A stretch of DNA of 64,000 nucleotides from Indioceanicola profundi (GTDB taxonomy: Bacteria > Pseudomonadota > Alphaproteobacteria > Azospirillales > Azospirillaceae). The notes under the pieces were generated by a model. That model was not told where the DNA came from, made no database searches, and worked only from the letters and a program-made list of their open reading frames with translations. Of this stretch, positions 1 to 64,000 are shown in pieces (the stretch's first letter is position 1; each line of letters starts with the position of its first letter). Made by a program: the position numbers and the translations under genes. The stretch spans positions 1-64,000 of the forward strand of contig NZ_CP030126.1 of NCBI RefSeq assembly GCF_003568845.1, read 5' to 3'.

Positions 1-1455
1 ATGTCGGTACAGGGCACGTTGGACCAACAATGGGCGCGAATCCGCGGGCGCCTGAAGGAAGAGGTGGGCGAGACCGCCTACCGGAGCTGGCTGAAGCCGC
101 TCACGGTCGCCGACCTGCAGCAGGGACAGATTCGGATCGTGGTCCCGACCCGCTTTATGCGGGACTGGATTCGCACCCACTACGCCGACCGTATCCGCGC
201 CCTCTGGTCCGGTGAGAATCCGGGCGTCCAGTCCGTCGAGATCGTTGTCGCCGCCAGCCAGAAGGTGGAGCCGGCCCCGGCCGCCATCGCCAATGACGAC
301 TCGGCCCGCCCCGCGCCCGCCCGCCTGGATGCCGAAGTTCCCCGCGCCGAGTTCACCCGTTCCGACCTGCCCCGTCCGGATACCGTGACCGAAGCCGCCG
401 CCGCGGCGGTGACGGAGGAGCGGACGGACGATCTGTCGGCCCCGCTGGACCCGCGCTTCACCTTCGAGAATTTCGTCGTCGGCAAGCCGAACGAGCTGGC
501 CTTCGCCGCCGCCCGCCGGGTGGCCGACGCCAGTGCGGTGACCTTCAACCCGCTGTTCCTCTATGGCGGCGTCGGGCTCGGCAAGACCCACCTGATGCAT
601 GCCATCGCCTGGCATATCCGCCGCAAGGACCCGTCGCGCCGGGTGATCTACCTCTCGGCCGAAAAGTTCATGTACCAGTTCATCCGCGCACTCCGGTACA
701 AGGACACGATGGCGTTCAAGGAGCAGTTCCGCTCCGTGGACGTGCTGATGATCGACGACGTCCAGTTCATCAGCGGCAAGGACTCCACGCAGGAGGAGTT
801 CTTCCACACCTTCAATGCCCTGGTGGACCAGAACCGTCAGGTCATCATCAGCGCGGACAAGAGCCCGTCCGACCTGGAAGGGATGGAGGAGCGGCTGCGC
901 TCCCGCCTCGGCTGGGGCCTCGTCGCCGACATTCACCCCACCACCTACGAGCTGCGGCTGGGCATCCTCCAGTCCAAGGCCGACCAGATGGGCTCCCGCA
1001 TCCCGCAGAAGGTGCTGGAATTCCTGGCCCACAAGATTTCCAGCAATGTGCGTGAGCTGGAAGGCGCGCTGAACCGCATCGTCGCCCATGCCGAGCTGGT
1101 AGGTCGCGCCATCACCCTGGAATCCACGCAGGAGGTGCTGCACGATCTGCTGCGCGCCTCCAACCGCCGGGTGACGATCGAGGAAATCCAGAAGAAGGTG
1201 GCGGAGCATTTCAACATCCGCCTCTCCGACATGAGCAGTGCCCGCCGCGCCCGCGCCGTGGCCCGCCCGCGTCAGGTGGCCATGTATCTGGCCAAGCAGC
1301 TCACCCAGCGCTCCCTGCCGGAGATCGGCCGCAAGTTCGGCGACCGCGACCACACCACCGTGATGCATGCCGTGAAGAAGGTGGAGGAACTCTGCGCCTC
1401 CGACCCCGCCTTCGCCGAGGATGTCGAACTGCTCCGCCGCATGCTGGAGGGGTGA
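1..1455 (+). CDS. dnaA: Chromosomal replication initiator protein DnaA
   Basis: This 484-residue ATP-dependent initiator binds DnaA boxes at oriC and melts the origin. An N-terminal helicase-loading domain (about 1-75) is followed by a variable Ala/Pro-rich linker (about 85-145). The AAA+ core has Walker A GGVGLGKT near residue 189 and Walker B MIDDVQF near 250. The C-terminal DNA-binding domain carries the DnaA signature around [11 protein letters not shown]. The ATG is the first base of the window, so its promoter is not visible. The window probably starts here because the chromosome was numbered from dnaA. I saw no DnaA-box cluster downstream, and alphaproteobacterial origins are often not beside dnaA, so no oriC is claimed. 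Confidence 0.98.
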
Positions 1456-1475
1456 GGGACTCCGGGCCAAGTGAC

Positions 1476-1811
1476 ATGATCGCCAGCACGCCCGTCCCGC
1501 CCTACTACGCGGTGATCTTCACCAGTACCCGTACCGACATCGACGATGGCTATGCCGAGACGGCGGAGTTGATGGTGCGGATGGCGGAGCGGCAGCCCGG
1601 ATATCTGGGGCACGAATCCGTGCGCGACGGGGCGGCGCAGGGGCGGCCGGGCATCACCGTGTCCTACTGGCGCGATCTCGACTCGATCCGGACCTGGAAA
1701 CAGGTGATGGAGCATGCCGTGGCCCAGGGGCACGGCCGGCGCGACTGGTACAGCGCTTACAAGACCCGCATCGCCCTGGTGGAGCGCGATTACGGTTTCG
1801 AGCGCGGCTGA
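1476..1811 (+). CDS. Antibiotic biosynthesis monooxygenase (ABM) family protein
   Basis: A 111-residue single-domain protein of the dimeric alpha/beta-barrel (ABM-like) superfamily. The pattern YYAVIFTS, then a helix with MAERQPGYLG, then ITVSYWRDL and a WKQ helix is typical of these small putative monooxygenases or heme-degrading-like proteins of unknown substrate. An in-frame GTG at 1452 overlaps the dnaA stop, but the ATG at 1476 gives the usual N terminus just before the first strand. It follows dnaA within about 20 bases, so it may be cotranscribed. The specific function cannot be read from the sequence. Confidence 0.85.
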   Translation: MIASTPVPPYYAVIFTSTRTDIDDGYAETAELMVRMAERQPGYLGHESVRDGAAQGRPGITVSYWRDLDSIRTWKQVMEHAVAQGHGRRDWYSAYKTRIALVERDYGFERG

Positions 1812-1835
1812 GCAGGACGGGCTGCCGCAATGCAA

Positions 1836-1867
1836 AAGGCCCGGCGGAGCTGCCTCCGCCGGGCCTT
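1836..1867 (-). terminator. Rho-independent terminator between convergent genes
   Basis: A hairpin with 14-bp arms (AAGGCCCGGCGGAG and its exact complement) around a CTGC loop. Read on the minus strand it is followed by TTTT, so it best serves the secreted-protein gene ending at 1891. It probably also stops transcription from the dnaA side. Confidence 0.75.
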
Positions 1868-1890
1868 GCCGCGAGTCGGGCGGAAACCGG

Positions 1891-2211
1891 TCAGCCGCGG
1901 GACTTGAAGGCGCGAAGCTGCTTGTTGAAGTCGGCAGCCAACTTCTCCATCCGCTCGCTCGCCTCGTTGTAGCGCTTCGTGAAGTCGCTGGTCGTGCGGC
2001 CGCGGGACTCGGCCTCCAGGCAGCCCAGGAACTCCTGGGTCTCGGTCAGATAACTCTTCACCGCCTGCTGGGCGGCGACCATCTCGGCATCGGTGGCGCT
2101 GGCGCCATCCGGGATCTGCGGGGCGGAGCTCAGGGTGCATTCGGCCATGGCGGTGGCCGGAGCGATGAACAGGGCGGCAGCCAGAAGAGCGGTGCGGAGG
2201 GTGGTGGTCAT
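1891..2211 (-). CDS. Small secreted protein of unknown function
   Basis: A 106-residue protein with a clear Sec signal peptide: a short charged start, a hydrophobic core LLAAALF, and a likely cleavage after AMA-E near residue 23. The mature part is about 83 residues with two cysteines (one right after the cleavage site, one in FLGCLEAE) that could form a disulfide, and an amphipathic helical tail rich in Lys/Glu. I do not recognise a family beyond small exported helical proteins found in related alphaproteobacteria. It is convergent with the ABM gene and divergent from addA. Confidence 0.75.
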   Translation of the reverse strand: MTTTLRTALLAAALFIAPATAMAECTLSSAPQIPDGASATDAEMVAAQQAVKSYLTETQEFLGCLEAESRGRTTSDFTKRYNEASERMEKLAADFNKQLRAFKSRG

Positions 2212-2490
2212 CAGCCGTAAACCATGCGTTGGGAGGTCATGCCGGGATCGGACCCCGGCCAGTAGGAGGTCAAGTCGACCATCTCACACAAGACCGTATG
2301 GCAAAATAGAAAGTGTTATTGCAGTGCGAAATGTCTCCGGTGCGGAGCATTTGCATAGAATGCTATCTAATAGCCGGGACATCGGCAGTCGTGGGGTGCG
2401 TCCTCCCAGCCCGGTCCGGCCTGCGCCTGCTTGTCTCTGGACCCCGGTCCCTGCCACCCGCTACCCTGGCGGCCATAAAAAGGGAACCTC
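2212..2490. other. Divergent intergenic region, AT-richer than surroundings
   Basis: This 279-base gap separates the divergent starts of the secreted-protein gene and addA. Bases 2280-2380 are markedly richer in A/T than the flanks and probably hold promoters for both directions, but I cannot assign a confident -35/-10 pair. I see no gene in it. Confidence 0.4.
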
Positions 2491-5400
2491 ATGACGCTCA
2501 TTGACATCAGCCCGGAGCTGCCGGCTCCGGTGCCGACCGATCCCAATGTGCTGCAACGCCGCGCCTCGGGGCCGGACAGCTCCGTCTGGGTGGGGGCGTC
2601 GGCGGGGACCGGCAAGACCAAGGTGCTGACCGACCGGGTATTGCGGCTGATGCTGGCCGGCACCGATCCGGGCCGCATCCTCTGCCTGACCTTCACCAAG
2701 GCGGCAGCGGCGGAGATGTCGAACCGCATCGCCGACCGGCTGGCGAAATGGGCGGTGCAGCCCGATGCGGAACTGCGGGACAATCTGCACGCCCTGACCG
2801 GCGTGGTGGCGACGACGGAGCAGGTCACCGCCGCCCGCCGCCTGTTCGCCCGGGTGCTGGACGCCCCCGGCGGCATGAAGATCCAGACCATCCACAGCTT
2901 CTGCCAGTCGCTGTTGCGCCGATTCCCGCTGGAAGCCGGGCTCACCCCCAACTTCGAGGTGATGGACGACCGCACGGCGGCGGAGCTGCTGGACGAGGTC
3001 CGCGCCGACATGCTGGCCAAGGCCCGGTTCGAGCCGGACTGCGATCTGGGCCAAGCCGTGGCCCGGCTGGCGGCGGCTCTGTCGGAGGATGAGTTCGGCA
3101 AGCTGCTGCAGGACATCACCACCGAGCGCGGGCGCGTCCGCCGCATCCTGGACGCCCATGGCGGGCTGGACGCCACAGTGGAGGCGGTTTTCCGCTTCCT
3201 GAAGGTGGGCCGGGATGAGACCGAGGAGACGGTCGTCAAGGAGGCCTGCCGCGAGGGGGCCTTCGACGACCGGCTGCTGCGCGACGCCTGCCGCGTCCTG
3301 TCCACCAGCGGAAAGACGGACGGGGAGCGGGGCATCGCCATCCAGGCCTGGCTGGACCGGGCGGAAAACCGCACCGCCACCTTCCGCGACTATGCAGGCG
3401 CCTTCCTGACCAAGGAGGGGGAGCCGCGCAAGGCCCTGATGGGCAAGAAGATCGCGGATGCCAACCCCCATCTGCTGGACTGTCTGGCGGCGGAGGCGGT
3501 GCGGCTTCAGAAGGTGCTGGAGCGGGTGCGTTGCGTCACCGTGGCCCGGAGCACCGGCGCGCTGCTGACCCTGGCCGAAGCGCTGCTGACCGGTTACGAG
3601 GCCGCCAAGCGCTCGCGGGCCCAGCTCGATTTCGACGATTTGATCCTGCGCGCCGCCCGCCTGCTGACGGAGGATGCGCGGAGCGGGGCCTGCGCCTGGG
3701 TGCTGTTCAAGCTGGATGGCGGCCTGGACCACATCCTGGTGGATGAGGCGCAGGACACCAATCCCGAACAGTGGGACGTGGTGAAGGCCATCGCGGAGGA
3801 GTTCTTCTCCGGCCAGGGCGCCGCGGCGGAGCGGATGCGCACCCTGTTCGTGGTGGGCGACGACAAGCAGTCCATTTTCAGCTTCCAGCGCGCCGACCCG
3901 GCCGAGTTCCTGCGCATGCGCGGCCATTTCGAAGGGCGGGTGCAGGCGGCGGAGAAGGACTGGCAGGGCATCGACCTCCAGATCAGCTTCCGCTCCGTCG
4001 GGGCCGTGCTGAAGGCGGTGGACGAGGTGTTCCGGCTGGACGCCGCCCGCGATGGCGTCATCGAGCCCGGCAAGGAGGTGCGCCACATCCCCTTCCGCCG
4101 GCAGATGGCGGGGCAGGTGGAGCTGTGGCCGGTGGTTCAGCCCCAGGACAAGCCGGAGCCGGAGAACTGGGCCCCGCCCTTGTCGCGGGAGCAGCAGGAC
4201 CAGCCCATGGCCCGGCTGGCCACCGTGATCGCCGACCAGATCGCCCAGTGGCTGCGCGACGGGGAGAAGCTGCCGGCCCGCGGCCGGGCGCTGCGCCCCG
4301 GCGACATCATGGTGCTGGTGCGTCGGCGCAACGCCTTCGTCCAGCATCTGGTGCGCGCGCTGAAGGACCGGGACGTTCCGGTGGCCGGCGTGGACCGCAT
4401 GGTGCTGACCCAGCAACTGGCCGTCCAGGATTTGATGGCGCTGGGCCAGTTCCTGCTGCTGCCGGAAGACGACCTCACCCTGGCCACTGTGCTGAAATCG
4501 CCGCTGATCGGGCTGACGGAGGAGGAGCTGTTCCAGGTGGCCTGGAACCGCAAGGGCCATCTCTGGCCGGCGCTGATCCACAAGGCACGGGCGGAGGGGC
4601 CGGACAGCCGCTTCGCCGAGGCGCAGCGCTATCTGGCCGGACTGATGAGCGAGACCGACTACCGCGCCCCGTTCGAGCTGTTCGCGGGCGTGCTGTCCCG
4701 GCCTTGCCCCGCCGATCCGGAGACGGAGCAGGGCGGCGGGTCGGGCCGGCGCGCCATCCTGGCAAGGTTGGGGGCGGAGGCCGTGGACCCGCTGGACGAA
4801 TTCCTGGCGGCGGCCCTGCTGTTCGAGCGGGAGCATGTGCCCTCCCTCCAGATCTTCCTGAACTGGATGGCGGCCTCGGAAGCCGAGGTGAAGCGTGAGC
4901 TGGACACCGGCGGCGGCCATGGCAGCGGGCGGGTGCGCATCATGACCGTCCACGGCTCCAAGGGCCTCCAGGCCCCGCTGGTGATCCTGCCGGACACGAT
5001 GGGGGAGCCGGACCAGAGCCCGCGCATCCTCTGGCCCGACGGGATCGGAGGCCGGAACGTGCCGCTCTACGCCCCGCGCCGGACCATGGAGGACGGGGCC
5101 TGCCAGGCCGCCCGCGCCGCGGCCGACGCCCGCCGGGACCAGGAATACCGCCGCCTGCTCTATGTCGCCCTGACCCGGGCGGAGGACCGGCTGATCCTCT
5201 GCGGCTGGGACGGGCAGCGGAAATCCGGCGGACCGGGCTGCTGGTACCGGCTGGCGGAAACCGCCTTGCAGGAGATCGCGGACAGCCGCGACTACCAGTT
5301 CACGCTGGTCTCCCCCGCCGGCTGGGACGGGCCGGGGCTGGTCCTGTCCGAGCCCCAGGTGGTTCCACCCAAGCCGGACCATCTGGATTTGGATGAGGAG

Positions 5401-6033
5401 AAGGAAGCGGAGCCGGTGCCGGACTGGGCGCGGGCCGGCGCCCCCAGCGAGCCGACGCCCACCCGTCCGCTCACCCCCTCGCGCCCCGACAAGGCGGAAC
5501 CGTCGGTGCGCTCGCCTCTAGGGCCGGATGACGGGCTGGGCTTCAAGCGCGGCAACCTGATCCACAAGCTGTTGCAGATCCTGCCCGACATGCCGGCGGC
5601 GCGCTGGCGGGAGGCCGCCGAGGGCTGGCTGGCCCGCCCGGCCCACGGGCTGACGCCGGAGCAGCAGGCGGAGATCGCATCGGAAACGCTGGCGGTGCTC
5701 ACCGATCCGCGCTTCGCCGATCTGTTCGCCCCCGGCAGCCGGGCGGAGGTGCCCATCGTCGGCATGGTGGGCGGCCGCGTGCTGTCCGGCCAGATCGACC
5801 GGCTGGTGGTCACGGATGCCGCCGTGCTGATCGTGGACTACAAGACCAACCGCCCCCCGCCGGTGCGGGAGGAGGATGTGCCGGAGATCTATCTGGAGCA
5901 GATGGCCGCCTATCGCGCCGCGGTGCAGCGCATCTATGCGGACAAGCCGATCCGCTGCCTGCTGCTCTGGACCGACGGCCCCTACACGATGGAGCTGACC
6001 CCCGCCCGGCTGGACGCGCACGCGCCGGGGTGA
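2491..6033 (+). CDS. addA: Double-strand break repair helicase-nuclease AddA
   Basis: AddA is the UvrD-like helicase and nuclease subunit of the AddAB recombination complex, which resects DNA ends for RecA. The 1180-residue protein has the ATP-binding motif GASAGTGKTK near residue 35, helicase motif DEAQDTN, motif III region GDDKQSIFSFQRA, motif V MTVHGSKGLQAP, motif VI YVALTRAEDRL, and an intact C-terminal PD-(D/E)XK nuclease (GQIDRL then IVDYKTN). The length fits alphaproteobacterial AddA. In related genomes addB sits immediately upstream; here the upstream neighbour is unrelated and divergent, and no addB lies in the window. The ATG follows a purine-rich AAAGGGAA stretch. Confidence 0.96.
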   Translation: MTLIDISPELPAPVPTDPNVLQRRASGPDSSVWVGASAGTGKTKVLTDRVLRLMLAGTDPGRILCLTFTKAAAAEMSNRIADRLAKWAVQPDAELRDNLHALTGVVATTEQVTAARRLFARVLDAPGGMKIQTIHSFCQSLLRRFPLEAGLTPNFEVMDDRTAAELLDEVRADMLAKARFEPDCDLGQAVARLAAALSEDEFGKLLQDITTERGRVRRILDAHGGLDATVEAVFRFLKVGRDETEETVVKEACREGAFDDRLLRDACRVLSTSGKTDGERGIAIQAWLDRAENRTATFRDYAGAFLTKEGEPRKALMGKKIADANPHLLDCLAAEAVRLQKVLERVRCVTVARSTGALLTLAEALLTGYEAAKRSRAQLDFDDLILRAARLLTEDARSGACAWVLFKLDGGLDHILVDEAQDTNPEQWDVVKAIAEEFFSGQGAAAERMRTLFVVGDDKQSIFSFQRADPAEFLRMRGHFEGRVQAAEKDWQGIDLQISFRSVGAVLKAVDEVFRLDAARDGVIEPGKEVRHIPFRRQMAGQVELWPVVQPQDKPEPENWAPPLSREQQDQPMARLATVIADQIAQWLRDGEKLPARGRALRPGDIMVLVRRRNAFVQHLVRALKDRDVPVAGVDRMVLTQQLAVQDLMALGQFLLLPEDDLTLATVLKSPLIGLTEEELFQVAWNRKGHLWPALIHKARAEGPDSRFAEAQRYLAGLMSETDYRAPFELFAGVLSRPCPADPETEQGGGSGRRAILARLGAEAVDPLDEFLAAALLFEREHVPSLQIFLNWMAASEAEVKRELDTGGGHGSGRVRIMTVHGSKGLQAPLVILPDTMGEPDQSPRILWPDGIGGRNVPLYAPRRTMEDGACQAARAAADARRDQEYRRLLYVALTRAEDRLILCGWDGQRKSGGPGCWYRLAETALQEIADSRDYQFTLVSPAGWDGPGLVLSEPQVVPPKPDHLDLDEEKEAEPVPDWARAGAPSEPTPTRPLTPSRPDKAEPSVRSPLGPDDGLGFKRGNLIHKLLQILPDMPAARWREAAEGWLARPAHGLTPEQQAEIASETLAVLTDPRFADLFAPGSRAEVPIVGMVGGRVLSGQIDRLVVTDAAVLIVDYKTNRPPPVREEDVPEIYLEQMAAYRAAVQRIYADKPIRCLLLWTDGPYTMELTPARLDAHAPG

Positions 6034-6366
6034 GGAGCCACTCCGGGCGGGATCGGCCCTTCGTCCTGTCCATAAAGTGACGTCCATGAAGCAGTGCCCA
6101 CTGCGTGCGGGCTGCCTCACCCCGCCCGGCTGAATTCATCAAATGCGGCCCTAATTCTTCTGATTTGTGGCTGAACCTCCGCACCCATGAGCAGAGTGGT
6201 GTCGGAAACAGCGCAATCAGAAGGCGGCTGCGTTAGGGGGCGGTGCGGGCGGTGCTGGGTGTACAGCCATCCGCCTGCCTCCCGGATCGGAAGCCGCCCC
6301 GAAGCGCACCCGGTCGGGCAGTGTCGGCCTTTGCCCAAGGCCGGCCAACAGGGGGCGGCAGCGGTC
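6034..6366. other. Intergenic region with no recognisable gene
   Basis: A 333-base gap between addA and the acyltransferase. An in-frame extension of the acyltransferase could start at 6187, but its Arg/Pro-rich translation does not look like protein, so I treat the gap as non-coding. It presumably holds the acyltransferase promoter. No terminator hairpin or repeat stands out. Confidence 0.4.
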
Positions 6367-7485
6367 ATGAAACTCCATTCGCTTCAGGCACTGCGTGCGG
6401 CGGCGGCCATGCTGGTCGTGATCGATCATGCCATCCTGTTCCTCGTCTGGAACGGCGCGCTGCCCAGAGCCCCGTACGAGCACCTGGCCTGGTTCCTGGG
6501 CGGCCTGGGCGTCTATGTCTTCTTCGTCATCAGCGGCTTCATCATGATGCACGCCAGCGGCGACATGTTCGGCACCGGTGCGACGGGCCGGTTCCTGCTG
6601 AGGCGGGCCGTCAGGATCGTGCCGCTGTACTGGGCCGGCACCACCCTCATCATCATGCTTCGCATCCTGGAGGGGAATGCTCCCAGCCTCCATGAAGTCA
6701 CGACATCCGTCGCCTTCATCACCGCGCCGAACGAGCAGGGCAAGTCGATGCGGCCACTCCTGGGCCAGGGCTGGACCCTGACCTACGAGGCGATGTTCTA
6801 CGTCGTCTTCTCCGTAGGACTCGTCTTCCGCCGCCGTCTGGGATTGCCGCTGATCGTCGGCGGCCTCATTGCCGTCATCGGGCTCGGCACGCTGCACAAG
6901 CCATTGTCCGACACGTCGGGGGCGACGGACTGGGCCGCCTTCTACACCGATCCGATTCTGATCCTGTTCGCGGTGGGGATCGGGGTCCATGCGCTGTCCC
7001 GGCGTCTGCCGCCGCTGGGAAGCGGGGCGGCCCTGTCGCTGGCCGCCGTGACGATGGCAGCGGCCGTGCTGCTGTTCGTCAGTGCGATCCAGGCCTATCC
7101 GGTCAGCCTTTCCTGGACCCTGATCATCTTCGCCCTGGCCACGCTCTGCGTGCTGTTCGCCACGCTGGACCGGGATTCTGCCTGTGGGCGCTTCGGCGCG
7201 GCGCTGGGCCGGCTGGGGGATGCCTCCTACGCCGTTTATATCTTCCATTCCTTCGTGATCATGGTTGCCGGCCGGGTGCTGATGAAGATCGGCCTTCTGA
7301 ACCCATGGATTTTCGTCCCGCTGATCATCGTCGCGAGCGGCGTGCTGGGACACCTGATCCACATCTATTTCGAAAAGCCGGTGATGAAGGTGCTGAACGG
7401 CTGGATCGAAAGGTGGGCAGCCGCGCGGAGGGCGGGCACGACCTCCACCGGTGCGGCCGTGTGGACCGGGGCGGCCCGGTCCTGA
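6367..7485 (+). CDS. Acyltransferase 3 family integral membrane protein
   Basis: A 372-residue inner-membrane acyltransferase of the OafA/ExoZ/NodX type, which O-acylates surface or exported polysaccharides. The N terminus LHSLQALRAAAAMLVVIDHA holds the expected RA and catalytic-type His in the first membrane helix. GGLGVYVFFVISGFIM is the second conserved segment, and about ten hydrophobic helices follow. The ATG at 6367 starts directly at the family motif, whereas the longer reading frame adds only low-complexity residues. It stands alone, converges on the smr gene 11 bases away, and its substrate is unknown. Confidence 0.92.
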   Translation: MKLHSLQALRAAAAMLVVIDHAILFLVWNGALPRAPYEHLAWFLGGLGVYVFFVISGFIMMHASGDMFGTGATGRFLLRRAVRIVPLYWAGTTLIIMLRILEGNAPSLHEVTTSVAFITAPNEQGKSMRPLLGQGWTLTYEAMFYVVFSVGLVFRRRLGLPLIVGGLIAVIGLGTLHKPLSDTSGATDWAAFYTDPILILFAVGIGVHALSRRLPPLGSGAALSLAAVTMAAAVLLFVSAIQAYPVSLSWTLIIFALATLCVLFATLDRDSACGRFGAALGRLGDASYAVYIFHSFVIMVAGRVLMKIGLLNPWIFVPLIIVASGVLGHLIHIYFEKPVMKVLNGWIERWAAARRAGTTSTGAAVWTGAARS

Positions 7486-7496
7486 GGTGCCTGCCT

Positions 7497-8128
7497 CTAC
7501 CGCACCCGCTTCAGGAATACGTACAGCGCCCCGGTTCCGCCATGCTGGGGCTGGGCCTGGTGGACGGCCAGCACCATGGGACGGAAGACAGGTTCGTTCA
7601 GCCAACGGGGCACGGCGCTGCGCAGCACGCCGCGCCCGTCATAGGACCGGTCCTCCGCCGGTGCGCCCTTGCCGGTGATGACCAGCAGCAGCCGACGGCC
7701 GGAACCGTAGCCGCCGCGCACAAAAGCCAGCAGGGCATCGTGCGCCCGGTCCTGGGTCATGCCGTGCAGGTCGATGCGTCCGTCGATGGGCATGCGACCG
7801 CGCCGTACCTTCTGGTCCGTGCGCTTGTCCAGCCCTGTCTTGGCTCCCAGCAGGGAAGGCGCCCTGTCCACCTTTACCGCCGCCTGGGTGCGCACCGGCA
7901 TCGCCTCCGCCGGGTCGGGGGGAGGGCGGCCAGGGGGCGACGCTTGGGCTTCGGTTGGGGGGGCGGAGGTGCCGCGGCGGGCGGCTGTGCCGGAGGCGGC
8001 GCAGCTTCCACCACGGGAACGGTCTTCACCTCCGACTTGCGCCGCCGCTTCACCGGCTGGGCATCCGCAACGATCGTGCGCCAGAGCTGCAGCTCGGCGT
8101 CCGTCGGCGTGCGGCGGCGTCCGGTCAT
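7497..8128 (-). pseudogene. Smr-domain protein gene, frameshifted as sequenced
   Basis: Two reading frames together encode one Smr-domain protein (MutS2 C-terminal-like endonuclease domain, DLHGMTQ then LVITGKG and HGGTGALYVFLKR). The first frame starts at 8128 (MTGRRRTPT) and runs through a Pro-rich linker to LAALPP; the second resumes at DPAEAMPVRT and runs to the stop at 7497. The switch lies at a run of six G on the plus strand (7917-7922); one extra base there gives a continuous gene of about 210 residues. The ATG overlaps the lutC stop (ATGA), implying translational coupling. It may be a sequencing error, a true null allele, or less likely slippage on the C run. Confidence 0.85.
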
Positions 8129-8847
8129 GACCCCTGGGGCGGCGCGTCGGCAGCCGAATCGACCAGCAGGATGTGCAACCGCCCCGGCCCATGCACATGG
8201 ACCAGGGACGTCTGCTCGATATCGGCCGTGCGCGACGGGCCGGTGATGAAGTTCACTGCCCGCGGCATGCCAAGCCCCTTGGCCGCCTGCCGCTGGCGCA
8301 GCAGGTCCCATGCCTCCTCATAGCTGCCGACCACCCGGTCCACGGGCAGCACGACGATATGGGTGCCGGGAAGGAAGGACAGGGTCGGGCCGGCATCGTT
8401 GCCGCTTGCGCCGAACAGGGTTCCTGTCTCCGCGATACCCGCGATGGCCAGGGTGATGGTGGCCTGATCCTCCGGCTCGCCCCGGCCGAACGCCACTTCC
8501 AACGTGGGAAGGCCGCTCCAGTCCAGCGACTGAAGCTCAGGGTCCGGGGCGGCGCGCAGCCGGGCCGGCAGATTGTGGACGGACAGGTAGTCCGCCACGA
8601 TCTGCGGGATGCGGCTTCGCTCCGGCACCCGCTCCACGCTGGCCGCCACCGCCTGGGCCATGCGGATGAACAGCTCCACCCGTTCGGCATGCGGAATCTG
8701 GCCGCGGGCCGGCAGCAGGTTGCGCGCATGGGCGGACAGACGCTGCTCCACCGCCGCGCGCGCCGCCGCCTCATCCCTCAGGTGCGATGCCGCCTTGCGG
8801 ATTGCCCCCAGCACGCCGTCGCGGGCCGCGTTCGACTGCTCAGCCAT
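8125..8847 (-). CDS. lutC: Lactate utilization protein LutC
   Basis: LutC (LUD domain) is the third subunit of the LutABC L-lactate oxidising complex. The 240-residue protein contains the LUD-type segments TITLAIAGIAETGTL, SFLPGTHIVVLP and VNFITGPSRTADIE. The ATG at 8847 overlaps the restored lutB stop by eight bases (ATGGCTGA), a common arrangement in this operon. As sequenced, the lutB frame reads through in frame into this gene and would give a 710-residue LutB-LutC protein; I judge that an indel artefact (see lutB). Confidence 0.9.
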   Translation of the reverse strand: MAEQSNAARDGVLGAIRKAASHLRDEAAARAAVEQRLSAHARNLLPARGQIPHAERVELFIRMAQAVAASVERVPERSRIPQIVADYLSVHNLPARLRAAPDPELQSLDWSGLPTLEVAFGRGEPEDQATITLAIAGIAETGTLFGASGNDAGPTLSFLPGTHIVVLPVDRVVGSYEEAWDLLRQRQAAKGLGMPRAVNFITGPSRTADIEQTSLVHVHGPGRLHILLVDSAADAPPQGS

Positions 8848-10257
8848 TGCGGCGGCTCCGGTACTGTTCCTGGAAGGTGGGCCCCTGGGGGCCGGGAAGT
8901 CGCGGGTATCGGTCCAGCCGCCGGCCAGCGGCAGGGCCTTGAAGCGGCCCCGGCGCTTGCCCACCGCCGCCATGGCGCGTAGCCCGATATTCGCCGCCGC
9001 GGCATAGAGCGCCGGCCGCTTGGCGAACCAGCCCCAGACGCCGATGCCGTAGCGCATGGCCTTGGGCTGGAGATTCGCCTCGAACTCCTTCTCCCGCCAG
9101 TGGCGCATCAGCTTGGGCAAGGGGATGCGCACCGGGCAGACGCTCTCGCACCGGCCGCAGAAGGTGCTGGCGTTGGGCAGGTGTCCGGCCTCCTTCACGC
9201 CCAGGATGGCGGGATCAATCACACTGCCGATGGGACCGGGATAGACCCAGCCATAGGCGTGCCCGCCGACCGCATGATAGACCGGACAGTGGTTCATGCA
9301 GGCGCCGCAGCGGATGCAGCGCAGCACCTCCTGCATCTCCGTGCCCAGCAGGGCGCTGCGGCCATTGTCCAGCAGCACCACATGGTAATTCTCCGGCCCG
9401 TCGATATCGTCGGCGCGCTTCGGACCCGTGGAGAAGGTGGTGTAGCTGGTGAATTCCTGCCCCGTGGCCGACCGGGCCAGCAGGCGCAGCAGGGTGCTGG
9501 CATCCTCCAGCGTGGGGACAACCTTCTCGATGCTGGTCAGCACGATGTGGGTCTTGGGCAGGGACTGGGTCAGGTCGCCATTGCCCTCGTTCGTGACGAT
9601 GACGGTGCTGCCGGTCTCCGCGATCAGGAAGTTGGCGCCGGTGATGCCGACATCGGCCTGCAGGAACTTGTTGCGCAGCCGCACACGCGCCTCGGTCAGC
9701 AGGTCGTTCGGCTCCGACAGGCGGCGGTCGGCGGGCAGGTCGGTGTGGACGCGGCGGAAATCGTCGGCCACCTGCTCCTTGGACAGGTGCAGGGCGGGGG
9801 CGATGATGTGGCTCGGCGCCTCGTTCCGGATCTGGAGGATATACTCGCCGAGGTCGGTCTCCACCACCTCCAGCCCGTCCTCCTGGAGCGAGGCGTTCAG
9901 GCCGATCTCCTCGCTCACCATGGATTTGCCCTTGGTGACGAGCCTGGCGTTCTTGGCCTTGCAGATGCCGCGGATGATGGACCGGGCCTCCTCGGCCGTG
10001 CGGGCCCAGTGCACATGGCCGCCGGCGGCCCGCACGTTCCGCTCGAACGTCTCCAGATACAGGTCCAGATGGGCCAGCGTGTGGTCCTTGATGGCCTTGC
10101 CGACGTCGCGCAGCGCCTCGAACTCCGGCAGCGCCGCCACGGCCTGGGCGCGCTTCATCGGGAATCCGGTCTTGAACTTGTTCAGCGCCCGCGTGAGCTG
10201 CGGGTCCTGCATGGCCCGGTGGGCATTGTCCTTGAAGGCGTGGGCGGTGGACTTCAT
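8840..10257 (-). CDS. lutB: LutB iron-sulfur protein of lactate oxidation (C-terminal frameshift)
   Basis: LutB is the electron-transfer subunit of the LutABC lactate dehydrogenase. It has an N-terminal LUD domain (residues about 65-300, with VTKGKSM, ITGANFLIAETGS and FSTGPKRADDI) and two 4Fe-4S motifs, CIRCGACMNHCP and CGRCESVCP, near 310-370. The expected tail PTFQEQYRSRRNG and stop at 8840 are in a different frame from the rest. Adding one base to the five-G run at 8887-8891 joins them and gives a normal 472-residue LutB. Without it the frame runs into lutC. Start and upstream overlap (ATGA with lutA) are clear. Confidence 0.9.
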
Positions 10258-11084
10258 TTCTTTTCCTCGCTCTCCCCGATCGGGGGTGCGGACAGGTCTC
10301 CGGCCAGCACCTCCGCCACATGGCGCACCTTCACCGTGCTGCCAAGCCGTTGCAGGCGGCCGGCCATGTTCATCAGGCAGCCCATGTCGCCCGCCAGCAG
10401 CATGTCCGCCCCGGTGGACTGGATGTTGCCGGCCTTGTCGCTGACCATCTTGGTGCTGATCTCGGGGTACTTGACGCAGAAGGTGCCGCCGAAGCCGCAG
10501 CAGACCTCCGCCTCCGGAAGTTCGGCCAGCTTCAGCCCCTCCACCCCGGCCAGAAGCTTGCGCGGCTGGGCCTTGACGCCCATCTCGCGCAGGCCGGCAC
10601 AGCTGTCATGGTACGTGACGGTGCCCTGATAGGCGGCGTCCACCTTCTCCACCCCCATGATGTCGGTCAGGAAACTGACCAGCTCATGGGTGCGGCGGGA
10701 AAGGTGATGGGCGCGCAGGGCCCAGTCCGCATCGTCCTTGAACAGCTCCTGGTAATGCAGCCGCATCATCCCGGTGCAGGACCCGCTGGGACCGACCACA
10801 TAGTCGCAGCCCTCGAACGCCTCGATCATGGCCTTGGCCAGCGCCTCGGTCGTGGCGCGGTCGCCGGCGTTCCAGGCCGGCTGGCCGCAGCAGGTCTGGC
10901 GCGGCACCACCACCTCGCAGCCGGCATCCTCCAGCAGCTTCACCGCGGCAAAGCCCACGCTGGGACGGAACAGGTCCACCAAGCAGGTCACCAGCAGCCC
11001 CACCTTGGGCGCCCGCCCGGCCGGTCTGCCGGACTGCCCGTCCGCCTGTTCCCGGCGCAGGGCCGATTGGTCGCGCACTTCCAT
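10254..11084 (-). CDS. lutA: LutA (LldE-type) CCG-domain protein of lactate oxidation
   Basis: LutA carries two cysteine-rich CCG domains that ligand an Fe-S cofactor in the LutABC complex. The 276-residue protein shows VGLLVTCLVDLFRP then RQTCCGQPAWNAGD, YHDSCAGLR, and CCGFGGTFCVKYPEIS, the standard LldE/LutA motifs. I chose the ATG at 11084; an upstream in-frame ATG (11165) would add residues unlike the family. It is the first gene of lutA-lutB-lutC-smr. No lactate permease or GntR/LldR-type regulator is adjacent. Confidence 0.95.
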   Translation of the reverse strand: MEVRDQSALRREQADGQSGRPAGRAPKVGLLVTCLVDLFRPSVGFAAVKLLEDAGCEVVVPRQTCCGQPAWNAGDRATTEALAKAMIEAFEGCDYVVGPSGSCTGMMRLHYQELFKDDADWALRAHHLSRRTHELVSFLTDIMGVEKVDAAYQGTVTYHDSCAGLREMGVKAQPRKLLAGVEGLKLAELPEAEVCCGFGGTFCVKYPEISTKMVSDKAGNIQSTGADMLLAGDMGCLMNMAGRLQRLGSTVKVRHVAEVLAGDLSAPPIGESEEKK

Positions 11085-11185
11085 CGCCGATCCGGTCCTT
11101 CTTTCGATACTGGCTTGGAAAATAGGCATTCCGGCGGGAGCGGGCAATGCGGCGCACCGCTGCATGCCCGGCGCATCGGTACTGC

Positions 11186-13663
11186 TCAGCCCGCGGCAGC
11201 CTCGCTTGCCCGCCCGCTCTCCTGCCGTTGCGGCAGCAGGCAGCGCACCACAGTGCCCTCGTCAGGCCGGCTCTCCATCTCCACGCGGCCGTTGTGCAGC
11301 TCGATGAAGCTCTTGACCAGCGACAGGCCCAGCCCGGCTCCGGTCTGGCGGGCGGGGTCTCCGCCCCGCTCGAACCGGTTGAAGACGCGGCTCTGGTCGG
11401 CCTTGGGAATGCCGACTCCGGTATCGGCCACGGACAGCACCACCTCGCCGTTGCGCAGGGCACCGTCCAGCGTGATGCGCCCGCCGGCCGGGGTGTAGCG
11501 GATTGCGTTGCTGATCAGGTTGAACAGCGCCTGTTTCAGCCGCTTCTCGTCCGCCTGCATGCGGATGCCGGTGGGGATGTTGACGCGCAGGTCCAGCGAC
11601 TGCTTGCGGGCCCAATCGCGGGTCAGTGCCGCCACCGACTGGAGAAGCTGGCCCACATCCACCTCCTCCAGCTCCAACACCATGAAGCCGGCCTCGATGG
11701 TGGCGAGGTCCAGTATGTCGTTGACCAGCGCCAACAGCCGCCGCCCCGCCTCCAGCACGCCCTTGGCATATTCCATCTGCCTGGGGTTCAGCTCGCCGAA
11801 ATACTGGTTATGCAGGATCTCGGCGAAGCCCATGATGGCGTTCAGCGGGGTGCGGAGCTGGTAGGAGACGTTGGCGATGAATTCGGATTTGAGCTGGTCG
11901 GCCGCCTCCAGCGCCTCATTGCTGGCGCGCAACGCCTGCTCCACCCGCACGGTATCGGTGACGTCGATGCAGCTGAACAGCACCGCCCCGTCAGGCAGGG
12001 GCACCTGCGTGTAGCGCAAAGACTGGCCGTTCCGCAGGAAAAGCTGCCCGGCATGTGCCGCGCGGTCCAGCAACCGGTTCACGATGTCCTGGCGCAGCTC
12101 TTCCCAGGGTTGTTCCCGTCGCTCCAGCAGGTCGCGGGCCTGTTCGATCACCTCCGACACGTGCGGCTCGCCCCACAGGACGGAGGCCGGCATGCCCCAC
12201 AGCCGGGTGAAGGCCGGGTTGGAGAGCTTCAGCCGTCCATCGCCGCCGAACACGGCGATGCCTTCCGCCAGATTGTGCAGCGTCTCCTGCTGCACGGCCA
12301 TCAGGGTGTTGTAGGAGGATTCCAGCGCCAGCGTGTGGGTCACATCCTCCAGCACGAACATCAGCCCGCCGAACGGATGCGGCACGATGAGCGAGCGCAG
12401 GGTGCGGCCGTCCGGCAGGTGTTCCAGCCCTTCCTCCGGCTCGATCAGGGCGGTGAAGAGGCCGAGGCGCTGTTTCTTCCACTTCAGGAAGTCCACCTCC
12501 TCCGTCAGCTTCCGCCGAGCGCGGAGGTCTTCCAGCACCTCGTCATAGGTGGGCTCGGTGCGCAGCCACGCGTCGTCCAGGTCCCACAGCCTCGCATAGG
12601 CGTGATTGAAGAAGCGCAGCCGGGTGTCGGCGCCGAAGATGGCGATGGCGGAGCCCAACTGCTCCAGCACCTCGCCATGGGCGGAGATGTGGCGTTCAAG
12701 CTCGTCCCGGACCGTGCGCTCCGAGGTGGTGTCCAGCGCGAAGCCCAGCGTCAGATCCTGCCCCGGCATTGGCCGCTCGGTCAGGACCAGCAAACGGCGG
12801 TCACCATCGACCACCATGTATCGGCCTTCGCTTTCCGGTCCGCCGGACCTGCCGGCCCTGGCGGCGATCTCCCGCGCCGGTTCGTTCAGGCCGGATGTCG
12901 GAAGCTCGATCCCCTCGGCCACGACCTGCTCCGGCGTGGCATCCAGGATGCGGGCGAAGGCCCGGTTGCACCAGACGATGGACAGGTCCGGCCCGCGCAG
13001 CCAGACCGGGATGGGCAGAACCTCCATCGCGTCGGTCAGGCGCTTGCGGCTTTCCTCCGCTTGGCTGCGTGCCTCCTCAAGGCGGGACTGCGTGGCGGCG
13101 CTGCCGGTCTCGTCGCGCAGCCACAGCACATGCAGCCTGTCGCCCTCCGGCAGTTCGGCAAGGTTGCCCGATGCCGCCAGGGTGCGGGAGCCGTCGGACA
13201 GGCGGACCGTGATGCGGAAGGGCTTTCCGGTCTCCTGAAGGTGCCGGAACGACCCGTGCAGTGCCGCGGCGTCGCTGGGGGCCAGCGCGGTCTCCACATC
13301 CTCCAGCCCGCGGACACGGGGCAGGTTCAGAAGATCGCAGACCCCGTCCGACACGGTCTGGAGCCCGCCGGGGCTCCACGCCAGCCAGGGATCGGGGGCG
13401 GCGGACAGCAGGGCGGTCAGGCGCTGGACCTCGGCCTGCGCCGCCCCCAGCCCGTGCCCGCTCCGCGCGGCGGCCTTGCGGACCCGCAGCAGCAGCAGGG
13501 CCAGGATCACGAGCAGCGCCGCGGCCACAGCCGCATGCAGGGCCGGAGGCAGGTGGATGCTGGACAGCGAAAGGAAGCAGAGCCCGGCCAAGCCAAGCCC
13601 CACCGCTCCGATGGCTGCCAGATATGCGCCGATCGCGGATTTCACGGGCCGGAGTTTAGGCAC
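11186..13663 (-). CDS. divL: DivL-like PAS sensor kinase with Tyr in place of the phospho-accepting His
   Basis: An 825-residue membrane-anchored multi-PAS kinase. Two hydrophobic helices occupy about residues 10-60, followed by several PAS-like segments, one being LEQLGSAIAIFGADTRLRFFN. The H-box reads NVSYQLRTPL, with Tyr601 where His is expected. The ATP-binding domain looks intact (NLISNAIRYTP, ADTGVGIP, GAGLGLSLV). Caulobacter DivL, which controls CckA and so CtrA, has the same His-to-Tyr change, multi-PAS layout and similar size, and lies near ahcY in many alphaproteobacteria as here. The assignment therefore rests on family features plus context. It is transcribed in the same direction as ahcY but separated from it by a terminator. 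Confidence 0.9.
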   Translation of the reverse strand: MPKLRPVKSAIGAYLAAIGAVGLGLAGLCFLSLSSIHLPPALHAAVAAALLVILALLLLRVRKAAARSGHGLGAAQAEVQRLTALLSAAPDPWLAWSPGGLQTVSDGVCDLLNLPRVRGLEDVETALAPSDAAALHGSFRHLQETGKPFRITVRLSDGSRTLAASGNLAELPEGDRLHVLWLRDETGSAATQSRLEEARSQAEESRKRLTDAMEVLPIPVWLRGPDLSIVWCNRAFARILDATPEQVVAEGIELPTSGLNEPAREIAARAGRSGGPESEGRYMVVDGDRRLLVLTERPMPGQDLTLGFALDTTSERTVRDELERHISAHGEVLEQLGSAIAIFGADTRLRFFNHAYARLWDLDDAWLRTEPTYDEVLEDLRARRKLTEEVDFLKWKKQRLGLFTALIEPEEGLEHLPDGRTLRSLIVPHPFGGLMFVLEDVTHTLALESSYNTLMAVQQETLHNLAEGIAVFGGDGRLKLSNPAFTRLWGMPASVLWGEPHVSEVIEQARDLLERREQPWEELRQDIVNRLLDRAAHAGQLFLRNGQSLRYTQVPLPDGAVLFSCIDVTDTVRVEQALRASNEALEAADQLKSEFIANVSYQLRTPLNAIMGFAEILHNQYFGELNPRQMEYAKGVLEAGRRLLALVNDILDLATIEAGFMVLELEEVDVGQLLQSVAALTRDWARKQSLDLRVNIPTGIRMQADEKRLKQALFNLISNAIRYTPAGGRITLDGALRNGEVVLSVADTGVGIPKADQSRVFNRFERGGDPARQTGAGLGLSLVKSFIELHNGRVEMESRPDEGTVVRCLLPQRQESGRASEAAAG

Positions 13664-13714
13664 CCGCCACCCCCAAAAGCAAGGCGGCGCGCCACCGAAG
13701 CAGCGCGCCGCATG

Positions 13715-13741
13715 AAAAAGGCGCAGCCCTTCCGGGCTGCC
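13715..13741 (-). terminator. Rho-independent terminator of ahcY
   Basis: On the minus strand GCAGCCCGGAAGGGCTGC forms a hairpin directly followed by GCCTTTTT. It lies 16 bases past the ahcY stop, between ahcY and divL. Confidence 0.8.
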
Positions 13742-13756
13742 CCATAACGGACCCGA

Positions 13757-15584
<1,828 letters not shown>

Positions 15585-15664
15585 GGAAACAGGATATGCG
15601 CCTTCGTCTCTGGGCACGTTGCGCCGGGAGGGTACGCCACACCCTCTCCGTTCCGGCGTTCCGG

Positions 15665-17455
15665 TCAGCCCAGAATGCCGTTGAAATCGTCCAGCAGGGC
15701 GGCGATGCGGCCGCTGTCCGACTGCTGCATGATGATCTCCGCCCGACGGCCGGCTTCCGCCAGATCCAGTGAGCGGACACGGCGCTTCACCAGGGGCAGG
15801 TTTCCCGGCGCCATGGACAGGTCCCGAACGCCAAGACCCAGCAGCAGGGCCGCATAGCGCGGATCGCCCGCCATTTCCCCGCAGACGCTCACCGGGATGT
15901 TGTTGCGGCGTGCAGCCGCCGTGGTGAACTGGACCAGCCGCAGAACGGCCGGGTGCAGGGGATCGTACAGATGGGCCACCTGCTCGTCGCCGCGGTCGAT
16001 GGCCAGGGTGTACTGGATCAGGTCGTTGGTGCCGATGGCGAAGAAATCCACCATCGGCGCCAGCGCGTCGGCCGACAGCGCCGCCCCCGGCACTTCGATC
16101 ATGATGCCCAACTCGGGCAGGGGATTGGCGATGGGCACGCCCCGCCGGCGCAGGCGGCGCGCCACCCGCGCCAGAACCTCCCGCACCTGCCGCACCTCGC
16201 CGACAGAGCAGATCATGGGCAGCAGGATGCGGAGCCGGCCATGGACGGCGGCCCGCAGCATGGCGGCAAGCTGGGTCTCCAGCAGCTTGGGCTCCAGCAG
16301 TCCGAGACGGATAGCGCGCAGCCCCAGGGCCGGATTCGCCGGCTCGCCGAAATGACGGCTCAGCGCGCCGGCCAGCTTCTCACCGCCGATATCCAGGGTG
16401 CGGGCCGTGACCGGCCTGCCGTCCATGCGTTCCACCAGACAGCGCAGGGTCTCGTACTGCTCCTCCTCGTCGGGCAGGTCCTCCCGGTTCATGTAGAGGA
16501 ACTCGGTGCGCAGCAGGCCGATGCCTTCCGCCCCCACCTCGGTCGCCGAATCGACATCCCGCGGCAGCTCCAGATTCGCCTGGAGCGACACATGCGCGCC
16601 GTCCCGGGTGACGGAGGGCAAGGCGCACAGGGACTTCAGCCGCTTCCGCTCCGCCAGCCAGTCGTCCCGGCGCAGGCGGTACTCGGCCAGCAATTCCGCC
16701 GGCGGATTCAGATGGACGCGGCCGGCGATGCCATCCACCACCACCATGTCGCCGGACTGCACGCCTTGCAGCAGACCGGCCGCACCCAGCACCGCGGGCA
16801 GGTTCAGTGCGCGGGCCATGATGGCGGTATGTCCCTCCGCCCCGCCCAGCACGGTGGCGAATCCGCCGATCCGGCGCGGGTCCATCAGGGCCGTGTCGGC
16901 GGGCGTCAGCTCCTCCGCCAGGATGATCGACCCCTCTGGCAGCAGGGAGAAGGCCTGATAGGGGCTTTCCAGCAGGTTCCGGATCAGCCGTCGCCCCACC
17001 TCCCGCACATCGGCCACGCGGGCGGCCAGATAGGCGTCGTCCATGCTGGAGAAGGACTGGGCGATGGCCCCGATCTCCGCCTGCACGGCGGCCTCGGCAT
17101 TCAGCAGCTCATCCTGGATGCGCCGCTCCACCCCGCGGATCAGGCGGGAGCCGGTCAGCATGGCCAGATGCGCCTCCAGCAGGAAGCCGACATCCTCGGC
17201 CGCCGCGTCGGGCAGGGCGGCGGCCTTGGCCTTCAGCTTGCGGACCTGCCGCCGCGCCTTCTCCACCGCGGCGTGGAAACGCGCGGTCTCCGCATCGGTA
17301 TCGGTGGCGGAGACGCTGTATTCGGGCACCTGGACGGCCCCGCTCTCCACCACATGGGCAGGGCCTATGGCGATGCCGGCGGAGACGCCCACGCCGCGCA
17401 GCACGCGCTCCTGCCCCGGCTGGCTTGCGGCGCGGTAGCGGTCGGTGCGCTGCAT
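15665..17455 (-). CDS. ptsI: Phosphoenolpyruvate-protein phosphotransferase (PTS enzyme I)
   Basis: Enzyme I takes phosphate from PEP and passes it to HPr. This 596-residue protein has the N-terminal HPr-binding and phospho-His domain with GGAEGHTAIMARAL (active His209), then the PEP-binding TIM barrel (LLRTEFLYMNREDLP, PMICSVGEVRQ, IGIMIEVPGA-like segment, FAIGTNDLIQYTLAIDR, SVCGEMAGDP). There is no N-terminal GAF domain, so it is EI rather than the EI(Ntr)/PtsP architecture. It is the last gene of hprK-rapZ-EIIA-HPr-EI, four bases after ptsH. No PTS permease is nearby, pointing to a regulatory role. Confidence 0.96.
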   Translation of the reverse strand: MQRTDRYRAASQPGQERVLRGVGVSAGIAIGPAHVVESGAVQVPEYSVSATDTDAETARFHAAVEKARRQVRKLKAKAAALPDAAAEDVGFLLEAHLAMLTGSRLIRGVERRIQDELLNAEAAVQAEIGAIAQSFSSMDDAYLAARVADVREVGRRLIRNLLESPYQAFSLLPEGSIILAEELTPADTALMDPRRIGGFATVLGGAEGHTAIMARALNLPAVLGAAGLLQGVQSGDMVVVDGIAGRVHLNPPAELLAEYRLRRDDWLAERKRLKSLCALPSVTRDGAHVSLQANLELPRDVDSATEVGAEGIGLLRTEFLYMNREDLPDEEEQYETLRCLVERMDGRPVTARTLDIGGEKLAGALSRHFGEPANPALGLRAIRLGLLEPKLLETQLAAMLRAAVHGRLRILLPMICSVGEVRQVREVLARVARRLRRRGVPIANPLPELGIMIEVPGAALSADALAPMVDFFAIGTNDLIQYTLAIDRGDEQVAHLYDPLHPAVLRLVQFTTAAARRNNIPVSVCGEMAGDPRYAALLLGLGVRDLSMAPGNLPLVKRRVRSLDLAEAGRRAEIIMQQSDSGRIAALLDDFNGILG

Positions 17456-17459
17456 CGGC

Positions 17460-17777
17460 CTAATCCTCGTCGAACTTGCGGTCGACGAGATCCTTCAGCG
17501 CTGCAACGGCGGCGGCCGCGTCCGGCCCGGTGGCGCTGACGAAAATGGAAGTGCCCTGTGCCGCCGCCAGCATCATCAGTCCCATGATGGACTGACCGCT
17601 GACCCGCGAATCCAGACGCTCCACCTCCACCTCCGCATTGAATTCGGCGGCAGTCTTGACGAACTTGGCGGCCGCGCGGGCGTGCAGGCCGCGTCGGTTC
17701 CGGATTTCCAGCGTTGCGGTGACGGGTTCGGCGGCGGGGCCGGGGGCGCCGCCGGTGGGGTCTGCCTGGTCTGTCAT
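17460..17777 (-). CDS. ptsH: HPr family phosphocarrier protein
   Basis: A 105-residue HPr with a Pro/Ala-rich N-terminal extension of about 18 residues. The active site NRRGLHARAAAKF carries His32, phosphorylated by EI. The regulatory site SGQSIMGLMML carries Ser63, the expected target of the HprK encoded in the same operon. It lies three bases after the EIIA gene. In alphaproteobacteria this HPr links EI to EIIA(Man) and EIIA(Ntr) rather than to sugar uptake; that role here is inferred from the missing permeases. Confidence 0.96.
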   Translation of the reverse strand: MTDQADPTGGAPGPAAEPVTATLEIRNRRGLHARAAAKFVKTAAEFNAEVEVERLDSRVSGQSIMGLMMLAAAQGTSIFVSATGPDAAAAVAALKDLVDRKFDED

Positions 17778-17780
17778 GGA

Positions 17781-18185
17781 TCACCCCTCAGCCAGCAGGG
17801 AGGAGGCCACATTGATGTATTTGCGCCCGGCCTCCTGTGCGGCCTGGACGGCGTTGCGCAACGAGCTTTCCGTCTTTCGGACGGAGGCGAGCTTGATCAA
17901 CATGGGCAGGTTGATGCCGGCGATCACCTCCACCTTCGCCCGGTCCATGATGGAGATGGCGAGGTTGGAGGGGGTGCCGCCGAACATGTCGGTCAGCAGC
18001 ACGACGCCGTCGCCGGCATCGCATTCCGCCACGCGGGCGAGGATTTCCTCCCGCCGCCGCTCCATGTCGTCCTCGGGACCGATGCAGACCGCGCGGACCT
18101 GCTGCTGCTCCCCCACCACATGCTGGAGGGCGGCGATGAACTCCTCGGCCAAGCGACCGTGGGTGACTAGGACCATGCCGATCAT
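17781..18185 (-). CDS. Mannose-family PTS EIIA domain protein
   Basis: A stand-alone 134-residue EIIA(Man)-type protein. MVLVTHGRLAEEF contains His9, the phosphorylation site, and VLLTDMFGGTPSN is the family signature loop. In other alphaproteobacteria a single-domain EIIA(Man) (often called ManX or PtsM) sits between HprK/RapZ and HPr and serves in signalling, because no EIIB/EIIC partners exist. The same order is seen here. It begins 29 bases after rapZ. Confidence 0.93.
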   Translation of the reverse strand: MIGMVLVTHGRLAEEFIAALQHVVGEQQQVRAVCIGPEDDMERRREEILARVAECDAGDGVVLLTDMFGGTPSNLAISIMDRAKVEVIAGINLPMLIKLASVRKTESSLRNAVQAAQEAGRKYINVASSLLAEG

Positions 18186-18214
18186 TTCAGTACCGGGAGC
18201 CTCCCTCAGGTGCC

Positions 18215-19201
18215 CTACCGCACGGCGTCCGCCTGCCGGATCTCCCCGTCCGCGATGGACGGGGGGGCCGGTGACGCCGCATGCGGGGCGAGTGCCGGGG
18301 CTTTCCGCTCCAGGTCGCGATGGGCCTCCTTGACGTTATAGCCGCGTTCGCGCAGCCATGCCGCCAGTTTATGCGTGGTGAAGACGGATCGGTGCTTGCC
18401 GCCCGTGCAGCCGATCGCGATCGTCAGGTAATACTTGCCCTCATGCGCGTAGCGGGGCAGCAGCGGCTCGATCAGCCGCGTGAAGTTCCCGAAGAAGCCG
18501 TTGAAGTCGGGGTCCTGCTCGATATAGCGCTGCACCGGCTCATCCAGGCCGGTCATGGGCCGCAGGCGCGGGTCCCAGTGCGGGTTGTCCAGGAAGCGGA
18601 CATCGAACACAAGGTCGGCCTCGCGCGGAACGCCGTGGCGGTAGGCGAAGCTGGTGACGAAGATGTGCAGTTCCGGGCCGCCATCCAGGTGGAAATGGCC
18701 GGACAGGATGCGGCGAAGATCGTGCACCGACAGGTCGGACGTATCCACCGTGACGTCGGCCCTCTCCGCCACGCGGGACAGCAGGGCGCGCTCCAGCGCG
18801 ATGCCGTCCGCCACCGGCCGGTCCATGGCATGGGGATGCGGCCGGCGCGTCTCCATGTAGCGCCGCTGCAGGGCGTCGTCCTGCGCATCCAGGAACAGGA
18901 GCTGCACGTCGAATTCCGGCCGCTGGGAAAGGGCGGCCAGCGCGTCCAGGAGCCGATCGGCCGTGAAGTCGCGCGTACGGCTGACCAGACTTACGGCCAG
19001 CGGGCGGTCATGCCCCTGCGCCACCAGGGCGGTCAGCAGCGACAGGCGTAGATTGTCGACTGCCTCATAGCCCAGATCCTCCAGGCAGTTCATGGCCGTG
19101 GACAGGCCGGCGCCAGACATGCCGGTTACCACCACCAGCGGCAGCCTGCCGTCCTTGCGGGCTTCCGTCCCGGAGCGTTCCGGGCTGCGGACGTCACTCA
19201 T
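18215..19201 (-). CDS. rapZ: RapZ-family nucleotide-binding protein
   Basis: A 328-residue member of the RapZ/YvcJ family, which binds nucleotides and, in enterobacteria, acts as an RNA-binding adaptor controlling glmS. The N-terminal P-loop region VVVTGMSGAGLSTAMNCLEDLGYEAVDN is clear, but residue 33 of the loop is Leu where Lys or Arg is usual. The C-terminal domain has FAYRHGVPREADLVFDVRFLDNPHW and IGCTGGKHRSV, the most conserved family blocks. The ATG overlaps the hprK stop by eight bases, so the two are probably translationally coupled. The regulatory target in this organism is unknown. Confidence 0.94.
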   Translation of the reverse strand: MSDVRSPERSGTEARKDGRLPLVVVTGMSGAGLSTAMNCLEDLGYEAVDNLRLSLLTALVAQGHDRPLAVSLVSRTRDFTADRLLDALAALSQRPEFDVQLLFLDAQDDALQRRYMETRRPHPHAMDRPVADGIALERALLSRVAERADVTVDTSDLSVHDLRRILSGHFHLDGGPELHIFVTSFAYRHGVPREADLVFDVRFLDNPHWDPRLRPMTGLDEPVQRYIEQDPDFNGFFGNFTRLIEPLLPRYAHEGKYYLTIAIGCTGGKHRSVFTTHKLAAWLRERGYNVKEAHRDLERKAPALAPHAASPAPPSIADGEIRQADAVR

Positions 19202-19667
19202 GCCGTCCTCCCGCAATGGCGGTGAACCGGGGCGGGACCGCGGGCTGGCCTGCGGCGGCAGCCGAGGCGGCCAGCCGCAGCTTGGCCGGGGCCGAAGCCT
19301 CGAACGGGGCGATGGCGACCCGGGGAACGGGCAGGCCGCAGAGCAGGACCGTCTGCGGTTCCGGCAGCCGGTCCGCCTCTCCACTCCCGACCAGATCGGC
19401 GACCAGCGCCAGTGGCGCGTCGGCGGCATGGGGAACCGGCAGGATGCCGACTCCGCGTACTTCGAGAAGGCCGGCCAGCTCCTGCGGAGCGCGGGCGTGG
19501 ACCCGGCCATCCTTTTCCTCCAACTCCACCCGGTCATCGGCGATGAGCAATGCGCCGCCATCGATCAGGCGGAGCGCCAGATCGGATTTGCCGGCTCCGG
19601 AGGGGCCTCGCAGCAGGACCCCGGCGCCGGCCAGACTCACACAGGTGGCGTGAAGGCTGACCATCAT
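19194..19667 (-). CDS. hprK: HPr kinase/phosphorylase, short alphaproteobacterial form
   Basis: A 157-residue HprK containing only the C-terminal catalytic domain, as is usual in alphaproteobacteria, against about 310 residues in Firmicutes. LLRGPSGAGKSDLALRLID is the P-loop, and ADDRVELEEKDGRV with GVGILPV follow as in the family. It should phosphorylate the regulatory Ser of HPr encoded two genes downstream. Two tandem ATGs (19667, 19664) are possible starts. It is first in the five-gene PTS operon; the chvG/chvI two-component genes often found upstream in relatives are absent here. Confidence 0.94.
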   Translation of the reverse strand: MMVSLHATCVSLAGAGVLLRGPSGAGKSDLALRLIDGGALLIADDRVELEEKDGRVHARAPQELAGLLEVRGVGILPVPHAADAPLALVADLVGSGEADRLPEPQTVLLCGLPVPRVAIAPFEASAPAKLRLAASAAAAGQPAVPPRFTAIAGGRHE

Positions 19668-19766
19668 GCTGAAAGGTGAGTGTGTAAACCGCCGGTGTCA
19701 ACGTCTCGCACGAAAGAGGCGTCGCCCCGGAGGGATTTACCACTTTGGCACGGGACTGTGCGGGCG

Positions 19767-20216
19767 TTAGGGCTCGTGCGCGCCGCCACGAACCTTCTCA
19801 AGCTGCCGGTCGAAATCAACGGCGAGGTCGGCCAGGGTCACCTTCTCCAGGCGGGAGATGAGCAGCGCTTCCGCCTCGCGCAGGGCGCTGTCCAGCGCGG
19901 CATTGACCGCCTGCTCCACCAGGCATTCGGGATTGTCCACCGCCGGGCCGATGGCGAAGACGGGCGGCTCCCCCAGCGCGCGGTAGACATCCAGGAGCGT
20001 GATCCCGGACAGCGGCCGCGCCAGCCGCCAGCCGCCGCCATGGCCCTTCTCCGACTGCACATAGCCCTTGTCCCTGAGGCCGGCCATGGTGCGGCGGATG
20101 ACCACCGGATTGGTGTTGAGCATCGCCGCGATGGTCTCGGAGGTCGCCGCACCCTCATGCCGATCCATGTGGATCAGGACGTGCAGCATGCGGGACAGGC
20201 GGCTGTCATGTCTCAT
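19767..20216 (-). CDS. Rrf2 family transcriptional regulator
   Basis: A 149-residue winged-helix regulator. LSRMLHVLIHM, then SETIAAMLNTNPVVIRRTMAGLRDKGYVQS forms the HTH, and the wing is EKGHGGGWRLARP. Only one cysteine is present (Cys98), so unlike IscR or NsrR it cannot hold a cluster on three cysteines and may sense redox or electrophiles through a single thiol. The ATG at 20216 matches the usual family start; another lies 21 bases upstream. It is divergent from a flavoprotein gene, and the gap contains a long inverted repeat, its probable operator. Confidence 0.92.
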   Translation of the reverse strand: MRHDSRLSRMLHVLIHMDRHEGAATSETIAAMLNTNPVVIRRTMAGLRDKGYVQSEKGHGGGWRLARPLSGITLLDVYRALGEPPVFAIGPAVDNPECLVEQAVNAALDSALREAEALLISRLEKVTLADLAVDFDRQLEKVRGGAHEP

Positions 20217-20280
20217 CGGGAACTGGCCTTTCTTCACCTCGCCAAGGTCGGCGCCGGGTTAGCTAGCATCTTCAGGGTCA

Positions 20281-20342
20281 CGAAACAACAAAGGTTACGA
20301 AAGCCATTGACCGCGCCGCATCACGTAACTTATGTTGTTTCG
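20281..20342. promoter_or_regulatory. Long imperfect inverted repeat, candidate Rrf2 operator
   Basis: A 19-base arm at 20281-20299 (CGAAACAACA then AAGGTTACG) and its reverse complement at 20324-20342 match at 17 of 19 positions, with 24 bases between them. The outer ten bases are exact (CGAAACAACA and TGTTGTTTCG). GGTYACGAAA also occurs twice as a direct repeat (20276-20285 and 20293-20302). The site is centred between the divergent Rrf2 and flavoprotein starts. Confidence 0.6.
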
Positions 20343-20408
20343 AGAATAGCCGCGCGGGAACCGTCTCCGGAAAAGCCCGTGCGGCGTGATCAGGAAAGGA
20401 TGAATCCG

Positions 20409-21332
20409 ATGACCCATCACGCAATCATCGTGGGCGGCAGTTACGCGGGACTCGCCGCCGCGCTCCAGTTGGCCCGTGCCCGCCGGCGGGTCCTTGTCCT
20501 GGACGAGGGTATCCGCCGCAACCGCTTCGCGGCGGCTTCCCACGGTTTCCTCGGTCAGGACGGACGCCCGCCGGGCGCGATCGCCGCCGACGCCCGCGCG
20601 CAGCTCATGGCCTATCCGGCCGTGACCTGGATTGGCCGGCGCGCGGAGCGGGCGGAGAGGACCCGCACCGGCTTCCGCATCACCGATGCGGCCGGGGAGA
20701 GTCATGAGGCGGAGCGGCTGGTGCTGGCCACCGGAGTCGTCGACGATCTGCCGCCCATTCCCGGCCTTGCCGAGCGCTGGGGCCGCTTCGTCTTCCACTG
20801 TCCCTACTGCCATGGCTATGAACTCATGGAGGGGCGGATCGGCGTGATCGCGGCCTCGCCGCGCGCCATGCATCATGCGGTGATGCTGCCGGACTGGGGG
20901 CCTACCACGCTGTTGCTCAACGGCGCGTTCGAACCGGATGCGGATCAGCGAGCCCAACTCGAACGCCGCGGCGTCACGGTGGAGGCAGGCCCGATCCGGG
21001 AAATCGGCGGGGAGAAGGCCGATGTGGTCCTGGCGGATGGGCGTGTCCTGCCCTTCGACGGGCTTTTCACCCAGCCTTGGACGCGGATGGCGAGCCCGCT
21101 TGCGGAACAGCTCGGCTGCGCGCTGGAGCAGGGGCCGCAGGGCTCCTTCATCAGGACGGACGCCCTCAAGGAAACCAGCATCACCGGCGTCTTCGCCTGT
21201 GGCGACGCGGCTCGGGCCGCCGGCTCCGTGGCGCTGGCCGTGGGCGACGGCAGCATGGCCGGGATGGCGGTGCACCAGTCGCTGATCTTCCGGGCCGCCG
21301 TTCAGGCCGAGGGGGAAGCGCTCCCCGCCTAG
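20409..21332 (+). CDS. Thioredoxin-reductase-like FAD/NAD(P) oxidoreductase
   Basis: A 307-residue pyridine-nucleotide flavoprotein. IIVGGSYAGLAAALQLARARRRVLVLDEG binds FAD, FHCPYCHGYE carries a redox cysteine pair (Cys131, Cys134), and TGVFACGDAAR closes the FAD site. The layout matches low-molecular-weight thioredoxin-reductase relatives often paired with Rrf2 or MarR regulators. The start at 20409 has AGGAAAGG at good spacing; an ATG nine bases earlier is too close to it. The likely role is thiol or quinone redox balance under the divergent Rrf2 gene (inference). Its stop overlaps the stop of the opposite gene in CTAG. Confidence 0.92.
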   Translation: MTHHAIIVGGSYAGLAAALQLARARRRVLVLDEGIRRNRFAAASHGFLGQDGRPPGAIAADARAQLMAYPAVTWIGRRAERAERTRTGFRITDAAGESHEAERLVLATGVVDDLPPIPGLAERWGRFVFHCPYCHGYELMEGRIGVIAASPRAMHHAVMLPDWGPTTLLLNGAFEPDADQRAQLERRGVTVEAGPIREIGGEKADVVLADGRVLPFDGLFTQPWTRMASPLAEQLGCALEQGPQGSFIRTDALKETSITGVFACGDAARAAGSVALAVGDGSMAGMAVHQSLIFRAAVQAEGEALPA

Positions 21333-23920
21333 TCGTTGCGCAGCAGCGGTGCCGCCGGCTGGCCCAGCGCCCGCCAGGTGCCGACGAACCCCAGCGACAG
21401 GGTGATGGCCGTGCACAGCAGCGCCGTGCCGATCACGACGGAGGGCAGGAAGGTGAAGCTGTCGAACTCCATCACCTGTGTCAGCACGGCCCAGGCGGTG
21501 AGCGTGCCCAGCGCCCCGGCGATGGCCGCGGTGATCAGGCCCAGCAACCCGTATTCCAGCAGGAAGGCGCGCAGCACCGTGCCCCGCGTCGCCCCCAGCA
21601 CCTTCAGCACCACGGCGTCGTAGACCCGGCGCTTGTGCCCGGCGGCGATGGCTCCGGCCAGCACCAGCGTGCCCGCCAGCAGGGTGATGGCGGCGGTGAC
21701 CCGCACGGCGGTGCCGATATTCTCCAGAATGCCGTTCACCGTATCCAGCGCGTCCTTCACCCGGATGGCGGAGATGTTGGAGAAGTTGGAGCTGACGGCG
21801 CGTTGCACCGCCAGTTCCGCCTCCGGCTCCGCCCGGACGGTGGCCACCCAGGTCTGCGGGGCGGCCTCCAGCACGCCGGGGCTGAACACCAGCGTGTAGT
21901 TCAGCGTCATGCTGCGGAAATCCAGGTCGCGCACCACCGCCACCTCCGCGTCGATGTCGCGGCCCAGTATGTTGAAGGTCATGGCGGCGCCCGGCCCGAT
22001 GCCGAAGGCGTCCGCCACATCCTTGTAGATCGCCACCTGCGGCGCGCCCTGGTAATCCGCCGGCCACCACGCCCCAGCCACGATGACGTCGTCCGCCGGC
22101 GCTTCCGCGCGGTAGGTGATGCCGCGGTCGCCGTTCAGCACCCAGGCATGCTCCCGGTTCACCACGGCCTCCTCGGCCTTGACGCCGTTCACGGCGGCGA
22201 TGCGGCCGCGCAGGTTCGGCACCCGCTCCAGGTCGAAGGCGCCGGGCACGCCCAGCACGGTGTCGCTGAAGGGCTGGAGCTGGTCCGGCTGGATGTCCAC
22301 GAAGAAGAAGGCCGGCGCGTTCTCCGGGATCGACTCGTTCACCTCCTGCCGGAAATTCCCCTCGATCAGGGCGATGGCGACCAGCACGGTCAGGCCCAGC
22401 CCCAGCGACAGCACCACGGCGCCGGTGGGGTTGCCGGGCCGGTGGATGTTGGCGACCGCCAGCCGCAGCACCGGGCGCTTCGGCCGGCCGACCCGCGCGG
22501 CGATGCGGGTGACCAGCCATCCTGCCCCCCAGAAGGCGGCCAGCACGGCGGCGGCCCCGGCCACGAAGGCGGCGGCGAAGCCCGGCATGTCGGCGGTCAG
22601 GATCGCCAACGCCGCCAGCCCCAGGCCCGATGCCGCCATCAGGGCCTGATAGCCTCCGCGCGGGCGGGCGCGCACCGGGGTCGCCTGGTCGCGGAACAGC
22701 GACATGGCCGGCACCTCCCGCGCCCTGGCCAGCGGCCACAGGCTGAAGGTCAGCGCGGTCAGCAGGCCGAATCCGGCGGCGGTCAGCAATGCGCCGGGAT
22801 AGACGCCGATGCTGGCCGTGATCGGCAGCAGCCCGGCCAGGGCCCGCCCGGCGATCACCGGGGCCAGCGCCCCGATCGCCAGCCCGAACAGGATGCCGAG
22901 TGCGGCCAGCGCCAGGATCTGCGCCAGATAGGCCTCGAAGATCAGGCCGCCCCGCGCACCCAGCGTCTTCAGCGTGGCGATGGTGGCGGTCTTGGTCTCC
23001 AGGAAGCTGCGCACGGCGTTGCCGACGCCGACCCCGCCGACCAGCAGCGCCGTCAGCCCCACCAGGGTCAGGAACAGGGTCAGCCGCTCCACGAAGCGCT
23101 GAAGCTGCGGGGCGGCGTTGGTGTAGTCGCGCATGCGCCAGCCGGCATCGGGGAAGGCCTGCTCCGCCTCTTCCCGGAACGCCTCCACATCCGTGCCGGA
23201 CGGCAGGCGCATCAGGTAATTCCAGGTGATCAGGCTGCCGAGCTGGACCAGCTCCGTCTCCGCCAGCGTCTCAAGATTGACCAGCAGGCGGGGGCCGAGG
23301 GAGAAGCTGCCGGAACCGGCCTTGTCCGGCTCCCGCGCGATGATGCCGCGCACCTCCACCTCGGTCTCGCCGATGGCCAGCCGCTCACCGACCTGCAGGT
23401 CCAGCCGGCTCGCCAACGTCTCCTCGATCACGCCGCCCGGAACACCGTCCCTGCGGGCCAGCGTGTCCTGGATGTCCACTTCCACCGGCTGCCCATCCGG
23501 CCCCGTCAGGGCGAACCGCCCATAGAGCGGGTATGCGTCGGAGACGGCCTTCAGCTCCACCAGGGCGGCATTCGCCTGATCGGCGGGATCGCGGGCCATG
23601 GCGCGCATGTCGGCGGCGGTCACCACCTCCCCCCGGCTGCGCAGCCACTCCATCTGCTCCGGCGACGCCTCCCGGTACAGCAGGCGGAAGGACACGTCGC
23701 CGCCCAGGATGGCGCGGCCGTCGCTGCGCAGCGAATCCAGGATGCCGCTGGATACCGACTGCACCGTGGCGATGGCGCCGACGCCGAGCGTCAGGCAGGC
23801 CAGGAAGATGCGGAACCCCTTGAGGCCCCCGCGCAGCTCCCGCCGCGCGACGGTCAGGGCCAGCTTCAGATTGGGCCAGAAGCCGGCGTTCGGGCCGGAG
23901 GGAAGGGCGGCGACGCTCAT
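21329..23920 (-). CDS. FtsX-like ABC transporter permease (YbbP type)
   Basis: An 863-residue membrane protein with the duplicated FtsX/MacB permease fold. An N-terminal helix region RIFLACLTLGVGAIATVQSV is followed by a large periplasmic domain (about 60-250), a block of four helices (about 265-440), a second periplasmic domain, and a last helix set from about 725. It pairs with the ATPase gene ten bases upstream, as ybbA-ybbP beside tesA do in many Proteobacteria. Transport of lipids or toxic compounds is suspected for the family, but the substrate is unknown. The ATG at 23920 fits the family; a frame extension to 23968 adds Arg-rich residues. Confidence 0.92.
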   Translation of the reverse strand: MSVAALPSGPNAGFWPNLKLALTVARRELRGGLKGFRIFLACLTLGVGAIATVQSVSSGILDSLRSDGRAILGGDVSFRLLYREASPEQMEWLRSRGEVVTAADMRAMARDPADQANAALVELKAVSDAYPLYGRFALTGPDGQPVEVDIQDTLARRDGVPGGVIEETLASRLDLQVGERLAIGETEVEVRGIIAREPDKAGSGSFSLGPRLLVNLETLAETELVQLGSLITWNYLMRLPSGTDVEAFREEAEQAFPDAGWRMRDYTNAAPQLQRFVERLTLFLTLVGLTALLVGGVGVGNAVRSFLETKTATIATLKTLGARGGLIFEAYLAQILALAALGILFGLAIGALAPVIAGRALAGLLPITASIGVYPGALLTAAGFGLLTALTFSLWPLARAREVPAMSLFRDQATPVRARPRGGYQALMAASGLGLAALAILTADMPGFAAAFVAGAAAVLAAFWGAGWLVTRIAARVGRPKRPVLRLAVANIHRPGNPTGAVVLSLGLGLTVLVAIALIEGNFRQEVNESIPENAPAFFFVDIQPDQLQPFSDTVLGVPGAFDLERVPNLRGRIAAVNGVKAEEAVVNREHAWVLNGDRGITYRAEAPADDVIVAGAWWPADYQGAPQVAIYKDVADAFGIGPGAAMTFNILGRDIDAEVAVVRDLDFRSMTLNYTLVFSPGVLEAAPQTWVATVRAEPEAELAVQRAVSSNFSNISAIRVKDALDTVNGILENIGTAVRVTAAITLLAGTLVLAGAIAAGHKRRVYDAVVLKVLGATRGTVLRAFLLEYGLLGLITAAIAGALGTLTAWAVLTQVMEFDSFTFLPSVVIGTALLCTAITLSLGFVGTWRALGQPAAPLLRND

Positions 23921-23930
23921 GCGCAGATCC

Positions 23931-24656
23931 TCACGCCTTCGCCACGCGCGGCGCGGCCTCGCGGCCATCGCTGACGATCAGGCCGTCCACCAGCCGGATG
24001 GTGCGGTCGCACTGCTTCGCCAAGCCGGGGTCGTGGGTGATCAGCACGATGGTGGTGCCCTTGCGCTCCGCCATGTCGAACATCAGCTCGATCACCTGCC
24101 GGCCGGTATCGCCGTCCAGATTGCCGGTCGGCTCATCCGCAAGAAGCAAGGCGGGTTCGGGGGCGAAGGCGCGGGCCAGGGCGACGCGCTGCTGCTCTCC
24201 GCCCGACAGCTGGCCGGGATAATGGGTCAGGCGATGGCCCAGCCCCACCGCCTCCAGGCTGGCCTGCGCCCGCTCGAACGCGTCGGGGGCGCCGGCGAAC
24301 TCCAGGGGGATCGCCACATTCTCCAGCGCCGTCATGGTCGGGATCAGGTGGAAGGCCTGGAAGACGATGCCGACCTCGTCCCGGCGGAAGCGGGCCAGAT
24401 CATCCTCGCTCATGGCCGTGACCTCGTGGCCCTTGACCTGGACGGAACCGCTGGTGGGCGGCTGCAGCCCGCCCAGGATCATCATCATGGAGGATTTGCC
24501 GGACCCTGACGGGCCGACCACGCCGACCTTCTCGCCGGCCCCCACTTCCAGACTGATTCCTTTCAGGATGTTGACGGGTCCGGCCGCACTCTCCAGCTTA
24601 AGGTGCACGTCCCGCAAAAGGACGACGGGGCTCGCTGGGGGCACGGGCTGGACCAT
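23931..24656 (-). CDS. ABC transporter ATP-binding protein (YbbA type)
   Basis: A 241-residue ATPase of the LolD/MacB/YbbA group. It contains [10 protein letters not shown] (Walker A), the Q-loop [17 protein letters not shown], the signature [15 protein letters not shown], and Walker [13 protein letters not shown] with the H-loop LITHD. It energises the FtsX-type permease encoded next. Its start codon is only 27 bases from that of the divergent tesA, so the two promoters must overlap each other's coding starts. Confidence 0.94.
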
Positions 24657-24683
24657 GTCTTCTCTCTAACCGGTGGTGGTGCG

Positions 24684-25406
24684 ATGCAAAACTCAAGGCG
24701 ATATGGCCCCACGCGGCGCTCTTTCAACGGACTGGCCCTGCTGACGGCCGCCTTTGCGCTGCTGGCACCGCCGGCCTTCGCCCAGGCGGCCCCATCCGCC
24801 AGCGGCGATCCGGTGACCATCGTCACGCTGGGGGACAGCCTGACCGCCGGGTACAAACTTCCCCGCGAGGCCGCCTTCACCAATCAGTTGGAAGAGGCCC
24901 TGACAGCCAAGGGATATGCCGTGGACGTGCCGGATACCGGCGTGTCGGGCGAGACCACGGCGGGCGGGCTGGCCCGGCTGGACTGGCTGCTGGCCGACAA
25001 GCCGGACCTGGTCATCGTGGCGCTGGGCAGCAATGACGGGCTGCGCGGCGTCGATCCGGCGGCGACGCGGGAGAATCTGGACCGCATCCTGGGCAAGCTT
25101 CAGGAGAAGGGCGTGCCGGCCGTGCTGGCCGGCATGATGGCGCCCCGCAATCTGGGCCGTCAGTACCAGGAGGCGTTCGATTCGATTTATCCCGAGCTGG
25201 CTCAGAAATATAGCGTACCCTTCTACCCCTTTTTCCTGGAAGGTGTGGCGATGGTGCCGGAGCTGAACCAGGAGGACGGAATGCATCCCACGGCGGAAGG
25301 CGTCACGCGCATCACCGAAGGCATCCTGCCGACGGTTGAGCAGGCGTTGAACAGCATCGGGGCGACGCCCGGAACGTCTGCCTCCGCTCCCGGTCGGGCG
25401 GGCTGA
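24684..25406 (+). CDS. tesA: TesA-like GDSL arylesterase/lysophospholipase, exported
   Basis: A 240-residue SGNH hydrolase (acyl-CoA thioesterase I/protease I/lysophospholipase L1 family). The catalytic blocks are TLGDSLTAGY (Ser), DTGVSGETTAGGL (Gly), ALGSNDGLRG (Asn) and DGMHPTAEG (Asp/His). The N terminus has TRRSFNGL before a hydrophobic stretch ending AFAQA, resembling a twin-arginine signal, so the enzyme is probably periplasmic. It is divergent from ybbA, as in many Proteobacteria, and followed after four bases by the FIST gene. Confidence 0.93.
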   Translation: MQNSRRYGPTRRSFNGLALLTAAFALLAPPAFAQAAPSASGDPVTIVTLGDSLTAGYKLPREAAFTNQLEEALTAKGYAVDVPDTGVSGETTAGGLARLDWLLADKPDLVIVALGSNDGLRGVDPAATRENLDRILGKLQEKGVPAVLAGMMAPRNLGRQYQEAFDSIYPELAQKYSVPFYPFFLEGVAMVPELNQEDGMHPTAEGVTRITEGILPTVEQALNSIGATPGTSASAPGRAG

Positions 25407-25410
25407 ACCG

Positions 25411-26553
25411 GTGGCGACGCTCCCGCCGCAGACGCGGACACGGCCCACCTTCGCTTCCGCCCTGGCGGAGGGGCGGGACTGGGCCGAGGCGGCCAAGGGC
25501 TGCCTCCAGGCGCTGGGACCGGCTTCCGGCGCCAATCTGGGCTTCCTCTACGTCACGGATCATCTGGCCGACCAGCTCGGCAGCATCACCACCCTGTTCC
25601 GCGGGGTGACCGGCATCGATCGCTGGGTCGGCACCGTCGGGGTCAGCGTCTGCGGGCAGGGGCGGGAGGTGTTCGACCGCCCGGCGGTGAGCGCCATGTT
25701 CGCCACCTTCCCGGAAGAGGCCGTGCGGCTGATTCCCAGCCTGACCGAGGGGACGGGACCGCTGGATCAGGCGCTGGGCACCTGGCTGGCGCTGCATGCG
25801 CCCATGCTGGGGCTGGTCCATGCCGACCCGCGCAGTTCCAGGATGATGGAACTGGTGGAAGGGCTGGCGCAACGCACCCAGGCGTTCCTGGTGGGCGGGC
25901 TGACCTCCTCGCGCGCCGACTTCCCGCAGGTTTCCGGCCGTGTGGCGGAGGAGGGTCTCAGCGGCGCGCTCTTCTCAGCCGATGTGGGCGTCATCACCGG
26001 ACTTACCCAGGGCTGCACGCCCATCGGCCCGGTGCATGAGGTCACCTCCGCCGAGGGCAGGCTGGTGGCGGAGCTGGACGGGCGCCCGGCCCTTGACGTG
26101 TTCCGGGAGGAGATCGGGCCGGAGCTGGCAGCCGACCTGGACCGCACGGCGGGCCGCATCTTCGCCGGTCTGCCGATTCCCGGCTCCGATACAGGCGACT
26201 ATCTGGCGCGTGCGGTGACCGGCATCGACATGGCCCGCGGCACCATCACCATCCGGGGCGAGGTGGATGAGGGCGACGGGCTGATGTTCTGCCGCCGCGA
26301 TCAGGCCAGCGCCGTGGCCGACATGGACCGGATGCTGACCCAGCTCTCGCGCCGCCTGAACGCGCCGCCGCGAGGCGGCATCTATATCGGTTGCCTGGCG
26401 CGCGGCCGGCACCTGTTCGGGGAGGACGGGGCGGAGATGGCGATGATCCGCAACCGTCTCGGCGACTTCCCCCTGACCGGCTTCTTCGCCGCCGGCGAGA
26501 TCAGCAACGCCCGGCTCTACAGCCAGACCGGCGTGCTGGTGCTGTTCACCTGA
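25411..26553 (+). CDS. FIST N/C sensory-domain protein
   Basis: A 380-residue protein with the FIST_N region (about 40-225; GVTGIDRWVGTVGVSVCG) and the FIST_C region (about 235-365; CLARGRHLFG then DFPLTGFFAAGEISN). FIST proteins are proposed to bind small ligands, possibly amino acids, ahead of signalling partners. No output domain is fused here. It begins at GTG four bases after the tesA stop, so cotranscription is likely, but a functional link to TesA is unknown. Confidence 0.9.
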   Translation: MATLPPQTRTRPTFASALAEGRDWAEAAKGCLQALGPASGANLGFLYVTDHLADQLGSITTLFRGVTGIDRWVGTVGVSVCGQGREVFDRPAVSAMFATFPEEAVRLIPSLTEGTGPLDQALGTWLALHAPMLGLVHADPRSSRMMELVEGLAQRTQAFLVGGLTSSRADFPQVSGRVAEEGLSGALFSADVGVITGLTQGCTPIGPVHEVTSAEGRLVAELDGRPALDVFREEIGPELAADLDRTAGRIFAGLPIPGSDTGDYLARAVTGIDMARGTITIRGEVDEGDGLMFCRRDQASAVADMDRMLTQLSRRLNAPPRGGIYIGCLARGRHLFGEDGAEMAMIRNRLGDFPLTGFFAAGEISNARLYSQTGVLVLFT

Positions 26554-26571
26554 TCTGCGGCCGGAGAATCG

Positions 26572-26595
26572 CCCTTCGACAAGCTCAGGGTGAGG
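26572..26595. repeat. Dispersed intergenic repeat, CCCTTCGACAAGCTCAGGG type
   Basis: This sequence and its complement (CCTGAGCTTGTCGAAGGG) recur between genes in many alphaproteobacterial genomes. One copy is seen here, between the FIST gene and a convergent gene. The repeat status comes from general knowledge, not from copies within this window. Confidence 0.5.
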
Positions 26596-26651
26596 ACAGG
26601 GCCCGGCGGCCGGAATGCGTCTCCGCGGCTGGCCAAGGCCCTGAACTTTCC

Positions 26652-26730
26652 GTCATCCCGGCGGAAGCCGGGACCCAGGGCCGCAGGTACCGCCCTTGGG
26701 ACTCTGGGCCCCGGCTTTCGCCGGGGTGAC
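26652..26730. repeat. REP-like element: two facing GTCATCCCGGC palindromes
   Basis: Two units, 26652-26680 and 26703-26730, are each internally palindromic (TCCCGGCGGAAGCCGGGA and CCCCGGCTTTCGCCGGGG) and lie as an imperfect inverted pair about 22 bases apart. A related unit occurs at 34350-34375. They could fold into a cruciform and also end transcription between the convergent genes. Confidence 0.7.
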
Positions 26731-26773
26731 AGAGAACATAAGGCCGAAGTCGGCGGAAGGGCCGGACCCTCTA

Positions 26774-27334
26774 CTACAGGATCAGCACCGGGAACAGGTG
26801 CTGGCGGATGGCGGGTTCAAGCTGGCTGTCCAGGTCGCGGGCCAGATTGCGGACCAGCTCCAGCATCACCTTTTCCCGCTCCGCCAAGCTGACATCCTCC
26901 GGCACCGTGGTGCTGCGGGCCACATTGGTGGTGGCGGTGCCCTGGAAGCCGCCATTCTCCACCACGATCTCCACCTGAAGCCGCCCGGTGTAGCGCTCCG
27001 ACTGGTCCTTGGTGAACCAGCCGCGGATGCCGCCGGTGCGCTCCAGAGGTTCCTCCATCACGGATGCATTGCGGATCACCACGCGGGCCGTGCCCTGGCT
27101 GCCGCCGGCGCGCAGCCGGTCCTGGGTCCAGAGCCGCACCGCCTCTGCCGGGGAGACGGGGATCACATGCTCTACATGGGGGTCCCTCATCGGCGGAACA
27201 TACTGGTCGTCCACCTCGATGCTGGCGACGTCGAGGGTGATCGGTTGCTTGTCGGCGACTCCGAATCCGGCCGTCTGGGCAAGGGCCGGCATGGCGACCA
27301 GAAGGAACAGGAAGGGGGCGAGAAGGCGGCGCAT
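26774..27334 (-). CDS. Exported protein of unknown function
   Basis: A 186-residue protein with a Sec signal (MRRLLAPFLFLLVAMPALAQ, cleavage near residue 20). The mature part is mixed alpha/beta, with DQYVPPM, PAEAVRLWTQDRLRAGG, an RLQVEIVVE strand, and a C-terminal helical segment ending at VLIL. It resembles conserved hypothetical periplasmic proteins of Azospirillum relatives but carries no motif that I can tie to a function. The ATG at 27334 was chosen because the signal peptide begins there. Confidence 0.8.
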   Translation of the reverse strand: MRRLLAPFLFLLVAMPALAQTAGFGVADKQPITLDVASIEVDDQYVPPMRDPHVEHVIPVSPAEAVRLWTQDRLRAGGSQGTARVVIRNASVMEEPLERTGGIRGWFTKDQSERYTGRLQVEIVVENGGFQGTATTNVARSTTVPEDVSLAEREKVMLELVRNLARDLDSQLEPAIRQHLFPVLIL

Positions 27335-27564
27335 GGGATGATGACCCCGGTTGGCAGCAGATGGAATTGGCGTCCGGCGAGGGTGCCGCATCCGGCGGAA
27401 CGCTGCAATTCCCGCGGCAGACAGGTCAGACCTACACCTTCTTGATGGCGGAAACGGGGCGTGGCTGCGCGTCTGACTGATAGGCATACTCCCGCAAGGG
27501 GGATGCTTTCGCCCGAATGGCGCGCTAACGTCCCGCCACTTTGCTGCTGGCGGACGGGGTTGCC

Positions 27565-28341
27565 GTGGAACTCTGGGATATCGTGTTGTTGAGCGGGGCG
27601 GGACTTATAGCGGGTCTGGTCAACGCGGTCGCCGGGGGCGGCACTTTCTTCACCTTCTCCGCCCTGGTCGGGGCCGGCATCCCGCCCATCGCCGCCAACG
27701 CCACCAGCGCGGTCGCCGTGTGGCCCGGCAATGTGGCCAGCGCGGCCGCCTACCGGACGGAGGTGATGCGGGACTGGCGGCATTTCGCCTGGATGGGCCT
27801 GATCAGCCTGATCGGCGGCGCCATCGGGGCCGTGATTCTGCTGCTGCTGGAGGATGCGGAATTCCGGCAGATGGTGCCCTGGCTGCTGCTGCTGGCCACC
27901 GTTCTCTTCGCCCTCAGCCCGAAGATCACCGCCTTCTTCCGCCGTCAGGCGGTGAAGGAGGAGAAGGAGAACACGGTCGGCAGCCCGGTCAGCAAGCTGG
28001 TGGGCGGCATCATCCAGTTCGTCGTCTCCATCTATGGCGGGTTCTTCGGGGCCGGCATGGGCATCCTGATGCTGGCCTCCCTCTCCATCACGGAAGGAGA
28101 CGATTTCCACCGCATCAATGCCGCCAAGGTGGTGTTCAGCGTGCTGATCAACGGCATCGCCATCGCCCTTTTCATCGCGGAAGGCATCGTGCACTGGCCG
28201 GCGGCGCTGATCGTCATGGTGGCCTGCATCATCGGCGGCTATCTGGGCGTGGTGATCGCCAAGCGCATCCCGGCCTCCTATGTCCGCTTCTTCGTAGTGG
28301 CGGTGGGCACGCTGCTGACCATCGTCTTCTTCATCCGGTAA
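27565..28341 (+). CDS. TauE/SafE-family (TSUP) membrane transporter
   Basis: A 258-residue integral membrane protein of about eight helices. It has the TSUP repeat: AGLIAGLVNAVAGGGTFFTFSALV in the first half and IYGGFFGAGMGILMLASLS in the second. Family members move sulfite, sulfoacetate or other organic anions. The GTG at 27565 places the first residue (VELWDIV) just before helix 1; TTG at 27541 is another possible start. It stands alone, so the substrate cannot be inferred. Confidence 0.92.
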   Translation: MELWDIVLLSGAGLIAGLVNAVAGGGTFFTFSALVGAGIPPIAANATSAVAVWPGNVASAAAYRTEVMRDWRHFAWMGLISLIGGAIGAVILLLLEDAEFRQMVPWLLLLATVLFALSPKITAFFRRQAVKEEKENTVGSPVSKLVGGIIQFVVSIYGGFFGAGMGILMLASLSITEGDDFHRINAAKVVFSVLINGIAIALFIAEGIVHWPAALIVMVACIIGGYLGVVIAKRIPASYVRFFVVAVGTLLTIVFFIR

Positions 28342-28440
28342 GGGCCGGCGGCGCAGCCGGACTTTGCGCCTTGACCCGCCGGACCACCTGACCTAGAACG
28401 CGCGCCCTTCAAGCAAGCGTTCCCTGTGGAGGGCACTCCC

Positions 28441-29715
28441 ATGCTGTCCGGCGATTTGCGCGTGCCCGATTTCTGCGGGCTGGATTTCGGCACCTCCAAC
28501 TCCACCCTGGCCGTGCAAGCGGGAAACTCCACCCGCCTGATGCCGCTGGAGGGCGACGATCTCACCCTGCCCAGCGCCATCTTTTTTGATTTCGAGGCGC
28601 ACCAGCCCCGGTTCGGCCGCGCTGCCGTGCAGGCCTATGTGGCGGGAACGGAAGGGCGGCTGATGCGGTCGCTGAAGTCGGTGCTGGGCACCAGCCTGAT
28701 CAACGAGGACACCCAGCTCCAGACTCGGCGCATCCCGCTGCACAGCGTGATCGAAATGGTGGTTCGCCACATCAAGGCGACCGCGGAGGCCGCCTGCGGG
28801 CGGGAGTTGACGCGCGTGGTCCATGGCCGGCCGGTGCACTTCGTGGACGGCGACGATGAGGCCGACCAGCGGGCGGAGGATTCGCTGCTGGGCATCGCGC
28901 GGGCAGCCGGCTTCAAGGATGTCGCCTTCCAGTTCGAGCCCATCGCCGCCGCCCTGCATTATGAAAGCCAGATTGAGCGGGAGGAGGTGGCGCTGATCGC
29001 CGACATTGGCGGCGGCACCTCCGACTTCTCCATTGTCCGAATCGGTCCCGACCGGGCGCGCCGGGCCGACCGGCTGGACGACATCTTGGCGAATGACGGG
29101 CTGCGCATCGGCGGCACCGATATCGACCGGCTGCTCAGCATGGAAACGGTGATGCCGCATCTGGGCTTCCGCAGCCCCTTGGCGACCAAGGGGCTGCTGA
29201 CCCCGAACCAGTGGTATGTGGACCTGGCGACCTGGGCCAAGATCAACCTTCTCTACCATCCCGCCGTGCTGGCGGAGGTGCGGCGCACCGCGCGCCAAGC
29301 CGTGCATCCCCGCCTGCTGGAGCGGCTGGCCACGGTGCTGGAGCACCAGCTCGGCCATGCGCTGGCGATGAAGGTGGAAGAGGCGAAGATCGCCCTCTCC
29401 AGTGCCCGCACCTTCGACATCGACCTGTCGATGGTGGAGCCGGGGCTGGAGGCGCCGGCCACCCGCGTCCGGCTGGCGGAGGCCATCGCCGATCCGGTGA
29501 ACCGGCTGGCCGCCATGGTGCAGGGCTGTCTGGTCCAGGCCGGGCTGAAGCCGAATCAGGTGGATGCCGTCTTCCTCACCGGCGGCTCCACCCTTCTGCC
29601 GGCCGTGCGCGATGCGATCTGCGCCGAAGTGCCGGAGGCGCGGGTGGTGGAAGGCGACAAGTTCGGCGCCGTCGGGCTCGGTCTCGCCCTGGACGCGGCG
29701 CGGAAGTTCGGGTGA
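28441..29715 (+). CDS. Hsp70-family chaperone-like protein (YegD type)
   Basis: A 424-residue protein with the actin/Hsp70 ATPase fold but without the DnaK substrate-binding domain. FCGLDFGTSNSTLAV is phosphate loop 1, LIADIGGGTSDFSIVRIG is phosphate loop 2, and VFLTGGSTLLPAVRDAI is the adenosine motif. The size and start match YegD-like Hsp70s, whose client is unknown. GGAGGG eight bases before the ATG supports the start at 28441. It precedes an XRE regulator in the same direction. Confidence 0.92.
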   Translation: MLSGDLRVPDFCGLDFGTSNSTLAVQAGNSTRLMPLEGDDLTLPSAIFFDFEAHQPRFGRAAVQAYVAGTEGRLMRSLKSVLGTSLINEDTQLQTRRIPLHSVIEMVVRHIKATAEAACGRELTRVVHGRPVHFVDGDDEADQRAEDSLLGIARAAGFKDVAFQFEPIAAALHYESQIEREEVALIADIGGGTSDFSIVRIGPDRARRADRLDDILANDGLRIGGTDIDRLLSMETVMPHLGFRSPLATKGLLTPNQWYVDLATWAKINLLYHPAVLAEVRRTARQAVHPRLLERLATVLEHQLGHALAMKVEEAKIALSSARTFDIDLSMVEPGLEAPATRVRLAEAIADPVNRLAAMVQGCLVQAGLKPNQVDAVFLTGGSTLLPAVRDAICAEVPEARVVEGDKFGAVGLGLALDAARKFG

Positions 29716-29802
29716 GGTCGGCGGCCCACAATGTCTCCTTTGTTCTACGCCGTCTCTCGGTGATGATGTCCGCCTTGTTCTGCGCTCCGGAATGGCCAGC
29801 CC

Positions 29803-30159
29803 ATGACCCCGTTCGGTGACCGCGTCCGCCAACTCCGCGAACAGAAGGGCGTGAACCTCAAGCAGATGGCGGCGGAGCTGGAGATCAGCTCGGCCTATCT
29901 CTCGGCCCTGGAGCATGGGCACAAGGGCGTGCCCTCGCCCATGCTGCTGCGCCAGATCTGCACCTATTTCGGCCTGATCTGGGACGATGCGGACGCGCTG
30001 GAGCGGTTGGCCGCGGTGTCGGACCCCAAGGTGGTGGTGGATACGGCCGGGCTCAGCCCCAAGCATACGTTGGTCGCCAACCTGCTCGCACGCCGCATGC
30101 CGGGCCTGACGGAGCAGGAATTGGACCGGCTGCTGAACCTGCTGCGCGCGGATGGTTGA
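29803..30159 (+). CDS. XRE-family helix-turn-helix protein
   Basis: A 118-residue DNA-binding protein. Residues 5-60 form a Cro/C1-type HTH (RVRQLREQKGVNLKQMAAELEISSAYLSALEHG), followed by a helical tail that ends LLNLLRADG and may dimerise. It is conserved in alphaproteobacteria near stress genes. It follows the Hsp70-like gene by 87 bases and ends 164 bases before the Fur-family gene. Its target is unknown. Confidence 0.9.
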   Translation: MTPFGDRVRQLREQKGVNLKQMAAELEISSAYLSALEHGHKGVPSPMLLRQICTYFGLIWDDADALERLAAVSDPKVVVDTAGLSPKHTLVANLLARRMPGLTEQELDRLLNLLRADG

Positions 30160-30322
30160 GAGGACGGGCCGGGCATGCGCTGTTTTTGCTCGCCTGGAAC
30201 CATTCCAAGTCCATATTATGGTATCGAAACCTTTGACTGACCCAGCCGACCACGGACCGCCAGCCGCCCGTGGCGGCGTCGAGATGTTCGGACCGTCCGA
30301 ACCCGTGCCGGAGACCACCGCC

Positions 30323-30781
30323 ATGACGTCCCGCCTTGAACAGCTCTGCGTCGAGAAGGGCCTCAAGATGACCGAGCAGCGCCGCGTCATCAGCCGGGTG
30401 CTCTCGGACAGCACCGACCATCCGGATGTGGAGATGGTCTACCGCCGCGCGGTGGAGATCGATCCGCACATCTCCATCGCCACCGTCTACCGCACCATGC
30501 GCCTGTTCGAAGAGGCGAACGTGATCGAGCGGCTGGATTTCGGCGATGGCCGCGCCCGCTATGAGGAAAACCGGGACGAGCACCACCATCACCTGATCGA
30601 CGTGCAGTCGGGCGAGGTGGTCGAGTTCACGAATGAGGAGCTGGAGACGCTGAAGGAGCGCATCGCCGACGAACTCGGTTATGAGCTGATCGGCCACCGG
30701 CTGGAGCTGTACGGCATCCGCAAGGACCGCGCCAAGCAGATGAAGCCCAACTACTCCCCCGAGCTGATGCGCCGCAAGTAA
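30323..30781 (+). CDS. fur: Fur family transcriptional regulator (Fur/Mur type)
   Basis: A 152-residue metalloregulator. The N-terminal winged helix (GLKMTEQRRVISRVL and ISIATVYRTMRLFEE) is followed by the metal-binding segment RDEHHHHLIDVQSGEVVEF and the dimerisation region ELGYELIGHRLELYGI. It lacks the CxxC pairs of structural zinc sites, as is usual for alphaproteobacterial Fur, which often senses manganese (Mur); which metal applies here cannot be decided. The ATG at 30323 gives the family start; upstream in-frame codons give an unusual Pro-rich extension. Confidence 0.9.
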   Translation: MTSRLEQLCVEKGLKMTEQRRVISRVLSDSTDHPDVEMVYRRAVEIDPHISIATVYRTMRLFEEANVIERLDFGDGRARYEENRDEHHHHLIDVQSGEVVEFTNEELETLKERIADELGYELIGHRLELYGIRKDRAKQMKPNYSPELMRRK

Positions 30782-30797
30782 GCAGGGATTTCCGCCC

Positions 30798-31001
30798 GTG
30801 GGCTGCCGCGACGATAATGATTCCGCCTGCTGCCGCCCTGCCGTCGTCCGGGCGTTCCAGGAGTTGCGCGCCCGCGGCGAGCCCGACCTCTATTGTTTCG
30901 AGGCGGCGGTCACGGTCTATCGCTGGCACCATCCGGAAACGCCGGAGCCGCAGGCCAACGACATCGTGACCGAATGGGTCGCCGGCCCCGTCCGCCACTG
31001 A
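30798..31001 (+). CDS. Small conserved hypothetical protein
   Basis: A 67-residue frame starting at GTG, 16 bases after fur. The sequence (VVRAFQELRARGEPD, then CFEAAVTVYRWHHPE, then ANDIVTEWV) reads as a real small helical protein with three cysteines near its N terminus. I recall similar short proteins in Azospirillum relatives but know no function. An AGCAGGGA stretch precedes the start. It is probably cotranscribed with fur. Confidence 0.6.
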   Translation: MGCRDDNDSACCRPAVVRAFQELRARGEPDLYCFEAAVTVYRWHHPETPEPQANDIVTEWVAGPVRH

Positions 31002-31090
31002 CCCGCGGAATAGCTGCCCGACGCCGGCTGGAAGAGGTATTTCCGCGGCAGCCTCGCCCCTCCCTTGCGGCCTGCGCAGGACGCCCGCCG

Positions 31091-31120
31091 TTGACACCCC
31101 GCCAGCCGCGCACGATTAAT
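31091..31120 (+). promoter_or_regulatory. Candidate sigma-70 promoter for argD-argF-hslO
   Basis: TTGACA (31091-31096) and ATTAAT (31115-31120) are separated by 18 bases, about 120 bases before the argD start, within a 240-base non-coding stretch. The -35 is consensus; the -10 is weaker. Confidence 0.5.
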
Positions 31121-31241
31121 GCGCTTTTCACTGCGGCGGGTCCGGGCAACTTCCGAACCTTTCCGCAATGAAACCGGCGGCGATCCTTTCGGGTCGACGC
31201 CGATTCCCCGCCCACTCCTGTCATGCCCTTGGAGGGTAGCC

Positions 31242-32432
31242 GTGATTCCAACCGTCATGCCGACCTATGCCCGTATCGACCTGGTGTTCGAGCGGGGCGA
31301 AGGTGCGAACATCTGGACGGTGGACGGCCGACGATTCCTGGACTTCACCAGCGGCATCGCGGTGAACCTGCTGGGCCATGCCCATCCCTATCTGGTGCAG
31401 AAGCTGCACGAGCAGGCGCAGAAGCTGTGGCACGTCTCCAACCTGTTCCGGGTGGCGGGGCAGGAAAGCCTGTCGCGCCGGCTGGTGGACAGCACCTTCG
31501 CCGATACCGTGTTCTTCACCAATTCCGGGGTGGAGGCGTGGGAATGCGCGGTGAAGGTTGTGCGCAAATACCATCATGAGACCGGCAATCCGCAGAAGAC
31601 CCGCTTCATCGTGGCCGGCGGCGCCTTCCATGGGCGCAGCACCACGGCCATTGCCGCCGCCAAGTCGGAGAAGATGGTGAAGGGTTTCGGCCCGCTGCTG
31701 GACGCCTTCGACCAAGTGGCCTTCGACAACCTCAACGAACTGCGCGCCGCCATCACGCCGGAGACCGGGGCCATCATGGTGGAGCCGATCCTGGGCGAGG
31801 GCGGGGTGCGCCCGGCCAGCGTGGAGTATCTGAAGGCGCTCCGCGAAACGGCGGACGAGTTCGGGCTGCTGCTGGTGTTCGACGAGATCCAGACCGGCAT
31901 GGCCCGCACCGGCAAGCTGTTCGCCCATGAATGGGCCGGCGTCACCCCGGACGTGATGCCCATCGCCAAGGGCATCGGCGGCGGCTTCCCCGTCGGCGCC
32001 TGCCTCGCCACGGAGAAGGCGGCCGTCGGCATGACGCCCGGCACCCACGGCTCCACCTTCGGCGGCAACCCGCTGGCCATGGCGGTGGGCAACGCCGTCA
32101 TGGACGTGGTGGAGAAGCCCGGCTTCATGGAGCATGTGAACCGCATCGGCGACCTGCTGGAGGGCCGGCTGGACGAGCTGGTGTCCCGCTATCCGCAGGT
32201 GCTGGAGCTGGCGCGCGGGAAGGGGCTGATGCTGGGGCTGAAATGCGCGGCGACGGTCAACAGCGCCGATTTCGTCACCCGGCTGCGGGAAAACGGCCTG
32301 CTGACCGTGGGCGCCGCCGACAACACCGTGCGCGTCCTGCCCCCCCTCGTCGTCGCAGAGGCCGAGGTGGAGGAGGCCATCGACATCATCGACCGGACCT
32401 GCCGGCAATTCGCACAAGGAACCGCATCATGA
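31242..32432 (+). CDS. argD: Acetylornithine aminotransferase
   Basis: A 396-residue class-III PLP aminotransferase that converts N-acetylglutamate semialdehyde to N-acetylornithine in arginine synthesis. Motifs are [53 protein letters not shown] and the PLP lysine in [21 protein letters not shown] five bases before the GTG at 31242 supports that start; ATG 31257 is the alternative. It overlaps argF (ATGA), forming argD-argF-hslO. Confidence 0.96.
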
Positions 32433-33346
32433 GCCCGGCCAAGAAGGTCCGCCATTTCCTGGACATCCACCAGCACGACAGGGCCGCGCTGCGCCAGATC
32501 CTGGACCATGCGGCCCTGATGAAGCGTGCCGGCCGGTCCGACGAGAAGCCCCTGCTGGGCAAGACCCTGGCCCTGATCTTCGAGAAGCCCAGCACCCGCA
32601 CCCGCGTCTCGTTCGAGGTCGGGATGCGCCAGCTCGGCGGGGAGACGATCGTGCTGACCGGCACGGAAATCCAGCTCGGCCATGGGGAGACCATCGGCGA
32701 CACCGGCCGGGTGCTGTCCCGCTATGTCGACGTCATCATGCTGCGCACGAACGACGAGGCGAAGCTGTTCGAGCTGGCGGAGGCGGCGACGGTTCCGGTC
32801 ATCAACGGGCTGACCGACATCTCCCACCCCTGCCAGATCATGGCCGACCTCATGACCTTCGAGGAGCGCAAGGGCCCCATCGACGGCAAGGTGGTCTGCT
32901 GGACCGGCGACGCCAACAATGTGTGCCAGAGCTGGATACATGCAGCGGCGCGGTTCGATTTCGAGCTGCGCATCGCCTGCCCGGAGGAGCTGATGCCGAC
33001 GCCCGAGACCCTGGATTGGGTGCGGGCCGAGGGGGGCAGGGTGATCGTCACGCAGGACCCGGACGCGGCGGCCTCGGGCGCCGACGCCATCATCACCGAC
33101 ACCTGGGTCAGCATGCACAACACCGACGGGGAGCGTCGGCACAACCTGTTGAAGCCGTACCAGGTCAACGAACGGTTGATGGGATTGGCGAAATCCGATG
33201 CCATATTCATGCACTGCCTCCCCGCCCATCGGGAGGAGGAGGTGACCTCCGCGATCATCGACGGCCCGCAGAGCGTGGTCTGGGACGAGGCGGAGAACCG
33301 GATGCACGCCCAGAAGGGCATTCTGACCTGGTGTTTGAATTCATGA
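32429..33346 (+). CDS. argF: Ornithine carbamoyltransferase
   Basis: A 305-residue enzyme that makes citrulline from ornithine and carbamoyl phosphate. [15 protein letters not shown] is the carbamoyl-phosphate loop, HPCQIMADL and [12 protein letters not shown] are the substrate-binding signatures. The start overlaps the argD stop and its own stop overlaps the hslO start, both ATGA, so all three genes should be translated from one message. Confidence 0.97.
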
Positions 33347-34314
33347 CCGATTTCAGCGGAGCGGCGGGCACGCCCCGCCGCGATACCGATCCCGTCACGG
33401 CCGAGATCGATGTGCTCCAGACCTTCCAGCTCGAACGCTCCTCCTTCCGGGGGCGGATGGTGCGGATCGGTCCGGCGCTGGACGAGATACTGACCCGCCA
33501 CGCCTACCCGGAACCGGTGCAGCGCCTGCTGGCCGAAACCATCGTGCTCGCCACCACCCTGGCCGCCGCCTTGAAGTATGAGGGCATCTTCACCCTCCAG
33601 ACCAAGGGCGACGGCCCGGTCTCCTATACGGTGGCGGACGTCACCAGCGTGGGCGATCTGCGCGGCTATGCCAGCTTCAGCGCCGACCGCCTGGCCGAGC
33701 AGCAGTCCCACAAGGGCTTCCAGCCCGACATGGGCAGCCTGCTGGGCAGCGGCTATCTGGCTTTCACCGTGGATCAGGGGGAGCATACGGAGCGCTACCA
33801 GGGCATCGTGGAGCTGCGCGGCGAAACCCTGGCCGACGCCATCCGCCACTATTTCCGCCAGTCCGAACAGCTCGCCACCGGGGTCAAGGCGGCGGTCGGC
33901 AAGGACAAGGACGGCAAGTGGGTGGGCGGCGCCATCATGCTCCAGACCCTGCCGCCGGAAGACGCCGCCACCGCGCCGGAGCACCGGGCCAGCAACAGCG
34001 AGGATGACTGGCGCCGGTCCATGCTGCTGCTGGAAACGCTAACGGATGCGGAGCTGCTGGACGCCGACCTGCCGGTGAACCAGGTGATCTTCCGCCTCTT
34101 CCACGAGGAGGACCCGCACGTCTTCACCCGTCAGGCCCTGCGCTTCGGCTGCCGCTGCTCCGCCGACCGCGTGGCCACCGTGCTGCGCTCCATCGACCGG
34201 TCGGAACTGGACGATCTGCGCAAGGACGGCAAGGTCGAAGTCACCTGCGAGTTCTGCAACACCGTCTACCGCTTCGACGACGCGGATCTGGACAAGGTGT
34301 ACGCGGCGTTTTGA
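33343..34314 (+). CDS. hslO: Hsp33 redox-regulated chaperone
   Basis: A 323-residue holdase activated by oxidation. The N-terminal substrate-binding domain includes [14 protein letters not shown] and GYASFS. The C-terminal redox switch holds the four zinc-binding cysteines, [10 protein letters not shown] and [10 protein letters not shown]. The position right after argD-argF is common in alphaproteobacteria. It overlaps argF by four bases. Confidence 0.96.
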
Positions 34315-34349
34315 ATGCCGCCAGGGGCCGGTTAAAGCTTCGTCCTGTC

Positions 34350-34375
34350 GTCATCCCGGCTTTTGCCGGGATGAC
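34350..34375. repeat. REP-like palindrome between convergent genes
   Basis: GTCATCCCGGC and its exact complement flank a TTTT loop. It is the same family as the pair at 26652-26730. Its place between the hslO and tupB stops suggests it also acts as a bidirectional transcription stop. Confidence 0.7.
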
Positions 34376-34397
34376 AGTGGAGGCAGAGTAGATAGTT

Positions 34398-35090
34398 CTA
34401 TTTCTCCCTCCGCCCCGCCACCGAAGTGGCCGTGCTCACGGCCAGGCTGATGGCGATCAGGATCAGGCCGAGGGCCAGGGCGAGCGGCAGGTCGCCGCGG
34501 CTGGTTTCCAGGGCGATGGCGGTGGTCATGGTGCGGGTGACGCCGGCGATGTTGCCGCCCACCACCAGGATCGCCCCGACCTCCGCGATCAGCCGGCCGA
34601 AGGCGGCCATGAACACCGTGACCAGCCCGGCCCGGCCCATGGACAGGATCACCGCCATGCTGCGGCCGAGCCCGGCCCCGTCCACCCGCAGGGCATCGCC
34701 GACCTCCGCCCACATCGCCTCCGCCTGCCGGTGGGTCAGGGCGGCGACGATGGGCAGGGCCAGCACGATCTGGGCGATGATCATGGCGGTGGGCGTGAAC
34801 AACAGGCCCAGCGACCCCAGCGGTCCCGCCCGGCTCAACAGCAGATAGACCGCCAGCCCCACCACCACCGGCGGCAGCCCCATCAGCGCGTTCAGCGCGA
34901 TCACCGCCGCGCGCCGCCCGGGAAAGCGGGTGATGGCGGCCAGCGTTCCCAACGGAGCGCCGATCAGAAAGGCGATGAGCACGGCGCCCAGGCTGACCCG
35001 GAGCGACAGAAGCACGATCTCCATCAGCTCCGGATCGCCTGTCCGGACCATCTCCGCCGCCAGCAGCACCGCCTGCCCGAAATCATCCAT
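34398..35090 (-). CDS. tupB: Tungstate-type ABC transporter permease TupB
   Basis: A 230-residue inner-membrane permease with five or six helices and the binding-protein-dependent loop RVDGAGLGRSMAVILSMGRAGLVT. LNALMGLPPVVVGLAVYLLLSR near residue 65 is typical of TupB-like permeases. It lies 25 bases after tupA on the same strand. The cognate ATPase (TupC) would be expected immediately downstream but the next sequence is a REP element and a convergent gene. Confidence 0.9.
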   Translation of the reverse strand: MDDFGQAVLLAAEMVRTGDPELMEIVLLSLRVSLGAVLIAFLIGAPLGTLAAITRFPGRRAAVIALNALMGLPPVVVGLAVYLLLSRAGPLGSLGLLFTPTAMIIAQIVLALPIVAALTHRQAEAMWAEVGDALRVDGAGLGRSMAVILSMGRAGLVTVFMAAFGRLIAEVGAILVVGGNIAGVTRTMTTAIALETSRGDLPLALALGLILIAISLAVSTATSVAGRREK

Positions 35091-35115
35091 GCCGCCGCCG
35101 GCCTTCCGGATGGGG

Positions 35116-35973
35116 TCAGGAGTTCGGGGCGGCGTTGGGGAAGAACAGCTGCTCCCCGCCGATCCGGTACGCGGCGATGGCCTGCTGGCCGCTCTTGCCC
35201 ACCAGCCAGTCGATGAAGGTCTGGCCGGCTTCCTTCTTCACATGCGGATGCTTCTCCGGATTGACCAGGATCACGCCGTACTGGTTGAACAGCTTCGGAT
35301 CGCCCTGCACCGCGATCTCCAGCCCCTGCCGGTTCTTGAAGTTCAGCCAGGTGCCCCGGTCCGACAGGGCATAGGCGTCCATGCCGGCGGCAAGGTTCAG
35401 CGTGGCGCCCATGCCGGACCCGGTCTCCCGGTACCAGCCGCCCTTCGGCTCCACCCCGGCGTCCTTCCAGAAACGCAGCTCGGCCCGGTGGGTGCCGCTG
35501 TCGTCGCCGCGGCTGGCAAAGGGCGCGCCGCTGGCGGCGATCCTTCTCAGCGCGTCCGCCACGTCCTTGCTGCCGGCCACCCCGGCCGGGTCGGATTTCG
35601 GGCCGACGATGATGAAGTCATTGTACATCACCTCCTGCCGGGTGACGCCATTGCCCTCCGCCACGAACGTCTCCTCGGCCTTAGGGTCGTGGACGAGGAC
35701 CACGTCGGCATCGCCGCGGCGGCCGGTATCCAGCGCCTGGCCGGTGCCCTGGGCAACCACGCGCACCTCGATCCCCGTCTCCTGCGTGAATTGCGGCAGC
35801 AGATGCTTGAACAGCCCCGATGCCTCGGTGGAGGTGGTGGAGGCCACGGTGATGAAGGGGCGCTCCTCCGCAGCCGATGGGCCGGAAAGGCCCGGCATGC
35901 CCAGTACGGCAAGGGCCAGGGCCGCGGCGACGATGCCGCGGCGGGTCAGGGAACGGGCGATGAGGCGCGGCAT
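35116..35973 (-). CDS. tupA: Tungstate-type ABC transporter substrate-binding protein TupA
   Basis: A 285-residue periplasmic protein with an N-terminal signal (RRGIVAAALALAVLGMPG, cleavage near SAAEE). The mature N terminus ITVASTTSTEASGLF holds the Ser/Thr-rich oxyanion motif of TupA/WtpA proteins, and GDDSGTH is a second ligand loop. Tungstate or molybdate is the likely cargo; specificity is not certain from sequence. The ATG at 35973 was chosen because the signal begins there. Confidence 0.9.
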   Translation of the reverse strand: MPRLIARSLTRRGIVAAALALAVLGMPGLSGPSAAEERPFITVASTTSTEASGLFKHLLPQFTQETGIEVRVVAQGTGQALDTGRRGDADVVLVHDPKAEETFVAEGNGVTRQEVMYNDFIIVGPKSDPAGVAGSKDVADALRRIAASGAPFASRGDDSGTHRAELRFWKDAGVEPKGGWYRETGSGMGATLNLAAGMDAYALSDRGTWLNFKNRQGLEIAVQGDPKLFNQYGVILVNPEKHPHVKKEAGQTFIDWLVGKSGQQAIAAYRIGGEQLFFPNAAPNS

Positions 35974-36102
35974 GGTTTCCTCCCGGCTCGGGCCTGCGAT
36001 CCGGCCCTTCTTGCTGCGGAATCTACCATCAACGCGCCGGATGTCCATTCATGACGTAAATTCTGCAAGCATACGGAAGATTTGCAGGATCAATGGATGG
36101 AC

Positions 36103-36139
36103 AAAGAAAAAGCGGCGGCCCCGTCCGGGTGCCGCCGCT
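36103..36139 (-). terminator. Rho-independent terminator of grpE
   Basis: On the minus strand AGCGGCGGC and GCCGCCGCT pair around a short loop and are followed by TTTTCTTTG. It sits 27 bases beyond the grpE stop. Confidence 0.85.
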
Positions 36140-36165
36140 CAGACCTGTCTACGATGGGCGGCCGC

Positions 36166-36789
36166 TCAGGCGCTGGTATCCACCTTGGGCTGGTCGCCGC
36201 CCTTGGACACGCCCACGATCGCCTCGCGCAGCAGGCGGCCGGCGATGGTGTAGCCGGGCTGGAGAACCTGCACCACGGTGCCGGCCGGCTTCCCCGTGCC
36301 CTCGATCTCCATCATGATCTGGTGGAAATTGGGGTCGGCCGGCTTGTCCAGCGCGTCCATCTTCGCGATGCCGGCGCGCTCGAAGGCGGCGGTCAACTGC
36401 CGCTCCGTCGCTTCGACGCCGGTCAGCAGGCTGTTCACGGCATCGTTGGACTGACGCTGCTCCTCCGGCACCGACTCGACGGCGCGGCGCAGATTGTCGG
36501 CCACGCCCAGCAGGTCCTTGGCGAATTTGGAGATGGCGTATTTGGCGGTGTCCTCCCGCTCCCGCTCCGTGCGGCGGCGGATATTCTCCTGCTCCGCCAG
36601 GGCGCGCAGAAGCTGGTCCTTCAGCTTGGCGACCTCTCCCTCCAGCTCGGCGACACGGGTGTCGCCGTCGGCGGCGGTGGCGGCAGCGGCGGCCTCCGCG
36701 GCTTGGCTGGCGGCGTCGGGCGAATGGGTTTCGGGCGTGGCGTCGGCCCCGGTCTCGGGCCGGGTTTCGGCGTTCTGCTTATCGCTCAT
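36166..36789 (-). CDS. grpE: Nucleotide exchange factor GrpE
   Basis: A 207-residue cochaperone that exchanges ADP on DnaK. An acidic, low-complexity N terminus (about 1-45) leads into a long coiled coil (VAELEGEVAKLKDQLLRALAEQENIRRRTERE) and the C-terminal beta domain PNFHQIMMEIEGTGKPAGTVVQVLQPGYTI. It follows hrcA by about 140 bases on the same strand. Confidence 0.96.
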   Translation of the reverse strand: MSDKQNAETRPETGADATPETHSPDAASQAAEAAAAATAADGDTRVAELEGEVAKLKDQLLRALAEQENIRRRTEREREDTAKYAISKFAKDLLGVADNLRRAVESVPEEQRQSNDAVNSLLTGVEATERQLTAAFERAGIAKMDALDKPADPNFHQIMMEIEGTGKPAGTVVQVLQPGYTIAGRLLREAIVGVSKGGDQPKVDTSA

Positions 36790-36927
36790 GCGTCTTGGCC
36801 TCAGGGTCTACGCGTAAATGAAGAATGTCGAACGGATCGTTCCAGGCGCGAGGAATAGGCCGCTTCGCGCCGCCTGTCGAGATGGGGATGCGCGGGGAGG
36901 TTTGGGAGATGCGGCACCTGCGGCCAT

Positions 36928-37965
36928 TCACCCGATCAGCCGGCCGATCACCTTCGCGGTGTAATCGACCATGGGGATGATGCGGGCATAATTGATGCGC
37001 GTCGGCCCGATCACGCCGATGGTGCCCACGATCTGCTCCTTGGAATTGGCATAGGGCGAGACGATCAGGGAACAGCCGGCATGGCGGAAAAGCTGGTTCT
37101 CCGCCCCGATGAAGATCTGCACCCCGTCCGCCTTGCCGGTGGCGTCCAGCAAGCGCACCATCTGCTCCCGCGTCTCCAGCGCCTCGAAAAGGCTGCGGAT
37201 GCGCTCCAGGTCGGACAGGGCGGTGACGTCCTCCAGCAGCCGTGCCTGACCGCGCACGATCAGATAGCCGCTGCTGTCCTGGGCGCCGGCCCAGGTGGCC
37301 AGCCCGGTCTCCACCACCTTGGCGGTCAGCGCGTCCAACTGGCTGCGCTGCTCCTCGATCTCCTTGGTGATGGCGGCCCGCGCCTCCGCCAGGGTGCGGC
37401 CCACCAACCGCGCGTTCAGATAGTTGCTGGCCATGGTCAGGGCGGAGGAGGGAAGGCCCAGCGGCACCTCCACCACCCGGTTCTCCACCAGCCCGTCCTC
37501 CGTCACCAGCACCACCAGGGCGCGGCCGGGGGACAGGTTCACGAATTCCAGATGCTTCAGCGGCCGGTCGGTCTTGGGCGCCATCACCAGCCCGGCGCAG
37601 GAGGACAGGCCGGACAGCAGGTTGATCGCCGATTCCAGCACCTCCGGCAGGGAGCGGCCCTGGGCGTTCACCTTGGCCTGGATGCTTTCCCGCTCCCCCT
37701 CGGTGAGGTCGCCGACCTCCAGGATGCCGTTGACGAACAGGCGCAGCCCGGCATCGGTGGGCACCCGCCCGGCGGAGGTGTGCGGGGCCATCAGCAGCCC
37801 CAACTCCTCCAGATCCGCCATCACGTTTCGGATGGTCGCCGGCGACAGTTGGATGCCCATGCGCCGGGATACGGTGCGGGACCCGACCGGTTCCCCCGTT
37901 TCCACATAGGCATCGACGATGTGGCGGAAGATGTCGCGCGACCTCTGGTTCAGCTCTGTGATCAT
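36928..37965 (-). CDS. hrcA: Heat-inducible transcription repressor HrcA
   Basis: A 345-residue repressor of chaperone genes that binds CIRCE elements. The N-terminal winged helix (ELNQRSRDIFRHIVDAYVETGEPVGSRTVSRR and LSPATIRNVMADLEELG) is followed by a GAF-like dimer domain and the closing region IGPTRINYARIIPMVDYTAKVIG. I chose the ATG at 37965; one 15 bases upstream is possible. It is divergent from rph, a standard alphaproteobacterial arrangement. No CIRCE sequence is visible in the window. Confidence 0.95.
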   Translation of the reverse strand: MITELNQRSRDIFRHIVDAYVETGEPVGSRTVSRRMGIQLSPATIRNVMADLEELGLLMAPHTSAGRVPTDAGLRLFVNGILEVGDLTEGERESIQAKVNAQGRSLPEVLESAINLLSGLSSCAGLVMAPKTDRPLKHLEFVNLSPGRALVVLVTEDGLVENRVVEVPLGLPSSALTMASNYLNARLVGRTLAEARAAITKEIEEQRSQLDALTAKVVETGLATWAGAQDSSGYLIVRGQARLLEDVTALSDLERIRSLFEALETREQMVRLLDATGKADGVQIFIGAENQLFRHAGCSLIVSPYANSKEQIVGTIGVIGPTRINYARIIPMVDYTAKVIGRLIG

Positions 37966-38151
37966 GCCTGCGGACAACATCCAGACCGGAACATCAATGC
38001 GGCCCGACAGAAAGGCCGTCCATTGAATCTAGTCGGGCGGGAGGGTTGAATCAATTGCCCGCCCGAATGCTCACGCCCGGGGTGGACTCCTCCGCCCCAT
38101 CGGCGGTATCTCCTGCCCCCTGCAAGCCACCCACACCGGAGTGTTCAGCCC

Positions 38152-38871
38152 ATGCCCCGTCCGTCCGGCCGCCAGCCCGACCAGCTCCGAACCGTGGTGC
38201 TGGAGACCAACGTGTCGAAATATGCGGAAGGCTCCTGCTTGGCGAAGTTCGGGGACACCCATGTGCTCTGCACCGCCAGCGTGGAGGACAAGGTGCCGGG
38301 CTTCCTGCGCGGGCAGGGGCAGGGCTGGGTGACGGCGGAATACGGCATGCTGCCGCGCGCCACCAACACCCGTACCGACCGCGAGGCGGCCAAGGGCAAG
38401 CAGTCCGGCCGCACGCAGGAGATCCAGCGCCTGATCGGCCGCAGCTTGCGCGCCGTCACCGACATGCGCGGCATGGGCGAGATCACGGTGAAGATCGACT
38501 GCGACGTGATCCAGGCCGACGGCGGCACCCGCACGGCCGCCATCACCGGCAGCTATGTGGCCCTCAGCCTCGCCTTCAAGCATCTGCTGACCATCGGCTT
38601 CCTGAAAGCGATCCCGCTGACCGACTCGGTCGCCGCCATCTCCTGCGGCATCCATGGCGGGAAGCCGGTGCTGGATTTGGACTATGCCGAGGATTCGACG
38701 GCCCAGGCGGACGCCAACTTCGTGCTGACCGGCCGCGGCGGCATCGTGGAAATCCAAGGCACGGCGGAAAAGGACCCGTTCCAGGAATCCGAGTTCCTGG
38801 AGCTGCTAGCCCTGGCCCGCAAGGGCATCGGCGAGCTGACCGAGCTGCAGAAGCTGGCCCTGGCCCGGTGA
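38152..38871 (+). CDS. rph: Ribonuclease PH
   Basis: A 239-residue phosphorolytic 3'-5' exoribonuclease that trims tRNA 3' ends. Motifs include [47 protein letters not shown] and the phosphate-binding region around [12 protein letters not shown]. It is divergent from hrcA and followed by rdgB. Confidence 0.96.
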
Positions 38872-38982
38872 TCAGCCGCCCGCGGTAATCCGCCCGAAAC
38901 AGTGCCGCACTAGGGTGAAGTCCGCGCCGCATCTGTTGCCGCGCTTCCAGCCGCCCGCCATCCAACCCGACAGAGCCCGCCC

Positions 38983-39600
38983 ATGACCGAGTCCACCCCC
39001 CGCCGCTTCCAGGGCGACACGCTTGTGATCGCCAGCCACAACAAGGGCAAGGTGCGGGAGATCGCCGATCTCCTGGGGGCCTATGTGGCCAGGTTCCCCT
39101 CCGCCGGGGAGCTGAACCTGGCGGAGCCGGAGGAGACGGAGAACAGCTTCATCGGCAATGCCAGGCTGAAGGCACTGGCCGCGGCCAAGGCGTCCGGCCT
39201 GCCGGCCCTGGCCGACGACAGCGGCTTGGCGGTCGACGCGCTGGACGGCGCGCCGGGCATCTATTCCGCCCGCTGGGCCGGACCGGAGAAAGACTTCCTG
39301 CTGGCCATTGAGAAGGTGCGACGGGAGCTGATGGATTCGGCGGACCGCAAGGGCGACCGGGCCAGCTTTGTCTGCGCGCTCGCCATCGCCTGGCCGGACG
39401 GGCATGTGGAGACGGTGGAGGGCTACAGCCACGGCCAGCTCACCTTCCCGCCGCGCGGCGACAAGGGCTTCGGCTACGACCCCATCTTCATCCCCGATGG
39501 CCACAGCGTGACCTATGCCGAGCTGTCGGCGCAGGAGAAGCACGCCATCAGCCACCGGGCGGACGCCTTCCGCCAGCTCGTGGAGAAGTGCTTCCGCTGA
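38983..39600 (+). CDS. rdgB: RdgB/HAM1 non-canonical purine NTP pyrophosphatase
   Basis: A 205-residue house-cleaning enzyme that hydrolyses (d)ITP and [17 protein letters not shown] opens the fold, [12 protein letters not shown] and [24 protein letters not shown] form the active site, and [10 protein letters not shown] follows. The last 53 bases overlap the 3' end of the convergent P450 gene. In relatives hemW often comes next; here it does not. Confidence 0.95.
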
Positions 39601-40849
39601 CGGAGGGCTGGCCGGCCCTGCGGACCCGGCCGATACGGAAGCCGCTGGCCGGGCCGGTGGGCATGCGGTTCAGCGGCACCCGTAGATCCTGCGGCGGCAC
39701 CTCGTACTCCATCGCCGCGGTCAGCAGCCGCACCGCCCGTTTCATCAGGGCAATGGTGATCCACTCGCCGGGGCAGCGGTGGCCCGTATGGTGGTCGCCG
39801 GCCCCCTGGGGCACCAGGCTGTCCGGGCTGCCGTCCCATTCCTTGAACCGGCTGGGGCGGAACATGTGCGCGTTCCGCCAAGTGCGGGAATCGCGGTTGG
39901 TGCCGTAAAGGTCCAGCAGCACCCAGTCGCCCCGGCCGAAGCGGTGTCCGCGCCATTCGAACGGCTCCAGCACCCGGCCGCCGACCGCGGGGAAGAAGGG
40001 GGCCAGCCGCCGCACCTCCTGCACGAACCGCTCCACCTCGCCCTCGTCGGCGTCCGGGGCGGGCCGCGCCACCGGATGCTCATGCAGGGCCAGGGCGGTG
40101 AAGACGATGTAGCGGTCCACCGCCACCATGGGCCGCAGCAGGTTCAGCAGCTCCACCGCCGCCACCGCCTCGTCCATCGGCTCACCCGACAGCTCGCGCC
40201 ATGTGGCGACCCTGTGTAGCGGGGTATCGTGCGGCACCGCTACCGTCCCGTCGCGCACCCCGCGGATCAGCTCCCGCGCCCAGCGCTCCGTCCGGCGGCG
40301 CATCACCAGCCCGCGCATGGCCCGCGGTCCGGCACTGCCGGCTCCGTGGATCATGGCTCCGAGCTCGCGCCTGCGCTGGTCCGCCTCCCGCTCATCCAGG
40401 GGAACGCCGGCCCAGCGGCAGGCGGTGCGGGTCAGGATGTCCTCCGCCTGCGGGAACAGCGTGACCTCCTCCGCCTGCTCCCAGGCCGGCAGGCGGGCGC
40501 GCCATTCCTCCTCCATCAGGTCGGCCGCACGCTCAACCGCCTCGGGCGTCATCAGCCCCATGAACAGGGATTTGCGGTGGCGGTGGGGCCGGTTGTCCAG
40601 CGTGGCCGCGCTGCCCTTGTCCTGCAGCAGCCGCAGCGTGGTGGGCGGCAGGGCCCCGCGGCGGGTGAAGCGGCCCGGCGTGTAGAAGATGCGCGCCGCC
40701 TCCTCCCCGCGGATGCAGATGGCGGGGCGCAGCATCAGGCGGGTGCGGAACATGTCGCTGCCCAGCCGCTCGCACCGGTTCGGGATGAAGCGGTAGCCCT
40801 CCCGCAGCAGGGCCAGCGTGCTGTCCAGCGAACCGTCGCTCGGGATCAT
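39548..40849 (-). CDS. CYP152-type cytochrome P450 (fatty-acid peroxygenase)
   Basis: A 433-residue P450 resembling H2O2-using fatty-acid hydroxylases or decarboxylases (P450-BSbeta type). [18 protein letters not shown] and [13 protein letters not shown] are near-diagnostic of the group. [10 protein letters not shown] holds the Arg239-Pro240 pair that replaces the usual Thr/acid and binds the fatty-acid carboxylate. The heme ligand is Cys359 in [17 protein letters not shown] five bases before the ATG at 40849 fixes the start. It needs no reductase partner, and none is nearby. The C-terminal 40 residues look non-conserved and overlap rdgB. Confidence 0.92.
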
Positions 40850-41155
40850 ATAGCCTCCTCTACATCCGCCGACGCCATCGGAACCGGTGCCAGAACCACG
40901 CCCGTATGCCGGATACCGACCAGCCGCCGTGGCGCGGCGACGGGTATTCCGCTGCCGGCATCGTGCTTTTCCGCTGGGCCGGACCGAGTCCCACCCGCGA
41001 TTCGTTTCCAGGGGCAGCAGCGGTTCCAGCATGTGCATCAGGATCAAGTCGCGGCTCAGACAAACCGGCAACAGCCGATGGTCCCCATCGTTGGCGAACA
41101 ATCGGAGCTACAACACTGGGCCTGGACAGAGGCCCTGGAAACAGGAATGGCCAAT
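40850..41155. other. Intergenic region without a supported gene
   Basis: About 300 bases lie between the P450 start and the terminator of the binding-protein gene. Short frames on the plus strand here do not look like protein. It presumably contains the P450 promoter, but no convincing box pair was found. Confidence 0.35.
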
Positions 41156-41188
41156 AAAAAACGCGGGCTGGAAGATTCCAGCCCGCGT
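41156..41188 (-). terminator. Strong rho-independent terminator
   Basis: On the minus strand a 12-bp perfect stem (ACGCGGGCTGGA with its complement) closes a four-base loop and is followed by a run of T. It lies 28 bases past the stop of the orphan binding-protein gene. Confidence 0.88.
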
Positions 41189-41215
41189 TACTCGGAGCGT
41201 CAGTTCCGTCGAGAG

Positions 41216-42109
41216 TCAGCGCTTGATCGCATCGCCGGGAACGGTGATCCCGAACTTGGTCGCCGACGCTTCCGTCAGGAACATATGGGGCTGCGGCAGA
41301 ACCACCGGAATCTTCGACGCATCGCCGCCAGCGAGAATCTTGGCGCCCAGGTCCGCAGCCGTTGCACCCATATCCTGGACGCGCGTGGCGTAAGCACCGA
41401 GCCAGCCGCGCAGGATGAACGTCTCCGTGCCGCCGAACAGCTTCACCTTGTCACCGACCGCGTCGCGGATCTTGGTGGCCTCGGACGCGATGTAGCTGTC
41501 CGCTCCGGCATAGACGACATCGCACTTGACCTTGTCGGTCTTGATGTCATCCAGAGCCCGATCCAGCGAATCGTTGCCCGGAGCCACGCGGAGCGACGTC
41601 ATCGGCACGCTGTGCGCCTTGGCCCAGTCATTGACCTGCCGCTCCACGAGATTGGAATTCGGGACGCGGGCGTCGAAAACCATGCAGAGGTTCTGGATCG
41701 GCGAGACCTTCTGGATGGCATCGAACTGATCGTTGATCGGCACGCCGTTCGTCACGCCCGTGGCGTTCACGCCGGGCTCTTCCATCGACTTGACCAGCTT
41801 GCCGCCGACCGGGTCGAATACAATGGTGAAAACGATGGGCGTGCTGTTGTTGACCACGCTCTGGGCGACCTGCGTCACCGTCGTGCCATAGGTATAGATC
41901 AGGTCGAACTTCTTCGCGGCGATGTCCGCCTCGATCCCGCGCATGGCTTCCGCAAGCTTCGCGCGATCCTGCCCGGCATCGATCTTCGTGTACTTGGCCT
42001 TAACCCCAAGCTCTTCCAGCCGCTGCTTGAAGGCCGCTTCGGATTCCGTTTCATCGCGCCAAAGAACCATCAGAATTTTCTTTTCCTGCGCGGCTGCCGA
42101 CAGCGGCAT
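41216..42109 (-). CDS. ABC-type substrate-binding protein (DUF534/TrpX-like), signal peptide out of frame
   Basis: A 297-residue periplasmic-binding-fold protein related to the DUF534/TrpX group (KKILMVLWRDETESEAAFKQRLEELG, YTYGTTVTQVAQ, IVFDPVGG, then NLCMVFDARVPNS). From the only in-frame ATG the product begins MPLSAAAQEKK and lacks an export signal. Just upstream the same frame reads RLVLGCTAVAALMPLSAAAQ, a good signal core, but the ATG ahead of it (42151 on this strand) is one base out of frame. No permease or ATPase is adjacent. The start forms TGATG with the upstream stop. Confidence 0.85.
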   Translation of the reverse strand: MPLSAAAQEKKILMVLWRDETESEAAFKQRLEELGVKAKYTKIDAGQDRAKLAEAMRGIEADIAAKKFDLIYTYGTTVTQVAQSVVNNSTPIVFTIVFDPVGGKLVKSMEEPGVNATGVTNGVPINDQFDAIQKVSPIQNLCMVFDARVPNSNLVERQVNDWAKAHSVPMTSLRVAPGNDSLDRALDDIKTDKVKCDVVYAGADSYIASEATKIRDAVGDKVKLFGGTETFILRGWLGAYATRVQDMGATAADLGAKILAGGDASKIPVVLPQPHMFLTEASATKFGITVPGDAIKR

Positions 42110-42675
42110 CAGAGCCGCAACTGCCGTGCATCCCAGAACCAGGCGGCATGGTAATCGATGATCTCCGCATTCCCCATGGATGGCGCGGCATCCGCCTGCA
42201 TCAGCAGGGCGACGACCCGGCCAACCCCCTTGCTGCCCACCAGCAGCGGCAGCCGATGGCCGCGACCAAGAATATCCGTGAGGGCAGCGGCGACGCGGGC
42301 GCGGAACTCGCCTTCCGCCTCGCCGCCGGGCGGCGTGACTCCGGCAGCGAGATCCGCCTGCGTGCTTTCGATGTCGAGCCCGTTCCAGTCGCCAAGCCGA
42401 CGCTCCAGCAGGCCGTCATGGGTGATCACCGGGCAGCCGCCGAGCGCATCCGCCACGATCTCCGCCGTACGGCGGGTGCGAAGAAGCGGGCCGGCCAGGA
42501 TCATGTCGATCCCGGCGTGCTCCGCCTGGATGCGGGCAGCCGCCGTGCGGGCCTGTTCCTCGCCGCGGTCGGTGAGCGGAATGTCCACGTCTCCTCCGCA
42601 CCGCACGCCGCGTCGGTTGTACTCCGTCTCCCCGTGCCGCATGAACAGGAAGCGCCCGTTCCTTTCCCCCGACAT
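42109..42675 (-). CDS. Histidine phosphatase (phosphoglycerate mutase-like) family protein
   Basis: A 188-residue branch of the histidine phosphatase superfamily. FLFMRHGETEYNRRG carries the nucleophilic His, PLTDRGEEQARTAA and LLERRLGDWNG fit the fold. The second catalytic His usually found in a SHG-like loop is not evident: the corresponding segment reads LLVGSKGVGRVV. The ATG at 42675 has GGAGGGAG upstream. The substrate is unknown. Confidence 0.88.
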   Translation of the reverse strand: MSGERNGRFLFMRHGETEYNRRGVRCGGDVDIPLTDRGEEQARTAAARIQAEHAGIDMILAGPLLRTRRTAEIVADALGGCPVITHDGLLERRLGDWNGLDIESTQADLAAGVTPPGGEAEGEFRARVAAALTDILGRGHRLPLLVGSKGVGRVVALLMQADAAPSMGNAEIIDYHAAWFWDARQLRL

Positions 42676-42740
42676 CCCAGACTCCCTCCATCCGGCCCTT
42701 GTCCGCTCCATCCGTCGGAGCGTGTGGTCGGCTGCAGGCT

Positions 42741-42769
42741 ATCTTAGGCTTTATTTGCCAAAGGTTGAA
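42741..42769 (-). promoter_or_regulatory. Candidate promoter for the histidine phosphatase gene
   Basis: On the minus strand TTCAAC and TAAGAT are separated by 17 bases, about 65 bases before the start codon, in a locally AT-richer stretch. Confidence 0.4.
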
Positions 42770-42834
42770 CTGGGCATATCCAGATTCGGTTATGACGATC
42801 TGGCGCGCGCCATTGCGGGAATGCCGGAACGCAG

Positions 42835-42862
42835 AAGGCCCGGCCGTTTCCGGCCGGGCCTT
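42835..42862 (-). terminator. Hairpin terminator downstream of tRNA-Ala
   Basis: AAGGCCCGGCC pairs with GGCCGGGCCTT around a short loop, nine bases beyond the CCA end of the tRNA gene. It lacks a long U run, so termination is likely but not certain. Confidence 0.6.
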
Positions 42863-42870
42863 CGCTGATT

Positions 42871-42946
<76 letters not shown>

Positions 42947-42990
42947 GTAACTCGTTGGCGACCGTCTGGGTCGGTGCGCCGTGGGCCGGT

Positions 42991-43019
42991 TAGATATCCA
43001 AACGCCGGCCCCTGTGCAA
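42991..43019 (-). promoter_or_regulatory. Promoter of tRNA-Ala
   Basis: On the minus strand TTGCAC and TATCTA are exactly 17 bases apart, about 45 bases before the mature 5' end, followed by a GC-rich discriminator typical of stable RNA promoters. Confidence 0.6.
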
Positions 43020-43096
43020 GAGAAAAAATCATCGATCCGTAAAGTTCCTTCCACCCGGCGTTCCGGCCGGGTGGAAGGGGGATCGAAGCCGCCGGA

Positions 43097-43510
43097 TCAG
43101 CGGTCGTCGTCGTTCTCCAGGTCGTTGTTGACCTCGATATCGTCGTCGTCGCCCAGCTCGTCCGCATCCTCCAGCAGGACGTCCTCGTCCTCGTCGACGG
43201 TCTCGGCCTCTTCGTCTTCGACGTCGGCGACCTCGACATCCTCATCGGTGTCGACATCCGCCTCCTCTTCGATCGATTCCTCCTCGTCGGTGTCGACGCC
43301 CGACGTCTCGTCATCGTCCTCCCGCTCGATGGGAGCCTTCTTGACGACCTCCTCGACCGGGATCGGGCGGGCGCGGCGGGATTTCAGCAGGGCTTCAGGA
43401 TCGAACACCGTGCCGCAGCTCGGGCAGGTGGGCGGGTCCTTCCGCATGTCGTAATAGCGCGTGCCGCAGCTGGGGCAGATGCGCTTCGTGCCCCATTCCG
43501 GTTTGGCCAC
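43097..43510 (-). CDS. TIGR02300 family protein with zinc ribbon and acidic tail
   Basis: A 137-residue protein beginning MAKPEWGTKRICPSCGTRYYD, with four cysteines in two CPSCG motifs forming a zinc ribbon within the first 35 residues. From about residue 60 to the end it is almost all Asp/Glu. The family is widespread in alphaproteobacteria, usually divergent from aroA as here, and is of unknown function. The low-complexity tail gives the repetitive TCGTCG-type DNA at 43100-43290. Confidence 0.9.
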   Translation of the reverse strand: MAKPEWGTKRICPSCGTRYYDMRKDPPTCPSCGTVFDPEALLKSRRARPIPVEEVVKKAPIEREDDDETSGVDTDEEESIEEEADVDTDEDVEVADVEDEEAETVDEDEDVLLEDADELGDDDDIEVNNDLENDDDR

Positions 43511-43843
43511 AACTCTCCTCCATCTTCAAAGTCGCGGCACCCTGCGGCCGCCGAGGGAACTCGGCGCGGGTGCCAAAGGCGGTTCTTGTGGCCTTCCCGG
43601 CGGATTCGCGGAAGATTCGGCCGCCTGCCGGGACTGCCCTGGACTCCGTCGCGGCGCATGCCATGAAGCCATTGCCCTGTCAAACAAAGAATCCGTCCGG
43701 GCAGATCGCGACGGTATCCCGCGGGCGGCGTTCCGGCAGGGGCGTGGATGTGCTACCTCTCATCCCCCGGCCTGACCGCGGTGCCCGCGCCGCGCGCCCG
43801 CCGATCCGCAACCCGCCGCCCGGGCAACCACGGACCCAGCCCC

Positions 43844-45190
43844 ATGACCGCCAATCCCGCCATCCAGCGCCCCCTCGTCTCCCGCCGCAGCGGCGCCCTG
43901 ACCGGAACGATGCGCGTGCCGGGGGACAAGTCCATTTCCCACCGCGCCCTGATGTTCGGCGCGCTGTCGCTCGGCGAGACGCGGATCGACGGGCTTCTGG
44001 AGGGGGAGGATGTGCTGCGCACCGCCGACGCCCTCCGCGCGCTCGGGGCCGAGATCGAGCGGCTGGGCCATGGCGCTTGGCGCACCGTGGGCCGGGGCGT
44101 CGGCGGCCTGGCGGAGCCGAGCCAGGTGCTGGACATGGGCAACAGCGGCACGGCGGCCCGGCTGCTGATGGGCCTGCTCTCCACCCATCCCTTCACCAGC
44201 TTCATGACCGGAGACGCCTCCCTGACCAAGCGCCCCATGGCCAGGGTCACCACCCCGCTGGAGCGGATGGGGGCGAGCTTCGTGCTGCGCAGCAAGGGGC
44301 GGCTGCCCGCCGCGATCCTCGGCACCAACCAGCCGGTTCCTATCGAGTACCGCCTGCCGGTGGCCTCCGCCCAGGTGAAGAGCGCCATCCTGCTGGCCGG
44401 TCTCAACACCCCAGGCCGCACCACGGTGATCGAGGCGGAACCGACCCGCGACCATTCCGAACGCATGCTGCGCCATTTCGGCGTGGAGGTGGTGACGGAG
44501 CAGCTGTCCGACGGCGCCCTTGCCGTATCCCTGACCGGGGAGGCGGAGCTGCGCGCCCGCGATCTGGTGGTGCCCAGCGATCCCAGCAGCGCCGGCTTCC
44601 CCACCGTGGCGGCGCTGATCCGTCCGGGGTCGGAGGTGCGTCTTCCGGGCATCAGCGTCAATCCCCGCCGCAGCGGCCTTTATGAGACGCTGACCGAGAT
44701 GGGCGGCGACCTCACCTTCTCGAACGAGCGGGAAGAGGGCGGGGAGCCTGTGGCCGACCTGCTAGTGCGGGCATCGTTTCTCAAGGGCGTCGAGGTGCCG
44801 CCGGAGCGCGCCCCTAGCATGATCGACGAATACCCCATCCTCTGCATCGCCGCCGCCTGCGCCGAGGGCCCCACCATCATGCGCGGGGTGGGGGAGCTGC
44901 GGGTGAAGGAAAGCGACCGGCTGGCCATGATGGCCGACGGGCTGACCGCATGCGGGGTGAAGGTGGAGGCGGGGGAGGACTGGATGGTCGTCCACGGCAC
45001 GGGCAGGCCCCCGAGGGGCGGGGCCGCGGTGCCCACCGCCATGGACCACCGCATCGCCATGAGCTTCCTGGTCCTGGGCCTCGCCAGCGACGAGCCGGTG
45101 CGGGTGGATGACGGCAGTTTCATCGACACCAGCTTCCCCGGCTTCGTCGATCTGATGAACGGGCTCGGGGCGGCGATCGGGGAGGGGTGA
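43844..45190 (+). CDS. aroA: 3-phosphoshikimate 1-carboxyvinyltransferase (EPSP synthase)
   Basis: A 448-residue shikimate-pathway enzyme joining PEP to shikimate-3-phosphate. [19 protein letters not shown] is the PEP/S3P loop, [14 protein letters not shown] the second signature, and [11 protein letters not shown]-like residues ([11 protein letters not shown]) the third. The EGEDVL element after the first strand resembles class II (bacterial, Agrobacterium-like) enzymes. The ATG at 43844 begins the conserved region; an upstream extension is Arg/Pro-rich. It is in the classic order aroA-cmk-rpsA-ihfB, interrupted by the Uma2 remnant. Confidence 0.96.
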
Positions 45191-45258
45191 TCGGCCGGGA
45201 GCCGGATGTACTGTCTCCATCGCTATGCTAGCATTGCCCCGCTGACGCGGAGGCGTGG

Positions 45259-45851
45259 ATGGGATTCCCGGTTCTCAAGCTCGATAAGACGATGAATGTG
45301 AGGGAGTTCCTGGAGTGGGATTCCGGCGACGATCGGGTCTGGGAACTGCATGACGGCTATCCGATCCTGAAAGATGGCTGGGGGCCGAGGGGACATGCCG
45401 CGCCGACTCCGCGGCACAACGCCATGGTCGGCGAACTGGCCCGATTGATCGGCAACGCGCTTCGCGGTGCCGGGTTGAGCCCGGGTCCGGCGTCTACCGC
45501 GATCCCGACCGGAGCCGGGCCTTCTATGTCCCGGACCTTCTGGTCCGCTGCGGCGCCCAGGCAGGGGACGGGATTGTTCTGGTGGCCGAAATCTTGTCGC
45601 CTACCAACACAGCCTCGGAGATGAACCGGAAGCGGGCCTTCTATAAGGAGGTCGCCGCAATCCGGGACATTCTGGAATTCGAGCAGGACGAGGCCGCCTG
45701 CACCCTGCTGCGCCATCGCGGCGATGTCTGGGTGGAGGAGCGGGTGGCGGGAACGGAAGCCCTGCTGCGCCTGGACAGCATCGGCGTCGACATCCCGCTG
45801 GCGGACATCTATCACGGCATCGGGTTGGGGCGTGAGGAAGAGGGGGCGTAA
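45259..45851 (+). pseudogene. Uma2-family endonuclease gene, frameshifted
   Basis: Two frames together make one Uma2 (PD-(D/E)XK) protein. The first (from 45259) gives MNVREFLEWDSGDDRVWELHDG and HNAMVGELARLIGNAL. The second, in frame with the stop at 45851, gives VYRDPDRSRAFYVPDLLV, then VLVAEILSPTNTASE and RKRAFYKEVAAI, the catalytic core. They meet near 45484-45489, and adding one base there restores a continuous protein of about 197 residues. It is inserted between aroA and cmk, two genes usually adjacent. It could be a true null allele or a sequencing error. Confidence 0.82.
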
Positions 45852-45913
45852 GGGGTTGACGGGGGGAACAGGCCGCTCCACGGTGCGGCCGCATCCGTCT
45901 TCGTCCTTGGTGA

Positions 45914-46636
45914 ATGCCCGTGTCCGACGCCACGTCCGCTGAGACCTCCGCCCGCAAGTGCCCCGTCATCGCCATCGACGGTCCCGCCGCCAGCGGCAAG
46001 GGCACGCTGTCGCGCCGCCTGGCCGCCGAGCTGGGGCTGGCGCATCTGGATACCGGCAGCCTGTACCGCGCCGTGGCGCTGCTGCTGCTGCGGGCGGGAA
46101 GCGATCCAGGCGACGGGGTGGCCGCGGCGTCGGAGGCGATGACGCTGACGCCGGGGAAGGTGGCCGATCTGTCGAAGGACCCCGCCCTGCGCAACGATGC
46201 CACGGCGGCCGCGGCGTCCCGCGTTTCCGCCATCTCGGCCGTGCGGGAGGCTCTGCTGGATTTCCAGCGCGAGTTCGCGGAGCAGCCGCCCGCCCTGGCG
46301 GATGGGACCCCCGCCAAAGGCGCGGTGCTGGACGGGCGTGACATCGGAACGGTGATCTGCCCCGACGCGGAGGCGAAGCTGTTCGTCACCGCCAGCACGG
46401 AAGTGCGGGCCCAGCGGCGACTCAATGAGTTGCAGGGACGCGGAGTCCCGGCTATATACGAAAATGTTCTGGAGGAAATGAAGGACCGTGACGCGCGCGA
46501 CAGCCAGAGGGAGGTTTCCCCCCTCGTGCCGGCTGCCGACGCGTTTTTGCTTGATACGTCCGCGCTGGATGCCGACCAGGCCCTCCACGCAGCCCTGACC
46601 TTCATCCGGACCAGGCCCGCCTTCAAGGATCTCTGA
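45914..46636 (+). CDS. cmk: Cytidylate kinase
   Basis: A 240-residue (d)CMP kinase. VIAIDGPAASGKGTLSRRLA is the P-loop, HLDTGSLYRAVALLLLRAG the CMP-binding region, and VLDGRDIGTVICPDA a family signature. It begins 62 bases after the Uma2 remnant and precedes rpsA, as in most Proteobacteria. Confidence 0.96.
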   Translation: MPVSDATSAETSARKCPVIAIDGPAASGKGTLSRRLAAELGLAHLDTGSLYRAVALLLLRAGSDPGDGVAAASEAMTLTPGKVADLSKDPALRNDATAAAASRVSAISAVREALLDFQREFAEQPPALADGTPAKGAVLDGRDIGTVICPDAEAKLFVTASTEVRAQRRLNELQGRGVPAIYENVLEEMKDRDARDSQREVSPLVPAADAFLLDTSALDADQALHAALTFIRTRPAFKDL

Positions 46637-46823
46637 TCCCGGGCAGGGCAGGTCCCCGGTCCCTTCGGAACATCAATGCCCGATCCGCCGGGAATGGCCT
46701 GGCGGAGGGTGCAACCAAGTCGTCGGGCGGGGTGCCCGGCGCGGTGGTCCTTTTATCCTCGTGCCGGAAGGGCGTCCGGCAAACGGGATGACGGGGCCGC
46801 TCAGGATCAACCTAGGAGTCACA

Positions 46824-48539
46824 ATGGCCCAACTCGCAACCAAAGCCCCCACCGCCGAGAAGGAGAGCTTCGCCGCTCTGCTCGAGGAGTCCCTGGGTAC
46901 CTCCGAGAGCCTCGAAGGCACCGTGGTGAAGGGCCGGGTCCTGTCGGTCGATAACGACATGGTCCTGATCGATGTCGGTCTGAAGTCCGAAGGCCGCGTC
47001 GCACTGAAGGAATTCGCCGTCCCCGGTCAGCCGGTCGAGCTGAAGGCGGGCGACACCGTCGAGGTCTATCTCGAGCGCATGGAGAACAAGGACGGTGAAG
47101 CCGTTCTCTCCCGCGAGAAGGCCAAGCGCGAAGAGGCCTGGACGCTGCTGGAGAAGTCGTTCAACGACCAGGTCCGCGTCACCGGCATCATCTTCGGCCG
47201 CGTCAAGGGCGGCTTCACCGTCGACCTGAACGGCGCCGTGGCGTTCCTGCCGGGCAGCCAGGTGGACATCCGTCCGGTGCGCGACATCAGCCCGCTGATG
47301 GGCACGCCGCAGCCGTTCCAGATCCTGAAGATGGACCGCTCGCGCGGGAACATCGTCGTCTCCCGCCGCGCTGTGCTCGAGGAGAGCCGTGCGGAGGCCC
47401 GCAGCGAGCTGGTCGCCAACCTCAAGGAAGGCCAAGTTCTGCAGGGCGTGGTCAAGAACATCACCGATTACGGTGCGTTCGTCGACCTGGGCGGCGTGGA
47501 CGGCCTGCTGCACGTCACCGACATCGCGTGGCGCCGCATCAACCATCCCTCCGAGGCGCTGCAGATCGGCCAGACCGTCACGGTCCAGGTCATCCGCTTC
47601 AACCCGGAGACCCAGCGCATCAGCCTCGGCATGAAGCAGCTCGAGGCCGATCCGTGGGAGGGCGTGGAAGCCAAGTACCCGACGGGCGCCAAGTTCAAGG
47701 GCCGCGTCACCAACATCACCGACTATGGCGCCTTCGTGGAGCTGGAGCCGGGGATCGAGGGCCTGGTGCACGTCTCCGAGATGAGCTGGACCAAGAAGAA
47801 CGTCCATCCGGGCAAGATCGTCTCCACCTCCCAGGAGGTCGAGGTGATGGTCCTGGACGTGGATCCGGTGAAGCGCCGCATCTCCCTGGGTCTGAAGCAG
47901 ACCATGCAGAACCCGTGGGAGCAGTTCGTCGAGAAGTACCCGTCCGGCACCGAGCTGGAAGGCGAGGTCAAGAACATCACCGAGTTCGGTCTGTTCGTTG
48001 GTCTCCCGGGCGACATCGACGGCATGGTGCACCTGTCCGACCTGGACTGGAACACCCCGGGCGAGCAGGCCATCCAGGAGTACAAGAAGGGCGACCAGGT
48101 CAAGGTCAAGGTCCTGGACGTCGATGTGGAGAAGGAGCGTATCTCGCTCGGCATCAAGCAGCTTGCTGGTGACCCGTTCGAGACCGCCGTCGCCGGCATC
48201 AAGAAGGGTGAGGTCGTCACCTGCACCGTGACCCAGGTCACCGATGGTGGCATCGAGGTCGCCGTGGGCGAGGGCTACACCGGCTTCATCCGCAAGTCCG
48301 ACCTGTCCCGCGAGCGCTCCGAGCAGCGCCCCGAGCGCTTCGCCGTTGGCGAGAAGGTCGATGCCAAGGTGACACAGATCGATCGTGCGACCCGCAAGAT
48401 CGGCCTGTCCATCAAGGCGAAGGAAGTCGAGGAAGAGAAGCAGGCCATGCAGGAGTTCGGTTCCTCCGACTCCGGCGCCTCGCTTGGCGACATCCTGGGC
48501 GCGGCGCTGAAGCGCCGTCAGGGCGGTTCGGAGGAGTAA
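46824..48539 (+). CDS. rpsA: 30S ribosomal protein S1
   Basis: A 571-residue S1 with six S1 RNA-binding repeats starting near residues 35, 120, 205, 290, 377 and 463; examples are ITDYGAFVDLGGVDGLLHVTDI and ITEFGLFVGLPGDIDGMVHLSD. It delivers mRNAs to the 30S subunit. AGGAG ten bases before the ATG at 46824 supports the start. The 187-base leader after cmk may hold a promoter or an autoregulatory site, but I could not define one. Confidence 0.97.
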   Translation: MAQLATKAPTAEKESFAALLEESLGTSESLEGTVVKGRVLSVDNDMVLIDVGLKSEGRVALKEFAVPGQPVELKAGDTVEVYLERMENKDGEAVLSREKAKREEAWTLLEKSFNDQVRVTGIIFGRVKGGFTVDLNGAVAFLPGSQVDIRPVRDISPLMGTPQPFQILKMDRSRGNIVVSRRAVLEESRAEARSELVANLKEGQVLQGVVKNITDYGAFVDLGGVDGLLHVTDIAWRRINHPSEALQIGQTVTVQVIRFNPETQRISLGMKQLEADPWEGVEAKYPTGAKFKGRVTNITDYGAFVELEPGIEGLVHVSEMSWTKKNVHPGKIVSTSQEVEVMVLDVDPVKRRISLGLKQTMQNPWEQFVEKYPSGTELEGEVKNITEFGLFVGLPGDIDGMVHLSDLDWNTPGEQAIQEYKKGDQVKVKVLDVDVEKERISLGIKQLAGDPFETAVAGIKKGEVVTCTVTQVTDGGIEVAVGEGYTGFIRKSDLSRERSEQRPERFAVGEKVDAKVTQIDRATRKIGLSIKAKEVEEEKQAMQEFGSSDSGASLGDILGAALKRRQGGSEE

Positions 48540-48574
48540 TCCTCCGGCCTGCCTCTCCAGGCAGCCAATGGAAG

Positions 48575-48610
48575 GGCCGCTCCGGGCAACCGGGGCGGCC
48601 TTTTCTTTTG
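48575..48610 (+). terminator. Rho-independent terminator of rpsA
   Basis: A GC-rich stem (GGGCCGCTCCGG with CCGGGGCGGCC) closed by a GCAA tetraloop is followed by TTTTCTTTT. It lies about 35 bases after the rpsA stop. Confidence 0.88.
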
Positions 48611-48885
48611 CCGGTTCTGCAGGGATGGAAGCGGCGGCGAGTGCGGAACCGGCATGTATCTGGCCGGGCGGGATGGGGTCGTACTCATCCCGGTGGGCGG
48701 CCGTTCCGCGGTCCTGTAATGCGGGAGAAAAGCCGTCATTCGCTGCCGCAGCACGAAAATCCCTGCCATATGAACGGCTTAACTACTTGCGCCGGCGGCT
48801 TTGCTCCGGCAATCTGACCGCAAGGGGGCCGGGCGGGCCCGATCCCGCCTGAATAATGGCTCCCGTAAATGGGAGGTTGCCGGTC

Positions 48886-49167
48886 ATGACCAAGTCTGAA
48901 CTGATCCTCAGGCTCGCGGAACGCAATCCGCATCTGTACCAGCGTGACGTGGAAAAGATCGTCACCACCATCTTCGAAGAGATCACCGAGGCTCTCGCCC
49001 GGGGCGACCGGGTGGAACTGCGCGGCTTCGGCGCATTCTCCGTCAAGCGGCGCGATGCCCGCGTCGGCCGCAATCCCCGCACCGGCGCTTCCGTGGATGT
49101 GGAGGAGAAGGCCGTGCCCTTCTTCAAAACCGGCAAGCAACTGCGGGAGCGGCTGAACGCCGAATAG
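48886..49167 (+). CDS. ihfB: Integration host factor subunit beta
   Basis: A 93-residue HU/IHF-fold protein that bends DNA as a heterodimer with IHF alpha. [31 protein letters not shown] and RVGRNPRTG give the family signature, with the intercalating proline in the arm. The ATG at 48886 follows GGGAGG. It is separated from rpsA by a terminator and 275 bases without a recognised gene, so it likely has its own promoter. Confidence 0.95.
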
Positions 49168-49345
49168 GCCCGCTCCGGGACGGAAGGCCCTCTTAACCCC
49201 GACGCGTACCTTGCTTCAGCCGATGTCCGGCGGTTAAACCGGTGGCGAAGCCGCCGGTCACCCCGCTCCCGCCCCAGGGCGGGGAAGGCCAGCACCGGAA
49301 TCGGGAGGGTCGCCGCCGCGCGGCCCAGACAAGGAGCATCGCCCC

Positions 49346-49753
49346 GTGAAGTTCGCGCGCCACCTGTCCTGGCTGTTCACCCTGCCGCTGGCCCTGCTGG
49401 CCGTCTCATTCGCGATCAGCAACCGTGGCCATGTGGCGCTGGAACTCTGGCCGCTGCCCTTCACGATGGAAGTGCCGCTGTTCGCGCTGGTGCTGGCGGT
49501 CTTCGTGCTGGGCTTTCTGCTGGGCGGACTGGTGGCCTGGATGGGCCAGCACAGCCACCGCCGGGCGGAGCGGCAGCATCAGAGCCGGGCCGACAGGCTG
49601 GCCCGCGAGCTGGAGCAGGCGAAGACCCGCGCCACCGCGGCGGAGGCCCGACTGGCCGAGCTGACGGCCCCGCCGTCGGCAGCGACCCCGCCCGCCATCG
49701 CGGCCGGGGCGCCGGTTGCCGCAACACCTAATTCCCTGGTCACGGCGGGCTGA
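49346..49753 (+). CDS. LapA-domain (DUF1049) membrane protein
   Basis: A 135-residue protein with two hydrophobic helices (LFTLPLALLAVSFAISN and LFALVLAVFVLGFLLGGLVAW) around the typical DUF1049 loop HVALELWPLP. A coiled-coil cytoplasmic tail (about 70-105) ends in Ala/Pro-rich sequence. In enterobacteria LapA works with LapB in controlling LPS synthesis through LpxC; that role here is inference, and no lapB is adjacent. The start is GTG. Confidence 0.88.
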   Translation: MKFARHLSWLFTLPLALLAVSFAISNRGHVALELWPLPFTMEVPLFALVLAVFVLGFLLGGLVAWMGQHSHRRAERQHQSRADRLARELEQAKTRATAAEARLAELTAPPSAATPPAIAAGAPVAATPNSLVTAG

Positions 49754-49780
49754 GCGCCCGCCCGGCCCCGTTGCAGGCGG

Positions 49781-50776
49781 TCAGGAGCGGCGCTGGGCCG
49801 CAGCCTTGCCGGGATTGTTGGCCGATGGCTCGCTGAACCGGCCGCCGACGCGGTAGGCGTCGAGATAGGTCGGCAAGATCACCTCCGCCGTCGTGGGCTG
49901 CACGCCCAGTTCCGCCAGCCCCGGATGACGGCCGGAGACCACATTATCGGTCTTCAGCATCTCCACCTGATCGCGGGTCAGGGGCTTGCCCGGCAGCTTC
50001 TCCAGGATACCGCCCAGCGTGCTGGCCATACCCCAGGACACGTTCAGCAGGGGCTTCCGCGGCCGGCTCGTCTCATGGCGGGTGATGTCCAGCAGCTCCT
50101 TGAAGCTGTAGGTGCGCGGGCCGCCCAGCTCGAATATCCGGCCCTTGCTCGCCTCAGTGGACAGGGAGACCATGATCGCCTCCGCCACATCGCCCACATA
50201 GACCGGCTGCATCCGGGTGGTCCCGCCGCCGATCACGGGCAGGACGGGGCTGAGCTGGCACATCCGGCCGAACCGGTTGAAGAACCCGTCCTCCGGCCCA
50301 AAGACGATGGAGGGGCGGAAGATCGTCGCCTCGGGGAAGGCCTCCAGCACCAGACGCTCCCCCTCCGCCTTGCTGCGGGCATAGGCGGAGGCGGAACCGG
50401 CGTCGGCGCCCAGGGCGGACATATGAACCAGACGGGCCACGCCGGCGGCCTTGGATACGCGGGCGATACGTCCCGCCGCCTCCGCCTGTACGGCCTCGAA
50501 GCTGTTGCCCTTGCCGCCGGGGGCCAGAATGCCGACAAGGTTGATGACCAGATCCACGCCCTGCACGCAGGCGGCGATGCTATTCTCGTCGTGGATGTTC
50601 ACCGCCATCGGCACGATCTGCCCCACCGCGCCGGAGGTGCGCAGATGGGTGCAGGTGCCGGGATGACGCGACGGCACGCGGATGATGCAGCCCGTCTTGG
50701 CCAGACGCCGGATCAGATGGCGCCCGATGAAGCCGGAACCGCCGAACACCGTTGCAATCCGATACCGATAGACCAT
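49781..50776 (-). CDS. NDUFA9-like NAD(P)-binding SDR protein
   Basis: A 331-residue extended short-chain dehydrogenase of the complex I NDUFA9 subfamily. TVFGGSGFIGRHLIRRLAKTG binds the nucleotide, LVINLVGIL and HMSALGAD follow, and SKAEGERLVLEAFPEATIFRPSIVFGPEDGFFNRF is very close to the mitochondrial subunit. Alphaproteobacterial homologues occur outside the nuo operon, as here. Its role may be complex I assembly or stability, or quinone-related (not settled). Confidence 0.92.
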   Translation of the reverse strand: MVYRYRIATVFGGSGFIGRHLIRRLAKTGCIIRVPSRHPGTCTHLRTSGAVGQIVPMAVNIHDENSIAACVQGVDLVINLVGILAPGGKGNSFEAVQAEAAGRIARVSKAAGVARLVHMSALGADAGSASAYARSKAEGERLVLEAFPEATIFRPSIVFGPEDGFFNRFGRMCQLSPVLPVIGGGTTRMQPVYVGDVAEAIMVSLSTEASKGRIFELGGPRTYSFKELLDITRHETSRPRKPLLNVSWGMASTLGGILEKLPGKPLTRDQVEMLKTDNVVSGRHPGLAELGVQPTTAEVILPTYLDAYRVGGRFSEPSANNPGKAAAQRRS

Positions 50777-51004
50777 GCTTCTCTCCGCCAGACCCGTGTG
50801 CCGCCCGCCCGCTTATACCGGCGCGCGGACATGACATCTTCCTTCGCATCCCTGGCCGGGATGCGGCGCGCTGAAGCTTATATATAAGCCTTCGCCCGAC
50901 TTCCATATGCCATCGCCCCCGCATTGTCATGCCGAGCGCGCCTGCTGCGCCGGGCGGGCCGTCCGGGGCGGCGCAGAAATTTTCGCCGGCGATGAAAAAT
51001 CCCG

Positions 51005-51033
51005 TTGACGGGGAGGGCCGGGACCTCTAAATA
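51005..51033 (+). promoter_or_regulatory. Promoter of tRNA-Leu
   Basis: TTGACG and TAAATA are exactly 17 bases apart and end 16 bases before the tRNA, with a GC-rich discriminator between. Confidence 0.7.
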
Positions 51034-51049
51034 CCCGCTCCACCGAGGC

Positions 51050-51134
51050 GCCCAGGTGGCGGAATTGGTAGACGCGCAGGTTTCAGGTACCTGTACCGCA
51101 AGGTGTGGAAGTTCGAGTCTTCTCCTGGGCACCA
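51050..51134 (+). tRNA. tRNA-Leu (anticodon CAG)
   Basis: An 85-base class II tRNA. The acceptor stem GCCCAGG/CCTGGGC is fully paired, the anticodon arm CAGGT-TTCAGGT-ACCTG gives anticodon CAG, and the variable arm is long. The T loop is TTCGAGT and CCA is encoded. Confidence 0.96.
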
Positions 51135-51153
51135 ACGCTTCGGTAACTGCTTC

Positions 51154-51178
51154 AAGGCCGCCGCATCCCGGCGGCCTT
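51154..51178 (+). terminator. Hairpin downstream of tRNA-Leu
   Basis: AAGGCCGCCG pairs with CGGCGGCCTT around CATCC. It lies 19 bases after the tRNA and is followed by only a weak T/A tract, so it is a probable terminator or processing hairpin. Confidence 0.5.
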
Positions 51179-51262
51179 AAGCATTTCTGGAGTCCATCAT
51201 CGGCTGGGCCGGGCGGCAGGTGCCGCCGGCGCCGGCTGACGCTCACAGGGAAATCGCAGCCC

Positions 51263-51874
51263 ATGCCCATCGATCTGCACGACGGCGACCTGCCCGACGG
51301 TTTGGACCTCGGCCCGGTGGTGGCCATCGATACCGAGACCATGGGCCTGAACCCGCACCGCGACCGGCTGTGCCTGGTCCAGCTTTCCTCCGGCGACGGG
51401 CGCAGCCATCTGGTGCAGCTCCGCAAGGGGCAGTACGACGCGCCGAACCTGAAGCGGCTGCTGACCGATCCGGGAACGCTGAAGCTGTTCCACTTCGCCC
51501 GCTTCGATCTGGCGGTGATGTACAAGTATCTCGGAGTCATGTGCGCGCCGGTCTACTGCACCAAGATCGCCTCCAAGCTGACCCGCACCTTCACTGACCG
51601 GCACGGGCTGAAGGACCTCTGCAAGGACATGACCGGGATCGAGCTGTCCAAGCAGCAGCAGTCCAGCGACTGGGGCGCGGAGGAGTTGACGGCCGATCAG
51701 CTCAAATACGCCGCCTCCGACGTGCTCTACCTGCATGAGATCAAGGCCAAGCTGGATCTGGTCCTGGCGCGCGAGGGGCGGACCGAACTGGCGCAGGCCT
51801 GCTTCGACTTCCTGCCGACCCGCGCCCTGCTGGATCTGGGCGGCTGGGACGAGCCGGACATCTTCGCGCACTGA
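51263..51874 (+). CDS. Short ribonuclease D (DEDDy 3'-5' exonuclease)
   Basis: A 203-residue protein with only the exonuclease domain of RNase D; the HRDC domains of the 370-residue enterobacterial enzyme are absent. Catalytic motifs are VAIDTETMGL (Asp, Glu), HFARFDLAVM (Asp) and YAASDVLYL (Tyr, Asp). The role is probably 3' trimming of structured RNAs. ATG 51263 gives the family start. The gene is frequently found just before lptC in alphaproteobacteria, as here. Confidence 0.92.
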   Translation: MPIDLHDGDLPDGLDLGPVVAIDTETMGLNPHRDRLCLVQLSSGDGRSHLVQLRKGQYDAPNLKRLLTDPGTLKLFHFARFDLAVMYKYLGVMCAPVYCTKIASKLTRTFTDRHGLKDLCKDMTGIELSKQQQSSDWGAEELTADQLKYAASDVLYLHEIKAKLDLVLAREGRTELAQACFDFLPTRALLDLGGWDEPDIFAH

Positions 51875-52082
51875 GCGTTCCATCCGGCTATAGCCGTCCT
51901 GTGGCGGCGGTCACAGCACCCGCCCTTCCGCTTGGCTAGGGATGGAGCATTGGAACCGAAGGGCCCCCGGTCGTTTGACCTGTGATTCCGCCCTCGGCTA
52001 ATCTCCCGCCGGTCTGTCAGGCAGACCGGCGGGTCCTCGGCCCGGGCGGGCCAGTCGAACCGGAACCGGACCACCAGGCAAA

Positions 52083-52790
52083 ATGACGCCAGCCTCCGCC
52101 GATAATGGCGATACCTCAGCGCAACGCCCCGCCGGCTCCGCCAACGCACGGCGAGATGCCGTGGCGGACGCGCTGTCGCCGCAGGCGCGTCGTGGCCGGG
52201 CCGCCGACCCGCACGCCCATACCCGCGCCGTCAACATGGCCAAGGTGGCGTTGCCGGCGCTGGCGGCCCTGATCCTGCTGGTCATCGCCGTCTGGCCGCT
52301 CTTCACCGGACCCGGGGAGGTGCGGCAGGCCGGCCCCGAGGCCGGGGGGCTGGAGATGGTGGATGCCCGCTTCGTCGGCACCGACCCGAAATCCCGTCCC
52401 TTCGAGGTGCGGGCCGAGCGGGTGGCCCAGTCCGGTGGCACCGAGAGCGCGGTGGAGCTGGTGAAGCCCAGGGCGGAGATCACCCTGCCCGGCGGGGAGT
52501 GGATCACCCTGTCCGCGGAGGCCGGGCGCTACGATCGGGACAGCGGGAAACTGTTGCTCACGGGACAAGTGGCGCTCTACCACGATGGCGGCTATGAGTT
52601 CATGACCGACCGGGCGGAGCTGGATACAAAGCAGGGCATTGCCTGGGGCGATGCCGCGGTGCGCGGGCAGGGGCCGATCGGCACGATCGAGGCTGGTGGT
52701 TTCCGCATCACGAACGAGGGTGACACGATCGTCTTCACCGGGCGTTCCCGCCTGCGGCTGGAGAACGGGACGGAGCAGGAACCGGGATGA
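52083..52790 (+). CDS. lptC: LPS export ABC transporter periplasmic protein LptC
   Basis: A 235-residue bitopic protein that hands LPS from LptBFG to LptA. One transmembrane helix (about residues 56-74, VALPALAALILLVIAVWPLF) follows a Ser/Ala/Arg-rich cytoplasmic start, and the periplasmic part is the beta-jellyroll domain (GTDPKSRPFEVRAE, AEAGRYDRDSGKLLLTGQVALY). Its stop overlaps the lptA start (ATGA). It opens the lptC-lptA-lptB cluster. Confidence 0.93.
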   Translation: MTPASADNGDTSAQRPAGSANARRDAVADALSPQARRGRAADPHAHTRAVNMAKVALPALAALILLVIAVWPLFTGPGEVRQAGPEAGGLEMVDARFVGTDPKSRPFEVRAERVAQSGGTESAVELVKPRAEITLPGGEWITLSAEAGRYDRDSGKLLLTGQVALYHDGGYEFMTDRAELDTKQGIAWGDAAVRGQGPIGTIEAGGFRITNEGDTIVFTGRSRLRLENGTEQEPG

Positions 52791-53722
52791 GCAGGGTGGT
52801 GCGACGGACACGGGTTCTGATCGGTACGGCGGCGCTGGGCGCTCTGCTGCTGCCTGCGCTTCTGGCCGCCCCTGCGGCGCTGGCCCAGCCCGCCCGGCTG
52901 AATGTCGGCGGCACCGATTCCATCGAGGTGGTGTCCGAAGGCGGATTCGAGTTCCACGACGGCGAGCGTGTTGCCGTGGCCCGCGGCGGCGCGGTGGCGA
53001 CCCAGGGGGAGCTGTCGGTCAAGGCGGATACGCTGGCGGCCTATTTCCGCAAGCGCCCCGACGGCAGCAACGAAATCTACCGCCTGACCGCGGAGGGCGG
53101 GGTGCGGATCGGCACCGCGAGCCAGACGGCGCAGGGCGACCGCGCGGTCTATGACGCGGACCAGCGCGTGGCGGTCCTCACCGGCGAGGATCTGCGCCTC
53201 ACGACGGAGCAGGACGTCATCACGGCAGAGCAGAGCCTGGAGTTCTGGCGCGACCAGAACCTGGCCGTGGCGCGCGGCGACGCCTTGGCGACCCGCGGCG
53301 AGAACAAGGTCCGCGCCGACCGGCTGGTGGGTCTGCTGGAGGAGGACGGGAGCGGCAACCTGCAGATCACCCGCATCGATGCCGAGGGCGGGGTGGTCAT
53401 CACCACGCCGACCGAGGTGGCCCGCGGCGAACGCGGCACTTACGACATGCAGAGCCGGCTCGCGTCCCTGACCGGGAATGTCCGCATCACCCGCGGGCAG
53501 AACCAGCTCTCCGGCGCTGCCGCCGAGGTGGATCTGGAGGCTGGCACCAGCCGTATCCTGGCCGGCGCCGCCGACAAGGTGCGCGGGCTGTTCATTCCCG
53601 ATCCCGGCAATGGCCAGCCGCCGCTGGCCGATGCCCCCGCGACGCCCGCGCCCGTCGACGTCTCCGTCCCAGGGGCGGCGCCAGCCGCCCAGCCCGAATC
53701 CCCGGCCCCCACGCCAAGGTAA
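52787..53722 (+). CDS. lptA: LPS transport periplasmic protein LptA
   Basis: A 311-residue exported protein with a signal peptide (AALGALLLPALLAAPAALAQ, cleavage near residue 35). It has repeating OstA-type beta-strand units (IEVVSEGGFEFHDGERVAVARGGAV, VYDADQRVAVLTGEDLRLT, GTYDMQSRLASLTGNVRITRGQ) that form the periplasmic LPS bridge. It is longer than the roughly 185-residue E. coli protein, as often in alphaproteobacteria, and the C terminus is Pro/Ala-rich. Confidence 0.92.
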   Translation: MSRVVRRTRVLIGTAALGALLLPALLAAPAALAQPARLNVGGTDSIEVVSEGGFEFHDGERVAVARGGAVATQGELSVKADTLAAYFRKRPDGSNEIYRLTAEGGVRIGTASQTAQGDRAVYDADQRVAVLTGEDLRLTTEQDVITAEQSLEFWRDQNLAVARGDALATRGENKVRADRLVGLLEEDGSGNLQITRIDAEGGVVITTPTEVARGERGTYDMQSRLASLTGNVRITRGQNQLSGAAAEVDLEAGTSRILAGAADKVRGLFIPDPGNGQPPLADAPATPAPVDVSVPGAAPAAQPESPAPTPR

Positions 53723-53728
53723 GACGAC

Positions 53729-54535
53729 ATGATCCGCACCCAGACCCCGGCCGCCAAGGCCAATGGCGAGGCGCAGACCGACGGCACGGCCGGTCCCCGG
53801 CTGGTGGCGAGCAGCACCGGCCTCGTCGCCTCCAAGCTCGGCAAGGCCTACAAGGGGCGACCGGTCCTGCGGGATGTCAGCCTGTCTGTGAAGCGGGGCG
53901 AGGCGGTGGGGCTGCTGGGGCCGAACGGCGCCGGCAAGACCACCTGCTTCTACATCATCACCGGCCTGATCCTGCCCGACTACGGCACCATCGAGCTGGA
54001 CGGCACCGAGGTGACAGAGCTGCCCATGTACCGGCGCGCCCGGCTGGGCATCGGCTACCTGCCGCAGGAGGCCAGCATCTTCCGCGGCCTGTCGGTGGAG
54101 AACAACATCCGCGCCGTGCTGGAAGTGGTTGAACCCGACCATGATGCCCGCGAGCAGATGCTGGACGAGCTGCTGGCCGAGTTCTCCATCAGCCATCTGC
54201 GCCGTACCCCCTCCATCGCCCTGTCAGGCGGCGAGCGGCGGCGTGTCGAGATCGCCCGGGCCCTGGCCAGCCAGCCGCACTTCATCCTGCTGGACGAGCC
54301 CTTCGCCGGCATCGACCCCATCGCCGTGAACGACATCCGCGAGCTGGTCAGCCATCTGCGGGAGCGGGGCATCGGCGTGCTGATCACCGACCATAATGTC
54401 CGCGAGACGCTGGACATCGTCGATAGGGCCTACATTCTGCACGACGGTATGGTACTGATGGAGGGACCCCCGTCGGAGATCGTGGCGCACAAGGATGTGC
54501 GTCGCGTCTATCTGGGGGAACGCTTCAGCCTGTAG
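53729..54535 (+). CDS. lptB: LPS export ABC transporter ATP-binding protein LptB
   Basis: A 268-residue ATPase that powers LPS extraction with LptFG. It has [12 protein letters not shown] (Walker A), [18 protein letters not shown] (Q-loop), [15 protein letters not shown] (signature) and [16 protein letters not shown] (Walker B), all close to the LptB consensus. An N-terminal extension of about 30 Ala/Thr-rich residues is present. It starts six bases after lptA. Confidence 0.96.
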
Positions 54536-54609
54536 ACGCCGGGGACGGAACCGACGACACTCCCCGGTCGAGGGGGCGGTTCTGTAACCTTATGTGTGTC
54601 CGGCAGTAG

Positions 54610-56130
54610 ATGGCGCTCCAACAACGGCTCGATCTGCGGCAAAGCCAAGCGCTGGTGATGACGCCCCAGTTGCAGCAGGCGATCAAGCTGCTGCAACTCT
54701 CAAACGTCGAGCTGTCCGAATTCGTCGACCGCGAGCTGGAACAGAACCCGCTGCTGGAGCGGGACGACGGCGAGCGGGACCGCGATCCCGCCGCCAGCGG
54801 CGTGGACCGGGAAGACCCCGTGCCGGAGCGGGTCGAGGTTTCCACCCGCGACACGGTGGAGCTGGCGGCCTCCGACCGCATCGCGTCCGACGGCGACTCT
54901 CCCCTCGATACCGATTACGACAACATCTACACCAATTCCTCCGCCGTCGATCAGGATGGCGGCGGGGAGGCGTTCGGCACCTGGTCCGGCCGCAGCGGCA
55001 GCTTCGAGGATGAGGACGGCACCGCCGCCGACCGGCTGTCGGACGGGCTGAACCTGCGCGACCATCTGGAAGAGCAGATCACCATGGACATCCCCGACCG
55101 GATGGACCGCATGGTGGCCTATGCCCTGATGGATCATCTGGACGAGGCCGGCTACTTCACCGGCGAGCTGCCCGCCATCGCCGAGCAGCTCGGCTGCGGA
55201 GAGGAGCGGGTGCAGGGCGTGCTGGCCCGGATGCAGCGCTTCGATCCCTCCGGCATCTTCGCCCGGTCCCTGTCCGAGTGCCTGGCCATCCAGCTCCGCG
55301 AGCGGGACCGGCTGGACCCCTGCATGCAGGCGCTGCTGCAGAACCTTCCCCTGCTGGCCGCCCGCAACATTCCGGCTCTGCTGAAGGTCTGCCAGGTCGA
55401 TCAGGAGGACCTGATGGACATGGTGACGGAGATCAAGGCGCTGAACCCGAAACCGGCGCTGGCCTTCGACCATGAGCCGGTGCAGACCGTGGTGCCGGAC
55501 ATCCTGATGCGCGCCGCCCCGTCGGGCGGCTGGATCGTGGAGCTGAACACCGACACCCTGCCCAAGGTGCTGGTGAACCAGCGCTATTACAGCCGCATCC
55601 AGGGCACGGCCAAGTCCAGGACGGACAAGGAATACATCGCCGAACGCTTCCAGTCCGCGAGCTGGCTGGTGAAGAGCCTGCATCAGCGGGCGAACACCAT
55701 CCTGAAGGTGGCGACCGAGATCGTGCGCCAGCAGGACGCCTTCTTCCTGCACGGGCTCCAGTTCCTGAAGCCGCTGATCCTGCGCGACATCGCCGAGGCC
55801 ATCGGCATGCACGAGTCGACGGTCAGCCGCGTGACCACCAACAAATTCATCGCCACGCCGCGCGGGGTCTTCGAACTGAAGTACTTCTTCACCTCCGCCA
55901 TCCAGGGGGCTGACGGACAGGCCGCGCATTCGGCTGAGGCCGTGCGATTCCGGATCAAGGGCCTTATCGACGCCGAGAAGGCCGACGATATATTGTCGGA
56001 TGACAAGATCGTCGAAATCCTCCGGTCCGAGGGGATCGACATTGCGCGCCGGACGGTCGCAAAGTATCGTGAGGCGATGAAGATATCCTCCTCCGTGCAG
56101 CGTCGAAGGGAGAAGGCTCTTGGCTTGTGA
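54610..56130 (+). CDS. rpoN: RNA polymerase sigma-54 factor
   Basis: A 506-residue RpoN. Region I is Gln/Leu-rich (QRLDLRQSQALVMTPQLQQAIKLLQLSNVEL), an acidic region II spans about 55-130, and the core-binding domain follows. The C terminus carries the HTH (AIGMHESTVSRVTTNKFIATPRG) and the RpoN box ARRTVAKYREAM, which reads the -24 element. Its position after lptB and before hpf-ptsN is conserved in Proteobacteria. Confidence 0.97.
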   Translation: MALQQRLDLRQSQALVMTPQLQQAIKLLQLSNVELSEFVDRELEQNPLLERDDGERDRDPAASGVDREDPVPERVEVSTRDTVELAASDRIASDGDSPLDTDYDNIYTNSSAVDQDGGGEAFGTWSGRSGSFEDEDGTAADRLSDGLNLRDHLEEQITMDIPDRMDRMVAYALMDHLDEAGYFTGELPAIAEQLGCGEERVQGVLARMQRFDPSGIFARSLSECLAIQLRERDRLDPCMQALLQNLPLLAARNIPALLKVCQVDQEDLMDMVTEIKALNPKPALAFDHEPVQTVVPDILMRAAPSGGWIVELNTDTLPKVLVNQRYYSRIQGTAKSRTDKEYIAERFQSASWLVKSLHQRANTILKVATEIVRQQDAFFLHGLQFLKPLILRDIAEAIGMHESTVSRVTTNKFIATPRGVFELKYFFTSAIQGADGQAAHSAEAVRFRIKGLIDAEKADDILSDDKIVEILRSEGIDIARRTVAKYREAMKISSSVQRRREKALGL

Positions 56131-56184
56131 CCGTTTCGCCAGCCATGCCTGCCCCGGACGGCCCAAGGATCGACGACCTGCCCG

Positions 56185-56206
56185 GCCCTGGACTACGGTC
56201 CAGGGC
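56185..56206 (+). other. Intercistronic hairpin with UACG tetraloop
   Basis: GCCCTGGAC-TACG-GTCCAGGGC is a perfect 9-bp stem with a C(UACG)G tetraloop, an exceptionally stable RNA hairpin. It lies midway between the rpoN stop and the hpf start, with no U run. It could protect or process the rpoN end of the message or reduce read-through into hpf. Confidence 0.6.
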
Positions 56207-56270
56207 ATGCCCGCCGCGACCGCGGCCGTGACCATCACGCACTGACCACGCTTCCAAATACGGGTCCACC

Positions 56271-56903
56271 ATGCACGTTACCGTCAAAGGCAAGCAGCTT
56301 GACGTCGGCGATGCCCTGCGCACCCACGTCAACGAGACTCTGACCAATCTGGTGGGAAAGTACTTCTCCAACCCGATCGATGCGCTGGTGGTCCTGTCCA
56401 AGGATGCCGGCCTGTACACGGCGGATATCCAGGTCCATGTGGGCCGGGGTATCCTGCTGCAGTCCAATGCCCAGGCATCCGAACCCTATCCCGCCTTCGA
56501 TGCGGCGGCGGAACGGGTGGCGAAGCGGCTGCGCCGGTACAAGCGCCGCCTGCGGGACCACAATGCCCGGCTGGCTACGGCCGCGGAAGTGGCGCTGCCG
56601 GCCCGCAAATACATCATCGAGGCGCCAGCCGACGAGATGGACGGCGCGGAGACGGATGTCGGCCTGGATGGCGGCGCGGAGAGCGCCGACGGGGCCCCCA
56701 TGATCGTGGCCGAGATGAAGACCGACATCGAACTGTTGACGGTCTCGGAGGCTGTGATGCGCATGGATTTGGCCGACATCCCGGCCCTGATGTTCCGAAA
56801 CCGGGCACATGGGGGCCTGAACATGGTCTATCGCAGGCCCGACGGGAATGTCGGTTGGGTCGATCCGGCGGATTCAGGCGCGGCCAAAGAGGCCGGAGCG
56901 TGA
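56271..56903 (+). CDS. hpf: Ribosome hibernation promoting factor, long form
   Basis: A 210-residue HPF/RaiA. The N-terminal domain (about 1-105; MHVTVKGKQLDVGDALRTHV, YTADIQVHVGRGI, RVAKRLRRYKRR) binds the decoding site. The C-terminal domain (about 150-205; LTVSEAVMRMDLADIPALMFRN, GGLNMVYRRPDGNVGWVDP) dimerises 70S particles into 100S. The long form is normal in alphaproteobacteria. It follows rpoN, as in many genomes. Confidence 0.96.
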   Translation: MHVTVKGKQLDVGDALRTHVNETLTNLVGKYFSNPIDALVVLSKDAGLYTADIQVHVGRGILLQSNAQASEPYPAFDAAAERVAKRLRRYKRRLRDHNARLATAAEVALPARKYIIEAPADEMDGAETDVGLDGGAESADGAPMIVAEMKTDIELLTVSEAVMRMDLADIPALMFRNRAHGGLNMVYRRPDGNVGWVDPADSGAAKEAGA

Positions 56904-56906
56904 TCC

Positions 56907-57413
56907 ATGCTGCTCCAACGACAAATTCCCTCCGCCTCCCTCGCGTATCTCCTGATGAATGACCTCATAACGCCGGACGGCATCCTTCCAAACCTGCGAG
57001 CAGGTTCCAAAAAGCAGGCCTTGCAGGAACTGGCCCGCAAGGCCGCGGAGCTGACCGATCAGCATGAGCGCGCCATCTTCGACGTGCTGCTGGAGCGGGA
57101 GCGGCTGGGCACCACCGGCGTCGGGCGCGGCATTGCCATTCCGCACGGCAAGCTGCCGGGCCTGACCCAGGTGACGGCCGTGTTCGCCCGGCTGGAGAAG
57201 CCGGTGGATTTCGAGGCCATTGATGAGCAGCCTGTGGATCTGATGTGCCTGCTGCTGGCCCCGGAACAGGCCGGCGCCGACCATCTGAAGGCGCTGGCCC
57301 GCGTCAGCCGCCTGCTGCGCGACCCGGTGCTCTGCGACAAGCTCCGCGGGGCGGAGACGGCGGACGCCATCTACGCTCTGCTCGCCCAGACGGAGCAGAG
57401 CGACGCCGCCTGA
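56907..57413 (+). CDS. ptsN: PTS IIA-like nitrogen regulatory protein PtsN
   Basis: A 168-residue EIIA(Ntr). ILPNLRAGSKKQALQELARKAAEL opens the domain, TTGVGRGIAIPHGKLPGL contains the phosphorylated His, and the C-terminal helix ends near YALLAQTE. The ATG at 56907 is four bases after hpf; an ATG at 56955 (MNDLITPDGI) is the start more usual for the family, so the N terminus is uncertain by 16 residues. Its phosphoryl donor is probably the HPr at 17460-17777. Confidence 0.94.
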   Translation: MLLQRQIPSASLAYLLMNDLITPDGILPNLRAGSKKQALQELARKAAELTDQHERAIFDVLLERERLGTTGVGRGIAIPHGKLPGLTQVTAVFARLEKPVDFEAIDEQPVDLMCLLLAPEQAGADHLKALARVSRLLRDPVLCDKLRGAETADAIYALLAQTEQSDAA

Positions 57414-57472
57414 GCGACCGCTTCCGGTACTGGAAGACCGGGCGGTCCCGAGCGCCCCAAGCCCCCGACAGA

Positions 57473-58204
57473 TCAGCCCTTCGCCAGCACGTCCAGCCAG
57501 CCGACCAGATCGTCGGTGACATGGTGGATGTGGTCGCCATGACCGATCCCGCCGCCATCCGGACGGGACCAGTCGGCTTCGCTCCGGACCCACACGGTGG
57601 TCATCCCCATGGCCGCCGCAGGGACCAGGTTGCGGGCGATGTCCTCCACCATGACGGCCGCCTTCGGCTCCACGCCGAAACGCTCGGCGAAGACGGCATA
57701 AGGCCGCGGGTCGGGCTTGGGCACGTAGTCGGCCGCCACGATGTCGAAGATGCCGTCGAACCGGCCGGCGATGCCCAGCCGGGCCAGCACATTCTCCGCA
57801 TGGCGGGTGGAACCGTTGGTGTAGACCAGCTTGCGTCCCGGCAGCCGGGCCAGCGCCGCATCCAGGCGGGAATCGGGGCTGATCGGCGTTACGTCGATGT
57901 CGTGGACATAGTCCAGGAACGGCACCGGATCGATGTCGTGCTCCACCATCAGTCCGCGCAGCGTGGTGCCGTAATCGCGGAAATACCGCTTCTGCTTGGT
58001 CCGGGCCTCCTCATACGGGATGCCGAAATGGCCGGCGATGAACTCGCCGATGCGGCGATCGACCTGGGCGAACAGGTTGCACGCGGACGGGTACAGCGTG
58101 TTGTCCAGGTCGAACACCCAGTCCCGTACATGACGGAACAAGGACGGGTCGGGCGGGGTGGCGGTCAGGCTGGCAGGGCCGGCGGGAATGTTGGTCTGTG
58201 TCAT
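57473..58204 (-). CDS. HAD-superfamily pyrimidine 5'-nucleotidase-like phosphatase
   Basis: A 243-residue HAD hydrolase. WVFDLDNTLYPSACNLF is the DxDxT nucleophile motif, LVYTNGSTRHAENVLARLG is motif II, and KPDPRPYAVF with VMVEDIARNLVPA are motifs III and IV. It matches the alphaproteobacterial relatives of yeast SDT1/PHM8 (pyrimidine 5'-nucleotidase family). ATG 58204 is the more typical start. It is convergent with ptsN. Confidence 0.92.
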   Translation of the reverse strand: MTQTNIPAGPASLTATPPDPSLFRHVRDWVFDLDNTLYPSACNLFAQVDRRIGEFIAGHFGIPYEEARTKQKRYFRDYGTTLRGLMVEHDIDPVPFLDYVHDIDVTPISPDSRLDAALARLPGRKLVYTNGSTRHAENVLARLGIAGRFDGIFDIVAADYVPKPDPRPYAVFAERFGVEPKAAVMVEDIARNLVPAAAMGMTTVWVRSEADWSRPDGGGIGHGDHIHHVTDDLVGWLDVLAKG

Positions 58205-58271
58205 GGGGCGGAGAATGGGGGGTGACGATGGCTGCGGCAAGTGCCGGATCGTCCACCCCCGTCTTTCCGCC

Positions 58272-58703
58272 TCAGCCCCGGCCGTAGCGCAACTGGTCCA
58301 TCATGTCGCGGTCCACGATGGTCTTGCCGATGGGGGCCAGGGACAGGCCGGCGAACTTGAAGTGCTGCCAGCCGAAGGGGATGCCGATGATGGTGATGAA
58401 CAGGCCGACACCGGCCACCACATGCCCGATGGCCAGCCACCAGCCAGCAAAGACGAACCAGACGATGTTGCCCAGCAGGCCGAGCGGGCCCGTGCCGACA
58501 TCCTCCTCGCCGTAGAACCGATCGCGGTTCACCGCGGTCCGGCCGAAGGGCCAGAGCATGTAGAGGCCGATGGTGAAGGCGGCGCGGGCCCAGGGAATGC
58601 CCACGATGGTCAGGATCATGATGATTCCGGCCAGGAACCAGGCCAGGGCCAGATTCCAGCCGAACATCAGAATCCAGACGATATTGAGGATCAAAGCCAG
58701 CAT
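58272..58703 (-). CDS. YccF-family inner membrane protein
   Basis: A 143-residue membrane protein with two copies of the YccF domain, LNIVWILMFGWNLALAWFLAGIIMILTIVGIPWARAAF and LGNIVWFVFAGWWLAIGHVVAGVGLFITIIGIPFGWQHF in abbreviated form (positions about 5-43 and 74-113). About four helices are predicted. The function is not established in any organism that I know. It precedes the HAD gene by 67 bases. Confidence 0.9.
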   Translation of the reverse strand: MLALILNIVWILMFGWNLALAWFLAGIIMILTIVGIPWARAAFTIGLYMLWPFGRTAVNRDRFYGEEDVGTGPLGLLGNIVWFVFAGWWLAIGHVVAGVGLFITIIGIPFGWQHFKFAGLSLAPIGKTIVDRDMMDQLRYGRG

Positions 58704-58820
58704 TGGCGCGGTCCTTCCTGCTGCGGCGGCCCGGCCCTTCCGGCGGGGAAGGGGCGGGACCTGGGAAACGGCCGGGCGGGACCGTGGGTTTACATCCTCG
58801 ACATGGGAAGTTCCCCGGCA

Positions 58821-58858
58821 GAAGAAAAGGGGGGCGGCCCCAGGTCGAGGCCGCCCCC
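58821..58858 (-). terminator. Rho-independent terminator of the NSS transporter gene
   Basis: On the minus strand GGGGCGGCC pairs with GGCCGCCCC and is followed by CCTTTTCTTC. It lies 20 bases past the transporter stop. Confidence 0.8.
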
Positions 58859-58877
58859 TGTCACCGCACGTCCAGGT

Positions 58878-60254
58878 TCAGCCCAGGATTTTCTGGATGG
58901 CGACCGCCGCCACGCCGACTGGTGCGACGAAGCGGATCAGGAAGCGCCAGAAGCCGAACAGCGCCTCGCTGTCGAAGCCAAGCTCCCGCCGCAGGGTCTC
59001 GCTGCTTAGCACCCAGCCGGTGAACACCGCCATCAGCGCCCCGCCCAGGGGCAGCATGATGGAGGAGGTGACATAGTCGATGGTGTCGAACGGGGTCCGG
59101 TCGCCCAGGACTTTAACGTCCGACCAATCATTGAAGGACCAGACGGTTGCCAGGCCCATCACCCAGGCCACCAGCCCGATCAGGACGCACAGCAAAGGCC
59201 GGGACAGGCCGCTCCGCTCCTTCAGGGTGGCGACGATCGGCTCCAGCAGCGAAATGGAGGAGGTGATCGCCGCCACCGCCAGCAGCAGGAAAAACACCGC
59301 CCCCACGATCATGCCGAACGGCATGCTGCCGAACGCGACCGTCAGGGTGACGAACACCAGCCCCGGCCCCTCTCCGGGGTTCAGCCCGCTGGCGAAGACG
59401 ATGGGGAAGATGGCGCAGCCGGCCAGCAGGGCCACCGACGTGTCGGCCAGGGCCACCGTCACGGCCGTCTTGGGAATCGAGACGTCCCGAGGGAGGTAGC
59501 TGCCATAGGCCAGCATGGTGCCCAGCCCGATGGAGAGGGAGAAGAAGGCCTGTCCCGCCGCGGCGATGACGACATCCACCGTGATGGCGGAGAAGTCGGG
59601 ACGGAACAGGTAGGCGACGCCCCGCAGGAACTCGCCCTCCACCATGGCATAGCCCACCAGGAAGAGCAGCATGATGAACAATGCCGGCATCATCCAGGTG
59701 ACGAACGCCTCGATGCCCTTGGTCACGCCGCCGGCCACGATCGCCACGGTCGCCACCATGAAGATGCTGTGCCAGACCAGAAGCTGCTCGGGATTGGCCA
59801 GCAACGCGCCGAACACCTCGGCGGTCCGCTCGGCATTCGCGTTCGCCAGTTCGCCGGACAGCATCTCGGGGATGTAGGCGACGGCCCAGCCGGCGACCAC
59901 GCTGTAGAAGCTCAGGATCAGCAGGGCCGCGATGACGCCCATGCCGCCGATCCATCCCCAGGCGGTCGTTCCGCCATGGGTCCGGCCCAGATGGGCGAGC
60001 GCTGCCGCGGGGGCCCGCTGCGCCATCCGGCCCAGCATCAGCTCGGCGATCAGGATCGGCACGCCGAACAGCAGCACGATCCCGAGATACATCAGCACGA
60101 AGGCGCCGCCGCCGCCGGTGCCGGCCATGTAGGGAAACTTCCAGATGTTCCCCAGTCCCACGGCCGATCCCACGGCCGCCATGATGAACGCGAAACGAGA
60201 CGACCAGTGGGGCATACCGCCCGAATCCCCTGCCGCCTGGTTGGAAACCTGCAC
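58878..60254 (-). CDS. Sodium-dependent transporter, NSS (SNF) family
   Basis: A 458-residue membrane protein with about 11-12 helices and the LeuT-type fold. SSRFAFIMAAVGSAVGLGNIWKFPYMAGTGGGGAFVLMY in abbreviated form spans TM1-TM2 and the Na+/substrate site (residues about 16-55). GQAFFSLSIGLGTMLAYGSYL is TM6-like. Substrates of bacterial NSS proteins are amino acids or related compounds. GGAGG eight bases before the GTG at 60254 supports that start; an ATG 13 codons later is possible. Confidence 0.93.
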   Translation of the reverse strand: MQVSNQAAGDSGGMPHWSSRFAFIMAAVGSAVGLGNIWKFPYMAGTGGGGAFVLMYLGIVLLFGVPILIAELMLGRMAQRAPAAALAHLGRTHGGTTAWGWIGGMGVIAALLILSFYSVVAGWAVAYIPEMLSGELANANAERTAEVFGALLANPEQLLVWHSIFMVATVAIVAGGVTKGIEAFVTWMMPALFIMLLFLVGYAMVEGEFLRGVAYLFRPDFSAITVDVVIAAAGQAFFSLSIGLGTMLAYGSYLPRDVSIPKTAVTVALADTSVALLAGCAIFPIVFASGLNPGEGPGLVFVTLTVAFGSMPFGMIVGAVFFLLLAVAAITSSISLLEPIVATLKERSGLSRPLLCVLIGLVAWVMGLATVWSFNDWSDVKVLGDRTPFDTIDYVTSSIMLPLGGALMAVFTGWVLSSETLRRELGFDSEALFGFWRFLIRFVAPVGVAAVAIQKILG

Positions 60255-60508
60255 GGCCCTTACCTCCCCATGATTGGACGCGCCGGGGCGCCAGGGGATG
60301 TGCCGGGAGCCTCGCCCCTTCTTCTTGTCCCGCCGGTACCGGCCCATGTCCGAAGCCGGGCATGGTGCTCAAACCGTAGGACGGACGCAAGTTTTCCACG
60401 ATTTCGTGCTGCCGCGGGATGCAAACCTTCCCGCTGGCCCGTTCCGCTGGCAATGGCAGGGCCGGTCAGGCGGCCAGCTGGCGGTGCGAAGGGTGTCGCC
60501 CGGATGCA

Positions 60509-60550
60509 GTCACGCCTGTGGATGCGGCAGGCCGCATCCACAGGCGTGAC
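60509..60550. repeat. 42-bp palindrome with 20-bp perfect arms
   Basis: GTCACGCCTGTGGATGCGGC is followed by AG and then its exact reverse complement. The two-base centre is too short for an RNA loop without melting some pairs, and there is no U run. It lies between the DUF2934 gene and the NSS transporter, the only conspicuous element in a 387-base gap (60255-60641) with no supported gene. Confidence 0.8.
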
Positions 60551-60641
60551 CAGGTCGCCCAGCCAAGCGAAATGCGGTAACGTCGCCGCCTCGTCGCCGG
60601 GCTGCGACTCGGGGGCGCGGTACCGGCGCGCACCCTCCGGA

Positions 60642-60959
60642 TCAGCGCTCCGCGGCCTCGCGCTGGTTCTGGTGGCTGGGGGCGAGATTGCCCTGCTCCC
60701 CCTGGTCGGTCAGGCCCGGCACCTCGCCCTGGTTCTCGGCGATGAAAGCCGGCTCCACCGGCTGGTCGCGGGTCGCGACGTCGTCGGGGCCGTGGGACGG
60801 GTTGGGGCCGCGGGTCATGGCGGCATTGTCATGCTGCGCGATCAGCTCGGAGGCCATGTCCCAATGCTCCCGCTCCCTGCCCTCGGGGCGGCCTTCACGC
60901 TCCCAGATATCGTGGGCCTTCTGGCGGATACGGTCTTCCAGGCTGTTGTTGTCGCTCAT
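60642..60959 (-). CDS. DUF2934 family small protein
   Basis: A 105-residue hydrophilic protein. The first 40 residues (LEDRIRQKAHDIWEREGRPEGREREHWDMA) are the DUF2934 motif common in rhizobia and Azospirillum relatives. The rest is Asn/Gln/Pro-rich and probably disordered. Function unknown; these genes are often stress associated, but nothing here shows that. Confidence 0.85.
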   Translation of the reverse strand: MSDNNSLEDRIRQKAHDIWEREGRPEGREREHWDMASELIAQHDNAAMTRGPNPSHGPDDVATRDQPVEPAFIAENQGEVPGLTDQGEQGNLAPSHQNQREAAER

Positions 60960-61141
60960 TCCAATCTCCTTCCGACCCCGGCGTAGGCCTTGTCATATCT
61001 ACTCCAACAGCCGTCGCGGCTGGATGGCGCGCAGCGGCGCGTGCCGCCCGTCCAGGGAAGGCGGGTTGCAACCGATGGCAATTTAGGGCTAGTCTACCCC
61101 AACCGTTGCGCGGCCCCGGCCGTCTGGGAGGGAGTTCATCC

Positions 61142-61390
61142 ATGGCTTACGGCATTTCCGGCGCTGCCGGCGCATCCTCCGTGTTCAACACACCGGGCCT
61201 CCGCCCCACCGATCCGGCCACCCAGCAGGGAAAGCCGCAGCAGGCCGCCCAGCCTCCGCGCGCGGAGGAGGAGAAGGCGCAGGCCGCCGCCCCGGCCCAG
61301 TCCATGAACACCGCCCCGACGGAACAGGAGCGCAAAGACGCGCTCGCCTCCGGGGCCACCCGCGGCAGCTTCGTCAACATCCAGGCCTGA
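61142..61390 (+). CDS. Small hypothetical protein, probably disordered
   Basis: An 82-residue frame starting MAYGISGAAGASSVF, Gln/Ala/Pro-rich in the middle, with a more conserved-looking end (SGATRGSFVNIQA). GGGAGGGAG nine bases before the ATG and a clean stop suggest a real gene. No transmembrane segment or cysteine. I do not recognise a family. Confidence 0.65.
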   Translation: MAYGISGAAGASSVFNTPGLRPTDPATQQGKPQQAAQPPRAEEEKAQAAAPAQSMNTAPTEQERKDALASGATRGSFVNIQA

Positions 61391-61684
61391 AGCGGGAACC
61401 GGTCCACAGCGCCGAATACCGCAGCGCTGGAAGTAGCCGCCTTGTATGCCGGATTGGATGCGGCGTGATCTTTTTCGGCTGGCGCAGTCGCCACATCCGG
61501 CTTAAGCCTGAATTCTAGCCAATCCCTCTTGATTCCGCAGATATGCGCTGCCGGAACCTTTCTGCTCGCCCGCCATTCTCATTGGCGATGAGTGCGCTGC
61601 CGACGGACCCGCACGGAATGCGGGCCTCGGCGAAGCGGTACACCGCCGGCCATCCGGCCGGTCCAAGCGGAAAGGATGACACAG

Positions 61685-61852
61685 ATGATGACTCGACTGA
61701 ATGCCGCTGAGCGGGCCAAGAAGCTGATCCCCGTGGCCCTGCTGTTCTCCGTTCTGGGCGTCGCGGCCTGCAACACCGTCGAAGGTGCCGGGCAGGACAT
61801 CCAGGCCGGCGGACGCGCGATCGAGGACACGGCGGAAGACGTCAAGAACTGA
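61685..61852 (+). CDS. Entericidin-like small lipoprotein
   Basis: A 55-residue lipoprotein of the entericidin A/B family. A charged start is followed by LIPVALLFSVLGVAACNT, a lipobox with lipidated Cys near residue 25. The mature part, TVEGAGQDIQAGGRAIEDTAED, is the family's amphipathic helix. I chose the ATG at 61685 because AAGGA lies at proper spacing; ATGs at 61676 and 61688 are also in frame. Entericidins are linked to membrane stress in enterobacteria; the role here is unknown. Confidence 0.88.
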   Translation: MMTRLNAAERAKKLIPVALLFSVLGVAACNTVEGAGQDIQAGGRAIEDTAEDVKN

Positions 61853-61969
61853 TGCCGTTGCGGCGGGGCGGACTGGTCCGCCCCGCCGCGCCATTTCCAA
61901 GGGGCCGCGGCCGGCCGCCGCCCCGACTGACGGCTTGCGCCGCGCCTACGCCCGGTCCACACTCCGCGC

Positions 61970-62521
61970 ATGAGCGCCGCAGAACCACCCGCCCCCGCCG
62001 GCCCCTCCATCCGCGCCAAGCCGGAGGGGGACGACCGCGAACGGCTGATCTGCCCGGACTGCGGCTATATCGTCTATGACAACCCCAAGATCGTCGTCGG
62101 CTCCGTCGTTACAGACGAGGCCGGGCGAATCCTGCTGTGCCGCCGCGCCATCGAGCCGCGCAAGGGCTACTGGACCCTGCCCGCCGGCTATATGGAGCTG
62201 AACGAGAGCACCATGGAGGGAGCCCGGCGGGAGGCGTGGGAAGAAGCCCGCGCCCGGATCGAGATCGACAGCCTGCTGGCCGTCTACAACATCCCCCGTA
62301 TCAGCCAGGTGCAGCTCATCCACCGCGCGCACCTGGTCCATCCCCATATCGAGCCTGGGCTGGAAAGCCTGGAGGTGGCGATGTTCGCCTGGGATGATAT
62401 CCCGTGGGCCGATCTGGCCTTTCCCAGCGTTCACTGGTCGCTCAAGGAATTCGCCAAGCGCCGGGGCGTGGCTGAATTCGCCCCGGGCGTGAATCCGACC
62501 GACGCCGTGGACGGTCTCTAG
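61970..62521 (+). CDS. Nudix hydrolase
   Basis: A 183-residue Nudix protein. An N-terminal [13 protein letters not shown] segment looks like half of a zinc ribbon, as in NudC-like and ADP-ribose-type Nudix proteins. The Nudix box runs from [12 protein letters not shown] to REAWEEA at about residues 78-96; the Gly usually after EEx is replaced. The substrate cannot be assigned. It ends 23 bases before the esterase gene, so the two may be cotranscribed. Confidence 0.92.
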
Positions 62522-62544
62522 CTCCGCAATCCAAGAAGACGAAG

Positions 62545-63561
62545 ATGCGCCTCCATCACGATATCCCCGCCGGCACCGTCACCCGCCTGTCGGTGCATTG
62601 CCGTGCGCTGAAGGGCAACCTGCTGGGCGACCCGCATCTGCGGGCGGTGGACATCTGGACGCCGCCCGGACATGACGGGCGCGGCCTGCCGCTGCTGGTG
62701 GATCTGGTCGGCTTCACCGGTTCCGGCCTGTCGCATACCAACTGGAAGAATTTCGGGGAAAATGTGCCGGAGCGGCTGGACCGGCTGACGGCGGAAGGGC
62801 TGCTGCCGCCGGTGGCGGTGGCCTTCCCAGACGGATTCACCCGCCTGGGCGGCAACCAGTATGTCGACAGCCCCGTGCTGGGGAACTGGATGACCGCCAT
62901 CTGCGATGAGATCGTGCCCGCGGTGGAAGCGCATATCGGCTGCGGCGGGGAGGGGCGGCGCGGCGTCTTCGGCAAGTCCAGCGGCGGTTACGGCGCCATC
63001 ATCCACGCCATGAAGCGGCCGGATGTCTGGAGTGCTGCCGCCTGCCATTCCGGCGACATGGCGTTCGAGCTGGTCTATCTGGCGGAGATGCCGGACACCC
63101 TCCGCGCACTTGCCAAGCACGGCATGTCGGTCGCCAACTTCATGGCGGCGCTGGAGCGGAGCTATGCCAGGAAGGTGGGCGGGCAGGACACCCATGTACT
63201 GATGTCCCTGGCCATGTGCGCCACCTACGACCCCGCCCCGGATGAGCCTTATGGCGTGCGCCTCCCCGTCACCTCCGACACCTGCGAGGTGATTCCGGAG
63301 CGCTGGGCCAACTGGCTGGCCTGGGACCCGACGGTGATCGCGCTCGACCATGTCGAGGCGCTGCGCAGCATGAAGGCCCTGTTCATCGATTGCGGCGATC
63401 AGGACCAGTACAATCTGGTCTATGGCGCCCGCCGCCTGCACCGGACCCTGACCCGCGCCGGCGTGCCCCACCGGTACGAGGAATTCCCGGACAATCACAG
63501 CGGCATCGACTACCGCATGGATGAGAGCCTGCCCTTCCTGGCGGCGGCGCTGTACGGCTGA
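62545..63561 (+). CDS. Esterase-like alpha/beta hydrolase
   Basis: A 338-residue alpha/beta hydrolase of the enterochelin-esterase/esterase D group. GVFGKSSGGYGAIIHA holds the nucleophilic Ser in a GxSxG-like elbow (GKSSG), FIDCGDQDQYNL is the acid region, and FPDNHSGIDYR gives the catalytic His. No signal peptide is visible, so it is probably cytoplasmic. The substrate is unknown. Confidence 0.9.
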   Translation: MRLHHDIPAGTVTRLSVHCRALKGNLLGDPHLRAVDIWTPPGHDGRGLPLLVDLVGFTGSGLSHTNWKNFGENVPERLDRLTAEGLLPPVAVAFPDGFTRLGGNQYVDSPVLGNWMTAICDEIVPAVEAHIGCGGEGRRGVFGKSSGGYGAIIHAMKRPDVWSAAACHSGDMAFELVYLAEMPDTLRALAKHGMSVANFMAALERSYARKVGGQDTHVLMSLAMCATYDPAPDEPYGVRLPVTSDTCEVIPERWANWLAWDPTVIALDHVEALRSMKALFIDCGDQDQYNLVYGARRLHRTLTRAGVPHRYEEFPDNHSGIDYRMDESLPFLAAALYG

Positions 63562-63598
63562 GAGTATGGGCGGGAAGCCGGGGCCGTCGCATCTCGGC

Positions 63599-64000
63599 TC
63601 AGGCCGTCGCGAACAGCCCGGCGATGGTCCGCACCGCCAACTCCGCCTCGGCCCGGTCAGGCTCGGTGGAGGCGTCGCCATAGCCGAAGTAGTCGTCCGG
63701 GCCGACGAACTGGAACACCAGCCCGTCCTTCCGCGGCACGAAGGACACCTGTCTGTGGAACAGCCCGTAATCGACGCCGGCCTGCGGCATCATGCGGGCC
63801 AGCTGACCGCGCACGGGTACGACAGACTCGTCCCTGAACAGGGCGCGGGCGCCATAACCGGTGCAGTTCACCAAGGTCTTCTGCGGCAGCGCTGCGAAAT
63901 CTGCGGGATGGTGGAACTCCCGCACCTCCACATGGCCGCCATTGATCAGAAAGTCCGACATCAGCATCCGGAAATAGGGGGCGATGTTGAACATCATGAA
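63599..64000 (-). CDS. FAD-dependent amino-acid oxidase-like protein (C-terminal part)
   Basis: The C-terminal 130 or so residues of a DAO-type flavoprotein; the start lies beyond the window. LVNCTGYGARALFRDESVVPVRGQLARM is the conserved strand and loop near the FAD ring, and DGLVFQFVGPDDYFGYGD precedes the last helix. The pattern resembles D-amino-acid oxidase family members. Without the N terminus the exact activity cannot be given. Confidence 0.85.
   Translation of the reverse strand, partial: FMMFNIAPYFRMLMSDFLINGGHVEVREFHHPADFAALPQKTLVNCTGYGARALFRDESVVPVRGQLARMMPQAGVDYGLFHRQVSFVPRKDGLVFQFVGPDDYFGYGDASTEPDRAEAELAVRTIAGLFATA

What the first reader, a model, noticed from the sequence alone, without database searches (positions are those of the whole stretch)
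20270..20345. Long inverted repeat between an Rrf2 regulator and a thioredoxin-reductase-like gene
Two 19-base arms match 17/19 with centres about 43 bases apart, four helical turns. Within each arm GGTYACGAAA-like repeats recur. This spacing suits two dimers on the same DNA face or looping. The regulator has only one cysteine (Cys98), so it is not a cluster-binding Rrf2 protein. Together with the CxxC flavoprotein it could be a compact redox-sensing switch.
Basis: partly seen in the sequence, partly recalled or inferred. Interest (0 to 1): 0.5.

Follow-up and report, generated by a model that had tools for sequence, protein, structure and literature searches.

The report
Paired operators for a one-cysteine repressor
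The repeat is two complete binding sites for a gene-switch protein with one invariant cysteine; the same switch elsewhere controls a flavoenzyme that resembles known toxin-disarming enzymes, a methyltransferase, or apparently both, so it may be an inducible defence against sulfur-containing natural toxins.

Summary
The inverted repeat is real, but it is not one long palindrome: each arm is a complete 19-bp dyad (YGWAAC-N7-GTTWCR), centres 43 bp apart. In 95 deduplicated loci (window included) where regulator and flavoprotein genes diverge, a motif learned only from operon-type relatives finds two sites in 92, spaced 40-44 bp in 87. Operon-type relatives have one site (21 of 22), mostly over the regulator's start codon. 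Seventeen distant flavoprotein homologues without a neighbouring regulator lack sites. The right site covers the -10 of the flavoprotein promoter; the left lies upstream of its -35. This fits a two-operator repression switch.

The regulator belongs with single-cysteine Rrf2 repressors (YwnA/SifR-like); Cys98 is invariant in 153 of 153. The flavoprotein is DepH/DnoP-like: CPYC present, NADPH motifs absent. Of 35 regulator loci without the flavoprotein, 27 carry a SAM methyltransferase. In one genome the only close regulator sits beside a methyltransferase, while the flavoprotein on another contig carries the same 42-bp operator pair. Oxidation and S-methylation are both known ways to disarm gliotoxin. 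I therefore propose, unproven, a thiol-sensing switch for defence against dithiol/disulfide natural products.

The parts
19770..20216 (-). Rrf2-family regulator, 149 aa, one cysteine (Cys98, codon 19923-19925); stop codon at 19767-19769
   Evidence: Pfam Rrf2 117.1 bits vs cut-off 30; best PDB match 1ylf, then 1xd7 YwnA; Cys98 in 153 of 153 homologues; Cys98 directly precedes helix 99-125 in the model
20281..20299 (.). Left operator, dyad CGAAAC-N7-GTTACG, centre 20290; upstream of the flavoprotein -35; overlaps the putative regulator -35
20324..20342 (.). Right operator, dyad CGTAAC-N7-GTTTCG, centre 20333; the predicted -10 of the flavoprotein promoter lies in its core
20307..20336 (+). Predicted flavoprotein promoter: -35 TTGACC 20307-20312, spacer 18, -10 TATGTT 20331-20336
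   Evidence: consensus scan, 1 found against 0.1 in shuffles; a hexamer matching TTGACA at 5 of 6 or better lies between the sites in 78 of 95 divergent loci, in 65 of these 25-26 bp before the right centre
20260..20288 (-). Putative regulator promoter: -35 TTGTTT 20288-20283, spacer 17, -10 TAGCTA 20265-20260
   Evidence: read by eye from the sequence, not reported by the scan; only weakly supported across relatives
20409..21332 (+). FAD disulfide-oxidoreductase-fold protein, 307 aa, DepH/DnoP-like, CPYC at residues 131-134 (20799-20810), no NADPH motifs
   Evidence: PDB 3fbs E 2e-111 and DepH E 3e-104; 57.7 bits vs the thioredoxin reductase cut-off 343.45; motif comparison

Best explanation
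A two-operator repression switch. Reduced dimers of the one-cysteine Rrf2 regulator sit on two full operators about four helical turns apart between the divergent genes. The right-hand dimer covers the -10 of the flavoprotein promoter and blocks it; the left-hand dimer sits just upstream of that -35 and over the regulator's own putative promoter, giving autorepression. Modification of Cys98 at the start of the dimerisation helix by a thiol-reactive compound releases the dimers and induces the flavoprotein. The flavoprotein is a DepH/DnoP-type CxxC flavoenzyme that re-oxidises or otherwise disarms the inducing compound. Shown by sequence: the operators, their conservation and spacing, their link to the regulator, invariant Cys98, the enzyme family. 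Inferred: repression, Cys98 chemistry, inducer, enzyme activity. The confidence given is for the two-operator switch worked by this regulator; the inducer and enzyme steps are less certain.
For: A motif trained on 22 operon-type loci finds two sites in 92 of 95 divergent loci, 87 of them spaced 40-44 bp; two sites appeared in 0.13% of 4750 shuffles. Distances from the sites to the two start codons vary widely while the inter-site distance does not. Operon-type loci have one site in 21 of 22. No site upstream of 17 of 17 distant flavoprotein homologues without a neighbouring Rrf2 gene. One nearer homologue without a neighbouring regulator (L181) does have a pair, 42 bp apart, and its genome encodes one close regulator on another contig. 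The right site coincides with the predicted -10. Cys98 in 153 of 153, at the N-terminus of helix 99-125. The operator format equals the SifR site TGTAA-N9-TTACA, and SifR C102 is the sensing thiol (PMC9218516).
Against: No binding, expression or chemistry data. No site was found in 6 of 35 regulator loci without the flavoprotein, in the one flavoprotein-first locus (L096), or in one operon (L145); in L166 the second site is below threshold. The six type B methyltransferase loci are divergent but have one site each, so a divergent pair does not need two. Spacings of 17, 34, 37 and 39 bp occur. Loci are related, so counts are not independent, and motif training was seeded with the expected consensus. 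Gene starts are extrapolated from BLAST matches.
Confidence: 0.8

Rival explanations
1. The inducer is a quinone or similar electrophile, as for SifR; the flavoprotein and the methyltransferases deal with quinones or catechols.
For: The closest characterised one-cysteine Rrf2 repressor, SifR, senses quinones through its conserved Cys; it also bound a trxB operator weakly, left by its authors as a potential target only. Methyltransferases can O-methylate catechols (general knowledge); type B passes the Pfam UbiE cut-off.
Against: SifR's regulon is CatE, YwnB, YhdA, a ferric-reductase-domain protein and the Piu transporter (abstract), none of which is next to this regulator. The flavoprotein lacks both NADPH motifs and is closest to DepH-type structures. 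The SifR signature HxxPNPxC is only half kept (window PAVDNPEC).
Confidence: 0.25
2. The two sites are kept four turns apart only because each must serve a promoter of fixed geometry; there is no cooperation or looping.
For: The -35 keeps its place relative to both sites in most loci (25-26 bp before the right centre in 65 of 78); some spacings (17, 34, 37, 39) are not whole turns from 42.
Against: In L092 the spacing is 52 bp, one turn more, with the left site still 17 bp from the -35: a single example that suggests phasing.
Confidence: 0.5
3. A general thiol-redox switch: Cys98 forms a mixed disulfide with a cellular thiol under oxidative stress and the flavoprotein reduces disulfides.
For: CxxC flavoprotein next to a one-cysteine regulator whose Cys is invariant.
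Against: No NADPH motifs to take electrons; the genome has a separate true thioredoxin reductase; replacement by methyltransferases does not fit disulfide reduction.
Confidence: 0.2
4. The repeat is a chance or structural feature (terminator, hairpin) unrelated to the regulator.
For: Inverted repeats can be terminators; another, perfect one lies at 60509.
Against: No terminator-like site here; conservation, spacing and link to the regulator.
Confidence: 0.01

Closest known systems
SifR (Streptococcus pneumoniae) and YwnA (Bacillus subtilis), one-cysteine Rrf2 repressors
   Same: Rrf2 fold, one conserved cysteine at the start of the dimerisation helix, 19-bp operator of the form YGTAA-N9-TTACR
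   Different: N-P-x-C is kept but the H and first P of HxxPNPxC are not; Pseudomonadota; partner is a DepH-like flavoprotein or a methyltransferase rather than the SifR regulon; paired operators
DnoP (PA4170, Pseudomonas aeruginosa), DepH, TdpH, HlmI, GliT dithiol oxidases
   Same: CxxC FAD enzymes of the thioredoxin-reductase fold; the window protein matches DepH over nearly its whole length, and DnoP is placed in the DepH group
   Different: dnoP is induced by zinc starvation and that paper's main text has no occurrence of Rrf2; the window enzyme has an adjacent one-cysteine regulator and its activity is unknown; I did not compare it with the DnoP sequence itself
GliT plus GtmA of Aspergillus fumigatus
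   Same: An oxidase and an S-methyltransferase as two protections against a dithiol toxin (PMC5356443, abstract seen)
   Different: Fungal; S-methylation by the bacterial methyltransferases here is not shown, and GtmA is only a weak hit of type B (5egp, E 7e-6)
RsrR (Streptomyces venezuelae)
   Same: Rrf2 regulator that senses redox state; a divergent reductase-like partner gene is recalled
   Different: RsrR binds a 2Fe-2S cluster; this regulator has one Cys

Membership tests
Rrf2 superfamily | Rrf2 domain over the curated cut-off | tested here: met
   117.1 bits vs 30. Foldseek: 30 hits at E <= 0.001, those with a specific name being RsrR, IscR, CymR or YwnA-type Rrf2 proteins, but TM-scores only 0.42-0.63 with large rmsd
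Cluster-binding Rrf2 (IscR, NsrR, RirA, RsrR) | Two or more conserved Cys ligands | tested here: not met
   Only Cys98 is invariant (153 of 153); the next column has Cys in 30 of 153
Dithiol Rrf2 (HypR, SaiR) | Two conserved Cys; equivalog score for HypR | tested here: not met
   HypR model 35.7 bits vs cut-off 180
One-cysteine Rrf2 class of PMC9218516 | Single conserved Cys at the N-cap of alpha-5 | tested here: met
   the paper's own sequence network was not rebuilt
SifR/YwnA subcluster (SSN cluster 6) | HxxPNPxC signature | tested here: not met
   Window has PAVDNPEC: NPxC kept, H and first P not (sequence; signature)
SifR/HypR operator type | TGTAA-N9-TTACA-like 19-bp dyad | tested here: met
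   Learned consensus CACGTAACTTnnnAAGTTACGTG and CATGTAACTTnnnAAGTTACATG
SifR-like quinone sensor | Quinone adduct at the Cys causes DNA release | not testable with these tools
   Needs protein chemistry
DepH/GliT/HlmI/DnoP dithiol oxidases | CxxC flavoprotein whose closest characterised relative is in the group | tested here: met
   3fbs (uncharacterised) 2e-111, DepH 3e-104, 4ntd 5e-45, GliT 1e-30 (that 4ntd is HlmI is recalled, the listing says thioredoxin reductase); CxxC columns in 124 of 124 rows, 111 of them different
DepH/GliT/HlmI/DnoP dithiol oxidases | Oxidation of dithiol natural products | not testable with these tools
   Needs enzyme assay
Thioredoxin-disulfide reductase (TrxB) | TIGR01292 cut-off and NADPH motifs GxGxxA and HRRxxxR | tested here: not met
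   57.7 bits vs 343.45; AASPRA and NGAFEPD in place of GGGNSA and HRRDSFR of the genome's own TrxB; aligned HRRxxxR in 0 of 124 rows, GxGxx[AGS] in 4 of 124

The most novel reading that the evidence does not exclude
A widespread, so far undescribed inducible defence of Pseudomonadota against dithiol/disulfide natural products (gliotoxin- and holomycin-like). A one-cysteine Rrf2 sensor and its operator are a fixed module; the effector is exchanged between two chemistries that disarm dithiols, re-oxidation by a DepH/DnoP-like flavoenzyme or methylation by SAM methyltransferases of three sequence types. Some genomes carry both in one transcription unit, and in one genome a single sensor appears to command both from two places.
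Probability: 0.4. Interest if true: 0.75.

Novelty: new variant of a known kind. Interest (0 to 1): 0.55.

Why it matters
One-cysteine Rrf2 repressors are described as a large subfamily (15.9% of sequences in non-singleton clusters) 'not yet characterized' apart from SifR (PMC9218516, passages). This work supplies an operator, an architecture and partner genes for a branch of it in Pseudomonadota, and so a direct assay. If the partner exchange means defence against dithiol toxins, it gives a concrete way to test how soil and root bacteria sense and disarm fungal and bacterial sulfur toxins, a counterpart to DnoP of P. aeruginosa.

Tried and rejected
One long cruciform or terminator: rejected, no terminator-like site and each arm is a separate conserved dyad. 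Thioredoxin reductase: rejected on cut-off and motifs. Cluster-binding regulator: rejected.

A wider regulon in this genome is not excluded. 25 one-mismatch sites exist besides the two exact ones; 13 were scored with their flanks, the best 11.9, 9.8, 6.8 and 4.9 against 27.5 and 21.8 here, the other 12 were not scored. The 9.8 site (L197) lies about 180 bp upstream of a minus-strand reading frame and could be a weak target.

Led nowhere or faulty: one search looked for a second pair with a spacing of 42, so it could not find even the window's own 43-bp pair; its zero says nothing. One search used a wrong reading frame as the genome's TrxB; redone. One search (321 genomes of another class) gave 2 matches, so no larger spacing sample. 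The methyltransferases could not be named: none of the NCBIfam hits shown for the three reaches its cut-off.

Literature: Rrf2 with gliotoxin, 0 papers; Rrf2 with holomycin, 2 papers, passages seen, unrelated mentions; a six-term search, 0. Searches (12 of 49 listed; 12 of 20 listed; 20 of 62 listed) and 64 brought SifR, DnoP, GtmA and background. The library is open-licence PMC only.

Rows dropped: the 103 divergent and 32 codirectional loci became 95 and 23 (22 regulator-first, 1 flavoprotein-first) after removing repeats by the first 60 bases. Flavoproteins with a stop in the match or 250 residues or fewer were left out; 124 rows kept, the window's own included, 111 different, 109 from deduplicated loci. 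The 17 controls are 17 of the 20 places that had no locus; two (G687, G769) were left out because one search shows Rrf2 next to them, one (G551:C9) because it lies at a contig end. L110's 33% methyltransferase match is not counted among the 27.

Full report
WHAT IS THERE. Between the regulator gene (19770-20216, minus strand) and the flavoprotein gene (20409-21332, plus strand) lies an inverted repeat with arms 20281-20299 and 20324-20342, 17 of 19 complementary (22 bases at 86%). Each arm read alone is a dyad: CGAAAC-AACAAAG-GTTACG and CGTAAC-TTATGTT-GTTTCG. Two copies of one symmetric site look like a long inverted repeat. These two are the only exact matches to YGWAACN7GTTWCR in the 5,374,982-base genome. 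About 1.2 matches are expected there by composition, but only about 2e-5 pairs within 60 bp. The one promoter found by the scan (TTGACC, 18, TATGTT) puts its -10 in the core of the right site.

COMPARISON. Of the 80 named loci, 75 have the flavoprotein gene divergent, 1 has it on the same strand upstream, and 4 have none in the held flank. Pooled and deduplicated, 153 regulator loci remain, the window's included: 95 divergent with the flavoprotein, 22 operons with the regulator first, 1 with the flavoprotein first, 35 without the flavoprotein in the held flank.

OPERATORS. A symmetric 23-column motif trained on the divergent loci (CACGTAACTTnnnAAGTTACGTG) finds two sites above the 95% shuffle maximum in 94 of 95, spaced 40-44 bp in 88, with 42 bp in 52. 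As this motif was trained on the same loci, I trained one only on the 22 operon loci, one site each. It finds two sites in 92 of 95 divergent loci, 87 at 40-44 bp; in 4750 shuffles two sites occurred in 0.13% and a top-two spacing of 40-44 in 6.3%. Training started from the expected consensus and shuffles are first-order Markov draws. The exceptions are 17 (twice), 34, 37, 39 and 52 bp; 52 bp (L092) is one turn more. The left centre lies 29 to 153 bases from the regulator start and the intergenic length runs from 84 to 237 in the 75 named divergent loci, uncorrelated with spacing over all 95 (r = 0.05), so the inter-site distance is what is held. A hexamer matching TTGACA at 5 of 6 or better lies between the sites in 78 of 95, in 39 loci 26 bp before the right and 16 bp after the left centre. 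The regulator promoter is less clear: a -35-like hexamer in the left site reaches 4 of 6 in 38% of 89 loci, with a -10 at 17 bp in 9%. It is plausible in the window (TTGTTT, 17, TAGCTA; by eye).

LINK TO THE REGULATOR. Operon-type loci carry exactly one site in 21 of 22, in 19 of them over the regulator's start codon. Seventeen distant flavoprotein homologues (35.5-42% identical) have no Rrf2 match in the 2.5-kb stretches taken, and no site within 250 bp upstream (0 of 17, best score 2.7 against the 4.65 used); 11 of them lie next to a TetR-like reading frame (TetR is my reading of the frame). One nearer homologue, L181 (50% identical, genome G735), has no regulator beside it either, yet carries a full pair (scores 27.3 and 22.4) 42 bp apart. 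G735 has one close regulator, on another contig beside a type C methyltransferase (L152), itself with two strong sites 44 bp apart (the next Rrf2 match is E 1.6e-7). In a loose whole-genome pattern search the two L181 sites are the only closely spaced pair among 23 matches in G735; the reversed control pattern matched 65 places. So one regulator probably commands both enzymes there.

THE REGULATOR. Rrf2 domain 117.1 bits; nearest solved structures 1ylf and 1xd7. Cys98 is present in 153 of 153; the next column has Cys in 30 of 153. The AlphaFold model (mean pLDDT 87.7) starts a helix at residue 99, which matches the N-cap position of SifR C102 as described in PMC9218516 (abstract, section 4 and 12 passages seen). 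That paper treats one-cysteine Rrf2 repressors as a large, mostly uncharacterised subfamily, with SifR binding TGTAA-N9-TTACA and released by quinones at C102. The window protein keeps NPxC but not the whole HxxPNPxC signature, so I place it in the one-cysteine class without calling it SifR.

THE FLAVOPROTEIN. Best solved matches are 3fbs (2e-111) and DepH (3e-104). It is far below the thioredoxin reductase cut-off (57.7 vs 343.45 bits). Against the genome's own true TrxB it has AASPRA and NGAFEPD in place of GGGNSA and HRRDSFR; of 124 rows none has both NADPH motifs and 4 have GxGxx[AGS], while both CxxC columns are Cys in 124 of 124. DnoP of P. aeruginosa, in the DepH group, re-oxidises reduced gliotoxin and holomycin (not romidepsin) and its deletion strain is more susceptible to gliotoxin; it is induced by zinc starvation (PMC11317636, abstract, sections 8, 10, 11 and passages seen).

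PARTNER EXCHANGE. Of the 35 regulator loci without the flavoprotein, 27 have a class I SAM methyltransferase: 19 of type A, all on the regulator's strand, 18 of them directly downstream, 6 of type B and 2 of type C, all divergent (Pfam of six examples). 26 of these 27 have the operator, the exception being L153. Of the other 8, 3 have it. Regulator, flavoprotein and a type A methyltransferase occur together in L009 and L123 (one strand) and in G597 (L135/L167, flavoprotein then methyltransferase, the latter matching in two frames, so perhaps broken); L183 has a remote match (30%) downstream of the flavoprotein. On a tree of 106 regulators the type A label needs 7 changes, at least 4 forced by well-supported branches; L009 (both enzymes) and L010 (methyltransferase only) are sisters. 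Type C passes the Pfam thiopurine S-methyltransferase cut-off (34.2 vs 26 bits) and matches a thiol methyltransferase structure at 5e-7, not as the top hit; types A and B have no specific name. In A. fumigatus the dithiol form of gliotoxin is disarmed by the oxidase GliT and the S-methyltransferase GtmA (PMC5356443, abstract seen). Exchange or joint control of a dithiol-oxidase-like enzyme and methyltransferases under one sensor is what a defence against dithiol compounds predicts. It is also compatible with a quinone/catechol response. Methyltransferases are common genes, and their substrates here are unknown.

MECHANISM. Most likely: repression of the flavoprotein by a dimer on its -10, autorepression through the left site, and induction when Cys98 is modified by a thiol-reactive compound. 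Whether the two dimers cooperate is open: the spacing fits four turns, but the promoter alone could fix it.

VERDICT. Observation confirmed and sharpened; interpretation partly supported. New variant of a known kind. In the held library no paper has both Rrf2 and gliotoxin, and two mention Rrf2 and holomycin only in unrelated ways.

Noticed in passing
L181 (genome G735, contig 4, 149778-149838): A flavoprotein gene with no regulator beside it carries two operators 42 bp apart with a TTGACA between them; the genome's one close regulator is elsewhere, beside a methyltransferase: a probable regulon in trans.
   Followed up: yes
L208-L213 and L215-L219 (11 of the 17 loci): A more distant flavoprotein group (about 41% identical to the window's) is next to a TetR-like frame instead of Rrf2: another regulator for the same enzyme family.
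   Followed up: partly
L129 and L130, upstream of the regulator: Distant regulators (43-46% identical) carry two strong sites 26 bp apart (L129 a third, weak one); in L129 the divergent gene looks like a CobW/G3E GTPase (recalled as zinc-related), which could tie in with zinc-chelating dithiols.
   Followed up: no
L056, L062, L065: Two Ochrobactrum and one Rhizobiales locus keep the two operators but the divergent flavoprotein is only 34-37% identical (CPFC in L056), a possible replacement.
   Followed up: partly
window 60509-60550: Perfect 19-bp inverted repeat with a 4-base loop, perhaps a terminator.
   Followed up: no
window 26652-26730: G+C-rich imperfect inverted repeat found in several registers (17 of 19).
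   Followed up: no
window 15177-15617, minus strand: Reading frame that resembles a PIN-domain protein by eye; no search run.
   Followed up: no
window 15665-19667, minus strand: Frames that look like a phosphotransferase-system regulatory set with HPr kinase, HPr and enzyme I, just beyond the regulator; recalled, not searched.
   Followed up: no
L004, flavoprotein frame: The flavoprotein matches only over residues 21-135, so it may be broken there, yet both operators are kept.
   Followed up: no
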